Below, piece after piece: positions 1 to 64,000 of a stretch of 64,000 bases of DNA. Under the pieces are notes generated by a model, which did no database searches, was not told the DNA's origin, and saw nothing but the letters and a program-made list of their open reading frames with translations. Each line of letters opens with the position of its first letter. Position 1 is the first letter of the stretch. Both the position numbers and the translations under genes were made by a program. The DNA is from Pseudoalteromonas sp. '520P1 No. 423' (GTDB lineage: Bacteria; Pseudomonadota; Gammaproteobacteria; Enterobacterales; Alteromonadaceae): positions 3,348,001 through 3,412,000 of the forward strand of contig NZ_BBZB01000001.1 of the NCBI RefSeq assembly GCF_001269985.1, read 5' to 3'.

Positions 1-438
1 TGCATTTTTAGAACCAGTTAAAATACTCACCCATTTAAATAAAGTTGAACCATCATTTTCTGGTACTAATTGTTTAATGGCTGTTTTAGCACTCATTTTA
101 TTGAGGTCTTTGGCTATACCTGAAATAGCCTGCATTAACATAACAAAAATGACACTAAGCCATTGTGTTTGTGCGAGCAATACCAGCGCGACTATTTGCA
201 ACGCTAAACCACTAAATAAAGTGGTTTTCAAACCAAACCTTGCCCCTAACCAGCCACCAAATAAATTAGTGACTATACCAAAAAATTCATAAAATAAAAA
301 TAATGAAGCAACTTCTAACGAGCTGTAGCCAAGCTGGTGAAAGTATAAAACTACCAGCATTCGAAGTGCGCCATCTGTGAGTGTGAATCCCCAATAAGAA
401 CCAGTGATCCACATATAATCTTTTATGCTTTGTTTCAT
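1..438 (-). CDS. arsJ: ArsJ, organoarsenical efflux MFS permease (N-terminal part)
   Basis: The visible 146 codons start at an ATG (436-438) and run off the left edge in frame, so only the N-terminal third is present. The protein begins MKQSIKDYMWITGSYWGFTL and continues with TDGALRMLVVLYFHQLGY, LFLFYEFFGIVTNLFGGWLGA and a GIAKDLNKMSAK segment, which I recognise as the ArsJ branch of the major facilitator superfamily. Known role: ArsJ exports 1-arseno-3-phosphoglycerate made by a partner GAPDH, which amounts to an arsenate efflux pathway. The GAPDH and ArsR genes immediately upstream on the same strand support this. It is separated from the GAPDH gene by about 250 bases containing a palindrome, so it may have partly independent expression. 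Confidence 0.9.
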   Translation of the reverse strand, partial: MKQSIKDYMWITGSYWGFTLTDGALRMLVVLYFHQLGYSSLEVASLFLFYEFFGIVTNLFGGWLGARFGLKTTLFSGLALQIVALVLLAQTQWLSVIFVMLMQAISGIAKDLNKMSAKTAIKQLVPENDGSTLFKWVSILTGSKNA

Positions 439-638
439 TCAATTAATACTCTGAAAAGTAAACTATCTAAGCTAAGAGCCTGTGATCTACTTGTAATCTT
501 TAATGCTATATTTCATTTGTTACTTGTACTCTATTTTAGAAAATCAGCATAAACTTAAAAAGCATAACTAGGACATCTTCGATCGGAGATCTCTGTTTAA
601 ATTACACCTTTCACTATATCTAATTAAATTGCCAAAAG

Positions 639-663
639 ATTCCCGATAACAGATCTCGGGAAT
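639..663. repeat. Short palindrome in the gap-arsJ spacer
   Basis: Perfect 8-bp arms ATTCCCGA and TCGGGAAT surround a 9-base loop and are followed by GAC. It lies in the 253-base spacer between the GAPDH gene and arsJ. There is no T-run, so it is not a typical intrinsic terminator. The shape resembles small dispersed palindromic repeats of marine gammaproteobacteria, but copy number cannot be judged from one window. It could influence read-through from the GAPDH gene into arsJ. Confidence 0.4.
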
Positions 664-691
664 GACTAATTTGATTTAGTTGCTATTTAAA

Positions 692-1696
692 CTAATGACT
701 TTTTTGATCTATTAAATCAACAATATCTTGCATGCGACTTACATAATTAATTTCGTTATCGTACCAAGCAAGTACCTTAACCATAGTTTTGTTGATCACT
801 TGAGTAGATAAGCCATCAACTATGGCACTATGCTGATCACCAACAAAATCAACTGATACTAATGGACGATATTCAATATCTAAAATATCTTTAAGCTCGC
901 CATTTTTAGCATCATCAAACAGCTGATTAATTTGCTCAACTGATGTTTCTTGCTCTGTTTCAATCACTAAATCAACTAAAGACCCACTCAATAAAGGCAC
1001 ACGTACTGCTAAACCATCTAACTTGCCTTGTAGATCAGGGAATATTGTCATAATTGCAGTTGTTGAGCCTGAACTTGTCGGAATAAGAGACTCGCCACAG
1101 GCACGTGCACGTCGTAAATCTTTATGTGCTTTATCAACGATTGTTTGCGTATTGGTAATATCGTGAATCGTTGTCATTGCACCATGTTTGATGCCTACAG
1201 ACTCTTTTAAAACTTTAATTACAGGTGCTAAACAGTTTGTAGTACAAGAAGCAGCAGTGATCACGTTATGTATATCTGCATCATAATCTTGATGATTAAC
1301 GCCATATACTAAGTTTATTGCACCATCATCTTTTACTGGACATGCAACTAAAACTTTTTTAAGGCCTTTATTTAATAAGTCTTGAAATAATGCTGACTGG
1401 CGATATTTACCCGAACAATCAATTAATAAATCGATATTATCTACAGGTAATGCATTTAAATCAGCTGTGCTTATTACATCAATTTTTGAGTTTTTTATGA
1501 TTACTTGTGATTCTGAAGAGGTAATTTCATTATCTTTAAAACGCCCTTGAACTGAATCAAACGCTAATAAGTGTGCAACTGTTTTTGCATCACAAGCAGG
1601 ATCATTGATATACACGATTTCATGAGTGCCTAGCTCGATTAATAAACGAGTTAGTAATTTACCCATACGGCCAAAACCATTAATAGCAACTTTCAT
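692..1696 (-). CDS. Glyceraldehyde-3-phosphate dehydrogenase of the ArsJ pathway
   Basis: A 334-residue type I GAPDH. The N-terminal NAD-binding segment reads MKVAINGFGRMGKLLTRLL and the catalytic Cys is about residue 151 in ASCTTNCLAP. A full-length C-terminal catalytic domain ends with WYDNEINYVSRM. In arsenic resistance operons this enzyme uses arsenate in place of phosphate on glyceraldehyde 3-phosphate to form 1-arseno-3-phosphoglycerate, which ArsJ exports. The gene starts 10 bases after the arsR stop and is followed by arsJ, so it is most likely the dedicated arsenic-pathway paralogue and not the glycolytic enzyme. The assignment to arsenic rests on context; the fold and reaction class are clear from motifs. 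Confidence 0.9.
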   Translation of the reverse strand: MKVAINGFGRMGKLLTRLLIELGTHEIVYINDPACDAKTVAHLLAFDSVQGRFKDNEITSSESQVIIKNSKIDVISTADLNALPVDNIDLLIDCSGKYRQSALFQDLLNKGLKKVLVACPVKDDGAINLVYGVNHQDYDADIHNVITAASCTTNCLAPVIKVLKESVGIKHGAMTTIHDITNTQTIVDKAHKDLRRARACGESLIPTSSGSTTAIMTIFPDLQGKLDGLAVRVPLLSGSLVDLVIETEQETSVEQINQLFDDAKNGELKDILDIEYRPLVSVDFVGDQHSAIVDGLSTQVINKTMVKVLAWYDNEINYVSRMQDIVDLIDQKSH

Positions 1697-1706
1697 TTTT
1701 TATTCC

Positions 1707-2039
1707 TTAATCACAACAACTTGTTTTAAATTGATTTATATCTGCACAGCATTGCTCATCTTGCAAAAGCTGCACTTTTAATATTGTCAGCACATCTTGC
1801 TTATCTGTTGATAATTTTGAGTTTATTTCATAATAACGCCAAGTCCCCGAACGGCTTACGGTAACAATATTGGCATTTTTTAAGTAAGTTAAATGTCTAC
1901 TGATCATACTCTGTTGTAAATCGAGTGTAGTCACCAGATCACATACACATACTTGTTGATTATTTAACAGTATATTTAAAATTCTTAGCCTAACTGGCTC
2001 ACTGCACGTTTTATAAAATTGAGATATTTCAGTTAACAT
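1707..2039 (-). CDS. arsR: ArsR-family arsenite-responsive repressor
   Basis: A 110-residue winged-helix regulator of ArsR/SmtB type. The metal-sensing loop has VCVCDLV, with Cys31 and Cys33 at the start of the recognition region, followed by a helix-turn-helix (QQSMISRHLTYLKNANIV). The C-terminus carries two more cysteine pairs (CC at 97-98 and 108-109), which could add arsenic ligands. It heads the operon arsR-gap-arsJ with a 10-base gap to the GAPDH gene. By family knowledge it would repress its own operon and leave DNA on binding As(III). No clear operator was identified in the 280 bases upstream. Confidence 0.9.
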   Translation of the reverse strand: MLTEISQFYKTCSEPVRLRILNILLNNQQVCVCDLVTTLDLQQSMISRHLTYLKNANIVTVSRSGTWRYYEINSKLSTDKQDVLTILKVQLLQDEQCCADINQFKTSCCD

Positions 2040-2318
2040 TCTTATATACGGATAAGCAAATATATGTAAGATTATATTGAAATTTTAAAGAGGCGCAATG
2101 CGTATTTTTAATCTATGAAATAAAAATTATAAACCTTTAATATGACAGTAATTTTATATCGAGCAAAATAAAGATATTTTAATGGGTATTACTTTAATTG
2201 CTTTTGAAAATCCTGCATTACATCATCTAATGATCAGATTATATTTAAATGACTATCAGCCATTTGCTCAAACTTCAGTAATGTTTTTTCTGTTAACTAA
2301 GTGAGATTTAATTCTTCT

Positions 2319-3095
2319 TTATCGGTTAACTGCAGCTAACACATCTAATAACTGACCTTTTTTTAACCTCATCTTCAGGAATATTTTTAATTAAAAAACT
2401 TAAATTTTCTGTTTGAATAAAATAACGACGACCAACATTTAAAACTCTCTTCCCTGTTTGCATCGCCAATATAAGTAAGTCTTCTTCCATACCAGTTGCG
2501 CCATCAGTTGGACTATCCCAAAAACTTAAGTGTTGATTCTCATTAATATCAATGGATGCAATTAAATCTAAATCATTGAAGTATTTAAAAATTGTATTAA
2601 TAAAAGAATTAATATTACGACTTAATAAACTCGATTGTATCGCTTTAGCTGCTGTGCCCCATACAAATGAATCTGACATGGCAGCAAAAACAACTTCATT
2701 AGAGGATTTTTCAGCCTGTCTTATCGCATCGAATGAGTTTTTTTACTTTTAATGTAACATCAATTTTATGGTTAGTATTGCAGGCTAAAAACTTTTTTAT
2801 CTATCCATTCAATCGCTCCACTATTAAAAGCAGCCATTTTTATATCTAAGTCATCTGAGGCACTAATAAACACTATAATGGGCAGTGTATTTTGAGATTT
2901 TAGGCAATTAGCTATATCTATGCCTACACCATTTGGTAAATAATAATCAAGCAGAACAACATCATAATTTTTCTCTAAAATAAGCTCAGATGCTTGTTTG
3001 ACTGAAAATGCTTTATCTATGAGGTACCCATCACCTAAAGACAAAGCAATAAGATCATTTAAACAAATATCACCTTCAACAACTCAAGCCGATAT
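2319..3095 (-). pseudogene. Degraded response regulator with an extra sensor-like domain
   Basis: Pieces of one gene lie in different frames on the minus strand. The receiver part contains DVVLLDYYLPNGVGIDIANC (phospho-acceptor Asp in LLDYYLP) and PIIVFISA, ending in IDKKVF. Upstream of it the expected VVE-D start is preceded by an in-frame TGA (3084-3086) with no usable start. After the receiver the frame breaks at least once, then resumes as FDAIRQAEKSSNEVVFAAMS and a domain with MEEDLLILAMQTGKRVLNVG and NLSFLIKNIP. A further frame change in a run of seven A (EVKK) restores GQLLDVLAAVNR and a stop at 2319. I recognise the architecture (receiver plus a conserved uncharacterised domain) but cannot name the regulon. 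It looks like a decayed gene. Confidence 0.75.
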
Positions 3096-3140
3096 AGATA
3101 TAATCGAAATCTCTAAAAATCACTCTTTTATAAGATTAGC

Positions 3141-3175
3141 AAAAATAAAAAAGTCCCCACTATAAATAGTGAGGA
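3141..3175 (-). terminator. Intrinsic terminator after amtB
   Basis: Read on the minus strand, a 9-bp stem TCCTCACTA/TAGTGGGGA (one G-T pair) with a 4-base loop is followed by CTTTTTTATTTTT. It lies about 55 bases after the amtB stop and fits a rho-independent terminator for the glnK-amtB operon. Confidence 0.8.
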
Positions 3176-3231
3176 TTTTAAGGTTTAATCATATTTCATG
3201 ATTCTATCGGATATCTTCTATTTCTATCGTA

Positions 3232-4458
3232 CTAGTTACGCATTGAAACAAATTCAGGATATGCATCAATTCCACAATCATGTTGATCCATACCGTTTAA
3301 CTCTTCTTCTTCGCCAACACGTATACCCATTGTCTTCTTAATTATCATCCAAGTAACAAATGACGCAATAAATACAAAGCTAAAGATACAAGCGATACCG
3401 ATTAACTGTTTTATTATTGTTGCTTCAGCATTTGAAATTGGTACTAATAATAAACCTAAAATACCACATACACCATGAACTGAAATTGCACCTACTGGAT
3501 CATCTATTTTAAGTTTATCTAACATTACGATACTAAATACCACTAAAGAGCCACCTAAACCACCTAATAACAGAGATAAAACAGGTGAAGGCGATGCCGG
3601 ATCTGCAGTAATTACAACTAAACCAGCTAATGCACCATTTAATACCATAGTTAAATCAGCTTTGCCCCACTGTAACTTACATACTAACAATGCAGCTATT
3701 GCACCCGCTGCTGCTGCTGCATTGGTATTGACCATAATTTTACCGATAGCAGAAGCGTTTTCCATATCAGATAAAAGTAATTGTGAACCACCGTTAAAAC
3801 CAAACCAACCCATCCATAAGATAAATGTACCTAAAGTTGCAAGTGGTAAGTTAGAACCTGGAATTGGGTAAATCTCACCTTTTTTACCGTATTTACCTTT
3901 ACGCGCACCTAATAAAATCACACCAGCTAAAGCCGCTGCAGCACCTGCCATATGTACAATGCCAGAACCTGCAAAATCAACAAAACCTAACTCTGATAAA
4001 AAGCCACCACCCCAAGTCCAATAACCTTCTAAAGGATAAATAAAACCTGTCAGTACCACAGTGAAAATTAAGAAAGACCAAAGTTTCATACGCTCAGCTA
4101 CAGCACCTGAAACAATTGACATCGCTGTTGCAACAAATACAACTTGGAAGAAAAAATCAGACTCTAAAGAATGATCTGCACCTTCGGCTTGAGTACCAAT
4201 CAAAGCACCTAAACTTGGAATAAAACCACCTTCAGCGTTATCTACATACATGATGTTATAACCAACTAATAAAAACATGGTACAAGCGATAGCATAAAGC
4301 GCGACATTTTTTGTTAAAATTTCAGTGGTATTTTTAGAGCGCACTAAACCTGCTTCTAACATGGCAAAACCTGCAGCCATCCACATTACTAAAATACCGG
4401 ATACTAAAAAGTAAAAAGTATCTAAGGCAAATTTGAGTTCTAATACTGTATTTTCCAT
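3232..4458 (-). CDS. amtB: Ammonium transporter AmtB
   Basis: A 408-residue Amt/Mep/Rh channel, normal length for bacterial AmtB without a long signal peptide, with about eleven hydrophobic segments. The pore twin histidines are visible in GSGIVHMAGAAAAL and GAISVHGVCGILG, and the signature FILWMGWFGFNGGSQ is present. It conducts ammonium/ammonia across the inner membrane. The gene follows glnK by 12 bases on the same strand, the classic glnK-amtB pair in which the PII protein plugs the channel when nitrogen is plentiful. The C-terminal tail (after about residue 375) is the cytoplasmic region that normally contacts GlnK. Expression is presumably nitrogen controlled through the sigma54-like element upstream of glnK. 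Confidence 0.95.
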   Translation of the reverse strand: MENTVLELKFALDTFYFLVSGILVMWMAAGFAMLEAGLVRSKNTTEILTKNVALYAIACTMFLLVGYNIMYVDNAEGGFIPSLGALIGTQAEGADHSLESDFFFQVVFVATAMSIVSGAVAERMKLWSFLIFTVVLTGFIYPLEGYWTWGGGFLSELGFVDFAGSGIVHMAGAAAALAGVILLGARKGKYGKKGEIYPIPGSNLPLATLGTFILWMGWFGFNGGSQLLLSDMENASAIGKIMVNTNAAAAAGAIAALLVCKLQWGKADLTMVLNGALAGLVVITADPASPSPVLSLLLGGLGGSLVVFSIVMLDKLKIDDPVGAISVHGVCGILGLLLVPISNAEATIIKQLIGIACIFSFVFIASFVTWMIIKKTMGIRVGEEEELNGMDQHDCGIDAYPEFVSMRN

Positions 4459-4470
4459 TATTCTATCCCC

Positions 4471-4809
4471 TTAAATTGCTTCATCATCTAGTTCACCAGT
4501 ACGAATACGTACGATTTGATCTAAGTCATATACAAATATTTTTCCGTCACCAATTTTTCCTGTTGAGCCAACACGTGTGATCACTTCAATCAAACGGTCT
4601 ACATTTTCAGTTCTGGTAGCGATTTCTAATTTTATTTTTGGGATAAAATCAACTTGATACTCTGCACCGCGATAAAGCTCTGTATGGCCTCTTTGACGAC
4701 CAAAACCCTTCACATCTACAACTGTCATACCTTCAACACCTAAGTCAGAAAGCGCCTCTCTTACATCATCAAGTTTGAAAGGTTTGATAATGGCAGTGAT
4801 CATTTTCAT
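4471..4809 (-). CDS. glnK: Nitrogen regulatory PII protein (GlnK/GlnB)
   Basis: A 112-residue PII protein, the standard length. It starts MKMITAIIKPFKLDDVREAL and has the T-loop with Tyr51 in YRGAEYQVDF, the site uridylylated by GlnD in proteobacteria. The ATP/2-oxoglutarate-binding segment TGKIGDGKIFVYDLDQIVRIRTGE is complete. It senses 2-oxoglutarate, ATP/ADP and glutamine status and controls AmtB and, in many species, NtrB and GlnE. Linkage to amtB favours the name glnK over glnB. Confidence 0.93.
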   Translation of the reverse strand: MKMITAIIKPFKLDDVREALSDLGVEGMTVVDVKGFGRQRGHTELYRGAEYQVDFIPKIKLEIATRTENVDRLIEVITRVGSTGKIGDGKIFVYDLDQIVRIRTGELDDEAI

Positions 4810-4912
4810 GGTTAATTCCCCTTATGTTCAATTTTTTGCTAGTTAAATAGGTTACTTTTTAGTTCTAAACTGCTAATTATTTTGTAACTAACTATATTTA
4901 TAAACTAAGTAA

Positions 4913-4928
4913 TCCAACCTTTATGCCA
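4913..4928 (-). promoter_or_regulatory. Possible sigma54 promoter for glnK-amtB
   Basis: On the minus strand, TGGCATAAAGGTTGGA matches the -24/-12 pattern TGGCAC-N5-TTGCA at the -24 GG and most other positions, but has GG in place of GC at -12. It is about 105 bases upstream of the glnK start, in the 354-base gap between glnK and the divergent lytS-like gene, in which I see nothing else distinctive. sigma54/NtrC control of glnK-amtB is well established in proteobacteria. The imperfect -12 makes this tentative. Confidence 0.35.
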
Positions 4929-5163
4929 GAAATAAAAAGAACTAAATTTCAGATAGTTGGAATAAATAAAGACAGTAATAGAAGTACCAATGCACAGAAT
5001 TGGTGCATAAATAGGCGTATATGGTGCGTGAAATTAAAAGGGAAGTGACTAATACAGATACAAATTAGATAAAATGTGGCATTATTTACATATAGACTCA
5101 ATATCTGGCTTGAGCATAAATAAATATCCAATAAGAATAAATAATAAAGGATTTTGATTTTCA

Positions 5164-6246
5164 ATGAGTTACTGGATTATTCAGGCACTAACTGCATGTA
5201 TTCTGTTTGCGCTTCAATTTCTACCTATTAGACAATATAAATTTGCTATATATCCAGAATGGGCGGTTTTCACGCTATTTATCATCAACTCAGTCTTACT
5301 TGTTGCTTTAACGCACTTTGTTATTCGTGGCGCAATTAAATATCAACAGCAAGCCGGCATCACAGGTAAAAAACTATTTGCCACTGTGATCGGATGCATT
5401 TTAATGTCTTGTTTGGTCGATAGCACACTGGTCATTAATTTACAGTCTGTACTTTCTCCTGATATTGATAGCGCAACTAAAGCATTACGTATTGGTAATG
5501 AATCCCAAGCTTATTTAGAAAACATGGGCGCTTATAGCCCGCGTTGGCAATTTACTTACGCATTAACCATGCTGTTTGCTACAACGCTATTATATAGTGC
5601 CTGGAGTACATGGTATTTTTTACTAACCAGCATCAGAAATCGCGTACAAATTAAAGAAAAAGTAAAGTCAGGGCAGCTTGCCTTATTAATGAGCCAGCTC
5701 AATCCACACTTTTTATTCAACTCGATGAACAGCATTAGAGGAATGATTTTTGAGGATAAAGCGCTAGCAAAAGAGTTAGTTGATAAACTAACAGAGCTAT
5801 TTAGATATAATTTGAGCTCAAATCAAAAAATAACGGCCTCATTAGAAGATGAATTACGCGTATGTGAGTTTTATTTAGATATAGAGCAAACGAGATTAGA
5901 AGAGCGTTTATTAATAGAAATTTTTATAGAACCTGAAATTTTAAAGTTGCAAGTACCCACAATGGGATTATTAACCTTACTTGAAAATGCCATTAAACAC
6001 GGTATTGCCCCGCGCATTGAACAAAGTTTATTGTCAATCAAAGCCCATAAAACAAATAAACATTGGCAATTATCAGTTACTAACCCGCTATATCATGGAA
6101 AATATAAAGCCCAAGGCACAGGCACTGGCTTATCAAATTTAGAGCAACGTTTATTTTTAATGTACGGTGACACTGCGCATATAAAGGTAGATAAAACAAA
6201 AGATTTATTTACAGCCACCCTTACTTTACCGCTAAAGGATAAATAA
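5164..6246 (+). CDS. LytS-type sensor histidine kinase (complete)
   Basis: A 360-residue membrane histidine kinase of the His_kinase/LytS family. Four hydrophobic segments (about 5-20, 34-54, 71-92, 132-154) precede the kinase part. The phospho-acceptor is His182 in LNPHFLFNSMNSIRGMIF, the ATP-binding N-box is LLENAIKHGIAP with Asn276, and the G-box is GTGTGLSNLEQRL (318-330). No periplasmic sensor domain of note is seen, so the membrane segments probably sense the signal. Its stop codon overlaps the ATG of the next gene (TAATG), showing tight translational coupling. It is the only one of the three neighbouring paralogues with all catalytic elements, and it likely phosphorylates the LytTR regulator at 8019-8744. 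Confidence 0.88.
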   Translation: MSYWIIQALTACILFALQFLPIRQYKFAIYPEWAVFTLFIINSVLLVALTHFVIRGAIKYQQQAGITGKKLFATVIGCILMSCLVDSTLVINLQSVLSPDIDSATKALRIGNESQAYLENMGAYSPRWQFTYALTMLFATTLLYSAWSTWYFLLTSIRNRVQIKEKVKSGQLALLMSQLNPHFLFNSMNSIRGMIFEDKALAKELVDKLTELFRYNLSSNQKITASLEDELRVCEFYLDIEQTRLEERLLIEIFIEPEILKLQVPTMGLLTLLENAIKHGIAPRIEQSLLSIKAHKTNKHWQLSVTNPLYHGKYKAQGTGTGLSNLEQRLFLMYGDTAHIKVDKTKDLFTATLTLPLKDK

Positions 6247-7334
6247 TGAAGTCTACTTATTTAACGCAAGTTGGTAAAAATTACTGGCAATATCAAGGGA
6301 TATGTTTTTTAGTTTTTGCAATTATGAGTACAATTTCTAGCTTAACAACACTGTCCTTAATAGCAAGTAAACCTCAAATAATGTCATTTGTCTTAGTCAG
6401 TATTGTAAATATGTTTTTAAGCTGCCATATAATTGCTAGAGGTATCTACAAGTTTGCTGAAAAGAGAAATAACGGCATATTTAAAAATATTCTATGGCTT
6501 TTATTAAACTCACTTATTTGTGGCTCATTTTATTTTTTAGTGGATATGTCTTATTTAAAGTTAGGTCCTCCTACATTTACTTTTACTGATATGTCTGAGG
6601 CTATGAATTCTGAAGTCTCTGACATATCCTTTGAAATGAAAATTTTATTAACTTGGTCCGGTTATTGGACGACTTCTGGAACATGGTTAGTACTTTATAG
6701 TTTTATTTCATCAAGTCGCTTTTATAAGCAACTGAAAGAGCAAAGCGATAGTCAAGAATTAAAATTATTACTTAATCAAATTAATCCTGAGTTTTTATAT
6801 GCCACTATGGATGCCATTAAAACTTCAATTGATAAAGATACCGAATTAGCAGCTGACATTGTCACGCAAGCTTCTGAATTGTTCAGATATAACTTAATGT
6901 CTAGTAAAACAAATCATGCAGATATCAACGAAGAATTAATGAGTCTCAATAATTATTTAGGTTTATTAAAAGAGCAAAACAGATCTCCTGAAACAATACA
7001 TATTTCACTAAAAAACCAAGAAAACATTCCTAATTTGCCCGCTATGAGCATGATTTTTATGTTGTCACACATATTAAATAATGCTAAAAATCAAACTCAT
7101 GCATTAAGTATTGACGGTTATATTGTAAGTGATAACTACAAAATAGAGATGTTACATACTTCAGTTAAAAAGTATAAATCAGATTTTAGTTATCTTAAAA
7201 ATTTAAGATTAAGACTGCAATATATGTATAAAAACCAAGCGCGATTGGATGTAAAAAAAGACTGGCAAAGTCATAAACTTATTTTAACCTTGCCTTTAAA
7301 AATAAACTCAGCGACTAATGCTATTACCACTTAA
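6246..7334 (+). CDS. LytS-like membrane pseudokinase lacking the phospho-acceptor His
   Basis: A 362-residue paralogue of the preceding kinase with the same plan: four hydrophobic segments (about 17-40, 45-64, 82-100, 132-155), then a degenerate kinase region. The acceptor motif is changed from NPHFLFNSMN to NPEFLYATMDAI, so Glu182 stands exactly where the partner has His182. The N-box is eroded to LSHILNNAKNQ and the G-box is replaced by YLKNLRLRLQYMY. It should not autophosphorylate. The frame is open over its whole length, ends in a recognisable LILTLPLK kinase tail, and overlaps the complete kinase gene by one base. This argues for a maintained protein, perhaps a heterodimer partner or signal-receiving subunit, and against recent decay. 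Confidence 0.8.
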   Translation: MKSTYLTQVGKNYWQYQGICFLVFAIMSTISSLTTLSLIASKPQIMSFVLVSIVNMFLSCHIIARGIYKFAEKRNNGIFKNILWLLLNSLICGSFYFLVDMSYLKLGPPTFTFTDMSEAMNSEVSDISFEMKILLTWSGYWTTSGTWLVLYSFISSSRFYKQLKEQSDSQELKLLLNQINPEFLYATMDAIKTSIDKDTELAADIVTQASELFRYNLMSSKTNHADINEELMSLNNYLGLLKEQNRSPETIHISLKNQENIPNLPAMSMIFMLSHILNNAKNQTHALSIDGYIVSDNYKIEMLHTSVKKYKSDFSYLKNLRLRLQYMYKNQARLDVKKDWQSHKLILTLPLKINSATNAITT

Positions 7335-7458
7335 CACCAATATTAACCCTTTATCATTTAACATTAGGCATAAAGCAATTTTAAATTTAGACTGATGATG
7401 ATCGATAATAAAAAAGAAACGTAATACTACTTTCGAGAAAATATGGATAAAGCTATTT

Positions 7459-8010
7459 ATGTTCAATAAACAACCTGATTCTGCACTTAATCCTCATTTC
7501 ATATTTAATAGTATGAATGCGATTCGCTATACTATTTTTGAGGATCAGGACAAAGCAAGTGAACTACTCAGCGAATTAGCTCATCTATTACGTTACAAAT
7601 TAGCTGATGGTAAAATTGCCACTTCAGTACACAATGAATTAAGTCATATCACCCAATATTTAAGTCTTGAACAACTGCGCTTAGAAGAGCGTATTACAGT
7701 TAAGTTAGACGGAATGCATTTAGGCGAACAATTAAAACTGCCTTGTTCTGTTTTATTGCCTGTAGTAGAAAAAATACTGCATGAAAAAGATGCCTATAGT
7801 GTGTTTGAAAATACCCTTAACTTAACTTGTTCTGCAACTGATTCAGGGGTTTTATTTTCGCTACACTTAGCGCAATCACCTAAATTAAAGCAAGGCGATA
7901 TCGACTTTAGCAATGAACTTTCACCACTTGATGGTGCAGTGAAATATACATTAAAACAAGAATTAACAACTAACAGCTACAAGATGGAGTTAGAGCTTAA
8001 TAAGCTTTAA
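7459..8010 (+). CDS. Truncated soluble LytS-like protein with the acceptor His only
   Basis: A 183-residue third paralogue with no membrane segments. It begins directly before the acceptor motif NPHFIFNSMNAIRYTIFEDQ (His13). The following helix (ELLSELAHLLRYKL) and the EQLRLEERI segment match the complete kinase, but the N-box is lost (VVEKILHEKDAY in place of LENAIKHG) and there is no G-box. It cannot bind ATP in the usual way, yet it keeps the phosphorylatable His and the dimer region. It lies 8 bases before the response-regulator gene. A phosphotransfer or adaptor role with the complete kinase is an inference. The start has only a weak ribosome site. Confidence 0.72.
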   Translation: MFNKQPDSALNPHFIFNSMNAIRYTIFEDQDKASELLSELAHLLRYKLADGKIATSVHNELSHITQYLSLEQLRLEERITVKLDGMHLGEQLKLPCSVLLPVVEKILHEKDAYSVFENTLNLTCSATDSGVLFSLHLAQSPKLKQGDIDFSNELSPLDGAVKYTLKQELTTNSYKMELELNKL

Positions 8011-8018
8011 ATAAAAAA

Positions 8019-8744
8019 ATGACAAGTATGAAAGTGATTATTGTAGATGATGAACGTTTGGCAAGAAACGAATTAAAACGTCTATTATCAAAGCATTCTA
8101 ACATTGAAATTATTGATGAAGCTAAAAATGCAGATGAAGCAGCTATAAAAATCAAAGAGCAACAGCCAGATGCAATATTCTTAGATATTCATATGCCAGG
8201 CTCAACAGGTTTGGAACTTGCTGAATCTCTAGGCGATGACGTAAACATTATTTTTTGTACCGCTTATGACCAATTTGCTGTTGATGCATTTTCTTTAAAT
8301 GCGATGGATTACCTCGTAAAACCGGTAAACCCAGAACGACTTTCAGATGCAATCGCCAAATTAGAAGCCAGATTAGAGCAGTCTAAACAACAAACGGGCT
8401 TACCTGATGACCATAAGTTAATGGTTAAATATGGCGAAACTATGCGCATAATTCCTCTGAGCGATATAATTCGTTTTGAATCTATTGGTAACCATGCAGC
8501 TATTTATACGCCTCACGGTAAAGCTTTTTTACATAGCTCACTCAATAAAATTGAAGCTAAATTAGATGCAAGTCATTACTTTAGAGCGAGTCGTTCAGAT
8601 ATTATTCGTTTAGACGCGATAGAGAGCATGGAACAAGCAATTAGCTATGGATTAGAGGCTAAACTAAGCAATGGTCAAACAGTAGAGATCTCCCGCAGAC
8701 AAGCAACTAAACTAAAGCAGCTTTTAGAATTTACCCAGCTTTAA
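8019..8744 (+). CDS. LytTR-family response regulator
   Basis: A 241-residue response regulator. The N-terminal receiver has VIIVDDERLARNEL and the phospho-acceptor Asp56 in DAIFLDIHMPG, with the Thr/Lys signature in FCTAYDQFAVDAF and YLVKPVNPERL. After a short linker, about residues 135-238 form a LytTR DNA-binding domain (IIPLSDIIRFESIGNHAAIY, FRASRSDIIRLDAI, VEISRRQA). This is the AlgR/LytR/AgrA class that binds DNA by beta strands. It is the last gene of the four-gene kinase/regulator set. Translation could also begin at the second Met (ATG at 8028). Target genes are not evident here. Confidence 0.9.
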   Translation: MTSMKVIIVDDERLARNELKRLLSKHSNIEIIDEAKNADEAAIKIKEQQPDAIFLDIHMPGSTGLELAESLGDDVNIIFCTAYDQFAVDAFSLNAMDYLVKPVNPERLSDAIAKLEARLEQSKQQTGLPDDHKLMVKYGETMRIIPLSDIIRFESIGNHAAIYTPHGKAFLHSSLNKIEAKLDASHYFRASRSDIIRLDAIESMEQAISYGLEAKLSNGQTVEISRRQATKLKQLLEFTQL

Positions 8745-8752
8745 TAAAAAAC

Positions 8753-8780
8753 AAAAAACCGAGCTTAGCTCGGTTTTTTT
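8753..8780. terminator. Bidirectional intrinsic terminator
   Basis: A perfect 12-bp stem AAAAAACCGAGC/GCTCGGTTTTTT with loop TTA lies between the convergent LytTR regulator and GGDEF genes, about 10 bases after the regulator stop. T-runs exist on both strands, so it can terminate both transcripts. Confidence 0.92.
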
Positions 8781-8807
8781 GTATCTGTCTATTTTATTTA
8801 ACTTAAG

Positions 8808-10070
8808 CTATTTCAGCTCATCACATACTTCTATTTGATATTGTACAACCTGATTTCTTCCTTGGCTTTTAGCATCGTATAATGCTGAGTCTGCAATATT
8901 TATCAATTGTGATAACTCTTCATCTTCTGATAATGCAATACCAGCACTAATTGATACACCTATTGGTTGACCAGAAAAATTAAAACTTGTATTTGAGATT
9001 TGAAATCTAAACTCATCAACGAATTCAAATGCTTGCTCTAAGTTTAAGCCCTTTAATAAAATAGCAAACTCTTCTCCACCGACTCTAGCCACTAGATAAT
9101 TAGAGAAATACTTTTGCATCGCATTTGAAACTGCAACTAGCACACTATCACCTGCTTGATGCCCATAAGTATCATTTATCGGTTTAAAGTGATCGATATC
9201 TAGCATCACCATGACAGCTGCTTCATTACTGTGTTTTAATGATTTAACAGTGCGCTCAGATTGGTTGTAAAAATATCTTCGGTTATAGAGGTTCGTTAAG
9301 TAATCTCGATTTGCAGTATCTTTAATTTCCGCAATTAACTTAATTTGTTCCATGGTTTGCATTACACGACAATGGAATTCTTCAGGTAAAAATGGTTTAA
9401 CTAAAAAATCATTTGCACCATTTTTAATAAATTTTGCAGATAGGCTTTGACTACCTGAGCCTGAAATACCAATAATGGCAAGTTCATCTCTGCCCCGCTT
9501 ATTACGAATTGCTTTTACCAGTTCAAAACCATCCATTTCTGGCATGGCATAATCAGTCATCAACAAATTAATCGTTTGATCTTTTGATAAAACCTCTAGC
9601 GCTTGGGCACCATCTTCAGCTTCGATAACATCATAAAGCAATTGCTCTAACATATGCTTCATCATTTTTCGGCTAGTTTTAGAATCATCTGCAACTAAGA
9701 CTTTACGACCTTTGTTTTCAAGTAATTGAGTGATTAATTTAACAGCAAACAAATAAGAGTCGCGGTTATCTTTTAAAACATAATCAACAACGCCCATTTC
9801 TAACATTTGCTGACGCTTATACTCTTCAATTGTTGAGGTAAGCACAACTGTCGGAATTTTTTGATTTAAGGTAAGTTTTGCCACCTCACCATTTGGCGCA
9901 TCAGGAAGAGTTAAATCAACTAAAGCTAAGTCATAAGTATGATTTTTAAGAAAAGTTGCAGCTTCGCGTAAAGACCAAGCAAAATCTATAGGCACATCTA
10001 ATTGTGCAGTCAAATGACGTAATACTTGCTGTACTACTTTACTATCTTCAACAATTAACACCCTTTGCAT
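8808..10070 (-). CDS. Diguanylate cyclase response regulator (REC-REC-GGDEF)
   Basis: A 420-residue PleD-like protein. Receiver 1 (about 1-115) has VLIVEDSK and Asp52 in LALVDLTLPDAP. Receiver 2 (about 122-240) has VLVADDSK and Asp173 in LLMTDYAMPEMDG, with LVKPFLPEEF. The GGDEF domain (about 250-415) has DYLTNLYNRRYF, DIDHFKPINDTYGHQAGD and the catalytic GGEEF at 331-335. It should make cyclic-di-GMP from two GTP. The usual inhibitory RxxD five residues before GGEEF is absent (FSNY stands there), so product inhibition may be missing. It is transcribed toward the LytTR locus and shares the terminator with it, without an obvious operon partner. Confidence 0.9.
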   Translation of the reverse strand: MQRVLIVEDSKVVQQVLRHLTAQLDVPIDFAWSLREAATFLKNHTYDLALVDLTLPDAPNGEVAKLTLNQKIPTVVLTSTIEEYKRQQMLEMGVVDYVLKDNRDSYLFAVKLITQLLENKGRKVLVADDSKTSRKMMKHMLEQLLYDVIEAEDGAQALEVLSKDQTINLLMTDYAMPEMDGFELVKAIRNKRGRDELAIIGISGSGSQSLSAKFIKNGANDFLVKPFLPEEFHCRVMQTMEQIKLIAEIKDTANRDYLTNLYNRRYFYNQSERTVKSLKHSNEAAVMVMLDIDHFKPINDTYGHQAGDSVLVAVSNAMQKYFSNYLVARVGGEEFAILLKGLNLEQAFEFVDEFRFQISNTSFNFSGQPIGVSISAGIALSEDEELSQLINIADSALYDAKSQGRNQVVQYQIEVCDELK

Positions 10071-10472
10071 TAGATATACTCCACACTTATCTAGAAATGA
10101 GCATGCACATTAACATTATTACGTTGCAAAAAACACAACTTGTTACAGTTTGTTATCATTTAAAGGCCGTATGTAAAAAGATACAACCAACATACAATAT
10201 TACCGCTTATATTTAAAATGGAAATATTTACACAAAAGACTAACTAAATAATTATGTATTCAGAGTTATCTATTTCAAACTATACTTCTATTCTATACCT
10301 TGTTCATAAAACACATATAAAGCGACTATTTCTTATTAAACTTTTTTAGAAAAGTACATTGATACTGTTGTGCTAATTTTAACGCGTTTATTGGCTATTC
10401 AGTCTCAAGAGTTTTGCGGTTATAAATTGGATATTGCATGCTAATGTCACTTTAATATATTTAGGACACACC
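10071..10472. other. Intergenic region with no recognised gene
   Basis: About 400 AT-rich bases separate the divergent GGDEF and S10 peptidase genes. It must hold both promoters, but I see no convincing operator, RNA gene or conserved ORF. Only a ribosome site AGGA near 10461 before the peptidase ATG stands out. Confidence 0.5.
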
Positions 10473-11999
10473 ATGAAACTGGTTAAAACCCTTGGTTTTA
10501 TCGCTTTATGCACAGTTAATACGGCTTGGGCCGCGACTGATAGTAATAAAGAAAATAATAACAGACGTATAGAAGCTGATAATACTGTTGTTACTGAGCA
10601 TAAAGTTAAAATATTAGGCGAAAAAATAGCTTATAGCACAACAACTGGCACTCAACCTGTATGGAATGAGAACGGTGATGCTGTTGCAAGTCTACATTAC
10701 AGCTATTACCAGAAAAAAGGTGTTAGAAATAAAGCAAAACGCCCTCTTCTTATTTCATTTAATGGTGGTCCAGGTTCAGCATCTGTATGGATGCATATCG
10801 CTTATACGGGTCCACGTGTATTAAATATCGATAATGAAGGTTATCCTTTACAGCCGTATGGTGTGCAAGATAATCCATTTTCTGTATTAGACATTGCAGA
10901 TATCCTATATGTAAATCCTGTAAATACTGGGTTTTCTCGTGTTTTAGAAAATGAAAAAGGCGAACTACCTTCAAAAGCGAAACAAAAAGAAATGTTTTTT
11001 GGGGTTAACGCTGACGTTAAATATTTAGCACAATGGGTGAATACTTTTGTTAGTCGCCATGACCGTTGGTTATCTCCTAAATTTTTAATAGGTGAAAGCT
11101 ACGGTACAACACGCGTTTCTGGTTTAGCACTAGAATTACAAAATAGACAATGGATGTACTTAAACGGTGTTGTTTTAGTATCACCAACTGATATTGGTAT
11201 TAAACGTGATGGACCTGTTAAAGCGGCTAATCGCCTACCTTACTTCACCGCTGCAGCTTGGTACCACAAAGCATTATCAAATGACTTACAACAGCAAGAT
11301 TTAGAAGCCCTATTACCAGAAGTTGAATCATTCACAATTAATGAACTTATCCCTGCTATTTCAAAAGGTGGCTTTATTTCTGCTGAAGAAAAACAAAAGG
11401 TCATCAAAAAAATGGCGCATTACTCGGGTCTTTCTGAACAATTTGTTGCACAAAACAACTTAGATATACCAGCGTCATTTTTCTGGAAAGAACTACTTCG
11501 TGATAGAGGTGTCACATTAGGTCGTCTTGACTCTCGTTACTTAGGCATAGATAAACGTGATGCTGGCGAACGCCCTGATTACTCTGCTGAACTGACATCT
11601 TGGTTGCACTCATTTACACCTGCTATCAATTCTTATTTACGTGATGAGTTAAACTACAAAACAGATCTTAAATATAATATGTTTGGCCCTGTTCACCCTT
11701 GGGATCGCACTAAAAACAAAACAGGCGAAAACTTACGCCAAGCTATGGCACAAAATCCATACTTAAACGTGATGGTTCAAGCGGGTTACTACGACGGTGC
11801 TACTAACTACTTTGATGCTAAATATACCATGTGGCAGTTAGACCCTAGTGGTAAAATGAAAGACAGAATGAGCTTTAAAGGTTATAGAAGCGGACACATG
11901 ATGTATTTACGTCGTGCAGATTTAGAAAGCTCTAATCAAGATTTAAGAGAGTTTATTCAAACAGCTTTACCTAAGAAAAGTGAATCAGCAAAATACTAG
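10473..11999 (+). CDS. Exported S10-family serine carboxypeptidase
   Basis: About 508 residues from the chosen ATG at 10473, which follows an AGGA ribosome site and begins a good signal peptide (MKLVKTLGFIALCTVNTAWA). An ATG 39 bases earlier would hide that signal. The alpha/beta-hydrolase core has the S10 oxyanion segment FNGGPGSASVWMH, the nucleophile in GESYGTTRVSG, an Asp in QAGYYDGATNYFDA and the catalytic His in YRSGHMMYLRR. The protein most likely removes C-terminal amino acids from peptides in the periplasm or outside. It stands alone between promoters and a strong terminator. Confidence 0.88.
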   Translation: MKLVKTLGFIALCTVNTAWAATDSNKENNNRRIEADNTVVTEHKVKILGEKIAYSTTTGTQPVWNENGDAVASLHYSYYQKKGVRNKAKRPLLISFNGGPGSASVWMHIAYTGPRVLNIDNEGYPLQPYGVQDNPFSVLDIADILYVNPVNTGFSRVLENEKGELPSKAKQKEMFFGVNADVKYLAQWVNTFVSRHDRWLSPKFLIGESYGTTRVSGLALELQNRQWMYLNGVVLVSPTDIGIKRDGPVKAANRLPYFTAAAWYHKALSNDLQQQDLEALLPEVESFTINELIPAISKGGFISAEEKQKVIKKMAHYSGLSEQFVAQNNLDIPASFFWKELLRDRGVTLGRLDSRYLGIDKRDAGERPDYSAELTSWLHSFTPAINSYLRDELNYKTDLKYNMFGPVHPWDRTKNKTGENLRQAMAQNPYLNVMVQAGYYDGATNYFDAKYTMWQLDPSGKMKDRMSFKGYRSGHMMYLRRADLESSNQDLREFIQTALPKKSESAKY

Positions 12000-12016
12000 A
12001 TTGATACATTTTATTC

Positions 12017-12047
12017 AAAAAGCCGATTTTTAAAATCGGCTTTTTTT
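12017..12047 (+). terminator. Intrinsic terminator after the S10 peptidase gene
   Basis: AAAAAGCCGATTTT and AAAATCGGCTTTTT form a near-perfect long stem with a tiny loop, ending in a seven-T run. It starts 18 bases after the stop codon. Confidence 0.92.
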
Positions 12048-12159
12048 ATGTAATTAAAGAGCTTATACCAGATTCTCTTCAATTAAATTTCGACAACTGA
12101 GATAAACCCTATATAATTTCTATATAATTCACACGAAAATGCATATCGAGACACACTTC

Positions 12160-12732
12160 ATGAGTTTAAGCTTTAAAATAACTTTTGAGTCATTATCTAG
12201 TAAGCTTAGTGAACTTCAAGCTAGAGACATTTTACAAACAAAATTAAAGTTAAGTTCTGCAGTCGCTGATAAATTCCTGCAAGGCGAAGAAGTATTTAAT
12301 GCCATTAGCCAAGAAAAAGCCTTAAAGCAACAAAAGGTATTCGCAACGATGGGCATCAATGTCAATATTGTTGATATTACAGCTAAAGTAAGTTCTGTAG
12401 GTGTAAAGCAAAATAATCAAAGTTTATCTATCAGCCAAGCTGAAAAAGACGCAAAAATAATGAGCGCACTTGATTACATCACAACAAGCCTTATTAGATT
12501 AGAAGAAAAGGTAGATGAACTTTCTCAAAATACATCAGCACAATTACCCTCTTTAGATGATGATAATGACTTATTAGAGTCTCCAGAACCTTTGGAGTTT
12601 GATGAAGATTTTGACTCCCCTATAAAAAAAGGCCCTAACCGCCTATTTTTGGCGATTACTTCCTCAATTTTTGTACTCTTACTAATCGCGCTTGGCATTA
12701 GTTTAGCTTACCCTGATTTATTAAAGTTTTAA
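12160..12732 (+). CDS. Hypothetical tail-anchored membrane protein
   Basis: I do not recognise the family. From the ATG at 12160 (MSLSFKITFESLSSKLSELQ) the product is 190 residues; an in-frame ATG at 12139 would add seven. The N-terminal half is a mixed helical region with LQARDILQTKLKLSSAVADK and DKFLQGEEVF. A predicted coiled-coil-like stretch follows (LDYITTSLIRLEEKVDELSQ), then a strongly acidic linker (DDDNDLLESPEPLEFDEDFD), a basic PNR, and one C-terminal membrane helix (LFLAITSSIFVLLLIALGIS). The layout suggests a cytoplasmic domain tethered to the inner membrane by its C-terminus. The next gene, ygfA, begins 11 bases downstream, so the two may be cotranscribed. Confidence 0.65.
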   Translation: MSLSFKITFESLSSKLSELQARDILQTKLKLSSAVADKFLQGEEVFNAISQEKALKQQKVFATMGINVNIVDITAKVSSVGVKQNNQSLSISQAEKDAKIMSALDYITTSLIRLEEKVDELSQNTSAQLPSLDDDNDLLESPEPLEFDEDFDSPIKKGPNRLFLAITSSIFVLLLIALGISLAYPDLLKF

Positions 12733-12743
12733 GTGACTCAGCC

Positions 12744-13325
12744 TTGAAAAGATCAGAAATTAGAGATTTAGTTCGAAAAAAACGCAATTCATTATCACTT
12801 AAAGAACAAAAAATTGCCGCGAACTCCATTAAAGTGAATTTATCTCAACTATTAAACAGCTATAATAACGCTAAAATAGCACTCTACTTAAGTAATGACG
12901 GCGAGCTAAAAACATCGAAATTAATAGATAAATTACAACAAGGTAACCATGAAATATATCTACCTGTAATTCATCCTTTTACACCCGGAAATTTACTATT
13001 TCAGAAGTATGAGAAAAACTCACCCATGAAAGCTAATCGCTATGGTATCTTTGAACCCGAATTAAATTGCAGTCATGTTTGTCCTGTAAATGAGTTGGAT
13101 ATTATATTTACGCCGCTCGTGGCGTTTGATGATTCAGGTAACCGATTAGGTATGGGTGGTGGGTTTTATGACCGCACACTCGCTAGGTATTATACAGAAG
13201 GTTGGCAAAAACCTTTATTAATTGGCATTGCACATAATTGTCAAAAGGTAGAGTCATTGCCAATTGAAAGTTGGGATATCCCACTAAAAACCATCGTAAC
13301 CCCTGAAAAAATCTACCGCTGGTAG
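12744..13325 (+). CDS. ygfA: 5-formyltetrahydrofolate cyclo-ligase
   Basis: A 193-residue protein of the YgfA/MTHFS family that converts 5-formyl-THF to 5,10-methenyl-THF with ATP. It has the N-terminal MKRSEIRDLVRKKRNSLSLK, the substrate/ATP segment NRYGIFEPE, and the signature FTPLVAFDDSGNRLGMGGGFYDRTL. The only in-frame start before the upstream stop is a TTG at 12744, which is unusual and suggests low or coupled translation behind the preceding ORF. In many gammaproteobacteria 6S RNA lies just upstream of ygfA. Here the gap is only 11 bases, so it is not in that place. Confidence 0.9.
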   Translation: MKRSEIRDLVRKKRNSLSLKEQKIAANSIKVNLSQLLNSYNNAKIALYLSNDGELKTSKLIDKLQQGNHEIYLPVIHPFTPGNLLFQKYEKNSPMKANRYGIFEPELNCSHVCPVNELDIIFTPLVAFDDSGNRLGMGGGFYDRTLARYYTEGWQKPLLIGIAHNCQKVESLPIESWDIPLKTIVTPEKIYRW

Positions 13326-13420
13326 CTTAATAGTTAGTATAATGCCGAAGCAAAAAATACCGTTCTTAGATTATAAACTCTGAAGTATATTTAAAAAATA
13401 CTTTAAAGCCGGAGACACAC

Positions 13421-14077
13421 ATGACGCAAGATGAAATGAAAAAAGCTGCAGCTTGGGCTGCACTAGAATATGTTGAAGAAAACAGCATTGTTGGTGTAGG
13501 TACGGGTTCAACCGTAAATCACTTTATTGATGCGTTAGGCACAGTGAAAGATACACTTATTGGTGCGGTATCAAGTTCAGAAGCTTCAACTGAAAAGCTA
13601 AAAGCACTGGGTATCGAAATTTTTGATTTAAATAGCGTTGATAATCTAAGTGTTTATGTAGATGGCGCAGATGAAATTAATCATCAAAAAGATATGATCA
13701 AAGGTGGTGGCGCAGCATTAACAAGAGAAAAAATTGTCGCTGCAGTTGCTAAAAAGTTCGTGTGTATTGTAGATAGCACAAAACAAGTTGAAGTAATGGG
13801 TGATTTTCCATTACCTGTTGAAGTGATCCCTATGGCTCGCAGCTATGTTGCACGTGAACTCGTTAAGCTAGGTGGTGATCCGACCTACCGTACAGGTGTG
13901 ATTACAGATAACGGCAATGTTATTTTAGACGTATACAATTTACAGATTACTGATGCTAAAGCATTAGAAGAAAAAATAAACCAGATTGTTGGTGTAGTTA
14001 CAAACGGCTTATTTGCACAACGCGGTGCAGATATTGTTATTGTTGGCACACCTGACGGTCCACAAACAATTAAATAA
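13421..14077 (+). CDS. rpiA: Ribose-5-phosphate isomerase A
   Basis: A 218-residue RpiA, standard length. Motifs seen are [16 protein letters not shown] (phosphate-binding loop), [35 protein letters not shown] (active-site Asp and Lys region) and the C-terminal [15 protein letters not shown]. It interconverts ribose 5-phosphate and ribulose 5-phosphate in the pentose phosphate pathway. The start has a good ribosome site (GGAG at about 13410-13413). It is followed after 20 bases by serA, an arrangement known from other gammaproteobacteria. Confidence 0.95.
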
Positions 14078-14097
14078 TTGATTAATAGGCTCAGGCA

Positions 14098-15327
14098 ATG
14101 AACAAAATATCTTTGGCAAAAGAAAAAATTAAAATTCTATTATTAGAGGGTCTACACCAAAGCGCTGTAGAAACACTAAAACGCAATGGTTACACTCATA
14201 TTGAATATGTCAAAACGTCATTGCCTGAAGCTGAACTGATTGAAAAAATAAAAGATGTTCATTTTGTTGGTATACGCTCTCGTACTCACCTTACATCAGA
14301 TGTATTAGGTGCAGCCGAAAAATTAATTGGTATAGGTTGTTTTTGTATTGGTACTAATCAAGTTGATTTACTTGATGCACAAAAACGCGGTATTGCCGTT
14401 TTTAATGCACCATTTTCAAATACTCGTTCAGTAGCTGAGTTAGTATTGGGTCAAATGATCATGTTACTTCGTGGCATTCCAAAAAGAAACGCGATGGCAC
14501 ATCGCGGAGAGTGGTTCAAATCTGCAGTTGGTTCTTATGAAGCGCGTGGTAAAACCTTAGGAATTATCGGTTATGGCCACATTGGTACGCAATTAGGGAT
14601 CATGGCTGAACATATTGGTATGGATGTGCAATTTTATGATATCGAAGATAAATTAACCTTAGGTAATACAAATCAAGTTCATAGCTTAACAGCATTATTG
14701 CAAACTTCTGATGTGATCAGTTTACATGTGCCTGAAACGGCTCAAACTAAAAACCTGATAGGTGCAGCTGAACTTGAGGTAATGAAGCAAGGAGCGATTT
14801 TAATCAACGCTTCTCGTGGCACAGTGGTTGATATTGATGCATTAGCGCAAACTTTGTCTGAAGACAAACTTGCGGGCGCTGCAATTGACGTATTCCCTGT
14901 TGAACCTAAATCAAATGATGAAGAATTTATTTCGCCATTACGTGAGTTTGATAATGTTATTTTAACTCCGCATGTTGGTGGTTCGACACAAGAAGCACAA
15001 GAAAATATCGGTATTGAAGTTGCGGGTAAACTTGCTAAGTACTCTGATAACGGCTCTACAGTATCAGCTGTTAACTTCCCTGAGGTATCATTGCCTGAAC
15101 TTCAAGGTCGTAGTCGCTTATTACATATTCATCAAAATCACCCAGGTGTATTAACTCAAATTAACCAAGCCTTTGCACAGCATGGTATTAATATCGCTGC
15201 ACAATATCTGCAAACAGATGATAATATCGGTTATGTTGTAATTGATGTAAATACTGAGCATTCTGATGTTGCATTAAAAGAGTTACGCGCAATCGAAGGC
15301 ACAATTAAAGCGCGTATCCTTCACTAG
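14098..15327 (+). CDS. serA: D-3-phosphoglycerate dehydrogenase
   Basis: A 409-residue SerA, matching the Escherichia coli type. The substrate-binding region has HFVGIRSRTHLTSDVL and the NAD-binding motif is TLGIIGYGHIGTQLGIMAEH. The catalytic elements are INASRGTVVDIDAL (Arg), the Glu in DVFPVEPKSNDEEF and LTPHVGGSTQEAQENIG (His). Residues from about 335 form a C-terminal ACT domain (LLHIHQNHPGVLTQINQAF) that binds serine for feedback inhibition. It catalyses the first step of serine synthesis. SerB is encoded in this window too (30153-31166), with cysE using the serine. Confidence 0.95.
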   Translation: MNKISLAKEKIKILLLEGLHQSAVETLKRNGYTHIEYVKTSLPEAELIEKIKDVHFVGIRSRTHLTSDVLGAAEKLIGIGCFCIGTNQVDLLDAQKRGIAVFNAPFSNTRSVAELVLGQMIMLLRGIPKRNAMAHRGEWFKSAVGSYEARGKTLGIIGYGHIGTQLGIMAEHIGMDVQFYDIEDKLTLGNTNQVHSLTALLQTSDVISLHVPETAQTKNLIGAAELEVMKQGAILINASRGTVVDIDALAQTLSEDKLAGAAIDVFPVEPKSNDEEFISPLREFDNVILTPHVGGSTQEAQENIGIEVAGKLAKYSDNGSTVSAVNFPEVSLPELQGRSRLLHIHQNHPGVLTQINQAFAQHGINIAAQYLQTDDNIGYVVIDVNTEHSDVALKELRAIEGTIKARILH

Positions 15328-15355
15328 ACATATCTATTACAAAAAATATTGATTT

Positions 15356-15380
15356 AGCCATGCAACCGCATGGCTTTTTT
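15356..15380 (+). terminator. Intrinsic terminator after serA
   Basis: A perfect 8-bp stem AGCCATGC/GCATGGCT with a 4-base loop is followed by a run of T. It lies 28 bases after the serA stop and ends the rpiA-serA unit. Confidence 0.9.
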
Positions 15381-15426
15381 GATGTGAAATACGCGTTGCA
15401 TTTATAAAAATTTAGAGGCAAGAGCG

Positions 15427-15787
15427 GTGTTAACAAAAATTATCATTACTATTTTAATCATAGTATCTGTTATGTTTTATCTTAGAAAAAAGAATCAAAC
15501 ATCTTCCAAATCAAAACACATAAAAACAGGTGTTCCTTCACAAGTTAAATACCTGACTTTTGGATTTGCCGCTTTATCATTATGCCTCAGTGCAGCCTAT
15601 ATATTTATGCAATGGAAAGATGATAATAAAGTGGTTAACGTTCTATCATTTCACCTACTTCGACCAATGAACAATCTTATCTTGTTAGAAAAAAGATATC
15701 TCTGTAAACGAAATCAAAACATTAGACGGCATAACTATTAGGCTATCAAACCAGGAGCGCATTGAAATTACTGGCGCTATAAATTAA
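15427..15787 (+). pseudogene. Small membrane protein gene with two frame breaks
   Basis: It starts at a GTG (15427) and reads through one N-terminal membrane helix (IIITILIIVSVMFYL) and a second one (KYLTFGFAALSLCLSAAYIF) to MQWKDDNKVVNV. The frame then closes early. Adding one T at the run after VVNV gives SIISPTSTNEQSYLVRK, and one A in the following A6 run gives KKDISVNEIKTLDGITIRLS and a proper end at 15787. The restored protein resembles a small conserved family of marine gammaproteobacteria that has often been misnamed an antitermination protein. Either the gene is damaged or two homopolymers were misread. The uncorrected frame stops at 15741 with an implausible basic tail. Its end overlaps the end of the convergent hexosaminidase gene. 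Confidence 0.6.
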
Positions 15788-18353
15788 GGCTGCGTCCTTT
15801 TCTAGAACCCAATACAGATACAGCTCTGATCGCCTTTATGTTTTCACTTTTTTCTTCGCCAGATAAAGCCTGCCAAACTCCTTGTTTATTTTTAAACTCG
15901 ATAGGCAGATTTGGATAGAGCGTTTTAGTGCTTAACTTTCCTTCATCGACTTTAGTGGCTACAGAAGGAATACGATAAAATATATTGGCCATTTCTAACT
16001 TAGCTAATTCCTTCTTACCCACGATAGAGGCAAATCGCTGCCAATCAACTTCGCGTAACCTTTTAGCTTCATCGCTAAAGTGCTGACTACTTTTATCAAA
16101 ATGCATACCTTGATAGTTATAATCTAATTCCCAGTCTGGCTTGTGCCATGCTCGCTCTGCAAAAGCTAATAATCTAGGGAAAAGCATATATTCAGCTTGT
16201 TGATCAGAGCGGATCATTTCACTCCAAAGGTGTGCTTGTATGCCTTTAAATTTAACGCCATTATTGAGGTTACTGCGGCTATCATTTGCTTGATATGATT
16301 GATTTTTAACGTCAGTCCAAATTTGAGCATGCGCAGGCAAGTTATCAGGCATAAATTCAAATACTTTTCTGCTATCAATATTACGGGCAGCCCAATGATT
16401 ACCCCGCTCTTTTGGATGTGCTTCATAAGGGAAGTCAAAATAAGTTACTTCTGGTGTAGATAAAACTGTTTGCCACTCTAAATTAGCTTGATTATGCGTC
16501 ACTTTATGACCTTCTTCAAATAACAGCGCCCAAGAATTTGTTTGTACGTTCTTGGGCATTTTTTCTGGACGAGTTTCTCCCATGCCATCATTCCAGCCAG
16601 CGACCTGTATTCCTTTTTTATCCAGCATATTGGCTACTTTCTCGATAAAGTAACCATTCAAAGTATGTAAACCTTTAAGTGCTTCACCCTCTCTGTTTTT
16701 CAAAGCAATACAAGCAGGTGATTTAACCCAAGCCCCAGCTGTTTCATCCGCACCTATATGATAGATGCTTAATGGCATACCTGACTTTTGATGAAGCTTT
16801 TGTACTTCAGAGATCACTTTATCAATAAAATCGTAAGTACTGTCTAAACACACATTTAATGTATTATCATTGTAATGCTGAATCGAAGCGTATTGCGTTT
16901 TATCTTCTGGCTCTGTTAGCCAATATTGCTCGGCTTTATTCTTATCTGTTGAGATATATTTTTGATATCTTGCCTGCATTGAAACCACAGCAGCGCGGCT
17001 ATGCCCAGGCATATCTAAAGAAGGGATCACTTGAATATGACGATGTTTGGCATAAACTAAAATATCTAGATAATCTTGTTTAGAATAAAAACCATCTAAA
17101 TGGCTATTACCTGTTACGCCAGCCCCTAATTGCGGTAAAAGACATGATTGTTCTGATAAATCAAAACAACGTTTCGCACCTATACTGGTAAGCTCTTCTA
17201 AGCCCTCTATTTCTAATCGCCAGCCTTCATCATCTGCCAAATGTAAGTGTAACTTATTGAGCTTATATGCAGCCATTTGATCTAAGGTTTTTAAAATAAA
17301 AGCTTTAGAGCGAAAATTTCGAGCTACATCTATATGAAGCCCTCTAAAATCATATCTAGGCGTATCTTCAATCGTTAAAAAAGGAATAGTTAAATTATCA
17401 GTTGATACCAAGCCCGAGACTGACATCAAACCATAAAATATACCAGTTGGATCTGATGCAGTTATTTCAATGCCTTCTTTATTAGCACTTAATTGATATC
17501 CTTCAGGATCCAATTTTAAGGATTTATTTACACTGAGTTTAATTGCCACGCCTTTTTTATTTTGTGGTATGCCTAAAAAACTCAACCTTGAGATTGCTGC
17601 TTGTATATCAGAATCACTTAAACCAGTTAAAGTAAAGTTAACTCCTAAAGATAAATCTAAAACAGCCAAACTTACATCTACTTGCAAATTTTTTGGTTTC
17701 GGTATTAATTGTGCGCTTATATCTATATTTTCATGTATTTCAGGTGTTGATTGATATAAAGCCTGACTACTGGCCCAAACAGTTTTATCATTTTTAGATA
17801 ATTTAAATTGCGTTGCCTTATCCGTAAAAGGCAATAAATAAGGTTGGGTTTCTAATCCTGAATCAGGTTCAATGCCTGTTTTTGTACTTTCAATAATTTT
17901 GGCTTCTAACCCTTTATAATTGGCGATAAAGTTTGGCATAAACTCTGAACGAGAGATTTGAGAGCCTGAACTATAAAAAGTCACTTCCTGAGTATCATCT
18001 GATTTAAAACCATTAAATAAAAGTGTTGGCACTAACTTTTGTAAATCTCCATTTATATGAATAATATCAAAATATTGCGATTCATCGGATATAACCGGTG
18101 TTAGCTGACTAAAATAAATCTCCCAATTGTTATCTTTTAAATCATAAGGAAGCGTTATTTCAATTTTTGAGTAATAACATTGTTTTAATTCATTAGGACA
18201 TGATTTTGGTAAAGAGTTTAATAGCCCATATTTTACCTCCACAGAATTTGAAAAGTCATTTAGGTTTTGCTGAGTAAATGAAGTTGTTTTTTCTATTCCT
18301 TGACATCCAACCAATAAACAAAATAAAGCTAACATACTAAAATAACGCATCAT
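15777..18353 (-). CDS. Beta-N-acetylhexosaminidase lipoprotein (GH20)
   Basis: An 858-residue GH20 enzyme. A lipoprotein signal ends in LLVGC with Cys17, so it is probably outer-membrane anchored. An N-terminal carbohydrate-binding-like domain (about 35-190) and a GH20b alpha/beta domain (about 215-330) precede the TIM barrel (RYDFRGLHIDVARNF, HLHLADDEGWRLE, VIPSLDMPGHSRA). The catalytic Asp-Glu pair is D536-E537 in YHIGADETAGAW. It cuts terminal GlcNAc from chitin oligosaccharides. It is the last gene of an operon with the ROK kinase (8-base gap) and the MFS permease, so the set cleaves, imports and phosphorylates GlcNAc. Confidence 0.93.
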   Translation of the reverse strand: MMRYFSMLALFCLLVGCQGIEKTTSFTQQNLNDFSNSVEVKYGLLNSLPKSCPNELKQCYYSKIEITLPYDLKDNNWEIYFSQLTPVISDESQYFDIIHINGDLQKLVPTLLFNGFKSDDTQEVTFYSSGSQISRSEFMPNFIANYKGLEAKIIESTKTGIEPDSGLETQPYLLPFTDKATQFKLSKNDKTVWASSQALYQSTPEIHENIDISAQLIPKPKNLQVDVSLAVLDLSLGVNFTLTGLSDSDIQAAISRLSFLGIPQNKKGVAIKLSVNKSLKLDPEGYQLSANKEGIEITASDPTGIFYGLMSVSGLVSTDNLTIPFLTIEDTPRYDFRGLHIDVARNFRSKAFILKTLDQMAAYKLNKLHLHLADDEGWRLEIEGLEELTSIGAKRCFDLSEQSCLLPQLGAGVTGNSHLDGFYSKQDYLDILVYAKHRHIQVIPSLDMPGHSRAAVVSMQARYQKYISTDKNKAEQYWLTEPEDKTQYASIQHYNDNTLNVCLDSTYDFIDKVISEVQKLHQKSGMPLSIYHIGADETAGAWVKSPACIALKNREGEALKGLHTLNGYFIEKVANMLDKKGIQVAGWNDGMGETRPEKMPKNVQTNSWALLFEEGHKVTHNQANLEWQTVLSTPEVTYFDFPYEAHPKERGNHWAARNIDSRKVFEFMPDNLPAHAQIWTDVKNQSYQANDSRSNLNNGVKFKGIQAHLWSEMIRSDQQAEYMLFPRLLAFAERAWHKPDWELDYNYQGMHFDKSSQHFSDEAKRLREVDWQRFASIVGKKELAKLEMANIFYRIPSVATKVDEGKLSTKTLYPNLPIEFKNKQGVWQALSGEEKSENIKAIRAVSVLGSRKGRSLNL

Positions 18354-18361
18354 TCTTCCTT

Positions 18362-19207
18362 CTACTTTTCATCGATAAATATTTTGTAAGCACCTAATAA
18401 AGCGGCATGCTCTAATTCACTTTGCACAACTTGTATATTTTTAAATAAAGTAGGATGTACCAAACCTTTTAAAGTTTGCATCATTGAATTGTGAAAAAGT
18501 TTAAAACTTTTGCTTACCGAGCCACCTAAAACGACTTTATCCGGATCAAAAGAAAGAATGACTTGATGTAATGCAGCCCCAACATGGCAACCAAGCTGTT
18601 TAAATATTTCCATTGTTTTATCACATCCTTCACTTGCTTTTATAAAAGCCTGAGCGCCAGAAGTATTAAAATAATTGGTAAACAATTTACCAGAACAATA
18701 ATCTTCAATCGTTGCATCTAAATAAGGAAAGCTACCAAGCTCACCTGCAGCGCTATAATTTCCGGTATATAGCTTGCCGTTTAATATCAATCCAGCACCT
18801 AAACCTGTACCCATACATACACCTATAATGTTGTTACACTGCTTCCCTAAACCATAATGATATTCACCAACAGCAAAACAATTTGCATCATTATTAACAA
18901 TAACAGGGATCTTAAACTGACTTTCCAATAGCGATTTAATTTCAATATTCTGCCATGCTGGAATATTGACCGTTTCTAGAACTTTACCTGATGACATATC
19001 AACCAGACTAGGTACCCCGATAGAAATGCCATTTACCTCATTAGTTACAAAGGGCGTTATTGCATTAAACAAAAATTGATTAAACTCAGATAATGATACA
19101 AGTGAGGGTACTTTATAAGTTTGTTGGTTTGTAATATCACCATTAGATACATGTGCCAAACTTAATTTAGTACCACCAAGATCAATACATAAAACTTTAC
19201 TATCCAC
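18362..19207 (-). CDS. ROK-family sugar kinase, probable GlcNAc kinase
   Basis: A 281-residue ROK kinase. The phosphate-binding start VLCIDLGGTKLSLAHV, the sugar-binding segment PVIVNNDANCFAVGEYHYG and the second phosphate loop IGVCMGTGLGAGLILNGKLY are present, along with DPDKVVLGGSVS near the end. The CxCGxxGCxE zinc motif typical of ROK proteins is not found; only DYCSGKLF stands there. It is therefore a divergent, zinc-site-lacking member. Position between a hexosaminidase and an FGHS-like sugar permease makes N-acetylglucosamine the likely substrate, but glucose cannot be excluded from sequence. Confidence 0.82.
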   Translation of the reverse strand: MDSKVLCIDLGGTKLSLAHVSNGDITNQQTYKVPSLVSLSEFNQFLFNAITPFVTNEVNGISIGVPSLVDMSSGKVLETVNIPAWQNIEIKSLLESQFKIPVIVNNDANCFAVGEYHYGLGKQCNNIIGVCMGTGLGAGLILNGKLYTGNYSAAGELGSFPYLDATIEDYCSGKLFTNYFNTSGAQAFIKASEGCDKTMEIFKQLGCHVGAALHQVILSFDPDKVVLGGSVSKSFKLFHNSMMQTLKGLVHPTLFKNIQVVQSELEHAALLGAYKIFIDEK

Positions 19208-19233
19208 TTTAACTCCAAATAAGACTTTACTAC

Positions 19234-20490
19234 TTACACTGTTTGAATTTTCTTTGATTTCGAAAACTGAATTCTTTGATTTTTTACTAATGGGTTAGCC
19301 CAAATCCCCACACTAAAAATATAAATGAGTGGTACTAAAATAATTAACATACCTATCCTTAAACTATCAAAAGATTCGGCTAATAAACCAATTACTGGGG
19401 AAGCAATCGCACCACCTAAAATACCTGTACATAATATGCCCGAAAATGAACCATGATCTTTTGGTAAAGAATTAAGTGCTAATGAAAATAACACTGACCA
19501 CATAATAGATAAAAAGAAGCCAATTGCAGGAAAAGCAATGACGCAAATTTCAGCACTTCCAAATAAAGCACCACTAAAACTCAGCATTGCCAACAAACTA
19601 AATGCAATTAGCAGATGTTTGGCATCAAAAACTTTTAATAAAACTAAGCCTAATAAACAGCCAAAAGTTAGTGCAAGCCAGAAATCACTGACGACAGCGG
19701 CGCCAATAGTATTAGGCTCTAAACCGTGATATTGCTGTAAAAATAGTGAAATTGAATTTGCAATACCTTGTTCTACCGCGACATAACATACAATCGCAAA
19801 GAAAAATTTAATGACGATTGGTTGCTTAAGTAATTGAGGATAAACTTGCAATGGAGCTGTCACTTCGTCTTGTGTTTTTTTAACATTTTGAATTGGGATA
19901 GATAACACAATAATGATCATCAATAACGAAATAGCAGCAAAAACCCAGTACATAGATAACCACATCATATTGCTAGGAACTAAAGCATTAAAAATATTTC
20001 CTAGCACTGTCTGTTGCGACATTTCTTGTATCACATTTGAATATACTAAAGGTGTTACAACACCTGCTAAACCAAATAGTAATTGTGCTGATACGGATAA
20101 AAATGCAAAGTTTTCACTGCCTCCACTGGCTCTTAATAAAGGATTGATAGCAACTTGTAGCATAGACATAGCACAACCAATTAAAAATAGAGAACACATT
20201 GCGATTGAAAAGCTTGGAAGAAAGGAAAATAAACTAGCACCTAAAAAACTTAAAATAAAAGCACTTAAAATAACGCGCTTTTCACCAAATTTATGTACCA
20301 ACATCCCCGAAGGTACCGACATCAACCCATAAGAAATAAAAAAAGAAAAAGGAAAGAAACCCGCTAAAACAAAACCAATGTCAAAACTTTCTATAAATGC
20401 AGGAAAAATAGGTCCTAAGATATTTGTTATAAATGAGATAACAAAAAAGGTTAATAAAACCAAAATAACGACTACTTTATTTTTATTCAT
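19234..20490 (-). CDS. MFS sugar permease, probable GlcNAc transporter
   Basis: A 418-residue major facilitator with about twelve hydrophobic segments. It starts MNKNKVVVILVLLTFFVISF and has the loop 2-3 motif GMLVHKFGEKRVIL and SMLQVAINPLLRASGG, similar to the fucose/glucose-galactose/GlcNAc (FucP/NagP) branch. In Alteromonadales, NagP-type permeases import N-acetylglucosamine. It is the first gene of the operon with the ROK kinase and hexosaminidase, which supports that substrate. A 13-bp perfect hairpin sits in its leader, 33 bases upstream of the ATG. Confidence 0.85.
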   Translation of the reverse strand: MNKNKVVVILVLLTFFVISFITNILGPIFPAFIESFDIGFVLAGFFPFSFFISYGLMSVPSGMLVHKFGEKRVILSAFILSFLGASLFSFLPSFSIAMCSLFLIGCAMSMLQVAINPLLRASGGSENFAFLSVSAQLLFGLAGVVTPLVYSNVIQEMSQQTVLGNIFNALVPSNMMWLSMYWVFAAISLLMIIIVLSIPIQNVKKTQDEVTAPLQVYPQLLKQPIVIKFFFAIVCYVAVEQGIANSISLFLQQYHGLEPNTIGAAVVSDFWLALTFGCLLGLVLLKVFDAKHLLIAFSLLAMLSFSGALFGSAEICVIAFPAIGFFLSIMWSVLFSLALNSLPKDHGSFSGILCTGILGGAIASPVIGLLAESFDSLRIGMLIILVPLIYIFSVGIWANPLVKNQRIQFSKSKKIQTV

Positions 20491-20522
20491 GATTTTCTCT
20501 CGGTTTTTTTAAATTAAATAAC

Positions 20523-20553
20523 CTGAGCTTTAGTTTATTTAACTAAAGCTCAG
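20523..20553. promoter_or_regulatory. 13-bp perfect palindrome upstream of the GlcNAc operon
   Basis: Arms CTGAGCTTTAGTT and AACTAAAGCTCAG are perfectly complementary around a 5-base loop. The element lies in the spacer between the divergent MFS and TonB-receptor genes, 33 bases before the MFS ATG. No gene is transcribed into it and it has no proper T-run, so an operator, an RNA hairpin in the leader, or mRNA stabiliser is more likely than a terminator. Confidence 0.55.
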
Positions 20554-20912
20554 ATTTAACAAAGAGAAAAACTATATATGCACTGGGCAGAACATATATG
20601 AGGGGATTAACCAAACAACTAAATATATAAAATGTCTGGATACCGTTAATCTCTATTTTAAATATTGCACGCAAATATCATTAAAAGAGATACTAACCAA
20701 TTCAATAGCCATACTTTTCTATCACCATCGATTTACTTATGTAAACTACTAGTTAAAATAAGAGTTGTAATTTGATAGAAAAATACTAATAAAAGCCAAA
20801 ATAGTATCACTATTTACGCTAAATACTCTGCACACTAAGGATGTTATTTCCAAAATAACAAAAAATAAACATTACTTAAAAATAACTATCGATATCTAGG
20901 GGAATGGAATAA
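20554..20912. promoter_or_regulatory. Divergent promoter region of the GlcNAc locus
   Basis: About 360 AT-rich bases between the MFS operon and the TonB receptor must contain both promoters. Apart from the adjacent palindrome I see no clear operator. A GGGGAATG ribosome site (about 20898-20905) precedes the receptor ATG. No small ORF with conserved features was recognised. Confidence 0.45.
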
Positions 20913-23882
20913 ATGAATACGAACATAAAGACAGCGCTGTCAGGGAGCGTTTCTTTCAAAAAATCAGCTCTATCACTAAGCATAGCCGCAAGCTTATTAT
21001 CATTTAGTGCTATTGCTGAAGAAAAGCAGGGTGTAAAGAATGAAAACCTTGAAGTAATAGAAGTAAGAGGTATTCGTGCCTCTACAGAAAAAAGCTTAAA
21101 TACTAAACGTTTTGCAAATGGTGTTTCTGACTCAATTACTGCAGAAGATATAGGTAAACTACCAGATATTACAATTGCAGATTCATTGCAACGTGTCCCA
21201 GGGATTCAAATTCGTCGCTCTGCTGGTGAAGGTGCAACTATCAATGTACGTGGTATGCCTCAAGTTGGTACTTTACTCAATGGCGAACAATTCTTAAGCG
21301 CAGGTTCAATCACAACAACTCAACCAGACTTTACTGATATTCCTTCTTCATTAGTATCAGGTATGGATGTATTAAAATCACCTACATCAGATATTTTAGC
21401 AGGCGGTATTTCAGGAACTGTTAACTTAAAAACAAGACGTCCATTTGATTTAAGTGAAGGATTTACTGTTGCCGGTTCAGCAGAAGCAACAACAGGCTCT
21501 TTTTCAGAAGAAAATGATGGCAAATACACAGGTTTTGTTGGCTATAATGGCGATGAAATAGGTGCCTTATTCTCAGTTTCATATGATAAAAATAACTTAG
21601 CAAACTACCGTTATGGTGCACCTCATGAAGGCTGGGCTTTAGCTTATGGTGAAGGCGATGGTTGTGCTTGGCCCTGTGCGTCAAATGCTACCGATGTAAA
21701 TGGTGATGGTGATACTAACGATAGTTATTTTGGATTTGTTGATTACGGTATTATGAACCGCTTTTCTGAACGTGAGCGTTTGGGTTTAAGCTCTAGTTTT
21801 CAAGCGACACTATCGGAGTCACTCGAACTCACAGCTGATGTATTTTATACAGAAATGGAAGATGCTGATCGTAGTCAAGGTTTAGTTGCTGATAATGCCT
21901 GGTCTGATTATGGTTGGATAAAACCTCAAAACCCTGTAGAGCGTGGTCCTAACGACTTTGGTGGTTCTTTATATACATCTGATGTTGTAATGCTAGATGC
22001 ACCACGTATAAATGCTTACTCTGAAAGTCAAACGAATGATAGAAACTCACTCAATATTAACTTAGGTTTAGCATTTGATAATGGTGGAGACTTTTCAGGT
22101 TCAGTACGTTACTTACATGGTGAAGCAGAAAGGACACATACAGAAAATGTTGCCCAAGGTTATTTAACAAGTGGCGCACAGCATGGACTAAGTCGTAATG
22201 ATGGTTCTGGTGCTGAGCCTGTAAACCCTAGAGGTTACGGTCCTGAACGCCCACAAGTAACATACGATATTACAGGCGCTCACCCATCATTATCATTCCC
22301 AAGTATAAATGGTGAAGCATTTGGTTCTGATTTAAGCCGTTACAATTTAGTATCAACTTATTCAGAAAACAACTTTGAAGAGGATGCTACACTCGATGTA
22401 TTACGCTTTGATGGTAATTACAGTTTAGAAGGTGACCATTTATCATCAGTTGATTTTGGAGTTCGTTGGGGCAAACGTGATGTAGAACGTGATACTTGGA
22501 TCATGGTTGCACCGATGACAACAGGGGATATTACAAGAGATGTAATGTGGAAAGACTCAGGTGGTGCATTAGGTGATACCAATGGTGATGGTGAATTAAG
22601 TGTTGCAAATGGTGACTTAACATTAGGCTCTACACAATATTTCACTGATTTACCTAGCGAATGGATCACACAAACAAATGATTTTGGACCTGCAAGTTCT
22701 GGCAGCTATTACTTTATCGACCCTAAAGTAATGGATGATCCTTGGGCATTCCAAAATGCAATTTATCCAAATAACAAAAAGCTATCAAGCCCTAAAGATT
22801 CTTATCAAGTAACAGAAGAAACTCAAACTGCTTATTTTAAAGCTAACTTTAATGGAGATGATTATCGCGCAAATGTTGGTTTCCAATACATCAAAACTAA
22901 TTTAGATATTCTACAAAATGAGCTTGGTGCATCACCTTGTGTGCTTTGTACTGCTGATGGTGATGATGGTGATATAAGAACTGAGCGAGACTATTCTGAC
23001 TTCTTACCAGCTGCAAATATTGCTTTTGACTTAACTGATGAGTTTATTGTACGTGCCGCATACGGTAAAACAATGACACGTTTAGATTTGGGTCGTTTAG
23101 GTCGAGGTTTATCTGTGGGGCGCAGTCGTGCAGGTGATCGTGCTGATGAGCTTGGCGTATCGCCAGATCTTCAAGTTGCAGTTACTGGTGCGCTAAACGG
23201 TAATCCACAACTTGATCCATGGCGTTCAACTAATATGGATATCGGTGCCGAATGGTACTTCGCTCCAAGTGGTTTAGTTTCTGTCGCTGTATTTAGCATG
23301 GAAATCGATTCATTTATTGAAACTGGCTCTCAAATGATGGGCTTACCAGATGGTGATGGCGTAGTGCGTCGAGAAGTTGTCGTTACTGGTGAAGTAAATG
23401 GTAATGGTGGTACGATTTCAGGTGTTGAATTTTCTTATCAGCAAGGGTTCGATTTCTTACCCGGCTTCTTAAGTGGGTTTGGTGCACAATTAAATTATAC
23501 ATATGCACCAAGTGAAAGTGGTAATGAAGACTTTGCAGGTAAAACCTTACCTATCGTTGATAACTCAAAAGAGTCAGGAAACGCTGTTTTATGGTATGAA
23601 AAATCAGGCTTCCAATTCCGTATCGCAGCTAACTATCGTAGTGAACGCCTAGCTGAAAATAGTAATGTATTTGGTATTGGCACGCTTCCTATCTGGACTG
23701 AAGCAACAACGTACATCGACCTTTCTGCAAGTTACGACATTAATGAAAATATAAGTGTTTATGCATCTGGTAGTAATATGACAGAGGAATATGAAAACAA
23801 CTATTCTCAGTGGTCGGGTAATACTATTTCACAAAATATTTATGAACGTCGTATGACTTTAGGTATTAGAGGTCGTTTATAA
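20913..23882 (+). CDS. TonB-dependent receptor of the chitin/GlcNAc locus
   Basis: A 989-residue outer-membrane receptor. The signal peptide covers about residues 1-35 (FKKSALSLSIAASLLSFSAI, ending AEE). It is followed by a TonB-box-like EVIEVRGIRAST and a plug domain (DSITAEDIGKLPDITIADSL, VPGIQIRR, INVRGMPQVGTLLNGEQFL, SGTVNLKTRRPFDL). The remainder is a large beta barrel ending in RRMTLGIRGRL with the terminal hydrophobic residue typical of outer-membrane proteins. The long barrel and plug text match the sugar-type TonB receptors of marine gammaproteobacteria, which commonly sit next to tryptophan-halogenase-like genes. It probably imports chitin oligosaccharides; this is from context. Confidence 0.9.
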   Translation: MNTNIKTALSGSVSFKKSALSLSIAASLLSFSAIAEEKQGVKNENLEVIEVRGIRASTEKSLNTKRFANGVSDSITAEDIGKLPDITIADSLQRVPGIQIRRSAGEGATINVRGMPQVGTLLNGEQFLSAGSITTTQPDFTDIPSSLVSGMDVLKSPTSDILAGGISGTVNLKTRRPFDLSEGFTVAGSAEATTGSFSEENDGKYTGFVGYNGDEIGALFSVSYDKNNLANYRYGAPHEGWALAYGEGDGCAWPCASNATDVNGDGDTNDSYFGFVDYGIMNRFSERERLGLSSSFQATLSESLELTADVFYTEMEDADRSQGLVADNAWSDYGWIKPQNPVERGPNDFGGSLYTSDVVMLDAPRINAYSESQTNDRNSLNINLGLAFDNGGDFSGSVRYLHGEAERTHTENVAQGYLTSGAQHGLSRNDGSGAEPVNPRGYGPERPQVTYDITGAHPSLSFPSINGEAFGSDLSRYNLVSTYSENNFEEDATLDVLRFDGNYSLEGDHLSSVDFGVRWGKRDVERDTWIMVAPMTTGDITRDVMWKDSGGALGDTNGDGELSVANGDLTLGSTQYFTDLPSEWITQTNDFGPASSGSYYFIDPKVMDDPWAFQNAIYPNNKKLSSPKDSYQVTEETQTAYFKANFNGDDYRANVGFQYIKTNLDILQNELGASPCVLCTADGDDGDIRTERDYSDFLPAANIAFDLTDEFIVRAAYGKTMTRLDLGRLGRGLSVGRSRAGDRADELGVSPDLQVAVTGALNGNPQLDPWRSTNMDIGAEWYFAPSGLVSVAVFSMEIDSFIETGSQMMGLPDGDGVVRREVVVTGEVNGNGGTISGVEFSYQQGFDFLPGFLSGFGAQLNYTYAPSESGNEDFAGKTLPIVDNSKESGNAVLWYEKSGFQFRIAANYRSERLAENSNVFGIGTLPIWTEATTYIDLSASYDINENISVYASGSNMTEEYENNYSQWSGNTISQNIYERRMTLGIRGRL

Positions 23883-23932
23883 ACCTCTAATAAATGACTT
23901 AAAGTAGAACAAAAGTCGTATATAAAAACAAT

Positions 23933-23963
23933 AAAGCCTCTATACACTCTATGGAGGCTTTTT
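23933..23963 (+). terminator. Hairpin between TonB receptor and halogenase-like gene
   Basis: AAAGCCTC and GAGGCTTT form an 8-bp stem with extra inner pairing, followed by TTT. It lies about 50 bases after the receptor stop and 25 bases before the next start, so it may attenuate read-through and lower expression of the flavoprotein and regulator. Confidence 0.75.
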
Positions 23964-23987
23964 AGGTAATTATTACGTGAGACTGTC

Positions 23988-25487
23988 ATGCAAAATAAAA
24001 AAATAATCGTACTTGGTGGAGGTACTGCTGGTTGGATGTCAGCTTTGATATTCGCCCATGCCTGGATAAAAAAAGAATTTGAGATCACCTTAATCGAGTC
24101 AAAAGATATTCCTGTCATAGGTGTTGGCGAAGGTTCTACACCTGCATTAAAAACATTTTTTAAAAAACTCAATATTGCAGAATCCGAGTGGATGGGGCAA
24201 TGTAATGCGACATATAAAACTGGTATTACATTTAATAATTGGTCAACCAAACCGGGATTTGAAAGTTACTTTCATCCTTTTCCTTCACAATTAGATGATA
24301 AATTTACTTCTGCTTTTTATTTCAATACACAAATGAGACGAAAAGGTTCTGATGTAGTAGCCCACCCTAATGATTTCTTTTTTGCCCATTATTTAGCTAA
24401 AAATAATTTAGCTCCCATTGCAGATTATAATTTTCCTTTCGAAACTGAATATGGCTACCACTTTGATTCTCACTTACTAGGTCAATTTTTAAAAAATAAA
24501 GCGCTCGCAATGGGAGTTAAATATCAACAAAGCAAGATTAGCAGCGCTGAATTAAAACCTGATGGCAATATCAAACATCTCATATCAGAAGATAGCCAAA
24601 TTTTTCAAGCTGATTTTTTTATTGATTGTTCTGGTTTTAATGCAACATTAATAGACAAAACGCTAAAAGTACCTTTTGTTGATTATAGTAACTTACTTTT
24701 TAATAATGCAGGAGTTGCTATTAGTACTCCTAAACAAACCATTTTGAAATCTGAGACAACTTCTAGCGCGTTAAAAAATGGCTGGGCTTGGAAAATACCT
24801 TTAACTAATAGAACTGGTAATGGCTATGTATATAGCACTGATTTTTGTAGTCCCGATTTAGCAGAAACCGAACTCAGGTCACAATTAAATTTATTAGATT
24901 CAGATGTTGAGGCAAAACATTTAAAAATGAAAGTAGGTAGACGTGAGAGTCATTGGTATAAGAATTGTCTTTGTATTGGTTTATCTCAAGGTTTCATAGA
25001 ACCATTGGAAGCAACTGCATTATTTTTAGTTCAACAAACGGCTGCCATTTTTGTCGACGAATTCGAAAAAGGTCAGTTTACACCTAAGAATCAAATCATT
25101 TTCAATGCAAATATAAATCAATATTTTGATGGGATCAGAGATTATATAGTCACTCATTACAAAACTAATTCCCGCAAAGATACGCAATATTGGCGAGAGA
25201 ATGCAGCAAACCCTCACCTAATTTCCGACTCATTGAAAAACATATACTCCTGCTGGGGAAAAGGTGAGAATTTAACCGCTCAATTGAATCGTCAGAATGT
25301 AGATAAATATTATACAAGTATGTCATGGCACTGTTTATTATCTGGCATGGGTTTATTTCCTGACTCAACTACATTACAGCGCCCTCAACCTCATGAAGTT
25401 CAGATAAGAATGGATTCAATTAAATCGTTTTATTCTAGATGTGCTTTGAACTACAAAACTCAAAATGAGTTTTTAGAAAAAAGATAA
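23988..25487 (+). CDS. Tryptophan-halogenase-like flavoprotein
   Basis: A 499-residue flavin-dependent protein of the tryptophan halogenase family. It has the FAD motif IIVLGGGTAGWMSALIFAHA, the GVGEGSTPALKTFF segment, DFFIDCSGFNATLID and the halogenase-type WAWKIPL. Despite the family name, members located beside sugar TonB receptors in Alteromonadales and Caulobacterales have no established halogenation role. The gene lies between the receptor and the AraC regulator on the same strand, so a function tied to the sugar locus is likely. Whether it halogenates anything cannot be told from sequence. Confidence 0.87.
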   Translation: MQNKKIIVLGGGTAGWMSALIFAHAWIKKEFEITLIESKDIPVIGVGEGSTPALKTFFKKLNIAESEWMGQCNATYKTGITFNNWSTKPGFESYFHPFPSQLDDKFTSAFYFNTQMRRKGSDVVAHPNDFFFAHYLAKNNLAPIADYNFPFETEYGYHFDSHLLGQFLKNKALAMGVKYQQSKISSAELKPDGNIKHLISEDSQIFQADFFIDCSGFNATLIDKTLKVPFVDYSNLLFNNAGVAISTPKQTILKSETTSSALKNGWAWKIPLTNRTGNGYVYSTDFCSPDLAETELRSQLNLLDSDVEAKHLKMKVGRRESHWYKNCLCIGLSQGFIEPLEATALFLVQQTAAIFVDEFEKGQFTPKNQIIFNANINQYFDGIRDYIVTHYKTNSRKDTQYWRENAANPHLISDSLKNIYSCWGKGENLTAQLNRQNVDKYYTSMSWHCLLSGMGLFPDSTTLQRPQPHEVQIRMDSIKSFYSRCALNYKTQNEFLEKR

Positions 25488-25501
25488 ATGGATTTATTTT
25501 T

Positions 25502-26371
25502 ATGAAACCTATGTGTGAAAAAGTACTACCAAGTAGCAATTGCTCTTGGCGTTTTGTTAAATACACTATGCCAAATATAGATTTTAATTGGCACTACCAT
25601 CCAGAATATGAAATTTGCCTTACTTTAAATAGTAAAGGGATCAGGTATGTCGGTGACAATATCGCATCATACCGCGAAGCTGACTTAGTGCTTGTTGGCC
25701 CTAACTTACCCCACACTTGGCACTCTAAAAAAAATCTAGATAAAACGGAGCAAATTGTTTATGTAGCTCAAATCCCTTTAAAATGGATGGATAGTATTAT
25801 AGATGACAATGTTGAGTTAAATATACTTAAAGAAATGTTTAAATTATCTCATAGAGGCATAGAGTTTAGTCATCAATCAGCAATAGAAGCAATTGCGCTA
25901 TTTAAAAAAATGCCAGATGCTTCACCTTTATCACGATATGTTTTACTTGTTCAGTTATTAGATTTAATGTGTGTAGATCAGCAAACTAAACTATTATCTA
26001 GTAGTCAATATAGTTACGGTTCAAAAGGTCGGAGTGAGATTGATAAATTAGATAAGGTTATCAAATATATTCAAGATAATTACACTGTGCAGATTTATGC
26101 TGAAGATTTAGCTGAAATGGTTCATATGAGTACCAATCATTTTCATCGTTTCTTCAAAAAACGCACTGAGCGTACATTAACTGAGTTTATTAATCAGTTA
26201 AAAATTGGTCAAGCATGTAAACTACTCATTAGTTCCAACTTACCTATATCCGTGATCAGCGATCAATGTGGTTTCAATAATATATCAAATTTTAATAGAC
26301 GTTTTTTAAAAATGAAGGGCTATACACCAAGTCGCTTTAGAAACAATATAAAAGCACCTTCAATTGATTAG
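25502..26371 (+). CDS. AraC-family transcriptional regulator
   Basis: A 289-residue regulator. The N-terminal cupin-like sensor (about 15-95) has NFDWHYHPEYEI-like residues (here DFNWHYHPEYEICLTLNSKG) and LVLVGPNLPHTWHS. The C-terminal part (about 185-285) has two helix-turn-helix motifs: YAEDLAEMVHMSTNHFHRFF and VISDQCGFNNISNFNRRFLK, followed by KGYTPSRFR. It begins 14 bases after the halogenase-like gene. It most likely controls the GlcNAc/TonB locus, sensing a sugar or its phosphate, though its ligand is unknown. Confidence 0.88.
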   Translation: MKPMCEKVLPSSNCSWRFVKYTMPNIDFNWHYHPEYEICLTLNSKGIRYVGDNIASYREADLVLVGPNLPHTWHSKKNLDKTEQIVYVAQIPLKWMDSIIDDNVELNILKEMFKLSHRGIEFSHQSAIEAIALFKKMPDASPLSRYVLLVQLLDLMCVDQQTKLLSSSQYSYGSKGRSEIDKLDKVIKYIQDNYTVQIYAEDLAEMVHMSTNHFHRFFKKRTERTLTEFINQLKIGQACKLLISSNLPISVISDQCGFNNISNFNRRFLKMKGYTPSRFRNNIKAPSID

Positions 26372-26400
26372 CACAGCAGCTTTTTAAAAGATACTGTGCT
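26370..26400 (+). terminator. Hairpin at the end of the AraC gene
   Basis: AGCACAG and CTGTGCT form a 7-bp stem that begins at the stop codon itself, followed by TTTAAAG. The T-run is weak, so termination is plausible but not certain. Confidence 0.5.
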
Positions 26401-26440
26401 TTAAAGATTAAACATTACTAATCTCTAATCTACTTTCCTA

Positions 26441-27382
26441 TTATTTTGCAGCTACTGTTAAATTGAAAAACTTCGCCATTTCTTCAGGTGAGGCCAGTTT
26501 TTGTAACGTTTCTGGTTTTTGAAAGTCTGCAACGCTCATATTATCAGGCACTGCAATGGAAATATTTAAAAAGCCTAAGTTATCTATAAAAGTTGTTAAC
26601 CCCTCTTTTAATACTTGAGGTGCTGGTGAAAATGATAGCTGTTGCTTTATCATTTCTTGTAATTGCACTAATTCCATTTTCTGAGCAGAAGCTAACTGAG
26701 TCAAAGCTGACTCTAACTTACATAGATTAGTAATTTCAAAGCTCACAGTTTCAGGTTTTACACCCTGAATAACATTCATAAGTTGTGTTTGTTGTTGGAA
26801 TTGCTGCTCTAGTGTTTGCTCTTTTCCTGACAAAACTAGAGCTCTATGCTGTTCATTCATCTTCACTGATAAATCAAACAATTCTTTTACATTAGCAAGC
26901 GATAAATCAAACTTAAAACCAGCAACACCTGATGATTGTATTTCATTTTTAAAATCAGCATGATTATTACTTTCGTCATATTTCATACTAGACAGTAAGT
27001 TGATCTTTGAGTTTATAAACTCATCAGCAACCCCTTGTGGTAACTGTTGCTTTACTGCATCTGAAATGACTAATTCTTTTAAATTAAATTCGGCATAATC
27101 TGTTATTTTTTGAGGATCATAACCAATAACTTTAACTGATTTCACATCCGCAAAATGACTACCATCTGGGGCGGCCAACTTAATTTTTTCAATTAAAAAT
27201 GATTTTTCTAATACATTCACTGATACATCTTGATAATCTATCTTAACCCCTAACTCAGAATTTATCATCGCAAGTTGCTTATCAACCTCAGCTTTTGCAT
27301 CTAGCATTAATGCATAATTTGCGTAGCTAATGCCACCTGCGATGGCAGCCACAACAGCAGTACCAATTAATAGTTTTTTCAT
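26441..27382 (-). CDS. Uncharacterised exported or membrane-anchored protein
   Basis: A 313-residue protein of no family I can name with certainty. It starts with a hydrophobic N-terminal segment (LLIGTAVVAAIAGGISYANY) that is either a signal peptide or a membrane anchor. The rest is soluble and rich in alternating patterns such as VKIDYQDVSVNVLEKSFLIE, KSVKVIGYDPQ and SFEITNLCKL, reminiscent of the DUF945/AsmA-like periplasmic proteins that begin the same way. It is monocistronic, flanked by convergent and divergent neighbours. A role in the cell envelope is only a guess. Confidence 0.7.
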   Translation of the reverse strand: MKKLLIGTAVVAAIAGGISYANYALMLDAKAEVDKQLAMINSELGVKIDYQDVSVNVLEKSFLIEKIKLAAPDGSHFADVKSVKVIGYDPQKITDYAEFNLKELVISDAVKQQLPQGVADEFINSKINLLSSMKYDESNNHADFKNEIQSSGVAGFKFDLSLANVKELFDLSVKMNEQHRALVLSGKEQTLEQQFQQQTQLMNVIQGVKPETVSFEITNLCKLESALTQLASAQKMELVQLQEMIKQQLSFSPAPQVLKEGLTTFIDNLGFLNISIAVPDNMSVADFQKPETLQKLASPEEMAKFFNLTVAAK

Positions 27383-27623
27383 TTTCTCTCCATAGATGAC
27401 AGATATACTGCTTCAGTAAAATTTTTACTAAAGTGAATATAAACGGAATTGATTGATAAGTCATATAATTAGATATTTTAAGGCATATTTTTTGCTTGGT
27501 TAATATTTTTATGACTATTTACCGCTTTTTAAATGTATTATTAGTTTTAACGACAATTAATTGCCGCTATTATAATAATTAATAACAATAAACTTACTTT
27601 ATATAGATGACGGAACCCTTTAT

Positions 27624-30125
27624 ATGGCTGATGATGTCCTGCTTAAACATCAAGATTTAATCCAAGACCTTAAATCTGATTTAGGCAAAACAAAATTTGA
27701 TACTGTTTTTAAAAAGAAAACAGCTCAGCTATCTAAGCCTGATCAATTTCTATTAAAAATGGAAATGACTCGCCTTTCGCAACCTGTTGCACGATTTATT
27801 GATTTAAGAGGTCAAGTTACAGGTGAAGTTAGACCTTATGAATATAAAGATAAACAGCACTTTATGGATAATTTGGCCATTGAAGTGTTTGAAAAAGCAA
27901 TAAAACAACACGGTGATTATACATTAGCTGTATATGAAGCAGTGACCAATACAGAAAATAACCATAAGGTACTACAAAAAAAAGCCAAGCAACAAGCTTT
28001 GACTAAACCTAAAGTGACTGAGGAACAATCAACTGATACTCTTTGTCACATGGTAAAGTTCGCCTCATACGATACTCGTATTGAAGAGCGAATGAACTAT
28101 GCGATAAAAATTAAAATCCAATTATCACCATCTGATTCAATTGAAGCGAGTACATCAGATATTTCTGTCAGCGGATGTAAAGTAAAAATGCCTGTCAGAT
28201 ATCAGTTTAAACGTGAACAAAAAATAAAAATGCGTTTAATTGGTTTAGAACAAGATTTTGAATTGGGCTTAAAAGATGGTGTTGAATATGAGGTAGTTGC
28301 AGTAGAGGCCATCAATGATGATACAAATCATATTAGAATGAAACGCACTTTCACTGAAAACAGCGCAAGTTTTGATGATTTTTTAAGAAGTTTTATTCAT
28401 GGCAATAAACGCCGTTATAAAGTGAATTTAGACAATACCTTAGACGCAGTTATTGTTAAGGGTTATGAGCAATATTATTTGCCACGGGTCACATCTTTAC
28501 CGGTTTTTTTCAGTGAAAGTGATCATACATTAGTACCAAGTTTACTTCTAAGTAATGAAAATAACATAGATACAATAAGATACTTTAATGATGAAAATAA
28601 AAACTTTATTTTAAGCAGTATTTTACATAAAGCTAGGCTGGCCGAAATTTTATCTCAACCGGGGCACGTTAAAGAAGGTTTATTTTATTGCTTTACTCAT
28701 ATTTCTGCTGAAAAAATTTATTATTATTCAGCCACTGATTATGAGCTATTAAAAACTCCAGCATTAAAGAACCTATTTTTAGGTTTTGGTAGTAGCAAAT
28801 TAAGTTGGCGTACTTTTAAAATCCAAATTATGCCAACGCATACTGATGATGCCTTTATTCCATTATCACTACCAGAAACTGCCGATTCTGAAATTGCAAA
28901 ATTAAACAAACCACCCTCGCCTCGCGTGCAAGGTGTGATTAAAGATATAAAATACTTGGCTTTATTAACTGATATTACAACAAAGCAATCACAAGCTGAG
29001 TATCAAAAAAATAAGTTTAATAAAGATCAAGCAAACGCTTTAAAGCAATTTGGGCATGCTAAACAAGCTAGCTATCCTAATATTGATGTTGTTTCTTTAG
29101 AATATGTCAATTTAAGATCTGAAACTCGTTATTTGTACAAAACTGCCGTTATTTTAGAACAAGAAGATAAGGGTCAAGTAACAGGCTCAACCAGAGATTT
29201 CTCAGAAAGTGGTTTACAAATTGAACTGACTAAACCAACTGAATATATCGCTAGTGATCTATTATTGATGGCACTACCAGACCTACAAAAAATCACTAAA
29301 AAACATGACTTAAATAATTTACCTTATGAGGTCATGGCGGTTAGTAAAACTAAAACCATCATTAACTTACGAAGCTATCGCCCGACACTTGAAAGCGAAC
29401 ATATTGGTACAACATTTTTCACTCAATTAATTTCTCATAATAAATCTAAATTAAAAGCATCGGAAGAATCACCTAAGATACCAGGCCTATCAACTGCATT
29501 AAGAAATATGCAAACTAAAGCTGTGTGCCAATTCCCATTCTATATCCATAAATTAGGACCTAGTTATTCAGTCGGCGCAATTGGTCATGGCTTATATGCG
29601 AGTCCATTACATTTAATTTTAAGTCAATTTGGTTTACTTGATTCACATTTTAATATTGAAAGTATTTTTCCAAGCCATGTAATCAATGACTTACTTATGC
29701 CTAAATTAAGAGATATGAAGCGCCAAGACAAGCCATTTCAATTAGAATTATATTTGCGCTTTAATCCTGCCGCAAAAGATATTAAATCAGCAATCATTAT
29801 TGATTATATACCGTTAGATACCAATGAAATTAATAAAAAAAGCTTTGTAACCGCTTGCATTAAACGAGAGTTGTTTTTTGGTTTTAGAGTATATATTTCA
29901 AGAACTGGTCGTCCTGATACCGATTATTTATCAAAAGAATTAAGCTATATCACACAGTATGCCCTGCACAAAGCAAAAGTTTTAGAGAATGAGCTGTGGT
30001 CAGTTGTTGGTGTGGGTGAAATGTTAGATATTTCTAATGAGTTAATGCAAAGGTTTAATATTGAAGCCAGTTTAGTTTCAGCCATGCAACAAAGAAAAAA
30101 ACAATGGTTACAAAGAATAAGCTAA
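27624..30125 (+). CDS. Large protein with two PilZ cyclic-di-GMP-binding domains
   Basis: An 833-residue soluble protein. PilZ domain 1 (about 150-245) has the complete RxxxR (R152, R156) and DxSxxG (D179-G184, DISVSG). PilZ domain 2 (about 495-605) again has RxxxR (R498, R502 in RSETR) and DFSESG (D525-G530). Both therefore look able to bind cyclic-di-GMP. An NKRRYKVNL segment at 261 and the region 270-490 may be a related degenerate fold. The C-terminal 200 residues are alpha/beta with no motif I recognise. It is a stand-alone effector candidate for the cyclases and remnants in the window. Confidence 0.8.
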   Translation: MADDVLLKHQDLIQDLKSDLGKTKFDTVFKKKTAQLSKPDQFLLKMEMTRLSQPVARFIDLRGQVTGEVRPYEYKDKQHFMDNLAIEVFEKAIKQHGDYTLAVYEAVTNTENNHKVLQKKAKQQALTKPKVTEEQSTDTLCHMVKFASYDTRIEERMNYAIKIKIQLSPSDSIEASTSDISVSGCKVKMPVRYQFKREQKIKMRLIGLEQDFELGLKDGVEYEVVAVEAINDDTNHIRMKRTFTENSASFDDFLRSFIHGNKRRYKVNLDNTLDAVIVKGYEQYYLPRVTSLPVFFSESDHTLVPSLLLSNENNIDTIRYFNDENKNFILSSILHKARLAEILSQPGHVKEGLFYCFTHISAEKIYYYSATDYELLKTPALKNLFLGFGSSKLSWRTFKIQIMPTHTDDAFIPLSLPETADSEIAKLNKPPSPRVQGVIKDIKYLALLTDITTKQSQAEYQKNKFNKDQANALKQFGHAKQASYPNIDVVSLEYVNLRSETRYLYKTAVILEQEDKGQVTGSTRDFSESGLQIELTKPTEYIASDLLLMALPDLQKITKKHDLNNLPYEVMAVSKTKTIINLRSYRPTLESEHIGTTFFTQLISHNKSKLKASEESPKIPGLSTALRNMQTKAVCQFPFYIHKLGPSYSVGAIGHGLYASPLHLILSQFGLLDSHFNIESIFPSHVINDLLMPKLRDMKRQDKPFQLELYLRFNPAAKDIKSAIIIDYIPLDTNEINKKSFVTACIKRELFFGFRVYISRTGRPDTDYLSKELSYITQYALHKAKVLENELWSVVGVGEMLDISNELMQRFNIEASLVSAMQQRKKQWLQRIS

Positions 30126-30144
30126 AGTTAACTAAACTTTAGCT
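30120..30144. terminator. Hairpin between convergent PilZ and serB genes
   Basis: AGCTAAAGTT and AACTTTAGCT form a perfect 10-bp stem with a 5-base loop that begins in the PilZ gene's last codons. Only short T stretches follow on either strand. Position between converging genes supports a bidirectional terminator. Confidence 0.6.
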
Positions 30145-30152
30145 TATTAACT

Positions 30153-31166
30153 CTATCTGTTTGGTATTGAAATAAAATATGCCACCTGAAGTAATGAACC
30201 GTCATTTATTGCAACATCAGCTTCTTTAACCACTTTAGGTTTACCATGTACCGCAATACCCAAACCTGCAGCAGACATCATTTTTAAATCATTTGCGCCA
30301 TCACCCATAGCTAATGTTTGCTTTATATCTATATTTAGCTCGTTAGCCATTTTATTCAAAAAATTAGCTTTTTCTTGCGCATCTACAATTACACCTAATA
30401 CATTGCCTGTTAGTTTATCACCTTTGACTTCAAGTTCATTTGCATGAATAAAATCTAAGCCTATTAGCTGCTGGACACGCTCAGCAAAAGGAATAAAACC
30501 ACCTGAAGCAATTGCTAATGTCCAACCTTTTGATTTTAGATATTCACATAAATCTAAAACACCTGGCATTAATGGCAGCTGTTTTTTTAACTTTTCAATT
30601 AATTTTAACTCTATACCTTCAAGTTTTGATACTCTTAACTTCAAGCTATCACTGAACTCTAAGGCGCCGCTCATAGCTTGTGCAGTAACAGAAGCGACTT
30701 CTTCATATACATTAGCTAATCGCGCAATTTCATCAATGCATTCAATTGTAATTGCGGTTGAATCCATATCCATTACTAGCAAGCCTAGTTGTGTTATTTT
30801 TGGAGCATCATCAAATACAGCCAGTTGGCAAGAAAGTGCTTGTGAAAGCGCTGCTATTAGAGGTTTTAAGTGAGCAATATCAAATTGACACTGAATCACC
30901 AAAGCGGGCTCTAGTTTAGAATCTGGTTGAAAATAACAAATATTTGCATCATCTATTTGTTTTGATTTTAAAAAATCTGTAATTTTATTTATGTGAGATG
31001 TAGTTATTTCACAACCAAATGCCAATAAATAATTCATTTGTGAACACGGCTGTAGTGCATTTTCAGTTATAATTGACTCTCTGATAGATAACCTAAACCA
31101 TTGATCTAATTTTAATATTGATGATAGTTTTTTGCCCTGAGTGTCAGACAAATTATAAGATGACAT
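30153..31166 (-). CDS. serB: Phosphoserine phosphatase
   Basis: A 337-residue SerB. The N-terminal 110 residues form an ACT-like domain. The HAD phosphatase core has the nucleophile motif VMDMDSTAITIECIDEIA (DxDST), the GALEFSDSLKLRV cap, ASGGFIPFAERV and the Mg-binding MGDGANDLKMMSAAGLGIA. It releases serine from phosphoserine, the last step of the pathway begun by SerA in this window. It is divergent from ytjB, the same arrangement seen in enterobacteria (serB next to smp/ytjB). Confidence 0.95.
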   Translation of the reverse strand: MSSYNLSDTQGKKLSSILKLDQWFRLSIRESIITENALQPCSQMNYLLAFGCEITTSHINKITDFLKSKQIDDANICYFQPDSKLEPALVIQCQFDIAHLKPLIAALSQALSCQLAVFDDAPKITQLGLLVMDMDSTAITIECIDEIARLANVYEEVASVTAQAMSGALEFSDSLKLRVSKLEGIELKLIEKLKKQLPLMPGVLDLCEYLKSKGWTLAIASGGFIPFAERVQQLIGLDFIHANELEVKGDKLTGNVLGVIVDAQEKANFLNKMANELNIDIKQTLAMGDGANDLKMMSAAGLGIAVHGKPKVVKEADVAINDGSLLQVAYFISIPNR

Positions 31167-31249
31167 TTATAGCTCCAAGTAATGCACTTTTATACATAAG
31201 GTAAGTATTTGCATTTTTACCAAGAAATAGAGAGAATGTCTGCAACATA

Positions 31250-31870
31250 GTGAGCAATATGAAAAAAAAACAACTTAACAACCCAGCCATAGCAACAATA
31301 TATCAACGAGTCTCTCGCTTGGCGCTTACGCTCATCTGTTTATCTTTACTGATTAATTTGGGTTTAACTTCAAGTTTTGATAGCCACGAAATCATCGCCA
31401 AACAAACTCATCACACCGCAAGAAGCTTAGCCTTGCAAATGTCTTATTCTGCAAGCGATGCAATAAATAGCAACCAAACCAAGCAATTAAAATCTATAGT
31501 AAACAATATGGTAAAAGACCCTTTTATTGTTTCAGCGTCAATTTTTGATAAACATGGCACTTTGATTACTCAAAGTGAGGGAAGTGTTTTATATCAAGAG
31601 TATTTAAAACAACCTAATGCTATGCCTGGGATCTCAAAGCTATCATCACCTGTCATTCAACCCATGTTTGATGGCAAGAACCGTATCGGATTTGTAAGAA
31701 TAACGTATTTATCTCGCGCTGCAATGAATGAAGGTCATAATCATTTTCATCAATTAGGCAGACAAATAGGTTTAATGCTAATTTTAAGCTGCATCTTAAC
31801 TTGGTTAGCGGCACGAACGATTAAACGCTGGCAAGTAAATCGCTATACAAAAAAGATTTTAAAACAATAA
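31250..31870 (+). CDS. ytjB: AhpA/YtjB family membrane protein
   Basis: A 206-residue protein with an N-terminal membrane helix (LALTLICLSLLINLGLTS), a periplasmic domain of about 120 residues (DPFIVSASIFDKHGTLITQS, GFVRITYL) and a second helix near the C-terminus (LMLILSCILTWLAARTI) before a basic tail. This is the SMP/YtjB layout that sits divergent to serB in gammaproteobacteria. The frame can start at GTG 31250 or ATG 31259. The function is poorly defined, with reported links to membrane and redox traits in some species. Confidence 0.85.
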   Translation: MSNMKKKQLNNPAIATIYQRVSRLALTLICLSLLINLGLTSSFDSHEIIAKQTHHTARSLALQMSYSASDAINSNQTKQLKSIVNNMVKDPFIVSASIFDKHGTLITQSEGSVLYQEYLKQPNAMPGISKLSSPVIQPMFDGKNRIGFVRITYLSRAAMNEGHNHFHQLGRQIGLMLILSCILTWLAARTIKRWQVNRYTKKILKQ

Positions 31871-31874
31871 TCAA

Positions 31875-32663
31875 TTAGTTTAAATTAAAAGTACTTAAGC
31901 TGTTTTTATAAAGCTGCTTGACTATTTCATCTTTATTTTCATCTCTAAGCGATGCTAACTGCTCAAAAATAGTAATTAAAGCAATGGGTGTATTTATTTC
32001 ACCTTGCATGCCACTTATAGGCATAGAAGGCGCATCTGTTTCAAGTAATAAAGATTTTAATGGTAACTGACTAATGGTGTTTCGTGTTTTTTTAGCTCTT
32101 TGATAAGTGATCACTCCCCCAACACCAATTTTAAAACCCATTTTAATATATGTCTTTGCTTGTTGTAGACTGCCATTAAAAGCGTGTATCACACCACCAA
32201 ATTTAGGTTTATTTTGCTTAAAAGCTTGAGCTATTAGATGATGACTCTGCCTGTGATGCACAATCAGAGGCAATTGGTATTTATTTGCTAAGTGAATATG
32301 CGCTATAAAAATCTGTTTTTGTTTTTCTATATCGCTAATACTGCTGTCAATTCCACACTCTCCTATCGCAACGACTTTATCACGATTTAATATATAAAGT
32401 TGTTCGAGTGCTTCAATATGATCAGTTTGATGTTCAGATAAAAAATAGGGGTGTAATCCAATTGCATAATATAGCTGAGGCAACTTTAACTTTGGTAACT
32501 GTGAGCACAAGAGATGTTTTGATTGTTCCAACGTGATCCCCGGCACTAACATTTTATTGATACCTGAATTTAGAGCTTGCTGTAATAGCACTTCTCGATT
32601 GCCATCAAACTCAGAAAAGTCTATATGGCAATGTGAATCAAAAAATTGATCTTCAGGCATCAT
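31875..32663 (-). CDS. TatD-family metal-dependent hydrolase
   Basis: A 262-residue TatD-like nuclease with the metal-binding start FFDSHCHIDFSEFD, GECGIDSS, LPLIVHHRQSH, FGGVIHAFNGSLQQAK and LLLETDAPSMP, which are the expected His, Glu and Asp ligands. Homologues have 3'-5' exonuclease activity and act in DNA or RNA turnover. Its end lies 4 bases from the convergent ytjB end, and pdxH is 13 bases upstream on the same strand, so pdxH-tatD may form an operon. Of the E. coli paralogues it could be the TatD, YcfH or YjjV type; YjjV is often close to serB-region genes. Confidence 0.85.
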   Translation of the reverse strand: MMPEDQFFDSHCHIDFSEFDGNREVLLQQALNSGINKMLVPGITLEQSKHLLCSQLPKLKLPQLYYAIGLHPYFLSEHQTDHIEALEQLYILNRDKVVAIGECGIDSSISDIEKQKQIFIAHIHLANKYQLPLIVHHRQSHHLIAQAFKQNKPKFGGVIHAFNGSLQQAKTYIKMGFKIGVGGVITYQRAKKTRNTISQLPLKSLLLETDAPSMPISGMQGEINTPIALITIFEQLASLRDENKDEIVKQLYKNSLSTFNLN

Positions 32664-32676
32664 TTAGTTTCATATA

Positions 32677-33315
32677 TTAAGGATTTAAACGTTCAACTTG
32701 CCATGTACCATCAGATTGCTTTTGATACATAAATCTATCATGCAAACGATTCGCACCGCCCTGCCAAAACTCAACTTTATGCGGTTCAATACAATATCCG
32801 CCCCAAAATGAAGGCAGTGGTACTTCACCTTGTGCAAATTTACTTTTCACTTGAGAGAATTTTTCCATCAATACATTTCTTGATGAAACTGGACGGCTTT
32901 GCGCTGAAGCCCAAGCAGCGATTTGACTCTCTTTTGGTCGCGATAAAAAGTATTTAGTAACAGCCATTTTTGACAGTGGCACGGCTTTACCATAAACAAT
33001 GACTTGTCTCTCTAAATTATGCCAAGGAAAATGTAAGCACACTTGATTGTTTTGTGCGAGTTCTTGTGCTTTTCTAGATTCTGTATTGGTAAAAAATACA
33101 AAGCCATTTTCATCTAAATGCTTTAATAAAACGATACGTTGGGAAGGCTGACCATTTTCATCAACTGTTGCCACTACCATAGCTGTTGGATCAGCAAGTT
33201 CTGCATCAACAGCTTGCTTTAACCATGATTCAAACTGTGAAATAGGATCATGAAGCAATAGATCTCTTCTTAAACCGTCTTTTAAATATTCTCTTCTAAT
33301 ATCTTCTAATTTCAT
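32677..33315 (-). CDS. pdxH: Pyridoxamine/pyridoxine 5'-phosphate oxidase
   Basis: A 212-residue PdxH, the normal length. It begins [20 protein letters not shown] and shows FMN-binding stretches [36 protein letters not shown] and [11 protein letters not shown]. The C-terminal signature is [25 protein letters not shown], followed by WQVERLNP. It makes pyridoxal 5'-phosphate with oxygen as electron acceptor. The flanking 347-base gap on its upstream side contains the argS terminator (33417-33450) and otherwise no recognised gene. Confidence 0.96.
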
Positions 33316-33416
33316 CTTTGATCCAGTGTAGGTTTAATACGGACTCTTTATGTTAATGGTGTAATAATACCTTATTTTTAAATTAGAATTTAAAAATTTA
33401 ATGCTATTTCGAAAAC

Positions 33417-33450
33417 AAAAAAGCTTCCAACAAAATCGTTGAAAGCTTTT
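33417..33450 (-). terminator. Intrinsic terminator downstream of argS
   Basis: On the minus strand AAAAGCTTTCAAC and GTTGGAAGCTTTT pair over 13 positions with one mismatch and a 6-base loop, followed by TTGTTTTCG. It is some 210 bases after the argS stop; the stretch between (33451-33662) has no recognisable gene. Confidence 0.8.
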
Positions 33451-33662
33451 CAAGTAATCACAATCAAATTTTTAAACTATTTTAGCAGTCCGAGACTCTT
33501 TTCTGATTTAGCCGATGAACATACATCTGGTATTTTTCAAACTATTTGAGTTTAAACGAGGCATTTAAATACCTTATTCTTATGAGCAGACGCATAAATA
33601 AATCTGATATCTGCCTGCTTACAATTATATGAGGAATTAACAAGGCAAATTCAATCTCTAGG

Positions 33663-35405
33663 TTACATTTTTTCCATTACTTCTATGCCGAGTAAATCTA
33701 AACCCTTAGCAAGTGTTTTAGCAACTAAATTACACAGTACTAAACGACTTTCTTTAACTTCAGTTTCTACACCTTCTTTAAGTACAGGGCATGCTTCATA
33801 GAATGTCATGTAAAGGCTAGATAATTCGTATAAATAAGCACATAAAACATGTGGTGTTGCATCATTGATCATTTGATCTAATACTTCCTCTAGTTGAAGA
33901 AGTTTTAGTGCTAATGTTTTTTCTGGAGGCTCATTAATAATGATATCCGCACTAAAAGTAGCAGTATCAACATCTGCTTTACGGAAGATACTACGAACAC
34001 GTGTATAAGCGTATTGTAAGTAAGGTGCTGTTGCACCTTCAAAGCTTAACATCGTATCCCAGTTGAATATGTAATCGCTCGTACGGTTTTTAGATAAGTC
34101 AGCGTATTTAACTGCGCCGATACCTACTTTACGTGCTACTTCGTTACGTTCTTCTTCTGACATATCCGATTCTCGCTCAGCTAGTTTAGCTGTTGCACGA
34201 GTGATAGCTTCTTCTAATAAATCAGCTAGCTTAACAGTGCCGCCAGTACGTGTTTTAAACGGTTTACCATCAGCACCCATCATAGTGCCAAATGGACAAA
34301 ATTCGTAGCTTGTTTCTTCACGTAATAAATCAGCTTTACGCGCCGCTAATTCTACTTGATTGAAGTGTAAACTTTGGCGTGCATCTACAAAAATTAAAAT
34401 ACGATCTGCCATTAACTTGTTTGAACGATAATCACATGCCGCTAAATCAGTTGTTGCATATAAAAAACCACCACCTGATTTTTGCACGATAAATACTGAT
34501 GGTTCGCCATCTTTATTTGCTAATTCATCAAGGAATACAACTTGTGCACCTTGTGATTCTTGTGCAATACTTTTATCTTTTAACAAGGTGATAATATTGT
34601 TTAATTCACCATTGTAAGCACTCTCAGCCATAATATGTTCAGGCTTTAGAGTTACATTTAACTTTTGGTAAACTTCATTAGAATGTTTAACTGAAGTATC
34701 AATGAATAACTTCCATAGTTTATTACAATGCGCATCTCCACTTTGTAATTTAACTACGTAACTACGTGCACGATCAGCAAAACCTTCTTCGTCATCAAAG
34801 CGCGTTTTAGAATCTCGGTAGAAGCTTTCTAAATCAGCTAATGCCACTGATTCTAAATCAATTCCTTGCTCTAATAAATCTTCTAAATGCGCGATTAGCA
34901 TACCAAACTGCGTACCCCAATCACCCATGTGATTTTGGCGAACAACAGTATCACCTCTGAACTCAAGCGCACGAACAACTGAATCGCCTATAATAGTTGA
35001 ACGTAAATGACCAACGTGCATTTCTTTGGCTAAGTTAGGAGATGAATAATCTACAACAACTTTTTTATCATCTTTATGTTCTGCTACACCTAATTTTTCA
35101 TCAGTATTTGCAGCAACTAATTTTTCAGATAAAAACTCAGATTTTAAATGAATATTGATAAAACCAGGTCCTGCAATTTCAATTTTTGCAGCAATATCAT
35201 CTACTGATAAGTTATCAATAATTTTCTGTGCTAATTCACGTGGATTAGTTTTTAATTTTTTTGCCGCGCCCATCGCACCATTTATTTGGTAATCACCAAA
35301 TTGTGGGCGTGTGCTTTGTGTTACTGCTGGATTTGAACCTTCAGGTAAGCCAGCAGCATCCATAGCCACTAGGGCTCTTTCTACTAATAATTGACGAATA
35401 TTCAT
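33663..35405 (-). CDS. argS: Arginyl-tRNA synthetase
   Basis: About 580 residues from the start [19 protein letters not shown] at 35405, chosen because it matches the family N-terminus and has an AAAGAGAT ribosome site just before it; an upstream in-frame ATG would add 14 atypical residues. The class I signature appears as [20 protein letters not shown] (HVGH) and the N-terminal Add-1 domain and C-terminal anticodon domain are complete ([20 protein letters not shown]). It charges tRNA-Arg. It follows prfC on the same strand, separated by a hairpin-containing spacer. Confidence 0.95.
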
Positions 35406-35478
35406 TTTTATCTCTTTAAATTCTTTCGATTTAAGATGATTTATCATCTTATTTTTATCAAATAAATCTTTTTCAATT

Positions 35479-35518
35479 CATAAATGATTAGGGCAATGCA
35501 GCCATCATCATTTATGAG
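35479..35518. repeat. Inverted repeat between prfC and argS
   Basis: TCATAAATGAT and ATCATTTATGA are perfect 11-bp arms separated by 18 bases, lying within 10 bases of the prfC stop. No T-run follows on the minus strand. It may act as a weak terminator or as an mRNA 3'-end/processing hairpin between prfC and argS. Confidence 0.5.
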
Positions 35519-35526
35519 CCGAAAAA

Positions 35527-37110
35527 TTAGTGTTCACGTGTCTGATGGAACTCAACATCTGGATAACGCTCTCTAGATAGGTTCAAATTAACCATACTAG
35601 GTGCAACATAAGACAAGTTACCACCGCCATCTAACGATAAGTTCACTTCACATTTACGCTTAAATTCTGCAAGTTTTTTCTCATCATCACATGTAACCCA
35701 ACGCGCAGTTGCGACATTAACACTCTCGTAAATAGCATCAACGTTATATTCTGATTTTAAGCGTGCAACAACAACATCAAACTGTAGTACACCAACGGCA
35801 CCAACAATGAGGTCATTACTGATCAAAGGCCTAAATACTTGAACAGCACCTTCTTCAGATAACTGAATAAGCCCTTTAAGAAGTTGTTTTTGCTTTAACG
35901 GATCTTTTAAACGAATACGACGGAATAATTCCGGTGCGAAGTTAGGTATGCCACTGAATTTTAACTTTTCACCTTGCGTAAAAGTATCACCAATTTGAAT
36001 GGTACCGTGATTATGTAAACCGATAATATCACCTGCAAAAGCCTCTTCTGCACGAGCACGATCACCAGCCATAAAAGTTACCGCATCTGAGATGCTTACT
36101 TTTTTACCTAAACGAACATGATCCATTTTCATACCTTGGCTATATTTGCCCGATACAATACGCATAAATGCAATTCGGTCACGATGTTTTGGATCCATAT
36201 TAGCTTGTATTTTAAATACAAAGCCTGAGAACTTTTCTTCTTTTGCTTCAACTTCACGTTCAGCTGTTTGACGAGATAATGGCTCTGGAGCCCATTTTGT
36301 TAAACCATCTAACATATGATCTACACCAAAGTTACCTAATGCAGTACCAAAGTAAACAGGTGATAATTCACCTTTTAAAAATAGTTCTTGATCAAATTCA
36401 TGTGAAGCACCGATTACAAGTTCTAACTCTTCACGTAAACTTTCAGCTAGGTCTTCACCAATTTCAGCATCAAGGTCGGTATTATCTAAGCCTTTAATAA
36501 TGCGTACTTCTTGAATTGTATGACCTTGACCTGTTTGATAAAGAATCGTTTCATCACGATGTATGTGATAAACACCTTTAAACTCTTTACCACAACCAAT
36601 TGGCCAAGTAACTGGAGCACAAGCAATTTTAAGCTCATGTTCTACTTCATCTAATACTTCCATTGGATCACGTGTATCACGGTCACATTTATTCATGAAA
36701 GTAACAATTGGTGTTGTACGTAAACGTGTTACTTCCATTAATTTACGAGTACGATCTTCTACACCTTTAGCAGCATCAATGACCATTAAACATGAATCAA
36801 CAGCAGTTAATGTACGATAAGTATCTTCCGAGAAATCTTCATGTCCAGGAGTATCTAGTAAATTAACTAAACGATCGTTATATGGAAATTGCATTACAGA
36901 AGTAGTAACAGAGATACCACGCTCTTTTTCCATTTCCATCCAATCAGATTTAGCATGTTGATTAGAGCCGCGCCCTTTTACTGTACCGGCTTTTTGCAAA
37001 GCGTTTCCGAATAAAAGAACTTTTTCAGTAATAGTCGTTTTACCGGCATCAGGATGCGAAATAATCGCGAAGGTGCGTCTTTTCGCTACCTCAGTTGGAA
37101 CACTGGACAT
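35527..37110 (-). CDS. prfC: Peptide chain release factor 3
   Basis: A 527-residue RF3 GTPase, standard length. G1 is [20 protein letters not shown], switch and G2/G3 regions show [13 protein letters not shown] and [18 protein letters not shown], and G4 is FMNKCDRD. The RF3-specific C-terminal domain contains [20 protein letters not shown]. It frees RF1 and RF2 from the ribosome after peptide release. It is divergent from the TonB receptor gene at 37299. Confidence 0.96.
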
Positions 37111-37298
37111 TTAAACCGCCAATCTCAGAATTAATAGAATAAAAAAATGGACCCGATTATAGCAAAAAAAAATTACTTTTTGCAGAGGAAATAGCGAATT
37201 ATAAAAAATATAAAATGAAAATAATTTACTCATTTGCGTAAACTTATTAACACTTTTATGCTAAGTTAGAATCATCTATCAAGTTATTTAATTTATTG

Positions 37299-39584
37299 AT
37301 GAAATACTCGTACTTATCCATATTAGTTTTATTATTTACCTCCAATGAACTTCATGCGAATGGGGCTGAAGCTAATATTTACAATATAGATAAATTACAA
37401 TCGTTATCATTAAATGAGTTACTTAACTTAGAAGTGGTCAGTGCCAGTCGGAAAAGTCAAAAAATACTTGATGCACCAGCCAATATCACTGTAGTTTCAG
37501 CTAATACCATTGAACAGCGCGGTTACGAAAATTTAGTTGAAGTATTAAAAGATGTACCTGGTTTTGATTTTGCGACAGGAGAATCAAATGCGGGTGAATA
37601 TACAACACATAGCATCAACCGTGGTATTGGCGGATCTCCTGGTAATGTGCAATTGCTCATTTTAGTTGATGGTATTGTACAAAATCATATTGCATTTAAT
37701 TGGTCCCAGCCTTGGGATAATCAACAAATTTTTGTCGATTTAAAACGAATAGAAATTATTCAAGGCCCAGGCTCTGCAACATATGGTGCCAATGCTTATT
37801 CTGGTATCATCCACTTTATTACTGCGCAATCAGACAATGAAATTGGCGACCAATTTTTATCTACCATGGGTGAAAATAATGCTCGCTCAAATAGCTTTAT
37901 TGTTGACCATCAATTTAGTGAACTATATTTACAAGCATCTGGTAGGCTTTATGAAACAGATGGTGATTCTGGACTAGATCGTGCAGATCCAGCTGGATAT
38001 TTTTCTTCACTACCTTGGCCTACACATATTACTTATAACTATGATGAGCAAGGTAACTTTATTAGAGAAAGCCCCAATCCATTCGCAGGAACCAATCAAC
38101 AACTTGGTTATAATAATCAGAGTAAAGAATGGGCTTTAAGAGGTAAAGCTATTTGGCGACCTAAACAAACCGTCAAAAACGGCTTTACACAATTCACTTT
38201 AGGCATGTCGCTTTGGGATCAAAAGCAAGGGCTTGGTAACTATATTACTGGCTTTGAATATCAAACCCGGGCTTCAAGTTATAAAAAACACCATAGTGCA
38301 CAATCATTTAATATAGATGCTGATTACAACATAAATTCAAACATTTCACTTATCAATAAACTTTGGTATCGACAAAATAAACAACTACCCGATACGGGTT
38401 TTCAATATAGTTACAGGTTTGTAGATTTAGTTAAAAGTTACCATAGCGTAAGTTCGCAAACAGGTTTTGAGCAACAACTTGAATGGCAAATTAACCCCAA
38501 GCAAAACCTATTATTTGGTTACAGACTACAAAGCTCAGATAAAATGGAGCAAGTTGTTTCTCTCGGTGCTTATCAAGATATAAACAACCAAGGTACTCAT
38601 TCATCTTGGCTACAAGCATTAATGGGGAATAGCTTAAATCAATATGAATATGCGCAAGTCAATAAAGTAGATGAAAAAGCAATTTATATTCAATATCAAA
38701 ACACACTTACAACCAATATTGATTACACATTAGGTTTAAGACATGGCATAAGTGATGAGCATGATTCAACAACAAACCCAAGAATTGCTTTAACTTATAA
38801 TGCAGATGAGTATATCGAAAAAGCAGATTGGCGTATTAAATTTTTATATGGTGAAGCATTTAGAGAGCCTTCTATTTTTGAGCTAAATGATGAATTTAGA
38901 GGCAATCATGATTTACAGCCGGAAAAAATAAAAACCTATGAAATAGTCAGTCAATTGGCATCTAATTCAGATGATTTTGATGCCAGTTTAAAAGCATCCG
39001 TTTTCTTTAGCCAACAAACCGATATCATTACTTTAAAAATTGATAACTCAGATAGTGGTAGCGGATATATGAATCGAGATCATACTGATACATATGGTTT
39101 TTCTTTGGATAGCCAGTGGCGACCAAGTCATTCTTTATCACTATATTTAAATTATCAATATACCGATGGTAAACATGCTTGCCATAACAATCCTTTAGCA
39201 CATATTGCAAAAAACAAGATCAATTGGGGCTTAAATTATTTAACTTTAAACGACAAATTAAATATCAATTTAAGGTTCAATCATGCTCTTGATAGGCAAG
39301 CACCTGAAATTAATAGCTACTTCACTAAAAATGTACCTAATTATCATGTAGCTAACTTATTAGTGAGTTATAAAAACTTTAATATTGGTGAATTAACACT
39401 GACACCTTCGATTGAAATTAAAAACTTATTCGATGAAAAATATCTTGGGGTTGGTAGGCAAGATGGCAGTAGTGATATATCCCGATATGACCCACTGAAT
39501 AACGCGAACCCTCTAGGATTCATCCCACCTTATCATCCGCAACCAGGTCGCGTGATAGAAGCAAAAATAAGAGTGAAATTTTAG
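37299..39584 (+). CDS. TonB-dependent receptor, unknown ligand
   Basis: A 761-residue outer-membrane receptor from the ATG at 37299. The signal peptide (MKYSYLSILVLLFTSNELHA) ends near residue 20. It is followed by LLNLEVVSASRKSQKILDAP, a plug with ITVVSANTIEQRGYENLVEV, LKDVPGFDF, and IEIIQGPGSATYGANAYSGI, then a beta barrel ending in PGRVIEAKIRVKF. The plug sequence is of the iron-chelate/vitamin B12-like family. The nearest genes are a YfiR-like protein and a hybrid sensor kinase; this trio recurs in marine gammaproteobacteria by my recollection. The ligand cannot be read from sequence. Confidence 0.87.
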   Translation: MKYSYLSILVLLFTSNELHANGAEANIYNIDKLQSLSLNELLNLEVVSASRKSQKILDAPANITVVSANTIEQRGYENLVEVLKDVPGFDFATGESNAGEYTTHSINRGIGGSPGNVQLLILVDGIVQNHIAFNWSQPWDNQQIFVDLKRIEIIQGPGSATYGANAYSGIIHFITAQSDNEIGDQFLSTMGENNARSNSFIVDHQFSELYLQASGRLYETDGDSGLDRADPAGYFSSLPWPTHITYNYDEQGNFIRESPNPFAGTNQQLGYNNQSKEWALRGKAIWRPKQTVKNGFTQFTLGMSLWDQKQGLGNYITGFEYQTRASSYKKHHSAQSFNIDADYNINSNISLINKLWYRQNKQLPDTGFQYSYRFVDLVKSYHSVSSQTGFEQQLEWQINPKQNLLFGYRLQSSDKMEQVVSLGAYQDINNQGTHSSWLQALMGNSLNQYEYAQVNKVDEKAIYIQYQNTLTTNIDYTLGLRHGISDEHDSTTNPRIALTYNADEYIEKADWRIKFLYGEAFREPSIFELNDEFRGNHDLQPEKIKTYEIVSQLASNSDDFDASLKASVFFSQQTDIITLKIDNSDSGSGYMNRDHTDTYGFSLDSQWRPSHSLSLYLNYQYTDGKHACHNNPLAHIAKNKINWGLNYLTLNDKLNINLRFNHALDRQAPEINSYFTKNVPNYHVANLLVSYKNFNIGELTLTPSIEIKNLFDEKYLGVGRQDGSSDISRYDPLNNANPLGFIPPYHPQPGRVIEAKIRVKF

Positions 39585-39688
39585 TTAGCGTTTTTAAATT
39601 AAACTTAATGGATCCGCTTGTTCTATTTTTCATATACCAATGCGACAACCAAATGAGCATTCAGAGCTTAGTTTTACAATTAATAGTA

Positions 39689-40189
39689 TTAGTATATTTC
39701 GGCGACTTTTAAGATTTTCTGATCCCACTTTAACCCTGAAGCAGCACTTGTCGCTAAGTTAATATAAAAATGTGGTCGACCATCTTTTGTGCCTATCGCG
39801 ACGGTTATTCCTTTTTTGACCCATTGGGTATTTGGTGCAACTAATAAAGCATTATTCTGTTCAGCATACCTCACAGCGGCTTCTATTTTTTTTTCATCGC
39901 CAACATAAATTATATTAAAAGATTTTTTTGGTAAACTAGCGCCTATTTCTAATTGGTTTATACTAATTTCACCATAATTTTTAATTTTGAGTTTATTAAA
40001 TGCTTGGTATATCTTTGGCGAACCGAGCACAAAAATAGATACTTGTTTTTTATGGCTGCTAGAGTGTTCAAAAGACAGGATTTTAGATATTAAAACAACT
40101 TGAAGGCTTGCTGGCAGCTCAGTTGCACTAAGCGAAAAAGAAAAAATAGCAAACACAAATGCATAAGTGCCCAAACGCCACTTATTCAT
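39689..40189 (-). CDS. YfiR-like periplasmic protein (DUF4154)
   Basis: About 166 residues from the ATG at 40189, which starts a signal peptide (MNKWRLGTYAFVFAIFSFSL, cut near SATEL). The mature part has VVLISKILSFEHS, QVSIFVLGSPKIYQAFNKLK, FNIIYVGDEKKIEAAVRYAE and the typical ending FYINLATSAASGLKWDQKIL. This matches the DUF4154/YfiR fold, whose best-known member restrains a diguanylate cyclase from the periplasm. It sits head-to-head with the hybrid kinase gene at 40368 and may modulate that kinase or the receptor signal. An in-frame ATG at 40228 would give a longer, less signal-like N-terminus. Confidence 0.78.
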   Translation of the reverse strand: MNKWRLGTYAFVFAIFSFSLSATELPASLQVVLISKILSFEHSSSHKKQVSIFVLGSPKIYQAFNKLKIKNYGEISINQLEIGASLPKKSFNIIYVGDEKKIEAAVRYAEQNNALLVAPNTQWVKKGITVAIGTKDGRPHFYINLATSAASGLKWDQKILKVAEIY

Positions 40190-40367
40190 CCTTGTTAGTT
40201 TCTCCTTGCTTTGTAAACTGAAGATCATGCTATTATTTAAAATAAGTCCTTTATTAAAATAAACTATTGATACAAACAGATTAATCTATTTAATTATGAT
40301 CCACCAGATGTTATAAATAAAAAGTAGTAACTATTTAGCAAAAAAATAAGGAAAGGAAGAATAAATA

Positions 40368-43013
40368 ATGATTGAAAGCAAGTTGAGCATTAAGTTACTT
40401 TGGTATGTAACGCCACTTGTGATTATTCCTTTACTTTTTTTAGGTGGATTTACATTATCCAATGTAACGCAATCTACAGAAAAACAAGCTGATATAATTG
40501 TGAGTCACTTTGTTCAGCAACAACAGCAAAATATTTTCAATTACATTGAAGTATTTCACTCCGCAACAGATCTTTTATCTAATTCACCCGTTTTAAGCCA
40601 ATTTATAGAAACAGACTCAAATAAACCTTCTAATAATACCGTTCGAATTGGCGATCTATTAGATGTTTTTGCCAGTTATACAGATGCATATCCTGATATA
40701 TTAAGTATTGATTTAATCACCTTAGAAGAAAAAAGTTTAGCTTTTTATTCTAGTGACCTCTTTGCTGAACCAAAAAAATATCCATTTACTAAATTTTTTA
40801 AAAAAAATAACCTCTCTAGAATGCAGTTTATGCAGCAATCAGAAAATGGCACAACATCTATTTACTTTGTAAAACCCATTTTTAAATCACAGTTTGATTT
40901 AGAAAGCCCCAAACTATTAGCCTATTTAATATTGCATTTAGACCCATCAGTGATTAATGCGAGCATTTTAGATGCACCTTATGAGCATACACTTAACCTA
41001 ATTATAAATAACGAAGGCAAAATATTATTTAGTTCTGATTTTTCAAAACGCGGTATATTTTTAACTGAATATGAATTAACAAATATTAAACTTGCTGCAA
41101 AAGGCGAGCACCTTATTCCCTTAAAAATAAGTAGCATAGATCAAAAGTCTCGTATGTTATATTCATATCAAATGAATGATGGCTCTTATTACGCGTCTTC
41201 GATCCCTAAAGATACTTTATATGAATCAGGTAAAACGATTAGTCTGATCACCGCATTAATCGTGCTTATTTCTGTCGTTTTATTGCCTATATTAATTTTT
41301 ATCGTTGTCAGAACATTATTGTTAACCCCACTAGCTCAATTAGGTAAAGCCAGCCAAAGGGTCGGTGATGGCGATCTAAAAGTACGATTACCGATTGTTA
41401 GTAAAGATGAAATGGGCGCATTATTTCACGACTTTAATCACATGGTTAATCAGATCAGGCATTACCAAGGTCAATTAGAAGACTATAAGGAACATCTTGA
41501 AGATAAAGTTCATGCAAGAACTGAAGCACTAGCAAAAATGAATCATCAACTTGAACATGCTATAGATCAAGCAAAACAGGCAAGCGAGCTGAAAAGTCGA
41601 TTTTTAGCAAATATGAGCCATGAGATCCGTACACCGCTTACCGCGATTATCGGTTTTACTGAGCAAATGCTTGTAAAAGAGGTTCACCATATTAAAGATA
41701 ATCATTTAAATACAGTATTAAGAAATTCAAAGCACCTGCTAGAGTTGATAAATAACATTTTAGATCTTTCTAAAATTGAGGCCGAAAAATTAGAAATAGA
41801 ACAACAAGAATTTGATTTAGCACAACTTATTGAAGATGTTAATTCTGTTATCAATGTTTTAGCTAACAGCAAAAACTTAGAATTTAGAATTGACTATACC
41901 TTCCCTTTACCTAAAACAATCAAAAGCGATATCACGCGACTTAAACAAGTTTTACTCAACATTTGTACTAATGGCGTAAAGTTTACCGAGCAAGGTTATG
42001 TAAGCCTTGCTATTGAATTTATTCCCAATATTCAAAAGCTCAAATTTGTAATTACCGATTCAGGTATCGGCATGTCTAAAAATGAGCTCGAAAGAATTTT
42101 TAAACCTTTTGAGCAAGCTGATTCAAGTACCACAAGAAAATTTGGTGGAACAGGTTTAGGTCTATGTATTTCTAAAAACTTGGCTCATTTATTAGGCGGG
42201 GATGTTGAAGTGGCCAGTGAAAAAGGGATAGGCAGTCGTTTTTCTCTCAGCATAGCAACAAATAACCAAAATACTGATATTAAACTATTAGAATCAACAG
42301 TAGATTTAAATCCGATTAAAATAATAAAACAACCAATTGAATCAGCACATTATGATGCAAAAATTCTAGTCGCAGAAGATAACTTAGATAATCAAGAATT
42401 AATAAGGTTATTGCTTGAACATTGGGGGTTAAATCCAGAGTTTGCCAACAATGGTTCTGAAGCCGTTGAAATGGCTTTAACTAATGATTACGACTTAATC
42501 CTAATGGATATGCAAATGCCCGTTATGGGAGGCCAAGAAGCCACTCAAATGCTAAGACATACGGCTTATGATGGTCCAATCATCGCTTTGACTGCAAATG
42601 TAATGAAACATGATGTAGAAACCTATATTGAAGCAGGTTGTAATGAAGCGCTAGCCAAACCAATTGATAAAAAAGCACTTGAATTTACACTTGAAAAATA
42701 TCTGAGCTTACAAAAAATAAGTAATCAAAAGTGGGATGATATTTTAGCTAACAATGAATTTACAAGATTAAATGAGACTTATAAAAGCAAATTGCCAGGC
42801 CTTATAACTGATCTTGAATCATTCCACGACGCGCAACAGTGGGAAAAACTAAAAGACTTGTCACATAACATTAAAGGCAGCTCTGGTTGTTTTGGTTTTA
42901 TGGCGATTAGCGATGCGGCTTCCACGTTAGAAATGAATTTAAAACAACAAGAGTATGATAATGTACAGCATAGTTTTGATAAGCTAATACATTCTATAAA
43001 CCAAAGTGCATAA
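40368..43013 (+). CDS. Hybrid sensor histidine kinase (HAMP-HisKA-HATPase-REC-HPt)
   Basis: An 881-residue phosphorelay kinase. Membrane helices at about 11-33 and 288-316 enclose a periplasmic sensor of some 250 residues with the look of a Cache domain. HAMP (about 317-370) and a coiled coil follow, then HisKA with His418 in NMSHEIRTPLTAIIGF, and HATPase with LNICTNGVKF, DSGIGM and FGGTGLGLCIS. The REC domain (about 665-775) has its acceptor Asp in LILMDMQMPVMGG, and a C-terminal HPt (about 795-875) has LSHNIKGSSGCFGF. It is divergent from the YfiR-like gene. No partner response regulator is adjacent. Confidence 0.92.
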   Translation: MIESKLSIKLLWYVTPLVIIPLLFLGGFTLSNVTQSTEKQADIIVSHFVQQQQQNIFNYIEVFHSATDLLSNSPVLSQFIETDSNKPSNNTVRIGDLLDVFASYTDAYPDILSIDLITLEEKSLAFYSSDLFAEPKKYPFTKFFKKNNLSRMQFMQQSENGTTSIYFVKPIFKSQFDLESPKLLAYLILHLDPSVINASILDAPYEHTLNLIINNEGKILFSSDFSKRGIFLTEYELTNIKLAAKGEHLIPLKISSIDQKSRMLYSYQMNDGSYYASSIPKDTLYESGKTISLITALIVLISVVLLPILIFIVVRTLLLTPLAQLGKASQRVGDGDLKVRLPIVSKDEMGALFHDFNHMVNQIRHYQGQLEDYKEHLEDKVHARTEALAKMNHQLEHAIDQAKQASELKSRFLANMSHEIRTPLTAIIGFTEQMLVKEVHHIKDNHLNTVLRNSKHLLELINNILDLSKIEAEKLEIEQQEFDLAQLIEDVNSVINVLANSKNLEFRIDYTFPLPKTIKSDITRLKQVLLNICTNGVKFTEQGYVSLAIEFIPNIQKLKFVITDSGIGMSKNELERIFKPFEQADSSTTRKFGGTGLGLCISKNLAHLLGGDVEVASEKGIGSRFSLSIATNNQNTDIKLLESTVDLNPIKIIKQPIESAHYDAKILVAEDNLDNQELIRLLLEHWGLNPEFANNGSEAVEMALTNDYDLILMDMQMPVMGGQEATQMLRHTAYDGPIIALTANVMKHDVETYIEAGCNEALAKPIDKKALEFTLEKYLSLQKISNQKWDDILANNEFTRLNETYKSKLPGLITDLESFHDAQQWEKLKDLSHNIKGSSGCFGFMAISDAASTLEMNLKQQEYDNVQHSFDKLIHSINQSA

Positions 43014-43035
43014 CTTTATTAAACAGATCTATTAT

Positions 43036-43488
43036 TTAAATAAAAGAGAACAGCACTAAGCCCATTAATTTACCATCTTCACGTCCATTATCTGCAGGAT
43101 AATAATCTTTTCTTATTCCCATCTCATTAAAGCCACATTTTTCATAGAGTGAAATTGCACTGAGGTTACTGACTCTCACTTCTAAGAATATACTTTCAGC
43201 ACTACGATTATTCGCTTCTTCAATAAAGTTTGCGATTAATAATTTAGCATACCCTTTACCTTGATACTGAGGTGCAATGCAAATATCCATTAAAGTAAAA
43301 TCAGGACCTGCCATTTCAGCCATATAAAAACCAACTAAGGTATCAGCGATATATAGGCCTTTACTAAAATAGCGCCCGCCAAAGCACGATAGCATGTTTT
43401 TGTGCGTCATTGGGTGAGTATGGCAAGATTGTTCTATTAACATCATAGAATCAACACTAGCCTCTGTTAGTGCTTGTATTTTTGTCAT
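43036..43488 (-). CDS. rimI: Ribosomal protein S18 alanine N-acetyltransferase
   Basis: A 150-residue GNAT acetyltransferase. The acetyl-CoA-binding motif is IAPQYQGKGYAKLLIANFIE, followed by ESIFLEVRVSNLSAISLYEK and CGFNEMGIRKDYYP, which match RimI closely. It acetylates the N-terminal Ala of ribosomal protein S18 and perhaps other proteins. Its ATG overlaps the stop of the holD-like gene by four bases, the holD-rimI order known from enterobacteria. Confidence 0.92.
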   Translation of the reverse strand: MTKIQALTEASVDSMMLIEQSCHTHPMTHKNMLSCFGGRYFSKGLYIADTLVGFYMAEMAGPDFTLMDICIAPQYQGKGYAKLLIANFIEEANNRSAESIFLEVRVSNLSAISLYEKCGFNEMGIRKDYYPADNGREDGKLMGLVLFSFI

Positions 43489-43820
43489 AGAGCGTCACTG
43501 CTAATTTTTAGAGTATTGGTTAATGCCAGCCATAGCTGTTTTTTATGTTCAATGCTTAAACCTTCAAAACAAATTGAAATACTCAAAACATCGGTCTGTA
43601 ATATTTCATAACCGGCCTTTTCTTGGGCAACTAAACAATACGCCTGGTTATTATCAACATTGAGCGATTCGATCGTTTTAATCAAATCACTTTGAAGTTG
43701 TTCAGGCATATGAAAAGCTGCATCAAAGTTACTTTGTTCATCACTGTCTATTGGCTTTGAAAAGTGTTTATTTAAACTTAATGATTCGACACCAAAAATA
43801 TCGGCATAATTTAAGTGCAT
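43485..43820 (-). CDS. holD: Probable DNA polymerase III psi subunit
   Basis: A 111-residue acidic protein starting MHLNYADIFGVESLSLNKHF. HolD is poorly conserved in sequence, so the call rests on size, the aromatic/hydrophobic pattern at the N-terminus, and its overlap with rimI, the classic holD-rimI pair. The psi subunit links the clamp loader to chi and to SSB. The C-terminal part (LSIEHKKQLWLALTNTLKIS) fits the conserved helix at the end of HolD. Confidence 0.65.
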   Translation of the reverse strand: MHLNYADIFGVESLSLNKHFSKPIDSDEQSNFDAAFHMPEQLQSDLIKTIESLNVDNNQAYCLVAQEKAGYEILQTDVLSISICFEGLSIEHKKQLWLALTNTLKISSDAL

Positions 43821-43915
43821 TTAAAATTTCCAGTCTAAAAGCTAAAAACAAAATTGAAGATAAAGTATTTTAAGGAGTTTGTAATTTAAGGTAAAGCTAA
43901 GATATAAGAAAGAAG

Positions 43916-43992
43916 TGGCAGGGGCGGAGAGACTCGAACTCCCAACCATCGGTTTTGGAGACCGCTGTTCTACCAATTGGAACTACGCCCCT
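43916..43992 (-). tRNA. tRNA-Trp (anticodon CCA)
   Basis: On the minus strand the acceptor AGGGGCG pairs with CGCCCCT. The anticodon loop is CTCCAAA with CCA, and the T arm is GGGAGTTCGAGTCTCTC. The 3' CCA is encoded (77 bases with CCA). The sequence resembles gammaproteobacterial tRNA-Trp. No integrase or repeated 3' end is found nearby. Confidence 0.97.
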
Positions 43993-44165
43993 GCAATGAC
44001 GTCGTATTATAGGGAGATAACTTTAAAGGTAAAGTACTTTTTTCACTTTTTTAATTAACCGCTTAGTAATTAAACACAACGATTATTTAGCCATCAATTA
44101 CCTCTAAAAAACCAATAAAACAGTTAAATTTCATTAATGTTTTATTTTTAATGAAATTATTAAAA

Positions 44166-44190
44166 ACAAAAAACGCGACTAAAAAGCCGC
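44166..44190 (-). terminator. Intrinsic terminator after guaA
   Basis: On the minus strand GCGGCT and AGTCGC form a 6-bp stem (one G-T) with a T-rich loop, followed by GTTTTTTG. It lies about 40 bases after the guaA stop. Confidence 0.75.
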
Positions 44191-44230
44191 ATTTTTAAAA
44201 AATATTTAAACTATTTTTAAATAATTTAAA

Positions 44231-45808
44231 TTATTCCCACTCTATTGTTGCAGGTGGTTTTCCTGAAATATCATAAACAACGCGAGAAATACCATCAATT
44301 TCATTTATGATTCTATTTGAAACTAAACCTAAGAAATCATATGGCAAATGTGACCAACGCGCTGTCATAAAATCAATTGTTTCAACACAACGTAATGATA
44401 CAACCCAATCATATTTACGTGCATCGCCCATAACGCCAACAGATTTAACTGGCAAAAATACGGTAAATGCTTGGCTTACTTTATGGTATAATTCAGCTTT
44501 ATGTAATTCTTCAATGAAGATTGCATCTGCACGACGTAATAAGTCACAATATTCTTTTTTGATCTCGCCAAGAACACGTACACCTAAACCTGGTCCAGGG
44601 AAAGGATGACGGTAAAGCATGTCATATGGTAAACCTAGCTCTAAACCAATTTTACGTACTTCATCTTTAAATAATTCACGTAAAGGCTCAACTAAACCCA
44701 TTTCCATATCGTCAGGTAAGCCACCTACGTTATGATGTGATTTAATTACATGTGCTTTACCAGTGGCTGATGCAGCTGATTCGATAACGTCAGGGTAAAT
44801 AGTACCTTGTGCTAACCATTTTGCATTTTTAAGCTTTTTAGATTCAGCATCAAAAATATCAATAAATGTATGGCCAATGGCTTTACGCTTAAGTTCTGGA
44901 TCTGATAAGCCTTCAAGATCTTTTAAGAACTGCGCTTCAGCATCCACTTTTATAATATTTAAACCAAAGTGATCACCAAACATTTCCATCACTTGCTGAC
45001 CTTCGTTTAAACGAAGCAGACCGTTATCAACAAATACACATGTTAGTTTATCGCCAATAGCACGATTTAATAACATAGCAACAACTGATGAATCAACACC
45101 ACCCGATAAACCAAGAATTACTTCATCATCGCCAACTTGCTCTTTCATACGCGCAACAGCGTCTTCAATAATTTTTGCTGGCGTCCATAATTTTTCACAG
45201 CCACAAATATCAATCGCAAAACGTTCTAAAATACGTAAGCCTTGTTTTGTATGTGTTACTTCTGGGTGGAATTGAATGCCGTAGAAACGTTTTTCATCAT
45301 TAGCCATAATTGCATGAGGACAAGTATCTGTTTGTGCAATTGTTGTAAAGTCACTTGGAATTTCAATTACTTTATCGCCGTGGCTCATCCACACATCTAA
45401 TAAACCATTACCATTGTCTGATAAATGATCTTCAATATTTTCCATTAGATTAGAATGTGCAATGTTTTCTACTTGTGCGTAACCAAACTCTTTTTTATCT
45501 GAGCTTTCAACTTTACCGCCAAGTTGTTTTGCCATTGTTTGCATGCCGTAACATACACCCAATACTGGCACACCTGCATTAAATACATATTCAGGTGCAC
45601 GTGGACTACCTTCTAATGTAGTCGACTCAGGACCACCAGATAATATGATACCTTGAGGATTAAATTCTTTAATTTGTTCTTCAGTAACATCCCATGCCCA
45701 AAGTTCACAGTAAACACCAATTTCACGTATTTTTCGTGCAATTAATTGTGTGTATTGAGAACCGAAATCTAAAATTAGGATACGTGAATCGTGTATGTTT
45801 TTGCTCAT
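44231..45808 (-). CDS. guaA: GMP synthase (glutamine-hydrolysing)
   Basis: A 525-residue GuaA. The N-terminal glutaminase has [19 protein letters not shown], the nucleophile in [17 protein letters not shown] and the His-Glu of QFHPEVTHT. The ATP pyrophosphatase core has [17 protein letters not shown] and the C-terminal dimer domain ends with [11 protein letters not shown]. It makes GMP from XMP. It is downstream of guaB on the same strand, but a 200-base spacer with a terminator-like hairpin separates them. Confidence 0.97.
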
Positions 45809-45937
45809 GAATAGTCTCTCTTAAAAATTCCAAAATAAAATCATATTTCGATATTTTTACTGGTAATAGCTTTGCTATTGAATATTTCAGGATCAAGCAG
45901 ATAATACGATGTTTTAATATTCTGCTATAAAAGTATA

Positions 45938-45967
45938 AATAAAGGCTAACTCATGTTAGCCCTTATT
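45938..45967 (-). terminator. Hairpin between guaB and guaA
   Basis: On the minus strand AATAAGGGCTAAC and GTTAGCCTTTATT form a 13-bp stem with one G-T pair and a 4-base loop. The stretch following (TATACTTTT) has only a short T-run. It may attenuate guaB transcripts before guaA. Confidence 0.65.
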
Positions 45968-46011
45968 ATGCTTTTGTCATCCTGTGGACTTAATAGAATT
46001 TATTAGTAATT

Positions 46012-47478
46012 CTATTGACGGTAGTTTGGCGCTTCTTTAGTGATTTGCACGTCATGAACGTGCGACTCACCCATACCAGCAGAAGTAACACGTACAAACA
46101 TAGGTTTACTGTTCATTTCTGTGATAGTTGCACAACCCGTTAAGCCCATAGAGCTACGGATACCACCAACTTGCTGATGTATAATATTAGCAATAGGCCC
46201 TTTATATGCAACACGACCTTCAATACCTTCAGGAACGAGCTTTTCAGCTTCTTTAGAGTCTTGGAAGTAACGATCTGATGAACCTTCTTTTTGGTTCATC
46301 GCACCTAAACTACCCATACCACGGTATGATTTGTAGTAACGACCTTGGTATAGCTCAACTTCACCTGGCGCTTCTTCAGTACCAGCAAGCATAGAACCTA
46401 CCATTACACATGATGCACCAGCAACAAGTGCTTTAGCGATATCGCCTGAGAAACGAATACCACCATCAGCAATCACTGGAATACCGCGACCTTTTAAGCC
46501 TTCAACAGCATCTGAAATTGCAGTAATTTGCGGTACACCACAACCTGTAACGATACGTGTAGTACAGATAGAGCCTGGGCCGATACCAACTTTAACAGCA
46601 TCTACACCCGCATCTGCAAGTGCAATAGCACCTTCAGCTGTTGCAACATTACCAGCAACTATTTGTAAATCTGGGAAATCTTTACGTGCTTGGGCAACAC
46701 GGTCAATAACACCTTGAGAGTGACCATGAGAAGTATCGATTAGTAATACATCAAGGCCGGCTTCAACTAGTGCATGAATGCGTTCATCAGTACCAGCACC
46801 AACACCTACAGCAGCACCAACACGTAAACGACCAAATTCGTCTTTACATGCATTCGGCTTCTCTTGTGCTTTTTGGTAATCTTTTACTGTGATCATGCCT
46901 TTAAGTTTAAATGCATCATCAACGACAAGAATTTTTTCAATTCTGTGTTCATGCATTAAGCTTAAAATTTCTTCACGTTTGGCGCCCTCTTTCACTGTCA
47001 CTAATTTATCTTGCTTAGTCATAACAGTTGAAACTGGTTGCTCTAATTTAGTTTCAAAACGCATATCACGGCTTGTCACTATGCCCATTAAAGTATTGTT
47101 AGCATCAGTTACTGGAAAACCAGAAAAACCTTTATCTTCAGATAAGATTAATGCATCTTTAATTGTTAACTCTGCAGTAACAGTAACAGGTTCAGAAACA
47201 ATCCCTGCTTCGTAATTTTTTACTTTACGAACATTGTTAGCTTGTTCTTCAATCGTCATATTTTTATGAATAAAACCTAAACCGCCCTCTTGTGCCATAG
47301 CGATCGCAAGACGCGCTTCTGTCACTGTATCCATTGAAGCAGATACTAAAGGTAAATTAAGTTCAATACCACGCGTTAAGCGCGTATTTAGATTGGCAGT
47401 ATGAGGTAATACAGTAGAATGACCAGGTACTAAAAGTACGTCATCAAAGGTTAAAGCTTCTTTAGCTATTCGTAGCAT
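46012..47478 (-). CDS. guaB: IMP dehydrogenase
   Basis: About 488 residues from the ATG at 47478 ([20 protein letters not shown]), preferred over a GTG five codons earlier because it fits the family start. The TIM barrel is interrupted by a pair of CBS domains (about 90-205). The catalytic Cys is in [20 protein letters not shown] and the flap in [11 protein letters not shown]. It oxidises IMP to XMP with NAD, the committed step of guanine nucleotide synthesis. Divergent from xseA. Confidence 0.97.
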
Positions 47479-47623
47479 GTGGCAACTTCTCACAATTGAA
47501 GGTTAATATAAAATTATATAGAGTTGCGGCCGGATTTTAACAGCAGTTTGTCGTTTAGTAAATTAAAATAATTATTTATTTGTGGTACAGTGGACACGCT
47601 ACAATTTATTCACTTGGAAAATC

Positions 47624-48973
47624 ATGTTTGGCTCAGAAAAAATGCAAAGTAAACAACTAGTTTACACAGTCTCAAAATTAAACAAAGAAATTCGCTTTTT
47701 ATTAGAGCGTAACTTTGCTTCACTCACTTTGAACGGAGAAATTTCTAATTTTGTTGCGCCTGCATCAGGACATTGGTATTTCACTTTAAAAGACGATAAC
47801 GCACAAATTCGTGCTGCTATGTGGCGAGGCAATAATCGCGCATCAAGTTTTAGACCTAAAAATGGTGAGCAAGTCACCGTATGTGCACGTATTTCCTTAT
47901 ATGAGCCACGGGGTGATTATCAGCTTATCGTTGAGCAAATTGAACCCGCTGGACAAGGTTTATTAAAACAAGAGTTTGAAGCGTTACAACAAAAATTAGC
48001 CGCTGAAGGTTTATTCAATGCCATGGATAAACAAGCTTTGCCAAGTGCTATAAATAAAGTGGGTGTGATCACCTCTGCAACGGGTGCTGCTTTTAAAGAT
48101 ATTTTAACTGTATTAAAGCGACGCGCTCCGCAACTTGAAGTTATTTTATATCCAGCCCAAGTGCAAGGTGCACAAGTCCACCAGCAATTGATAGAAAAAA
48201 TTAATCTAGCCAATCAAAGAGATGAAGTTGATGTCATTATTTTAGGTCGCGGTGGTGGCTCATTAGAAGATTTATGGTCTTTTAATCATGAACAACTTGC
48301 TTATGCTATTTTTAATTCTGATATTCCGATTGTAAGTGCTGTAGGCCATGAGATAGATACGACCATCAGTGATTTTGTTGCAGATGTACGTGCAGCAACA
48401 CCTTCAGCAGCAGCAGAGTTAGTAAGTCCTGATTCAAGCTATATACATAATCAAATAAATGAATTTAAAAGCCGATTACAACGTGCGTTTACTTTATATT
48501 TAACACAGCAACAACATAAACAAAACGATTTATACCAAAATTTAAAGTTACATCACCCAGAACATAAATTACAGCAGCAAAGTCAAAAACTAGATGAGCT
48601 ATCAATGAGGCTTCAACGTGCCATTGAAAGAAAGATCAATAATAATCAGCATCAGTTAAACTATTTAAAACCAAAGTTACAAAGATACAACCCACAAGAT
48701 AGTATAAATCAAGCAAATATGAACTTGGCTTATTTAAAAAATAAGTTAGAAAATGCGATTTCGGCTAAATTACAGACTTGTCAAAATAAACTGGCTATAT
48801 CGGCTTCAAAATTAGATAGCACAAGCCCGCTAACAGTACTTGCACGAGGATACTCAATTACCAGTAATCAAGGGAAAGTGATCAATTCAGTTAAATCAAC
48901 TAGCCTTGAAGATGAATTAGTAACTCAACTAGCTGATGGTAAAGTGATAAGTAAAGTAATAGAAATCAGTTAA
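47624..48973 (+). CDS. xseA: Exodeoxyribonuclease VII large subunit
   Basis: About 449 residues from the ATG at 47624, which has a GGAA ribosome site; an ATG at 47642 is also possible and the frame is open further upstream. The N-terminal OB domain has NGEISNFVAPASGHWYFTLK and LYEPRGDYQLIVEQIEPAG. The catalytic domain has VGVITSATGAAFKDIL and the conserved IILGRGGGSLEDLWSFN and AVGHEIDTTISDFVADVRA. The C-terminal half is a long coiled coil. With XseB it degrades single-stranded DNA to oligonucleotides. It is divergent from guaB, a common gammaproteobacterial arrangement. Confidence 0.95.
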   Translation: MFGSEKMQSKQLVYTVSKLNKEIRFLLERNFASLTLNGEISNFVAPASGHWYFTLKDDNAQIRAAMWRGNNRASSFRPKNGEQVTVCARISLYEPRGDYQLIVEQIEPAGQGLLKQEFEALQQKLAAEGLFNAMDKQALPSAINKVGVITSATGAAFKDILTVLKRRAPQLEVILYPAQVQGAQVHQQLIEKINLANQRDEVDVIILGRGGGSLEDLWSFNHEQLAYAIFNSDIPIVSAVGHEIDTTISDFVADVRAATPSAAAELVSPDSSYIHNQINEFKSRLQRAFTLYLTQQQHKQNDLYQNLKLHHPEHKLQQQSQKLDELSMRLQRAIERKINNNQHQLNYLKPKLQRYNPQDSINQANMNLAYLKNKLENAISAKLQTCQNKLAISASKLDSTSPLTVLARGYSITSNQGKVINSVKSTSLEDELVTQLADGKVISKVIEIS

Positions 48974-48977
48974 TAAA

Positions 48978-48999
48978 AAAGGCGAGTTAAGTCGCCTTT
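48978..48999. terminator. Terminator between convergent xseA and cysE
   Basis: AAAGGCGA and TCGCCTTT form a perfect 8-bp stem with a 6-base loop just after the xseA stop; the cysE stop lies 24 bases further. A-run before and T-run after suit both directions. Confidence 0.8.
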
Positions 49000-49022
49000 A
49001 ATGTCGTTTTTAGAAGTTAAGC

Positions 49023-49829
49023 TTACAAATATGAACTTGATAATGAATCTTCATCTTCATAAAAATTTTGTTCCATAGATTTAGCTGGGCATTGAGAATC
49101 TGGTTTACCAACTGATTTAGCAGGTACACCGACTACTGTTGTATGTGGTTTAACATCATTTAGTACAACAGAACCTGAACCAACTTTAGCACCCGCACCT
49201 ACTTCAATATTGCCTAATACTTTAGCGCCTGCACCAATTAATACACCTTCACGGATTTTAGGATGTCGATCGCCTTGCTCATTACCTGTACCGCCTAAAG
49301 TAACGGACTGTAGAATCGATACGTTGTCTTCAATAACAGCTGTTTCGCCAATAACAATACCTGTTGCATGGTCAAACATTATGCCTTTACCTACTTTACA
49401 GGCAGGATGAATATCAACACCGAACACTTCTGAGTTGCGGCTTTGAATAAAACGAGCGAGTTCTTTACGGTCTTGGCGCCATAAACAGTGTGCTAATCTG
49501 TGTACTTGAATTGATTGAAACCCTTTAAGGTTCAGTAGAACAGTTAAATAATTAACCGCTGCAGGATCTCGCTCTGTTACCGCTTTAATATCAGTTGCAA
49601 CAAAAGTCAGCATGCGATCACAATCAACAAAAGCCTGATCAAATAACTCTCTAAAAGTGAAAGGAGAGACCACTGCATCAGATAACTTATTGGCAACAAT
49701 AAAACTCAAAGCAGATCCTAAACACTCATGGTTTAAAACACATGAATATACATGACTTGCCAAAAGTGGTTCTTTTTTTACTAAGGCAGTTGCTTCAACT
49801 CTTAATTGTTCCCAAACTTCATAACGCAT
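49023..49829 (-). CDS. cysE: Serine O-acetyltransferase
   Basis: A 268-residue CysE. An N-terminal helical domain (EVWEQLRVEATALVKKEPLL) precedes a left-handed beta helix of hexapeptide repeats with KGIMFDHATGIVIGETAVIE, LQSVTLGGTG and GDRHPKIREGVLIGAGAKVL. The C-terminal tail after about residue 245 is the part that usually engages cysteine synthase CysK and confers cysteine inhibition. It makes O-acetylserine for cysteine synthesis. Confidence 0.95.
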   Translation of the reverse strand: MRYEVWEQLRVEATALVKKEPLLASHVYSCVLNHECLGSALSFIVANKLSDAVVSPFTFRELFDQAFVDCDRMLTFVATDIKAVTERDPAAVNYLTVLLNLKGFQSIQVHRLAHCLWRQDRKELARFIQSRNSEVFGVDIHPACKVGKGIMFDHATGIVIGETAVIEDNVSILQSVTLGGTGNEQGDRHPKIREGVLIGAGAKVLGNIEVGAGAKVGSGSVVLNDVKPHTTVVGVPAKSVGKPDSQCPAKSMEQNFYEDEDSLSSSYL

Positions 49830-50036
49830 TATGCTGTACTCTTATCAATATACGATCGTTCACTTCTTATTATAACAGTTTAACTGAATTCATGTTTAAT
49901 GTGTGATCACATCCTTGCTTTATTGGTTATAAGTCATAACTAAAAGTTAAATAGCATTAAATGTAACAAAATATAAGTTTGTGTTTACGCAAATAAACAC
50001 GTATTTTCGACGTCTAAAAAAATACTAAAACTATAA

Positions 50037-50901
50037 ATGAATAAAAATGTATTAATACTCGCTTTTTGCCAAGGTTTAATTACCACTGGTAACATTATGC
50101 TAGTAACAGTGACTGCACTCATTGGCCAGCAACTCAGCCCTAATGAAGGGTGGATCACCCTACCCGTTGCGACACAAAGTTTAGGTTTATTATTTGCAAC
50201 TATTCCAGCCTCCTTACTAATGGCAAAACAGGCAGAAAAAATGGCTTTAGCTTAGTTAATGCAATCGGCATCGTGGGTATTTTAATAGCGGTTTATGCAT
50301 TAGAAAAAAGTTCATTTAGCTTATTTTTTTGCCACCCTTTATCGCTTTGCAGCGATTGAGGCTGATCCAAAAAATCCAAGTCGTGTAATCTCATTTATAA
50401 TGGCAAGTGGCATAATCTCAGCCATTTTAGGTCGAAACTTAGCGATTTAGGTCGAGAAATTATTACCTTCGCTTAATTTTAGCAATACATTTATAGCCCT
50501 TGCCTGCCTTTATAATTTGGCTATTTTTATATTGCAGTTTGTCTCTTCTGCTAAAGTACAACAAGCACAAAATGAAGACCCTAAAAGGGATTTAAAAACG
50601 ATATTAATACAACCAAAATTTATCATAGCTGTTACTGCTGCAATGATTAGTTTTACTTTAATGAGCCTATGGATGACAGCAACCCCCCTTGCCATGCACC
50701 GCCATGGTTTTGACTTCAAAGACTCCGCTTTTATTATTCAATGGCACGTACTAGCTATGTTTGTACCTTCACTTTTTACAGGCAAACTCAAGAGAAATTT
50801 GGTTCAATTAATATGATATTTATAGGCGCGGTTTTAATTGGCTTATGCATTATTATAAAAGTACCTTTGATTTCATATGTATTTCAATGCACTTATCAAA
50901 T
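50037..50901 (+). pseudogene. MFS transporter remnant with several frameshifts
   Basis: The first part is open from ATG 50037 (MNKNVLILAFCQGLITTGNI, TLPVATQSLGLLFATIPASL) but the frame breaks near 50240 in an A run. It continues in another frame as LVNAIGIVGILIAVYALEKS, then again as YRFAAIEADPKNPSRVISFI, then after further breaks as LKTILIQPKFIIAVTAAMIS and DSAFIIQWHVLAMFVPSLFT. A last fragment FIGAVLIGLCIIIKVPLISY breaks off before the expected end. At least four frame changes, internal stops and a missing C-terminal quarter show a dead major facilitator gene. Substrate unknown. Confidence 0.8.
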
Positions 50902-51431
50902 ATGACAGGTATTAAGTTTAGCACTCAAAATGAAATCATAAAATGTGAAAGATCTGGTCATGTATTATATGTAGAAGATCATTTATCTGTTGCAAATAAG
51001 ACAATGGAAAGTCTTTGATCCCAATTTTAGCGCTATCGGGAAAACTCAATTCAACACAACGCATTGATGCATTAAAAAAAGGTGCAAACGACTTCATCAC
51101 TAAACCTGTGATCTAAGCAGAGCTAGCAGCAAGAGTAAATAACCTTGTTTTAGCCCATCATTTATATTTGCAAGTAAAACACCAGCAACATGCATTAGAA
51201 CAAGTCGCTATGACAGATCATCTAACTGGCTTATATAACCGCCACTTTTTAATGCCATTTTTAGAAAAAGCCCTGGTGCTCGCAAAACGACAAAGTCATG
51301 ACGTCAGCTTAGTTATGATTGATTTAGATAACTTTAAACCTATAAACGATCAACTTGGACATGATGCAGGAGATGAATTACTGATCGCTGTCGCCAATAT
51401 ATTGCAAGCTGAAACACGTGTAGAAAACTAA
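50902..51431 (+). pseudogene. REC-GGDEF response regulator remnant
   Basis: An ATG at 50902 opens a frame with HVLYVEDHLSVANKTMESL that stops at 51018. Another frame picks up the second half of a receiver (PILALSGKLN, ALKKGANDFITKPV) and hits a TAA at a place where a Glu codon is expected. It then gives ELAARVNNLVLAHHLYLQV and the start of a GGDEF domain (MTDHLTGLYNRHFLMPFLEK, DLDNFKPINDQLGHDAGDEL). The middle of the receiver with the acceptor Asp and everything from the GGDEF motif onward are missing. It is fused directly to the MFS remnant, so a deletion probably joined the two. Confidence 0.8.
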
Positions 51432-51453
51432 TCAATCAATTTTTACATAAAAA

Positions 51454-51483
51454 AGCCCATTACAACATATATTGCAATGGGCT
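51454..51483 (-). terminator. Intrinsic terminator after the M16 peptidase gene
   Basis: On the minus strand AGCCCATTGCAAT and GTTGTAATGGGCT form a long stem with G-T pairs and a short loop, followed by TTTTTTATG. It lies 21 bases beyond the peptidase stop. Confidence 0.88.
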
Positions 51484-51503
51484 TATCTTAAAAACTAAAA
51501 AGT

Positions 51504-54422
51504 TTATTTAAAAACATCATCTATTGCTAATACTTCAATATTCTTTTTAGGAATACTCAGTTTATAACTTTCAATGATCTTATCTTCAGCGATAAGTTCA
51601 GCTGGTTTATCAGTATTATATTTTAAAGGTGAAACCTGCTCAGACGCTAAGCGTTTTTGCATATCTTTACCATCACCCGTAATAAATACGTATTGAATAT
51701 TATCAATTTGTAAGTTCTCTTTTATTACACGGTTTATATCTTCAACTGTTAGAGATTCTATTTGTTTACGTACATAAGATACAAACTCATCCGTTTTATA
51801 GAACTGGCTATCGAGCGCATAACCTAACTGTTTATCTTGGCTAGCAACCATTTGTGGTACAAAGTTAGTTAAGAAATTACGAGTTGCTTCAAAACTTTCT
51901 TGTGTCATACCTTCTTTTATTAAGTTGTCTAATTCAAATAAAGCAGTACGTGTTGCAAAATGAGCATCATTATTTGAACGTAATGGTCTTAGCCAAATTT
52001 GGAAGATTTGTTCAGAGCGCCCTAAATTAGCATCAGGCTTTGTTTGATACATACCACGAGGGAAATATTCAATATAAGAGTAATCACCATAGTTCATACC
52101 ACGCGTTTGACGAATTCTTTGATATAAGAAGCTATTAGAGCTTCTATGTTCACCAAAATACGAGCGTACTAACCAAAGTGCTGTCCAGTCTTTATCACTA
52201 CGAATGGTATCAATAGGGAAACCAAATGATACAGCTGTCGATTTAGCTGACTTTTCAACGATAGTTGCATGATGGCCAACTAATTTAGGTGCATCTGCCA
52301 CTGTTAATCTAGATTCATCACCTTTAGGCAGGCTCATTAAATCTGTAAACATGTCTTGTTTCAATTTCTTAGGCATCGCACCTGTAATACCGACGTTTAA
52401 TTTAGCTTGTGTTAACTCTGCTTTATAAAAAGCCTTAACATCTGCTAAAGTGATCGCTTCTAAATCCGATAAATCACCATAGTTATAACTTTCATATACA
52501 TGGTTTTCATAAAGTTTAGCGTAAAGCACTTCTTTGCCTAACTCTTCATCATTAGAGGCTTTTAGACCTGACTTAATGCCATCGATCATTTCTTTTTTGA
52601 TGCGTTTAAAATCATCTTCACGCCAGCCTGGATTTAATAATTGATCGCTAATTAATGCATACCAAGTATCAGCATTATTTTTATGCACTCTACCAGAAAA
52701 AGACATCATTTCCTTATCTAATTGAGCAGAAAAACTGCCAGCCAATGGATACATGGCTTTTTTGATTTCTTTATAGCTACGAGACTCTGAGCCACCTTGT
52801 GAAATCATATTAGCGGTTAATGCAGCTAAGCCTTTTTTACCTTGTGGATCTGCAGCCGCGCCGGTGTAAAATAAAAAGTTCACATCAACTAAAGGTGAGT
52901 CATTTGTTTTATCTAATACATTAAAGTAACGTTTTGTTGGTTTGTTATTTAAAGCCGTTACTGCTGTATTTAAATCAACTTCTTGCTCAAACCCTGATAC
53001 CGTTTTTAAATCAGACATAGTCACGGTTGTACGACTACTATCTACAAAATATTTATTTGCGATAGTTTTAATATCTTGCGCTGTTATTGCATCTGAACTA
53101 GCGTAAAGCTGATTAATCACTTCAGGATCACGCTCAAAATGCATATAACTTGCAAGTGTTGAAGCAATTGATTGAGATGAATCTAAACCATTTATAAAGC
53201 TATATTTTAAGTTAGACTTCAAGTTAGCTAACTTATCAGCATTCACTAACTCAGTACGCACTTGTGCATACGTATCATTGATTAAATCTCGTGCTACCGC
53301 TAAATCAGACTCTTTATCTACCTTCACAAATACGTGTAATAAGCCTTCATCTTTGGTTTCTGGATTATAAGTAAACATTTGGCTGGCAATTTGTTTTTCT
53401 ACTACTAGCTCTTGATATAAATCTGAATTTTCAGAAAAATAAAGTTGAGAGATTAAATCTAAGCCCGCTCTGTCTTTTTGCTTAGGCTGCCAAGCCGTAC
53501 CTTTGTAAGACACTAATAACCAATGACCAGGTAAGCCATCATTTTTTTCGTGAATGTATTTAGGCGCAGTTTGTTTAGGCTCTGCTGGTACAACAGCATC
53601 TACGCCCTTTGCTTGCCACTGCCCCCAAGTTTGTTTAACTAATTGCATAGTTTGAGCAGGATCTACATCACCTACAATAACTAATGATACATTTTTTGGC
53701 ACATAGAAATTTTCAAAGAACTTTTGACCATATTCCATTTGATCTGGCATTGCTTGAATATCTTCAAAAAAACCCATAGTAGTATGTTTGTATGTATGGG
53801 TATCAAATGCTTCTTTGCGTACAGCTGATAACAATTTACGAATTGGGCTTGCATTATTCTTTAAATATTCGCCTTTAACCGTTTGAGCTTCTGTTCTAAA
53901 TTGCTCTTCTGTATAAGATAAATTTTGAAAGATATCAGCTTCTATTTCTAATACTTTAGCTAAATGCTCTTTTGAAAAGTTTAAATGGTAGTTTGTATAA
54001 TCATTTGTTGTATAAGCGCGGTTATCAACACCTGAGTTTTTCAAAATATCTGAATAGACTTCTTGCGGATATTTTTCTGAACCTTTAAACATCATATGCT
54101 CAAAAAAGTGAGCAAAGCCTGTTTTGCCAACTTCTACTTCATCACGAGAACCAACAGATACTGGAATTTGTAATGACACAACGTCCGGGTAATCAGTTTT
54201 AACTACCATAACCTTTAAGCCATTTGATAACTCTTCTAATACATAATCTTGTGCAAAAACTTTATTGTTTGACTGCTTAGTGGCTTTTACACTTGCTGTT
54301 TGTTGTGATGAAGCCTGTGCAGAGTTGTCATTATTATCACGATTATTTGCATCAATATGGAATACACAACCCGATAACGCCATAGACACAGCCATTGCAG
54401 ATGCCAGTACTTTAAATTTCAT
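51504..54422 (-). CDS. M16-family zinc peptidase lipoprotein
   Basis: A 972-residue protein with two M16 halves. A lipoprotein signal ends ALSGC (Cys19), so it is membrane anchored in the envelope. The N-terminal half has the inverted zinc motif HxxEH (H105, E108, H109 in AHFFEHMMFKGS) and the distal Glu in EAQTVKGEYLKN. The C-terminal half keeps the M16 fold (VSFGFPIDTIRSDKDWTALW, RIRQTRGMNYGDYSYIEYFP) but without a zinc motif, as usual. It probably degrades peptides in the periplasm. Monocistronic. Confidence 0.92.
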   Translation of the reverse strand: MKFKVLASAMAVSMALSGCVFHIDANNRDNNDNSAQASSQQTASVKATKQSNNKVFAQDYVLEELSNGLKVMVVKTDYPDVVSLQIPVSVGSRDEVEVGKTGFAHFFEHMMFKGSEKYPQEVYSDILKNSGVDNRAYTTNDYTNYHLNFSKEHLAKVLEIEADIFQNLSYTEEQFRTEAQTVKGEYLKNNASPIRKLLSAVRKEAFDTHTYKHTTMGFFEDIQAMPDQMEYGQKFFENFYVPKNVSLVIVGDVDPAQTMQLVKQTWGQWQAKGVDAVVPAEPKQTAPKYIHEKNDGLPGHWLLVSYKGTAWQPKQKDRAGLDLISQLYFSENSDLYQELVVEKQIASQMFTYNPETKDEGLLHVFVKVDKESDLAVARDLINDTYAQVRTELVNADKLANLKSNLKYSFINGLDSSQSIASTLASYMHFERDPEVINQLYASSDAITAQDIKTIANKYFVDSSRTTVTMSDLKTVSGFEQEVDLNTAVTALNNKPTKRYFNVLDKTNDSPLVDVNFLFYTGAAADPQGKKGLAALTANMISQGGSESRSYKEIKKAMYPLAGSFSAQLDKEMMSFSGRVHKNNADTWYALISDQLLNPGWREDDFKRIKKEMIDGIKSGLKASNDEELGKEVLYAKLYENHVYESYNYGDLSDLEAITLADVKAFYKAELTQAKLNVGITGAMPKKLKQDMFTDLMSLPKGDESRLTVADAPKLVGHHATIVEKSAKSTAVSFGFPIDTIRSDKDWTALWLVRSYFGEHRSSNSFLYQRIRQTRGMNYGDYSYIEYFPRGMYQTKPDANLGRSEQIFQIWLRPLRSNNDAHFATRTALFELDNLIKEGMTQESFEATRNFLTNFVPQMVASQDKQLGYALDSQFYKTDEFVSYVRKQIESLTVEDINRVIKENLQIDNIQYVFITGDGKDMQKRLASEQVSPLKYNTDKPAELIAEDKIIESYKLSIPKKNIEVLAIDDVFK

Positions 54423-54689
54423 TCATTTCCCCTGAACTTTTATTATATGAAATACTAATTGAACTAAACTTTATTAGTACCAAACATCCTCATTATGCTA
54501 GAGCAATATTTTCTAATCGAGTAAATCCGATGAATAACGTGAAAAAATGTAAACAGTAATTACTATGCCATCAAAGCATCAACTTGAATTTAATTCAAGC
54601 CAAATGAAAAAGACTCAACAAAAAAAGACTATCTAGACGTCTAAATGGCTGCTATATTTAATTCCTAAGATAATTACGGTGGAAAAAAA

Positions 54690-55646
54690 ATGGCTTTATC
54701 ATTAAAACAGAAAATTCAAGACCCAAAGCAAGGTGTATATCTGATCGGTACTACTCCACCAAAAATGGGCACTGATAAAGCACAACTAGAAACCATAGCT
54801 AATAAACTATTAGATCGTTTACATGAAATTGAATACGATGGCGTGATCATTTACGACATCCAAGATGAAAGTAGTCGAACAGCTGTACCACGCCCATTCC
54901 CGTTTAAACAAACAATTGATCCGCGTGAATATAGCCAACTTATTAGCAAATTATCTGAATTAGACGTGATTACATACAAAAGTGTGGCTCAACGTGATGA
55001 AAATGAGTTTAACGCTTGGTTAGATGAAACCGCAGAAAAATTCAAACTTAAAAATTTAGTATTAGTAGGTAGTCCATCTTCTAGTGGAGATATCAAACTG
55101 AGCCTACCGAATGCGTATAAAACATTAGCAAACCACAAAAGTAAAGTATTTTTAGGTGGCGTTACAATTGCCGAACGTCACGCAAGCAAACGCAATGAAC
55201 ATGACCGTTTATTAGAAAAAATCGATCAAGGTTGTGAGTTTTTTATTTCTCAAGCAGTTTACAATGCACAAGAAACAATTGATTTAATCACGAGTTATTC
55301 AAGAAGCTGTCGTCATAAAGGGATCACGCCAAAACGTATTATTCTAACTTTCACGCCATGTGGTGGTGAAAAGACGTTAGATTTCATGAAGTGGTTAGGC
55401 ATTTCAGTGCCTGAAGCTACAAAGTGGCGTATATTAGATTCAAGTGATTCATTAAATGAATCTATTAGGATCTGTCGTGACAATCTAAACCAAATTTTAC
55501 AAAGCTGCGCACACTTAGATGTGCCATTAGGTTTAAACATAGAAAGTTTAACAAATCGTAAAGAAGAGATAGATGCCTCTATTAATCTTTACCGCTTATT
55601 AAAAGCAACGATGGAATTAAACCTAGCTGAAAAACAAATCGCTTAA
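54690..55646 (+). CDS. MTHFR-fold protein of unclear specificity
   Basis: A 318-residue protein resembling the methylenetetrahydrofolate reductase superfamily: an N-terminal GVYLIGTTPPKMGTDKAQLE, YDGVIIYDIQDESSRTAVPR, LVLVGSPSSSGDIKLSLPNA, GGVTIAERHASKRNEHDRLL and GCEFFISQAVYNAQETIDLI, which correspond to the MetF barrel strands. It lacks the typical MetF start and spacing, so it may not be the metabolic MetF. No methionine gene is adjacent. Annotated homologues are often simply called methylenetetrahydrofolate reductase. Function uncertain. Confidence 0.7.
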   Translation: MALSLKQKIQDPKQGVYLIGTTPPKMGTDKAQLETIANKLLDRLHEIEYDGVIIYDIQDESSRTAVPRPFPFKQTIDPREYSQLISKLSELDVITYKSVAQRDENEFNAWLDETAEKFKLKNLVLVGSPSSSGDIKLSLPNAYKTLANHKSKVFLGGVTIAERHASKRNEHDRLLEKIDQGCEFFISQAVYNAQETIDLITSYSRSCRHKGITPKRIILTFTPCGGEKTLDFMKWLGISVPEATKWRILDSSDSLNESIRICRDNLNQILQSCAHLDVPLGLNIESLTNRKEEIDASINLYRLLKATMELNLAEKQIA

Positions 55647-55669
55647 ATGACTTAAACGATCCCGTCAGT

Positions 55670-55701
55670 AAAAGGCTTGACTATTTAGTTAAGCCTTTTT
55701 T
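55670..55701 (+). terminator. Intrinsic terminator after the MTHFR-fold gene
   Basis: AAAAGGCTTGAC and GTTAAGCCTTTT form a 12-bp stem with one G-T pair and a short loop, followed by TTTA. It lies 24 bases after the stop. Confidence 0.9.
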
Positions 55702-55790
55702 ATTGCTTAAAAACATATAGAAACAACTTCCCATTTTTAATTTCTAATAAAAGCCTTTATATTAAATTAAAAAAATTTAAGGAAGTTAGC

Positions 55791-56639
55791 GTGCGTCAAT
55801 TTAAGTTTATTTCATTAATCATTTTATTAACCGTTTCTCTAGCTGCCCAAGCTAAGAATATTGAAATTGGTCAAACCCATCATTTAGATTCTCAAATATT
55901 AAAACAAAACCGCCCATTCTCTGTTTATTTACCTCCGTCATATAATAAAAAACCAAATAAAACCTACCCTGTGATTTACGCATTAGACGGCGATTTAACC
56001 CGTTTTAAAGGTTTAGTGGGTATGGTTGAGTCGTTAAGCTCTTATAACTTAGAACAACAAATTGAGGAGCATATTATTGTTGCACTCCCTAATGTCGGTT
56101 CTCGAGAGCAATATCTCACACCTAGCATTGCCGAATTTACATTTGAGGGGAAGTTATTAGATGATTTAGGTAAGGTAGGTGATGCTAATAAACTGATCGC
56201 CTTCATTAATAAAGAACTATTTCCCTATATGGCAAATAACTTTCGTGTAAATAATAAGCGCACATTAATTGGTGAATCTTTTGCAGGCTTATTTACTGCC
56301 CATGTATTATTGAGTCAACCTGAATTATTTACCCACTACTTGATCACAGATGCGACTTATATTTGGCATGATAATTACCTAAATCGTGTTTATTCTGAAA
56401 AAGATTTAGAAAACGTATCAGCTAAAATATATTTTGCATTAGCTAATAACTCACATCTTGGAAAAATTGGTAAAACAAATTATCAATGGGGTTTAACATT
56501 TGCCAACAAAGTAAAAAATACTAAAAACTTAACGCCAAGTGTAAAAGTAGATTACTTTGAACAAGAAAGGCATGGAACTGTTGGTATGTTAGCTTGGTAC
56601 CATGGTTTAAGGTTTTTACACCACAAAGATAACTATTAA
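55791..56639 (+). CDS. Exported esterase of the alpha/beta-hydrolase (esterase D/IroE-like) family
   Basis: A 282-residue protein with a signal peptide (MRQFKFISLIILLTVSLAAQ, cut after AQA). It starts at a GTG with a strong AAGGAAG ribosome site. The hydrolase core has FSVYLPPSY, YPVIYALDGDLTRFKGLVGM, the nucleophile in LIGESFAGLFTAHVLL and the catalytic His in EQERHGTVGMLAWYHG. Relatives cleave siderophore or other esters in the periplasm. It lies upstream of the lanthipeptide precursor on the same strand, 179 bases away, but nothing in the sequence ties it to that cluster. Confidence 0.8.
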   Translation: MRQFKFISLIILLTVSLAAQAKNIEIGQTHHLDSQILKQNRPFSVYLPPSYNKKPNKTYPVIYALDGDLTRFKGLVGMVESLSSYNLEQQIEEHIIVALPNVGSREQYLTPSIAEFTFEGKLLDDLGKVGDANKLIAFINKELFPYMANNFRVNNKRTLIGESFAGLFTAHVLLSQPELFTHYLITDATYIWHDNYLNRVYSEKDLENVSAKIYFALANNSHLGKIGKTNYQWGLTFANKVKNTKNLTPSVKVDYFEQERHGTVGMLAWYHGLRFLHHKDNY

Positions 56640-56693
56640 TTTAATCAAAGACAAACTTTATCTGAACAAAATCAATCAGTATATAAAATCAAG

Positions 56694-56724
56694 TTGATAA
56701 TTTAATATTAAAGTGAATTATATT
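56694..56724 (+). promoter_or_regulatory. Possible promoter for the lanthipeptide precursor
   Basis: TTGATA and TTATAT stand 18 bases apart, a sigma70-like pair, about 95 bases before the precursor ATG. It is in AT-rich DNA, so chance matches are easy. Confidence 0.35.
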
Positions 56725-56818
56725 TTCAGTTTAATAAATGTATATTTATGCGTCAAATTAGTTTACTTAACAGGTACAGCGTATAAGTATATAAACTCAT
56801 TTTAAAAAGGAAAAACAA

Positions 56819-56985
56819 ATGAAACTTAAATTAAATAAGAAAAATATAAAAATTTGTCTCATGATGAAAAATCAATACCTCTAGATATGACACCTAAAAT
56901 TGGTGGTGGTGTGAATTTATACACTAGCCCTAAAGTTTGTGCTACAAGCCCGATTATTTGCGATACAACTGGATACTGCTTTTAA
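56819..56985 (+). CDS. Class I lanthipeptide precursor, frame broken by one base
   Basis: The ATG at 56819 has a strong ribosome site (AAAAAGGA about 9 bases upstream) and starts a leader MKLKLNKKNIK. In the given sequence that frame ends at a TAG (56882-56884). In the -1 frame the same run continues as NLSHDEKSIPLDMTPKIGGG and a 24-residue core (VNLY, TSPKVC, A, TSPIIC, D, TTGYCF) to a TAA at 56985. One more A in the A5 run (about 56848-56852), or a -1 slip on AAA-A, joins leader and core into 55 residues. The LKLNKKNIKNLS leader resembles LanB-recognised leaders of Bacteroidota class I lanthipeptides, and GGG suits the C39 peptidase of the facing transporter. Three Cys and six Ser/Thr allow three (methyl)lanthionine rings. 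An internal ATG at 56887 is possible but has no ribosome site and would lack the leader. Confidence 0.8.
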
Positions 56986-57017
56986 TAATCATTGATTAGT
57001 AGTTGAAAGATAATTAT

Positions 57018-57054
57018 AAAATAAACGCGATAAATAATTTAACGCGTTTATTTT
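57018..57054. terminator. Bidirectional terminator between precursor and transporter genes
   Basis: AAAATAAACGCG and CGCGTTTATTTT are perfect 12-bp arms around a 13-base loop, between the convergent precursor and ABC-transporter genes. A/T-rich outer arms give a T tract in both directions. Confidence 0.85.
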
Positions 57055-57096
57055 ATGTAAACTATTATTAATACAATATTTTTACTATCTGGTTTA

Positions 57097-59226
57097 TCAA
57101 GCTTTCTCAACAACCTTTGATATTTCATTCCCTTTTATTAGTTTTATTTCTCTATCAGCTGAAGCTATCGTCTCTTTTCTATGCGCTATGATCACACGGG
57201 TTATATCTAACTGTTTTATTGCCTGATTGATATCTGATTCAAGAGTTGTATCTAAATGACTAGTAGCTTCATCCATAAATAATATTTTTGGTTGTTTATA
57301 TAAAGCTCTTGCTAAGATTAACCGTTGTTTTTGGCCACCAGATAAACTAGACCCCATATCGCCAATTAAACTATCGTACCCCATCGGCATTTTACTTATA
57401 TCATCATGTATCGCGGCTAATTCAGCACAATAGACTACACGCTCCATATCAATTGGTGTATCAAAAAAAGCAATATTATCAGCAACAGAGCCTGATAATA
57501 ACTCATCATTTTGCATTACCGCAGCTATTTGTTGACGATATTGACTAGGTCCTAATTGATTTAGTGGAATATCATCAATGAGGATATCACCGCTATTATG
57601 ATGATTTAAACCTAACATCAATTTTAATAAAGTAGATTTCCCACAACCTGAAGGACCGGTAATCGCAACTGATTCACCAGGGCTTATTTCCATGCTAAGG
57701 TCATCAATAACATTAGGAGTGGCGTCGCTGTATTTAAACGACACGTTCTTTAGTAATATTTTGCCTTTAATATTATGCGGCTTAATATTGTCACCTAGCA
57801 ACGGCTCCTTCTCTGTTAAAGCGATATCAGCTAAACGTTCAAAATGTAAGCTCAGCATTTTAAATTCAATTAATTTTTCAATAAGTTTCGCTGTTTTATC
57901 CATAAACTGCTGTTTATAAGCCATAAAGGCAAATAGCATCCCTGTACTAAACCCTCCTTGAATTACTAAAGACGCGGCAAGATAGATAACTATTATATTT
58001 TCCAAACCAAATAATAATCGATTTATCCCAGCATATGATATTTGAAAGTGTCCCAGACGAATGTTTTGATTTATCGCATTGGCGTACCGATTTTGCCATT
58101 GCCCTTCACGTTTAACTTCAGAACCAAATAATTTTATGGTCTGGATCGCCCTGACTGTTTCCATAAAGTTACTATGTTCCTCGGCTCGAGCTATAATCTC
58201 CTGTTCGGTTATATTTCGAAAAGGTCGATACATTAATATTCTTAAAACCGCATAAAAAGTGACTGCGATGACTACAACTGCAGAAAGCAAAGGACTGTAA
58301 AAGAAAATCATTACAAGGGTAATAATTGCCATCAAGCCATCGATTATGGTTTCTATTACTCCTGTTGTCAGTAACTCTTTAACTTGCTGTAATGATCCAA
58401 ACCGTGAAACAACATCACCCATATGTCGTTTCTCAAAATAATTTAGCGGCAAACGAACCAGATGATGAAACAAATTTGCACCCAACTGGATATTCATCAA
58501 GCTACCAAAATGTAATAAAGTAAATCCCCTGAGACTATTGGTAACAATTTCAAAGATAAGCACTAAACCAAAGCCAATACCCAATACAGTGAGTAAGGAG
58601 GTATCTGCAGTTAAAATAACATCATCAATGACTAGTTGAATATAATAAGGTGTTGCTAAAGCAAAAACTTGCAGTAACAGTGATAAAACAAAAATCAAAA
58701 TAAGAGAACTTTTAAGTCCTGTTATTTTTTGCCAAAAATCTGAAAACTTTAAGCTTGGCGGTTTTTCTTTAAGTGTAAACTCTTTTGTTGGTGTCAGCTC
58801 AAGAGCTATGCCAGTAAAGTGATTTGAAGCTTCAGCTAAACTTAAACGTTTTTCGCCACTTGCGGGATCATATATCACAATAGACTTTGCATTTGCCGAT
58901 TTTAAAACCACAAAATGATTCAAATCCCAATGTAAAATACAAGGTGTTTGCAAATCTTCAAGATCATCTAATTCAATTCGTAAAGGTCTTGAAGTTAACG
59001 ATAACTTCTCTGAAAACTGCATTATATCAAGTAACGTAGCGCCTTCTAGTGATAGACTGAATTGCTGACGCATGGATAATAAATCACTTTGATAACCATG
59101 ATATCCCGCAACCATAGCTAAACACGCTAATCCGCATTCAGTTGCCTCAGATTGTAAAATTAAAGGCAGTTTCTTGCGGTGCCAAAATTGTAATTTACTC
59201 GCTGGATTTGTGTCATTTAAAGACAT
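57097..59226 (-). CDS. Lanthipeptide ABC exporter with N-terminal C39 peptidase
   Basis: About 709 residues from the ATG at 59226 (MSLNDTNPASKLQFWHRKKL), which has an AAGAG ribosome site; an ATG 75 bases upstream would overlap the HlyD gene and add a hydrophobic piece. The C39 domain (about 15-150) has Gln25 and Cys31 in LQSEATECGLACLAMVAGYH, and His and Asp in HWDLNHFVVLK and IYDPASG, so it should cut after a double glycine. Six membrane helices follow (about 175-450). The ATPase has GPSGCGKST, LSGGQKQR and ILFMDEATSHLD. It would remove the leader and export the modified peptide with the HlyD protein. Fourth gene of the lanCB-hlyD operon. Confidence 0.93.
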   Translation of the reverse strand: MSLNDTNPASKLQFWHRKKLPLILQSEATECGLACLAMVAGYHGYQSDLLSMRQQFSLSLEGATLLDIMQFSEKLSLTSRPLRIELDDLEDLQTPCILHWDLNHFVVLKSANAKSIVIYDPASGEKRLSLAEASNHFTGIALELTPTKEFTLKEKPPSLKFSDFWQKITGLKSSLILIFVLSLLLQVFALATPYYIQLVIDDVILTADTSLLTVLGIGFGLVLIFEIVTNSLRGFTLLHFGSLMNIQLGANLFHHLVRLPLNYFEKRHMGDVVSRFGSLQQVKELLTTGVIETIIDGLMAIITLVMIFFYSPLLSAVVVIAVTFYAVLRILMYRPFRNITEQEIIARAEEHSNFMETVRAIQTIKLFGSEVKREGQWQNRYANAINQNIRLGHFQISYAGINRLLFGLENIIVIYLAASLVIQGGFSTGMLFAFMAYKQQFMDKTAKLIEKLIEFKMLSLHFERLADIALTEKEPLLGDNIKPHNIKGKILLKNVSFKYSDATPNVIDDLSMEISPGESVAITGPSGCGKSTLLKLMLGLNHHNSGDILIDDIPLNQLGPSQYRQQIAAVMQNDELLSGSVADNIAFFDTPIDMERVVYCAELAAIHDDISKMPMGYDSLIGDMGSSLSGGQKQRLILARALYKQPKILFMDEATSHLDTTLESDINQAIKQLDITRVIIAHRKETIASADREIKLIKGNEISKVVEKA

Positions 59227-59266
59227 TATAACGACTCTTTTTATTTTTATACTTATGAAAATTAAC

Positions 59267-60511
59267 TTACAACTGGCCTTGAATACTAAAAACAGGATCA
59301 AATAACCAACGTACTAAAGAGCGCTGCTCAATCACAATATCAGCATCTAACCTCATACCCGAGCGAAGTGGAATATTTTTTCCATAAGCCTGGATATCTT
59401 GAGTTTTTAATGAAACAACAACACGATATGAAGGTAAAGTGATTAATCCTGGTATATCCGTTTCATCGGGTAAAATAACATTTGCACTTATTTGTGAGAT
59501 CACACCTTCATATATACCATATTTTTGATAAGGAAATGCGTGATATCTTAACCTTGTTTTTTGGTCTATTTCAATAAAACCAAATGCTGAAGTTGGAATA
59601 TAAATAACAGCCTGCATCTTGCTGTTTTCAGGTAGAATATTTAATAAATTTTGGTTTAAATTGACTGACTTGCCCGTTTTTGCAATCAAACCTGTCACAA
59701 TACCATTCGCTGGCGATCTTAATTCACTTAACCTTTGCTGTTGCGTTGTGAGTAATTGAGACTCTAATTGTGCTATTTGACTTTCCAATAAATTATTTTC
59801 TTTTGCCTGGTTTATTGGTAATTGAGATAGCTGATTATTAAATTGTTCCCTTTGATTTTGTATTGATAATCGTTCTGAATCAATTCTAGCAACTTGTTGA
59901 TTTAAAGATAATAAACTGTCTTGTTGTTTTTTAAGTTCGAGATCAGATATATAACCCGTTCCAGCAAGTTTACTTACTTGATCAACGATTTCTTTATTTA
60001 TAACAACACGCTCATTAAAAATATCACTTTGTAATTCGAGTTGAGCTAACCGTTTAACTGCATCTTTGTAATTATTCTTCAACGCTTGTATTTCAAAAGT
60101 ATGTTTAAGCCTTTGTTTTGTTAATTGCGATTTTAAAATATTTATTTGAAATTCATATTGCTTAATAATGGATTGATTTAACTCTAATCCCTTAACGCCA
60201 TGTTTTTCAGATTTTATACGTAATAAAGCATCACCTTTTTTAACTTTTTGGCCTTCTCTTACTAAAAGCTCTGTAATAACACCTATTTGGGGTGCTTTTA
60301 GCTTTAGCAGACCAGCATCTGGTTGCAAAATACCTGATACCGTTTCTTTTCGGGTATAACTGCCTAAAGTTAAAAATACGATACTAATGATAACAATCGT
60401 TAATATTAATAAAGTCAAATACTTAAATACCGGAGGTTGTACTAAGCTCACAACCCCAGATAATCGGTATTTTCTTTTATTTATTACTTCTTGTCTGAAT
60501 AACTGTTCCAT
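59267..60511 (-). CDS. HlyD-family membrane fusion protein
   Basis: A 414-residue adaptor with one N-terminal membrane helix (LLILTIVIISIVFLTLGSYT). A lipoyl half-motif (LLKLKAPQIGVITELLVREG QKVKKGDALLRI region) is followed by a long coiled-coil hairpin (about 110-255), a second lipoyl half (ELRSPANGIVTGLIAKTGKS) and a C-terminal beta barrel (GMRLDADIVIEQRSLVRWLF). It connects the C39 ABC exporter to an outer-membrane channel such as TolC, which is not in the window. It sits between the LanB and ABC genes on the same strand, with the ABC gene 40 bases downstream. Confidence 0.9.
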   Translation of the reverse strand: MEQLFRQEVINKRKYRLSGVVSLVQPPVFKYLTLLILTIVIISIVFLTLGSYTRKETVSGILQPDAGLLKLKAPQIGVITELLVREGQKVKKGDALLRIKSEKHGVKGLELNQSIIKQYEFQINILKSQLTKQRLKHTFEIQALKNNYKDAVKRLAQLELQSDIFNERVVINKEIVDQVSKLAGTGYISDLELKKQQDSLLSLNQQVARIDSERLSIQNQREQFNNQLSQLPINQAKENNLLESQIAQLESQLLTTQQQRLSELRSPANGIVTGLIAKTGKSVNLNQNLLNILPENSKMQAVIYIPTSAFGFIEIDQKTRLRYHAFPYQKYGIYEGVISQISANVILPDETDIPGLITLPSYRVVVSLKTQDIQAYGKNIPLRSGMRLDADIVIEQRSLVRWLFDPVFSIQGQL

Positions 60512-60594
60512 TTAACCTAGCTTTATCTTAAATCGCTCAATTAATAACATAATTATCATAATGTAACTCTTAACTGAGTTACATTATGTAAAAT

Positions 60595-63500
60595 TTAATT
60601 TCTCTTTCCTGCCGAAAAATAATATCGTCTAAGAAAATCGTGCATCACTAACTCATGTTCACGACCATATGCTTTAAACATACGGTTATGATGCATGTGT
60701 AATAAAGAGCTCATTAAAGTATCTTTACTACATTTAATACCTTCATCTGATGATATCAATTGATTAAGACGTTTGATAACTGGAGATACTTGTATTTTCC
60801 AGTTACCTAATATATCAAAAATCTGCTGTTGTTCTTGTGTTGATTCGGTAAGAGATTGCTTTTGTATTTTCGAAAAATCCGAAAACAATTGGCTTTGTAT
60901 TTTTTTATACTTGTCTCCTAGCTGTTTTCTTAACTGACTTGATTCATTAAATTCTTTGCCAAATCCAGTCCTCAGATCACTAATTAAATTCAATTTTTCT
61001 TTAGCGTCAAATTTAAACTCATTTAGTAACTGATCTGTCATTAATAATGCAACTCTGCATCGTACATCATCATTAAATTCAGACTCTAATTGGCTTGTTG
61101 CAATCACTAGCTGACTATCAGCCATAAACAAGTCTTCAACCAATGCCATTGCATTTGGACCACCATAACGCTCAACTTCCCTTTCGTATGTAAATAATTC
61201 TACTTTGTGTATTTCATTATTTTCAACCATAGGGTCAAGTAAGGCATTCAGTCTTGGTAAAAGTTGTCCGTATAACTCACTTGGTTCACCAAAAAAACGT
61301 ATTCTTAAGTGCCAATCGGGATCGCCATAACGAATAAAAAACCATTTTTTAAATAATGAAGATGATTGCTCTATTTCAGGTAATAAATGTTCAGCTAATA
61401 AACTCTCGACTGCTGTATTTCCTGTATATATTTTTAAACTTAACCATTGTGAACCGGGTGAAAAACGACGTTTTATTGGTGTTGCTAAAATATTTTTTTG
61501 AGGATCATCACTAAAATGATTGTGTACTTTTGCACCAGTATTCAAAAAAGGGATAATAAGTTCATTAGTATAACTCAGCCCTTCATGTGATTTAACAGGT
61601 GTCGAAAATTGTGTAGTAAGCACCTCTTTTAATTCAACAATTTCTTGTCCTTTAGTTTCTCCCAACAATATTTCAAGCATTAAAGGGTTTAGTAAATGAA
61701 TTTGTAAAACATTATCACTCATTGCATAGGAAATATGCTCATCTAATTGATATATATCTTTAAGTTCATGCCATTTTTGAATATCAATTCCATCACTTTC
61801 TATTACAGAAGCATTAAACAATCCTTCAATTTCTTTACGAGGAATGCGCCATTTCTTTTCAGATAAAATCAAATTATCTAACATTATTCTAGGTACAAAA
61901 CACACATTAACTTGACTGCTAGGTAAAGTAAATCTAGGTGCTGAAGCATCTTGGTGCTGCAACATACTTAAAAACTTATAAGCACTTAAACTACGTGCAG
62001 AATAATTATGAGCGGAAGATAAACGTGGAATAATTTGCTTGTTTAGACGCTTAGACCAAAGTTTAACTAAACCCGATTCAACCCATACATGTAAATCACT
62101 AATCTGAATTTGATATTCACTAGATAAGCTTGAGTCAGCTAAAAATACTATTTCATACTCTCTTAAATGAGGTCTGGCAATTACATTACCAGGTCTACCT
62201 TCTGGCATATGCACTATTTCAGCAAAAATGACATCACTTGAATGGTTACTTTCAGCTTCCAAATGTGTAATAACACTTCGTTTTAAATCATTGTTTAAAT
62301 GACAAAAACGCCCCAATAAATTAGCCGCAGATGGTCCATAACAGCCGTTGAATTGAACGATTGAAGAACCCGTATTTTGATCTTCATATAAAGATATCAT
62401 AGCAGCAAAAGATATCGGTAAGTCCACTTCAGATAAAGGCTTATCAAGATGTTTTAATAGCGCTTTAGAACTAAGTTTAATAACTGATTTATTTCTATTT
62501 TTTGGTGTACTTATTTCTTGTGTTATCAAGTTATCTAATAATGAAATTTGGTTAGCTCCACCTTGAACAGAAGAAGCTGTTCTCAAATGTAAACCAGCAA
62601 GTAATGGCGCTTCATAACCAGACTCATTTGAAAAACTGATACCTGACTCATCATCAAGTAATATATCCAAAGGTACAAATTGACCTTCAAACCGAGAATT
62701 AAATTTATTTATAAAATCTCTGAATGAATTTTGTTTGGAAATAGATAAAGCTTTAATTAATTTAATTTGTTTTAATAAGCTCGATATTTGATTTTGGCTA
62801 AGTTCACACTGTGAATAGGCGCGGTATACATCTAATTGAAAAAGTTTATTTTCTTGTGTTTTTATGGGAAGTTGGTTTAAATACTCAAAAACTTTTTTGT
62901 AATCTGAAACACACCTATCAACTTTCTTATCTAATTGTTCTAATTGAAATAAAGAGGTCGCCAAATGATCAGCAGTTTCACTTTGTCCTATTTTATTTAA
63001 AGACTCTACCAAAACCGCATCAGGAGCCTTTCCTGTTAAAGGTAAGGGAATATCAGCCAATAAAACAGATTCATCAATTAACTGTTGAATATAATCAATT
63101 ACATCTGACCTATCTGTTTCATTTTCATGATTATCTTGTTCATCAGAAAAACGCTGTAAAAAAACATCTACTAATTGATTAAAACTGAGCCCTTTTTTAG
63201 CTACTGATAATATAAAGTCAAAATACTCATCTCTTTCAATAGCACTTAATCTATACAGCCTAGAGTCTTCGGATTGATAAGCTTCAATATACCTGCAATG
63301 CTCAGCAACAAAATAATGACTAGTATTTGGATAGTATTTTAATTGTTCACTATGCGCATTGTGTTTTAAAAAATATTCTTTAATAGCACTTAAATAAAAA
63401 ATATCTAATCTTGTTTTACGACTATCTTCAGATAAATCTCTACTAATGATGCGTGTTTCGTCGGTTATTTCTCCCATGCTAATACCGGAAAATAACCCAA

Positions 63501-63816
63501 AAGGTGTTGGTCGAGAACACATTCTAATCATATACTTCAGCAAAGCTAATTCTAATTTTTTAGCCTGTTTTATATCTGATTTTTTAACAATCCCATTCTT
63601 TTTCTCTTTTTTATTTTTATAGAATTGTTCTATTCGTTCTAATAAAGAAGGACTCGCTAAATATAGGGCTTCTTGTATCTGTGGATCCATTATCCAATTT
63701 TCAAGAACTTGTTGCGTTTGCTTTTTGCTTGTACCTAAAGACTTTAAAATATCTATAGGTAACCTTGGTGTGCGGATCACAAAAAAATTTTGGTGCTTTA
63801 TACTAGATTTTGACAT
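60595..63816 (-). CDS. LanB-type lanthipeptide dehydratase (full length)
   Basis: A 1073-residue class I dehydratase. The N-terminal glutamylation domain (about 1-750) starts with NFFVIRTPRLPIDILKSLGT and has the landmark MIRMCSRPTPFGLFSGISMG, FNGCYGPSAANLLGRFCHLN and AEIVHMPEGRPGNVIARPHL. The C-terminal elimination domain (SpaB_C type, about 795-1065) has GSQWLSLKIYTGNTAVESLL, FFIRYGDPDWHLRIRFFG and EREVERYGGPNAMAL, and ends LRRYYFSAGKRN. Both halves are present in one chain, so it should glutamylate and then eliminate water from Ser/Thr of the precursor using Glu-tRNA. It lies 20 bases after the LanC gene and 83 bases before the HlyD gene. Confidence 0.93.
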   Translation of the reverse strand: MSKSSIKHQNFFVIRTPRLPIDILKSLGTSKKQTQQVLENWIMDPQIQEALYLASPSLLERIEQFYKNKKEKKNGIVKKSDIKQAKKLELALLKYMIRMCSRPTPFGLFSGISMGEITDETRIISRDLSEDSRKTRLDIFYLSAIKEYFLKHNAHSEQLKYYPNTSHYFVAEHCRYIEAYQSEDSRLYRLSAIERDEYFDFILSVAKKGLSFNQLVDVFLQRFSDEQDNHENETDRSDVIDYIQQLIDESVLLADIPLPLTGKAPDAVLVESLNKIGQSETADHLATSLFQLEQLDKKVDRCVSDYKKVFEYLNQLPIKTQENKLFQLDVYRAYSQCELSQNQISSLLKQIKLIKALSISKQNSFRDFINKFNSRFEGQFVPLDILLDDESGISFSNESGYEAPLLAGLHLRTASSVQGGANQISLLDNLITQEISTPKNRNKSVIKLSSKALLKHLDKPLSEVDLPISFAAMISLYEDQNTGSSIVQFNGCYGPSAANLLGRFCHLNNDLKRSVITHLEAESNHSSDVIFAEIVHMPEGRPGNVIARPHLREYEIVFLADSSLSSEYQIQISDLHVWVESGLVKLWSKRLNKQIIPRLSSAHNYSARSLSAYKFLSMLQHQDASAPRFTLPSSQVNVCFVPRIMLDNLILSEKKWRIPRKEIEGLFNASVIESDGIDIQKWHELKDIYQLDEHISYAMSDNVLQIHLLNPLMLEILLGETKGQEIVELKEVLTTQFSTPVKSHEGLSYTNELIIPFLNTGAKVHNHFSDDPQKNILATPIKRRFSPGSQWLSLKIYTGNTAVESLLAEHLLPEIEQSSSLFKKWFFIRYGDPDWHLRIRFFGEPSELYGQLLPRLNALLDPMVENNEIHKVELFTYEREVERYGGPNAMALVEDLFMADSQLVIATSQLESEFNDDVRCRVALLMTDQLLNEFKFDAKEKLNLISDLRTGFGKEFNESSQLRKQLGDKYKKIQSQLFSDFSKIQKQSLTESTQEQQQIFDILGNWKIQVSPVIKRLNQLISSDEGIKCSKDTLMSSLLHMHHNRMFKAYGREHELVMHDFLRRYYFSAGKRN

Positions 63817-63836
63817 TTATTCTTAAACCTTTTCAT

Positions 63837-64000
63837 CTACGCCATCAACAAGCTATCAGCCCAATCGGCGTCTTCACCTAAAGCTGATAATAAACATAAA
63901 CCAATCCCACCATAACCCATTAGAAAACCAGTTTCTTCTTCATATTGATTAGTTAACCCAGAATACATAAATAAACCATGCAACTCATGGTTTTTGTATC
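63837..64000 (-). CDS. LanC-like lanthionine cyclase (C-terminal fragment)
   Basis: Only the last 53 codons and a TAG are inside the window; the gene continues beyond the right edge. The fragment reads YKNHELHGLFMYSGL, TNQYEEETGFLMGYGGIGLC, LLSALGEDADWADSLLMA. The GFLMGYGGIGL block followed by an acidic D-W-D segment is typical for the end of LanC cyclases and LanM cyclase domains. The zinc ligands (Cys-Cys-His) lie upstream and cannot be checked here. Position directly before LanB supports the call. It would add Cys thiols to dehydrated residues of the precursor. Confidence 0.8.
   Translation of the reverse strand, partial: YKNHELHGLFMYSGLTNQYEEETGFLMGYGGIGLCLLSALGEDADWADSLLMA

Follow-up and report, generated by a model that had tools for sequence, protein, structure and literature searches.

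We propose with good confidence that the locus described here makes class I lanthipeptides and that, in the genus Pseudoalteromonas, one set of LanB and LanC enzymes (LanBC) serves leader-bearing genes lying anywhere in the genome. The locus lies in a 64,000-nucleotide stretch of Pseudoalteromonas DNA (the window). A Pfam scan of the window and of the genome showed a minus-strand operon of four genes, C39-ABC, HlyD, LanB and LanC, faced by a short gene, precursor A. The features are:

55791..56639, plus strand, putative esterase adjoining precursor A (Pfam Esterase, 1.4e-21)
56772..56778, plus strand, AGGTACA element, 47 bases ahead of the ATG of precursor A
56819..56884, plus strand, precursor A, leader piece: ATG, 21 codons and a stop, covering the leader start up to the frame break
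56854..56985, plus strand, precursor A, rest of the leader ending in GGG and Cys-bearing core, from TTG 56854 in a frame other than that of the ATG
57097..59301, minus strand, C39-ABC exporter (Pfam Peptidase_C39 9.7e-35, ABC_membrane 4.6e-41, ABC_tran 4e-32)
59267..60511, minus strand, HlyD-family periplasmic adaptor (Pfam HlyD_3 1.8e-15; NCBIfam type_I_hlyD 1.1e-41, under its cut-off)
60595..63816, minus strand, LanB, full-length lantibiotic dehydratase (Lant_dehydr_N E 4.5e-118, Lant_dehydr_C E 2.9e-62)
63837..64000, minus strand, LanC cyclase, C-terminal part in the window (PF05147); the gene runs past the window edge

The original prediction, that the C-terminus of LanC, a full two-domain LanB, HlyD and C39-ABC form one leftward operon, was confirmed at this place by Pfam. 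In LanB, Lant_dehydr_N covers residues 44-717 and Lant_dehydr_C residues 791-1066, corresponding to the glutamylation and elimination domains, and NisB and entry 5ehk, 'Lantibiotic dehydratase', are among its relatives of solved structure. An alignment of 22 sequences showed R98, R102, T104, D138, N164, R829, E880, R883 and H1040 to be invariant; their catalytic roles are assumed from NisB. LanC was expected to be completed to the right of the window, and the genome indeed holds the whole gene, stand-alone, at L002:10837-12054 (window-equivalent 63837-65054; 405 aa, PF05147 E 8.2e-36), where it is the sole LanC-like match of PF05147 in the window's own genome. The protein carries AHG at 204-206, WCYG at 266 and LCHG at 315, with Cys267, Cys316 and His317, which we take to be the zinc ligands. 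The prediction had been staked on the presence of these ligands and on LanB not belonging to an unrelated system, and it survived on both counts. The CHG zinc motif occurs in the window LanC and in 54 of 55 parsed members of the LanC cluster, the pattern giving no motif in the remaining one. A search of a defence library with LanB and LanC gave no match.

The mechanical reading frame of the C39-ABC protein has 734 aa and a TTG start. A start at ATG 59226 (residue 26) is likelier and would give 709 aa, near the 706 aa of the relative in NBT06-2. In the numbering of the 734-aa frame, the positions Q50, C56, H129 and D145, presumably the C39 motif residues, are all occupied. The best solved relatives are by name ABC-type bacteriocin transporters (E 1.5e-103), and by its sequence we classify the exporter as a C39 peptidase-ABC of the LanT/PCAT type. 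Two TolC-family proteins above the curated cut-off are encoded elsewhere in the genome, unlinked to the operon; C39-ABC, HlyD and TolC would form one export route for GG-leader peptides. Taken together, the complete LanB and LanC, the zinc ligands, the C39 motif residues and the two TolC-type proteins give good support to a class I lanthipeptide pathway that exports through C39/HlyD, as had been predicted for this locus.

The short gene facing the operon had been put forward as the working precursor. It does contain precursor-like leader and core pieces, but in two frames, broken in the leader. Our leader profile (A3; 31 residues) matched it twice, each time in another frame: leader residues 1-12 aligned to 56819-56854 (E 0.55) and residues 11-31 to 56848-56910 (E 7.2e-8), so that the matches overlap. 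The earliest start in the core frame is TTG 56854, so the first leader part is excluded. The 24-residue core that had been foreseen exists as a stretch with 3 Cys, 4 Thr and 2 Ser, but it is untranslatable from ATG 56819 in the present sequence. A better candidate is precursor B, an intact gene of 90 aa beyond LanC (L002:12338-12610, window-equivalent 65338-65610), where more precursors had been anticipated; its core has 59 residues with 7 Cys, 12 Thr and 1 Ser. For this core we calculated a monoisotopic mass of 6037.62 Da if unmodified and 5911.55 Da with 7 dehydrations. The genome gave three leader matches at E 0.01: B, the broken A and the Cys-less C, which lies at a different locus and adjoins a separate C39-ABC/HlyD locus without LanB. 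Of these three matches, precursor B alone offers an intact substrate with Cys.

We searched 108 Pseudoalteromonas genomes. Leader matches at E 0.01 were found in 51 genomes and LanB in the same 51, the remaining 57 having neither. LanB was single in 49 of these 51 genomes and LanC exceeded the cut-off in 50; one genome (G031) has LanB and one leader with no LanC match. Leader matches per LanB genome ranged from 1 to at least 72, with a median of at least 20 and a total of at least 1257. In a sample of the order, LanB was convincing in 5 of 394 genomes. The same five have leader matches, which in the window's own genome are B, C and the piece of A and in the others are full-length. LanB genomes sampled outside Pseudoalteromonas have 1-2 leaders each. 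T. viridans has four leader-sharing peptides with different locus tags, all named hypothetical, and leader-bearing peptides in general are mostly called hypothetical proteins in databases. The leader follows the pattern KLxLxKK..IKxL... and nine leader-bearing peptides, searched up to E 1, matched no Pfam family, Nif11-type leaders included. The family NF038158 lant_leader_L1b matched 3 of 10 tested peptides weakly (best E 0.0013), all under the cut-off of 27 bits (highest score 18.8), and did not match precursor B or the A piece. The locus is a class I lanthipeptide system of marine gammaproteobacteria, of a type already known. The expectation that proteobacteria have few systems of this type did not hold, given the spread of LanB in the genus and the systems of P. 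flavipulchra, P. citrea and Thalassomonas that have reportedly been expressed.

Two precursor-rich genomes, G100 and P. denitrificans G033, were read in detail and yielded 106 leader-bearing peptides at 76 separate places. G100 has 62 peptides, distributed over both contigs at 43 places that lie more than 10 kb from one another, the closest about 28.8 kb from LanB, and G033 has 44 at 33 places. The leader ends in GG or GA in 105 of the 106, and all 105 cores compared were distinct. Cys together with Ser/Thr occurs in 98 of the 105 cores, and 7 lack Cys. Cys makes up 11.4-11.5% of core residues vs 0-0.3% of leader residues, while Ser and Thr jointly account for about 18-19% of the core. Mean leader identity was 0.71 among 36 of the G033 peptides and 0.42 among 34 of those from G100, and that of the first 12 core residues was 0.067; leader codons vary mostly at third positions. 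At the matched start 96 peptides have Met and the other 10 begin otherwise; a raw count, made with no chance control, found a Shine-Dalgarno-like 4-mer upstream of 92 of the 96. Within about 1.5 kb on each side of 99 loci, LanC stood beside one and a distant ABC match (32%) beside one, and no neighbour, whether mobile element or local enzyme, was common to them, the largest recurring family being found at 8. A plasmid collection searched with one dispersed precursor gave no match.

We propose that LanB would bind the conserved leader and dehydrate core Ser/Thr through glutamyl-tRNA, and that the zinc enzyme LanC would join these residues to Cys in thioether rings. Cleavage after the GG (or GA) at the leader end would be the task of the C39 domain, and the ABC-HlyD-TolC channel would export the core. 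Because the enzymes would recognize the leader rather than the core, one LanBC set could serve any leader-bearing gene in the genome, and in many Pseudoalteromonas it would act on the products of dozens of precursor genes that are unlinked and differ entirely in their cores. The sequences show directly the gene content, the conserved residues of the catalytic and zinc sites, and the conservation and dispersal of the leader and its co-occurrence with LanB; we infer the enzyme chemistry, the acceptance of many cores by LanBC, the cleavage of the leader, export and whatever bioactivity there may be. Since the window's own genome has only three leader matches, one broken and one Cys-less, the many-precursor reading rests on its relatives. 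For these we lean towards a wider proposal, namely that in Pseudoalteromonas, and probably Thalassomonas, a single pair of LanB and LanC acts on as many as about 70 dispersed precursors whose cores are close to random, a system reached independently of the class II prochlorosins, and that AGGTAC may mark part of them in the window's clade.

The dispersed peptides of the relatives might instead be double-glycine peptides that stay unmodified, resemble microcins or act as signals, and simply leave the cell through C39 exporters, the window then holding an ordinary one-product lantibiotic cluster. The cores without Cys and the position of precursor C beside an exporter locus lacking LanB agree with this, but such peptides would have no need to track LanB, and the leader occurs in exactly the LanB genomes; the cores are also rich in Cys and Ser+Thr. 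We regard this explanation as quite improbable. Still less probable is that the dispersed precursors of precursor-rich genomes are substrates of a class II LanM, LanBC being left with the adjoining one. At least seven LanB genomes (G062, G094, G032, G093, G035, G122 and G100) have a LanC-like match in a frame as long as a class II LanM (890-931 aa), and partial matches of that kind occur in G070, G026 and G073. An additional match of LanC size is present in G100, G003, G072 and G131, and LanM-sized or extra LanC-sized proteins could serve some precursors. Against a LanM, the only LanC match in each of G033 (44 leader matches), G017 (at least 72) and G079 (at least 66) is the one beside LanB, and none is of LanM size.

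Two further explanations concern the window's own strain. That the cluster is decaying there would fit the frame break of precursor A, the decayed neighbours, the three leader matches against the genus median, and an esterase relic on the other side of the cluster, where a decayed copy of the 3' part of the esterase lies beyond precursor B (L002:12748-12992, 83% repeat). LanB, LanC, HlyD, C39-ABC and precursor B are nevertheless all open with conserved catalytic residues, and NBT06-2, whose precursor is intact, likewise has just three leader matches (one partial); decay is unlikely. Precursor A may, on the other hand, be a working gene, its break having been introduced by the assembly or being overcome by slippage when the gene is expressed; we give this somewhat less than an even chance. 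The break falls within an A-rich run, and the core piece is undecayed: P0241, an intact metagenomic relative, is 79% identical with 98% of the piece covered, and the last 18 residues are the same. Against this, the core frame has no start ahead of its TTG, so that the first part of the leader is lost, the four long adjoining cluster genes are intact, and the other broken stretch noticed in the window, 50037-51431, has real deletions relative to NBT06-2. Because of these intact genes and true deletions, stray sequencing indels look rare in the assembly, as judged from this part of its genes, and an indel-prone assembly is an unlikely source of the broken neighbours at 50037-51431.

To our knowledge, one machine with scattered precursors has been recognized only in cyanobacteria, with a different enzyme, and the arrangement found here appears to be the class I equivalent of the prochlorosins, which belong to class II. 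The prochlorosins and synechococsins of marine picocyanobacteria (ProcM, SyncM) are reportedly made by class II LanM enzymes with a CCG zinc motif from precursors with Nif11 leaders (PMC10783134). Here, in contrast, the enzymes are a class I LanB and a LanC with CHG in place of CCG, and the leader is short, of the LxLxKx5L type, and matched neither Nif11 nor any other Pfam family in the nine peptides searched; no LanM synthetase was among the LanC-like matches of the window's own genome. The prochlorosin-like arrangement itself, a single synthetase and many dispersed precursors, is found in the genus, the window's own genome having just the three matches. Class I systems are reported from the same genus: pseudorosins A-C of P. 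flavipulchra S16, with the dehydratase PsfB (PMC12819058), and the pci cluster of P. citrea DSM 8771, whose PciA was modified in E. coli without an extra tRNA plasmid (PMC9993889). We liken both to the window by genus and class. The window LanB shares 55% identity with a LanB of P. flavipulchra strain BAA-314 (locus L024). Thalassomonas also has LanB relatives and leader-sharing peptides like those of the window, with a LanB identity of just 44%, and thalassomonasins A and B of Thalassomonas actiniarum are, by the title of the paper, lanthipeptides of a marine proteobacterium.

The window-type leader also fits the LxLxKx5L motif and GG site reported for Bacteroidetes class I LanAs with C39 proteases (Walker 2020, PMC7268733), and the C39 protease is likewise shared. 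That survey covered only genes within seven genes of a LanC protein (PMC7268733), so dispersed genes would escape it. Surveys confined to the vicinity of the enzyme genes would be blind to most such precursors. The open-licence PubMed Central passages that our searches brought up contained no description of dispersed class I precursors. If one LanBC accepts dozens of unrelated cores, Gram-negative marine bacteria would have a natural library generator built on the enzyme class of nisin. Lanthipeptides in the sea would then have reached genome-wide dispersal of precursors more than once, and the purpose of such libraries could be approached by comparing precursor-rich with precursor-poor sister species.

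The esterase was considered as a pathway gene and set aside: its protein cluster is unrepresented in the other loci compared, and in NBT06-2 nothing but relics of it is left, these too adjoining the precursor. It is probably outside the pathway. The AGGTACA element recurs ahead of precursor B and of the NBT06-2 precursor. Counts of 7-mers shared upstream of the dispersed precursors fell inside the range of shuffles, and a promoter and terminator scan gave fewer sites than shuffles and was left unused. TAGGTAC/AGGTACA was chosen by eye from the G033 list for its G+C richness and then counted as AGGTAC, which showed no enrichment in G100 (6 vs 3.0 expected) and 17 sites ahead of 13 of 39 genes in G033 vs 2.6 expected. 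AGGTAC may be a regulatory element common to part of the precursors in the clade of P. denitrificans, NBT06-2 and the window's own genome.

The genome that holds the cluster (window G000:C1:3348001-3412000) measures 5.39 Mb on 2 contigs. The original prediction had put genes for LanC, LanB, HlyD and a C39-ABC exporter in one leftward operon, and all four were found there, in the following order of transcription:

63837 to past the window edge, minus strand, LanC (first)
60595-63816, minus strand, LanB (second)
59267-60511, minus strand, HlyD (third)
57097-59301, minus strand, C39 peptidase-ABC exporter (last)

LanC, when followed past the window edge as had been proposed, was complete (405 aa) and carries the motifs AHG at 204, WCYG at 266 and LCHG at 315. 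A genome-wide family search returned a single match each for the LanB and LanC families. The residues invariant in an alignment of 22 LanB sequences (R98, R102, T104, D138, N164, R829, E880, R883 and H1040) are all kept in the window's LanB; their roles, which we take to be those in NisB, are consistent with the part of the NisB alignment compared. Two TolC-type proteins scored above the cut-off elsewhere in the genome.

A protein search, with scoring limited to the 7993 candidates sharing most words, gave at least 280 LanB relatives with E values no higher than 0.001. In a scan of named genomes, 312 of 351 candidate stretches were confirmed, and the best 80 of the 312 were retained, as 78 loci. 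LanB was present in 51 of 108 Pseudoalteromonas genomes (a single copy in 49 of them; G072 and G110 have two each). The genus thus commonly carries the system, which contradicts the earlier view that such systems are few in proteobacteria. LanC scored above the cut-off in 50 of the 51 LanB genomes, with no such match in G031; a genome without LanB, G069, gave a weak LanC match below the cut-off.

The leaders followed the same distribution. The leader profile A3 (31 positions) was built from 15 leaders, mostly found by pattern in LanB loci, with precursor A, which faces the operon, left out. At E 0.01 it matched in 51 of 108 genus genomes, exactly the 51 with LanB, and gave no match in the 57 LanB-less ones. 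The 51 genomes held 1 to 72 matches each (median 20, total at least 1257), the counts being lower bounds for some genomes; at least 39 genomes had 10 or more and at least 8 had 50 or more. In an order-level control of 394 genomes, convincing LanB occurred in 5 and leader matches in the same 5. The only other leader matches were two 13-residue fragments within reading frames of roughly 700 aa, and LanB had one other match, a 69-residue fragment (E 9e-4). In each of the three LanB-bearing genomes sampled from other genera, 1-2 leaders were found.

Two genomes were examined in full: G100, searched alone on its two contigs (62 matches), and G033, P. denitrificans (44 matches). The G100 matches were spread over both contigs at 43 places separated by more than 10 kb, and the closest lay about 28.8 kb from the LanB end; those of G033 occupied 33 places on 28 contigs, one adjoining LanC. 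Neighbour families recurred little across 99 precursor loci taken with about 1.5 kb of flanking DNA either side: the largest occurred at 8, LanC at one and a distant ABC match at one. Across both genomes, the leader ended in GG or GA in 105 of 106 peptides, the matched start was Met in 96 of 106, and a Shine-Dalgarno-like 4-mer preceded 92 of these 96 (a raw count, uncorrected for chance). All 105 cores were different; 98 contained Cys plus Ser/Thr and 7 lacked Cys, and the Cys share was 11.4% and 11.5% in cores versus 0.3% and 0% in leaders. Mean leader identity was 0.71 in G033 (36 leaders with a Met start and GG/GA at 30-31) and 0.42 in G100 (34 leaders), whereas the first 12 core residues averaged 0.067 in both. 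Entropy at leader codon positions 1, 2 and 3 was 0.63, 0.39 and 1.16 in G033 and 1.19, 0.98 and 1.73 in G100, highest at the third, and variation in core codons was about even over all three. This contrast in identity, together with the third-position variation, suggests that the leaders are held as protein: they look to be kept by selection at that level, and the cores are near random relative to each other.

A different enzyme could serve some of these peptides. At least seven LanB genomes (G062, G094, G032, G093, G035, G122 and G100) had a LanC-like match lying in a frame of 890-931 aa, and a few LanB genomes had an additional LanC-sized match. The long frames are probably class II LanM, coexisting with LanB in some precursor-rich genomes. 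In genomes with either kind of extra match, part of the precursors could therefore be substrates of other enzymes. Neither a LanM-sized frame nor an extra LanC-sized match was seen in G033, G017 and G079.

Judging by its genes, the Pseudoalteromonas system works like the prochlorosin system, which is reported to combine one enzyme set with scattered precursors, a fixed leader and a free core (PMC10783134). It is not of the prochlorosin family, because its enzymes are class I, its zinc motif is CHG instead of the prochlorosin-type CCG, and the leader matched no Pfam family, Nif11 included. As a locus, it probably adds a new member to the class I lanthipeptides of marine gammaproteobacteria, which include pci, the pseudorosins and the thalassomonasins. 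The 2020 survey that reported the LxLxKx5L leader looked no further than seven genes from the cyclase, and itself states that distant prochlorosin genes escaped owing to that range (PMC7268733).

The window's own genome is a poor example of a scattered-precursor system. Precursor A starts with an ATG at 56819 on the plus strand, and its frame is closed after 21 codons; the remaining leader and the core lie in a different frame. Thus, of the short facing precursor originally predicted, the plus-strand leader and core sequence stands, but not as one reading frame. Precursor A belongs to a real family, because an intact metagenomic relative (P0241, 55 aa) has the same final 18 residues; the break may stem from a mutation of recent date or from a fault in the assembly. 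The expectation of more precursors to the right was borne out by intact precursor B beyond LanC (L002:12338-12610, on the extended cluster locus), with a 31-residue leader ending in AGG and a core of 59 residues that includes 7 Cys, 12 Thr and 1 Ser. The third leader match, precursor C (C1:491526-491687), has a core without Cys and lies in a distant locus (L226:3961-11198) with a second C39-ABC/HlyD pair, a 113-aa protein and a large winged-helix (Trans_reg_C) regulator. A similar set adjoins LanB in Colwellia sp. TT2012 (L051). Pseudoalteromonas sp. NBT06-2 has one intact precursor at the same chromosomal place, with relics of the same esterase on one side and LanC on the other.

Beyond precursor B (L002:12748-12992) stands a decayed, 83% identical repeat of the 3' part of the esterase gene beside precursor A (55791-56639), and in NBT06-2 esterase relics likewise adjoin the precursor. 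Duplication or movement of precursor-esterase units about the operon may explain this. One transporter-like and one GGDEF-like gene at 50037-51431 are fragmented, with deletions, and are open in NBT06-2 (L005:16857-18137 and from 18286). In the three nearest species the cluster is bordered, on varying sides of the operon, by a gene whose methylenetetrahydrofolate-reductase match falls below threshold (window 54690-55646, L005:12643-13614, L037:6557-7513).

The hexamer AGGTAC lies 47, 34 and 63 bases upstream of precursors A, B and that of NBT06-2, respectively. It precedes 13 of 39 G033 precursors (17 sites versus 2.6 expected in P. denitrificans) and was not enriched upstream of G100 precursors. 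On visual inspection, several copies are paired with a GTTAC-like sequence at a distance of 10-12 bases, an arrangement that resembles direct repeats of the kind used by OmpR-type regulators.

With 18 precursors as queries, 122 database proteins were matched. Among the 120 listed, names (truncated) were hypothetical or uncharacterized except for one UniRef 'Class I lanthipeptide' and one status line, and Thalassomonas recurs, for which reason dispersed precursors may exist in this second genus too. P. luteoviolacea and a relative (L012:2175-3006; L015, L032, L045) carry peptides in tandem that share the leader but lack Cys, and most of them have DTSVT as a core motif; these might be dehydrated, thioether rings of their own being impossible.
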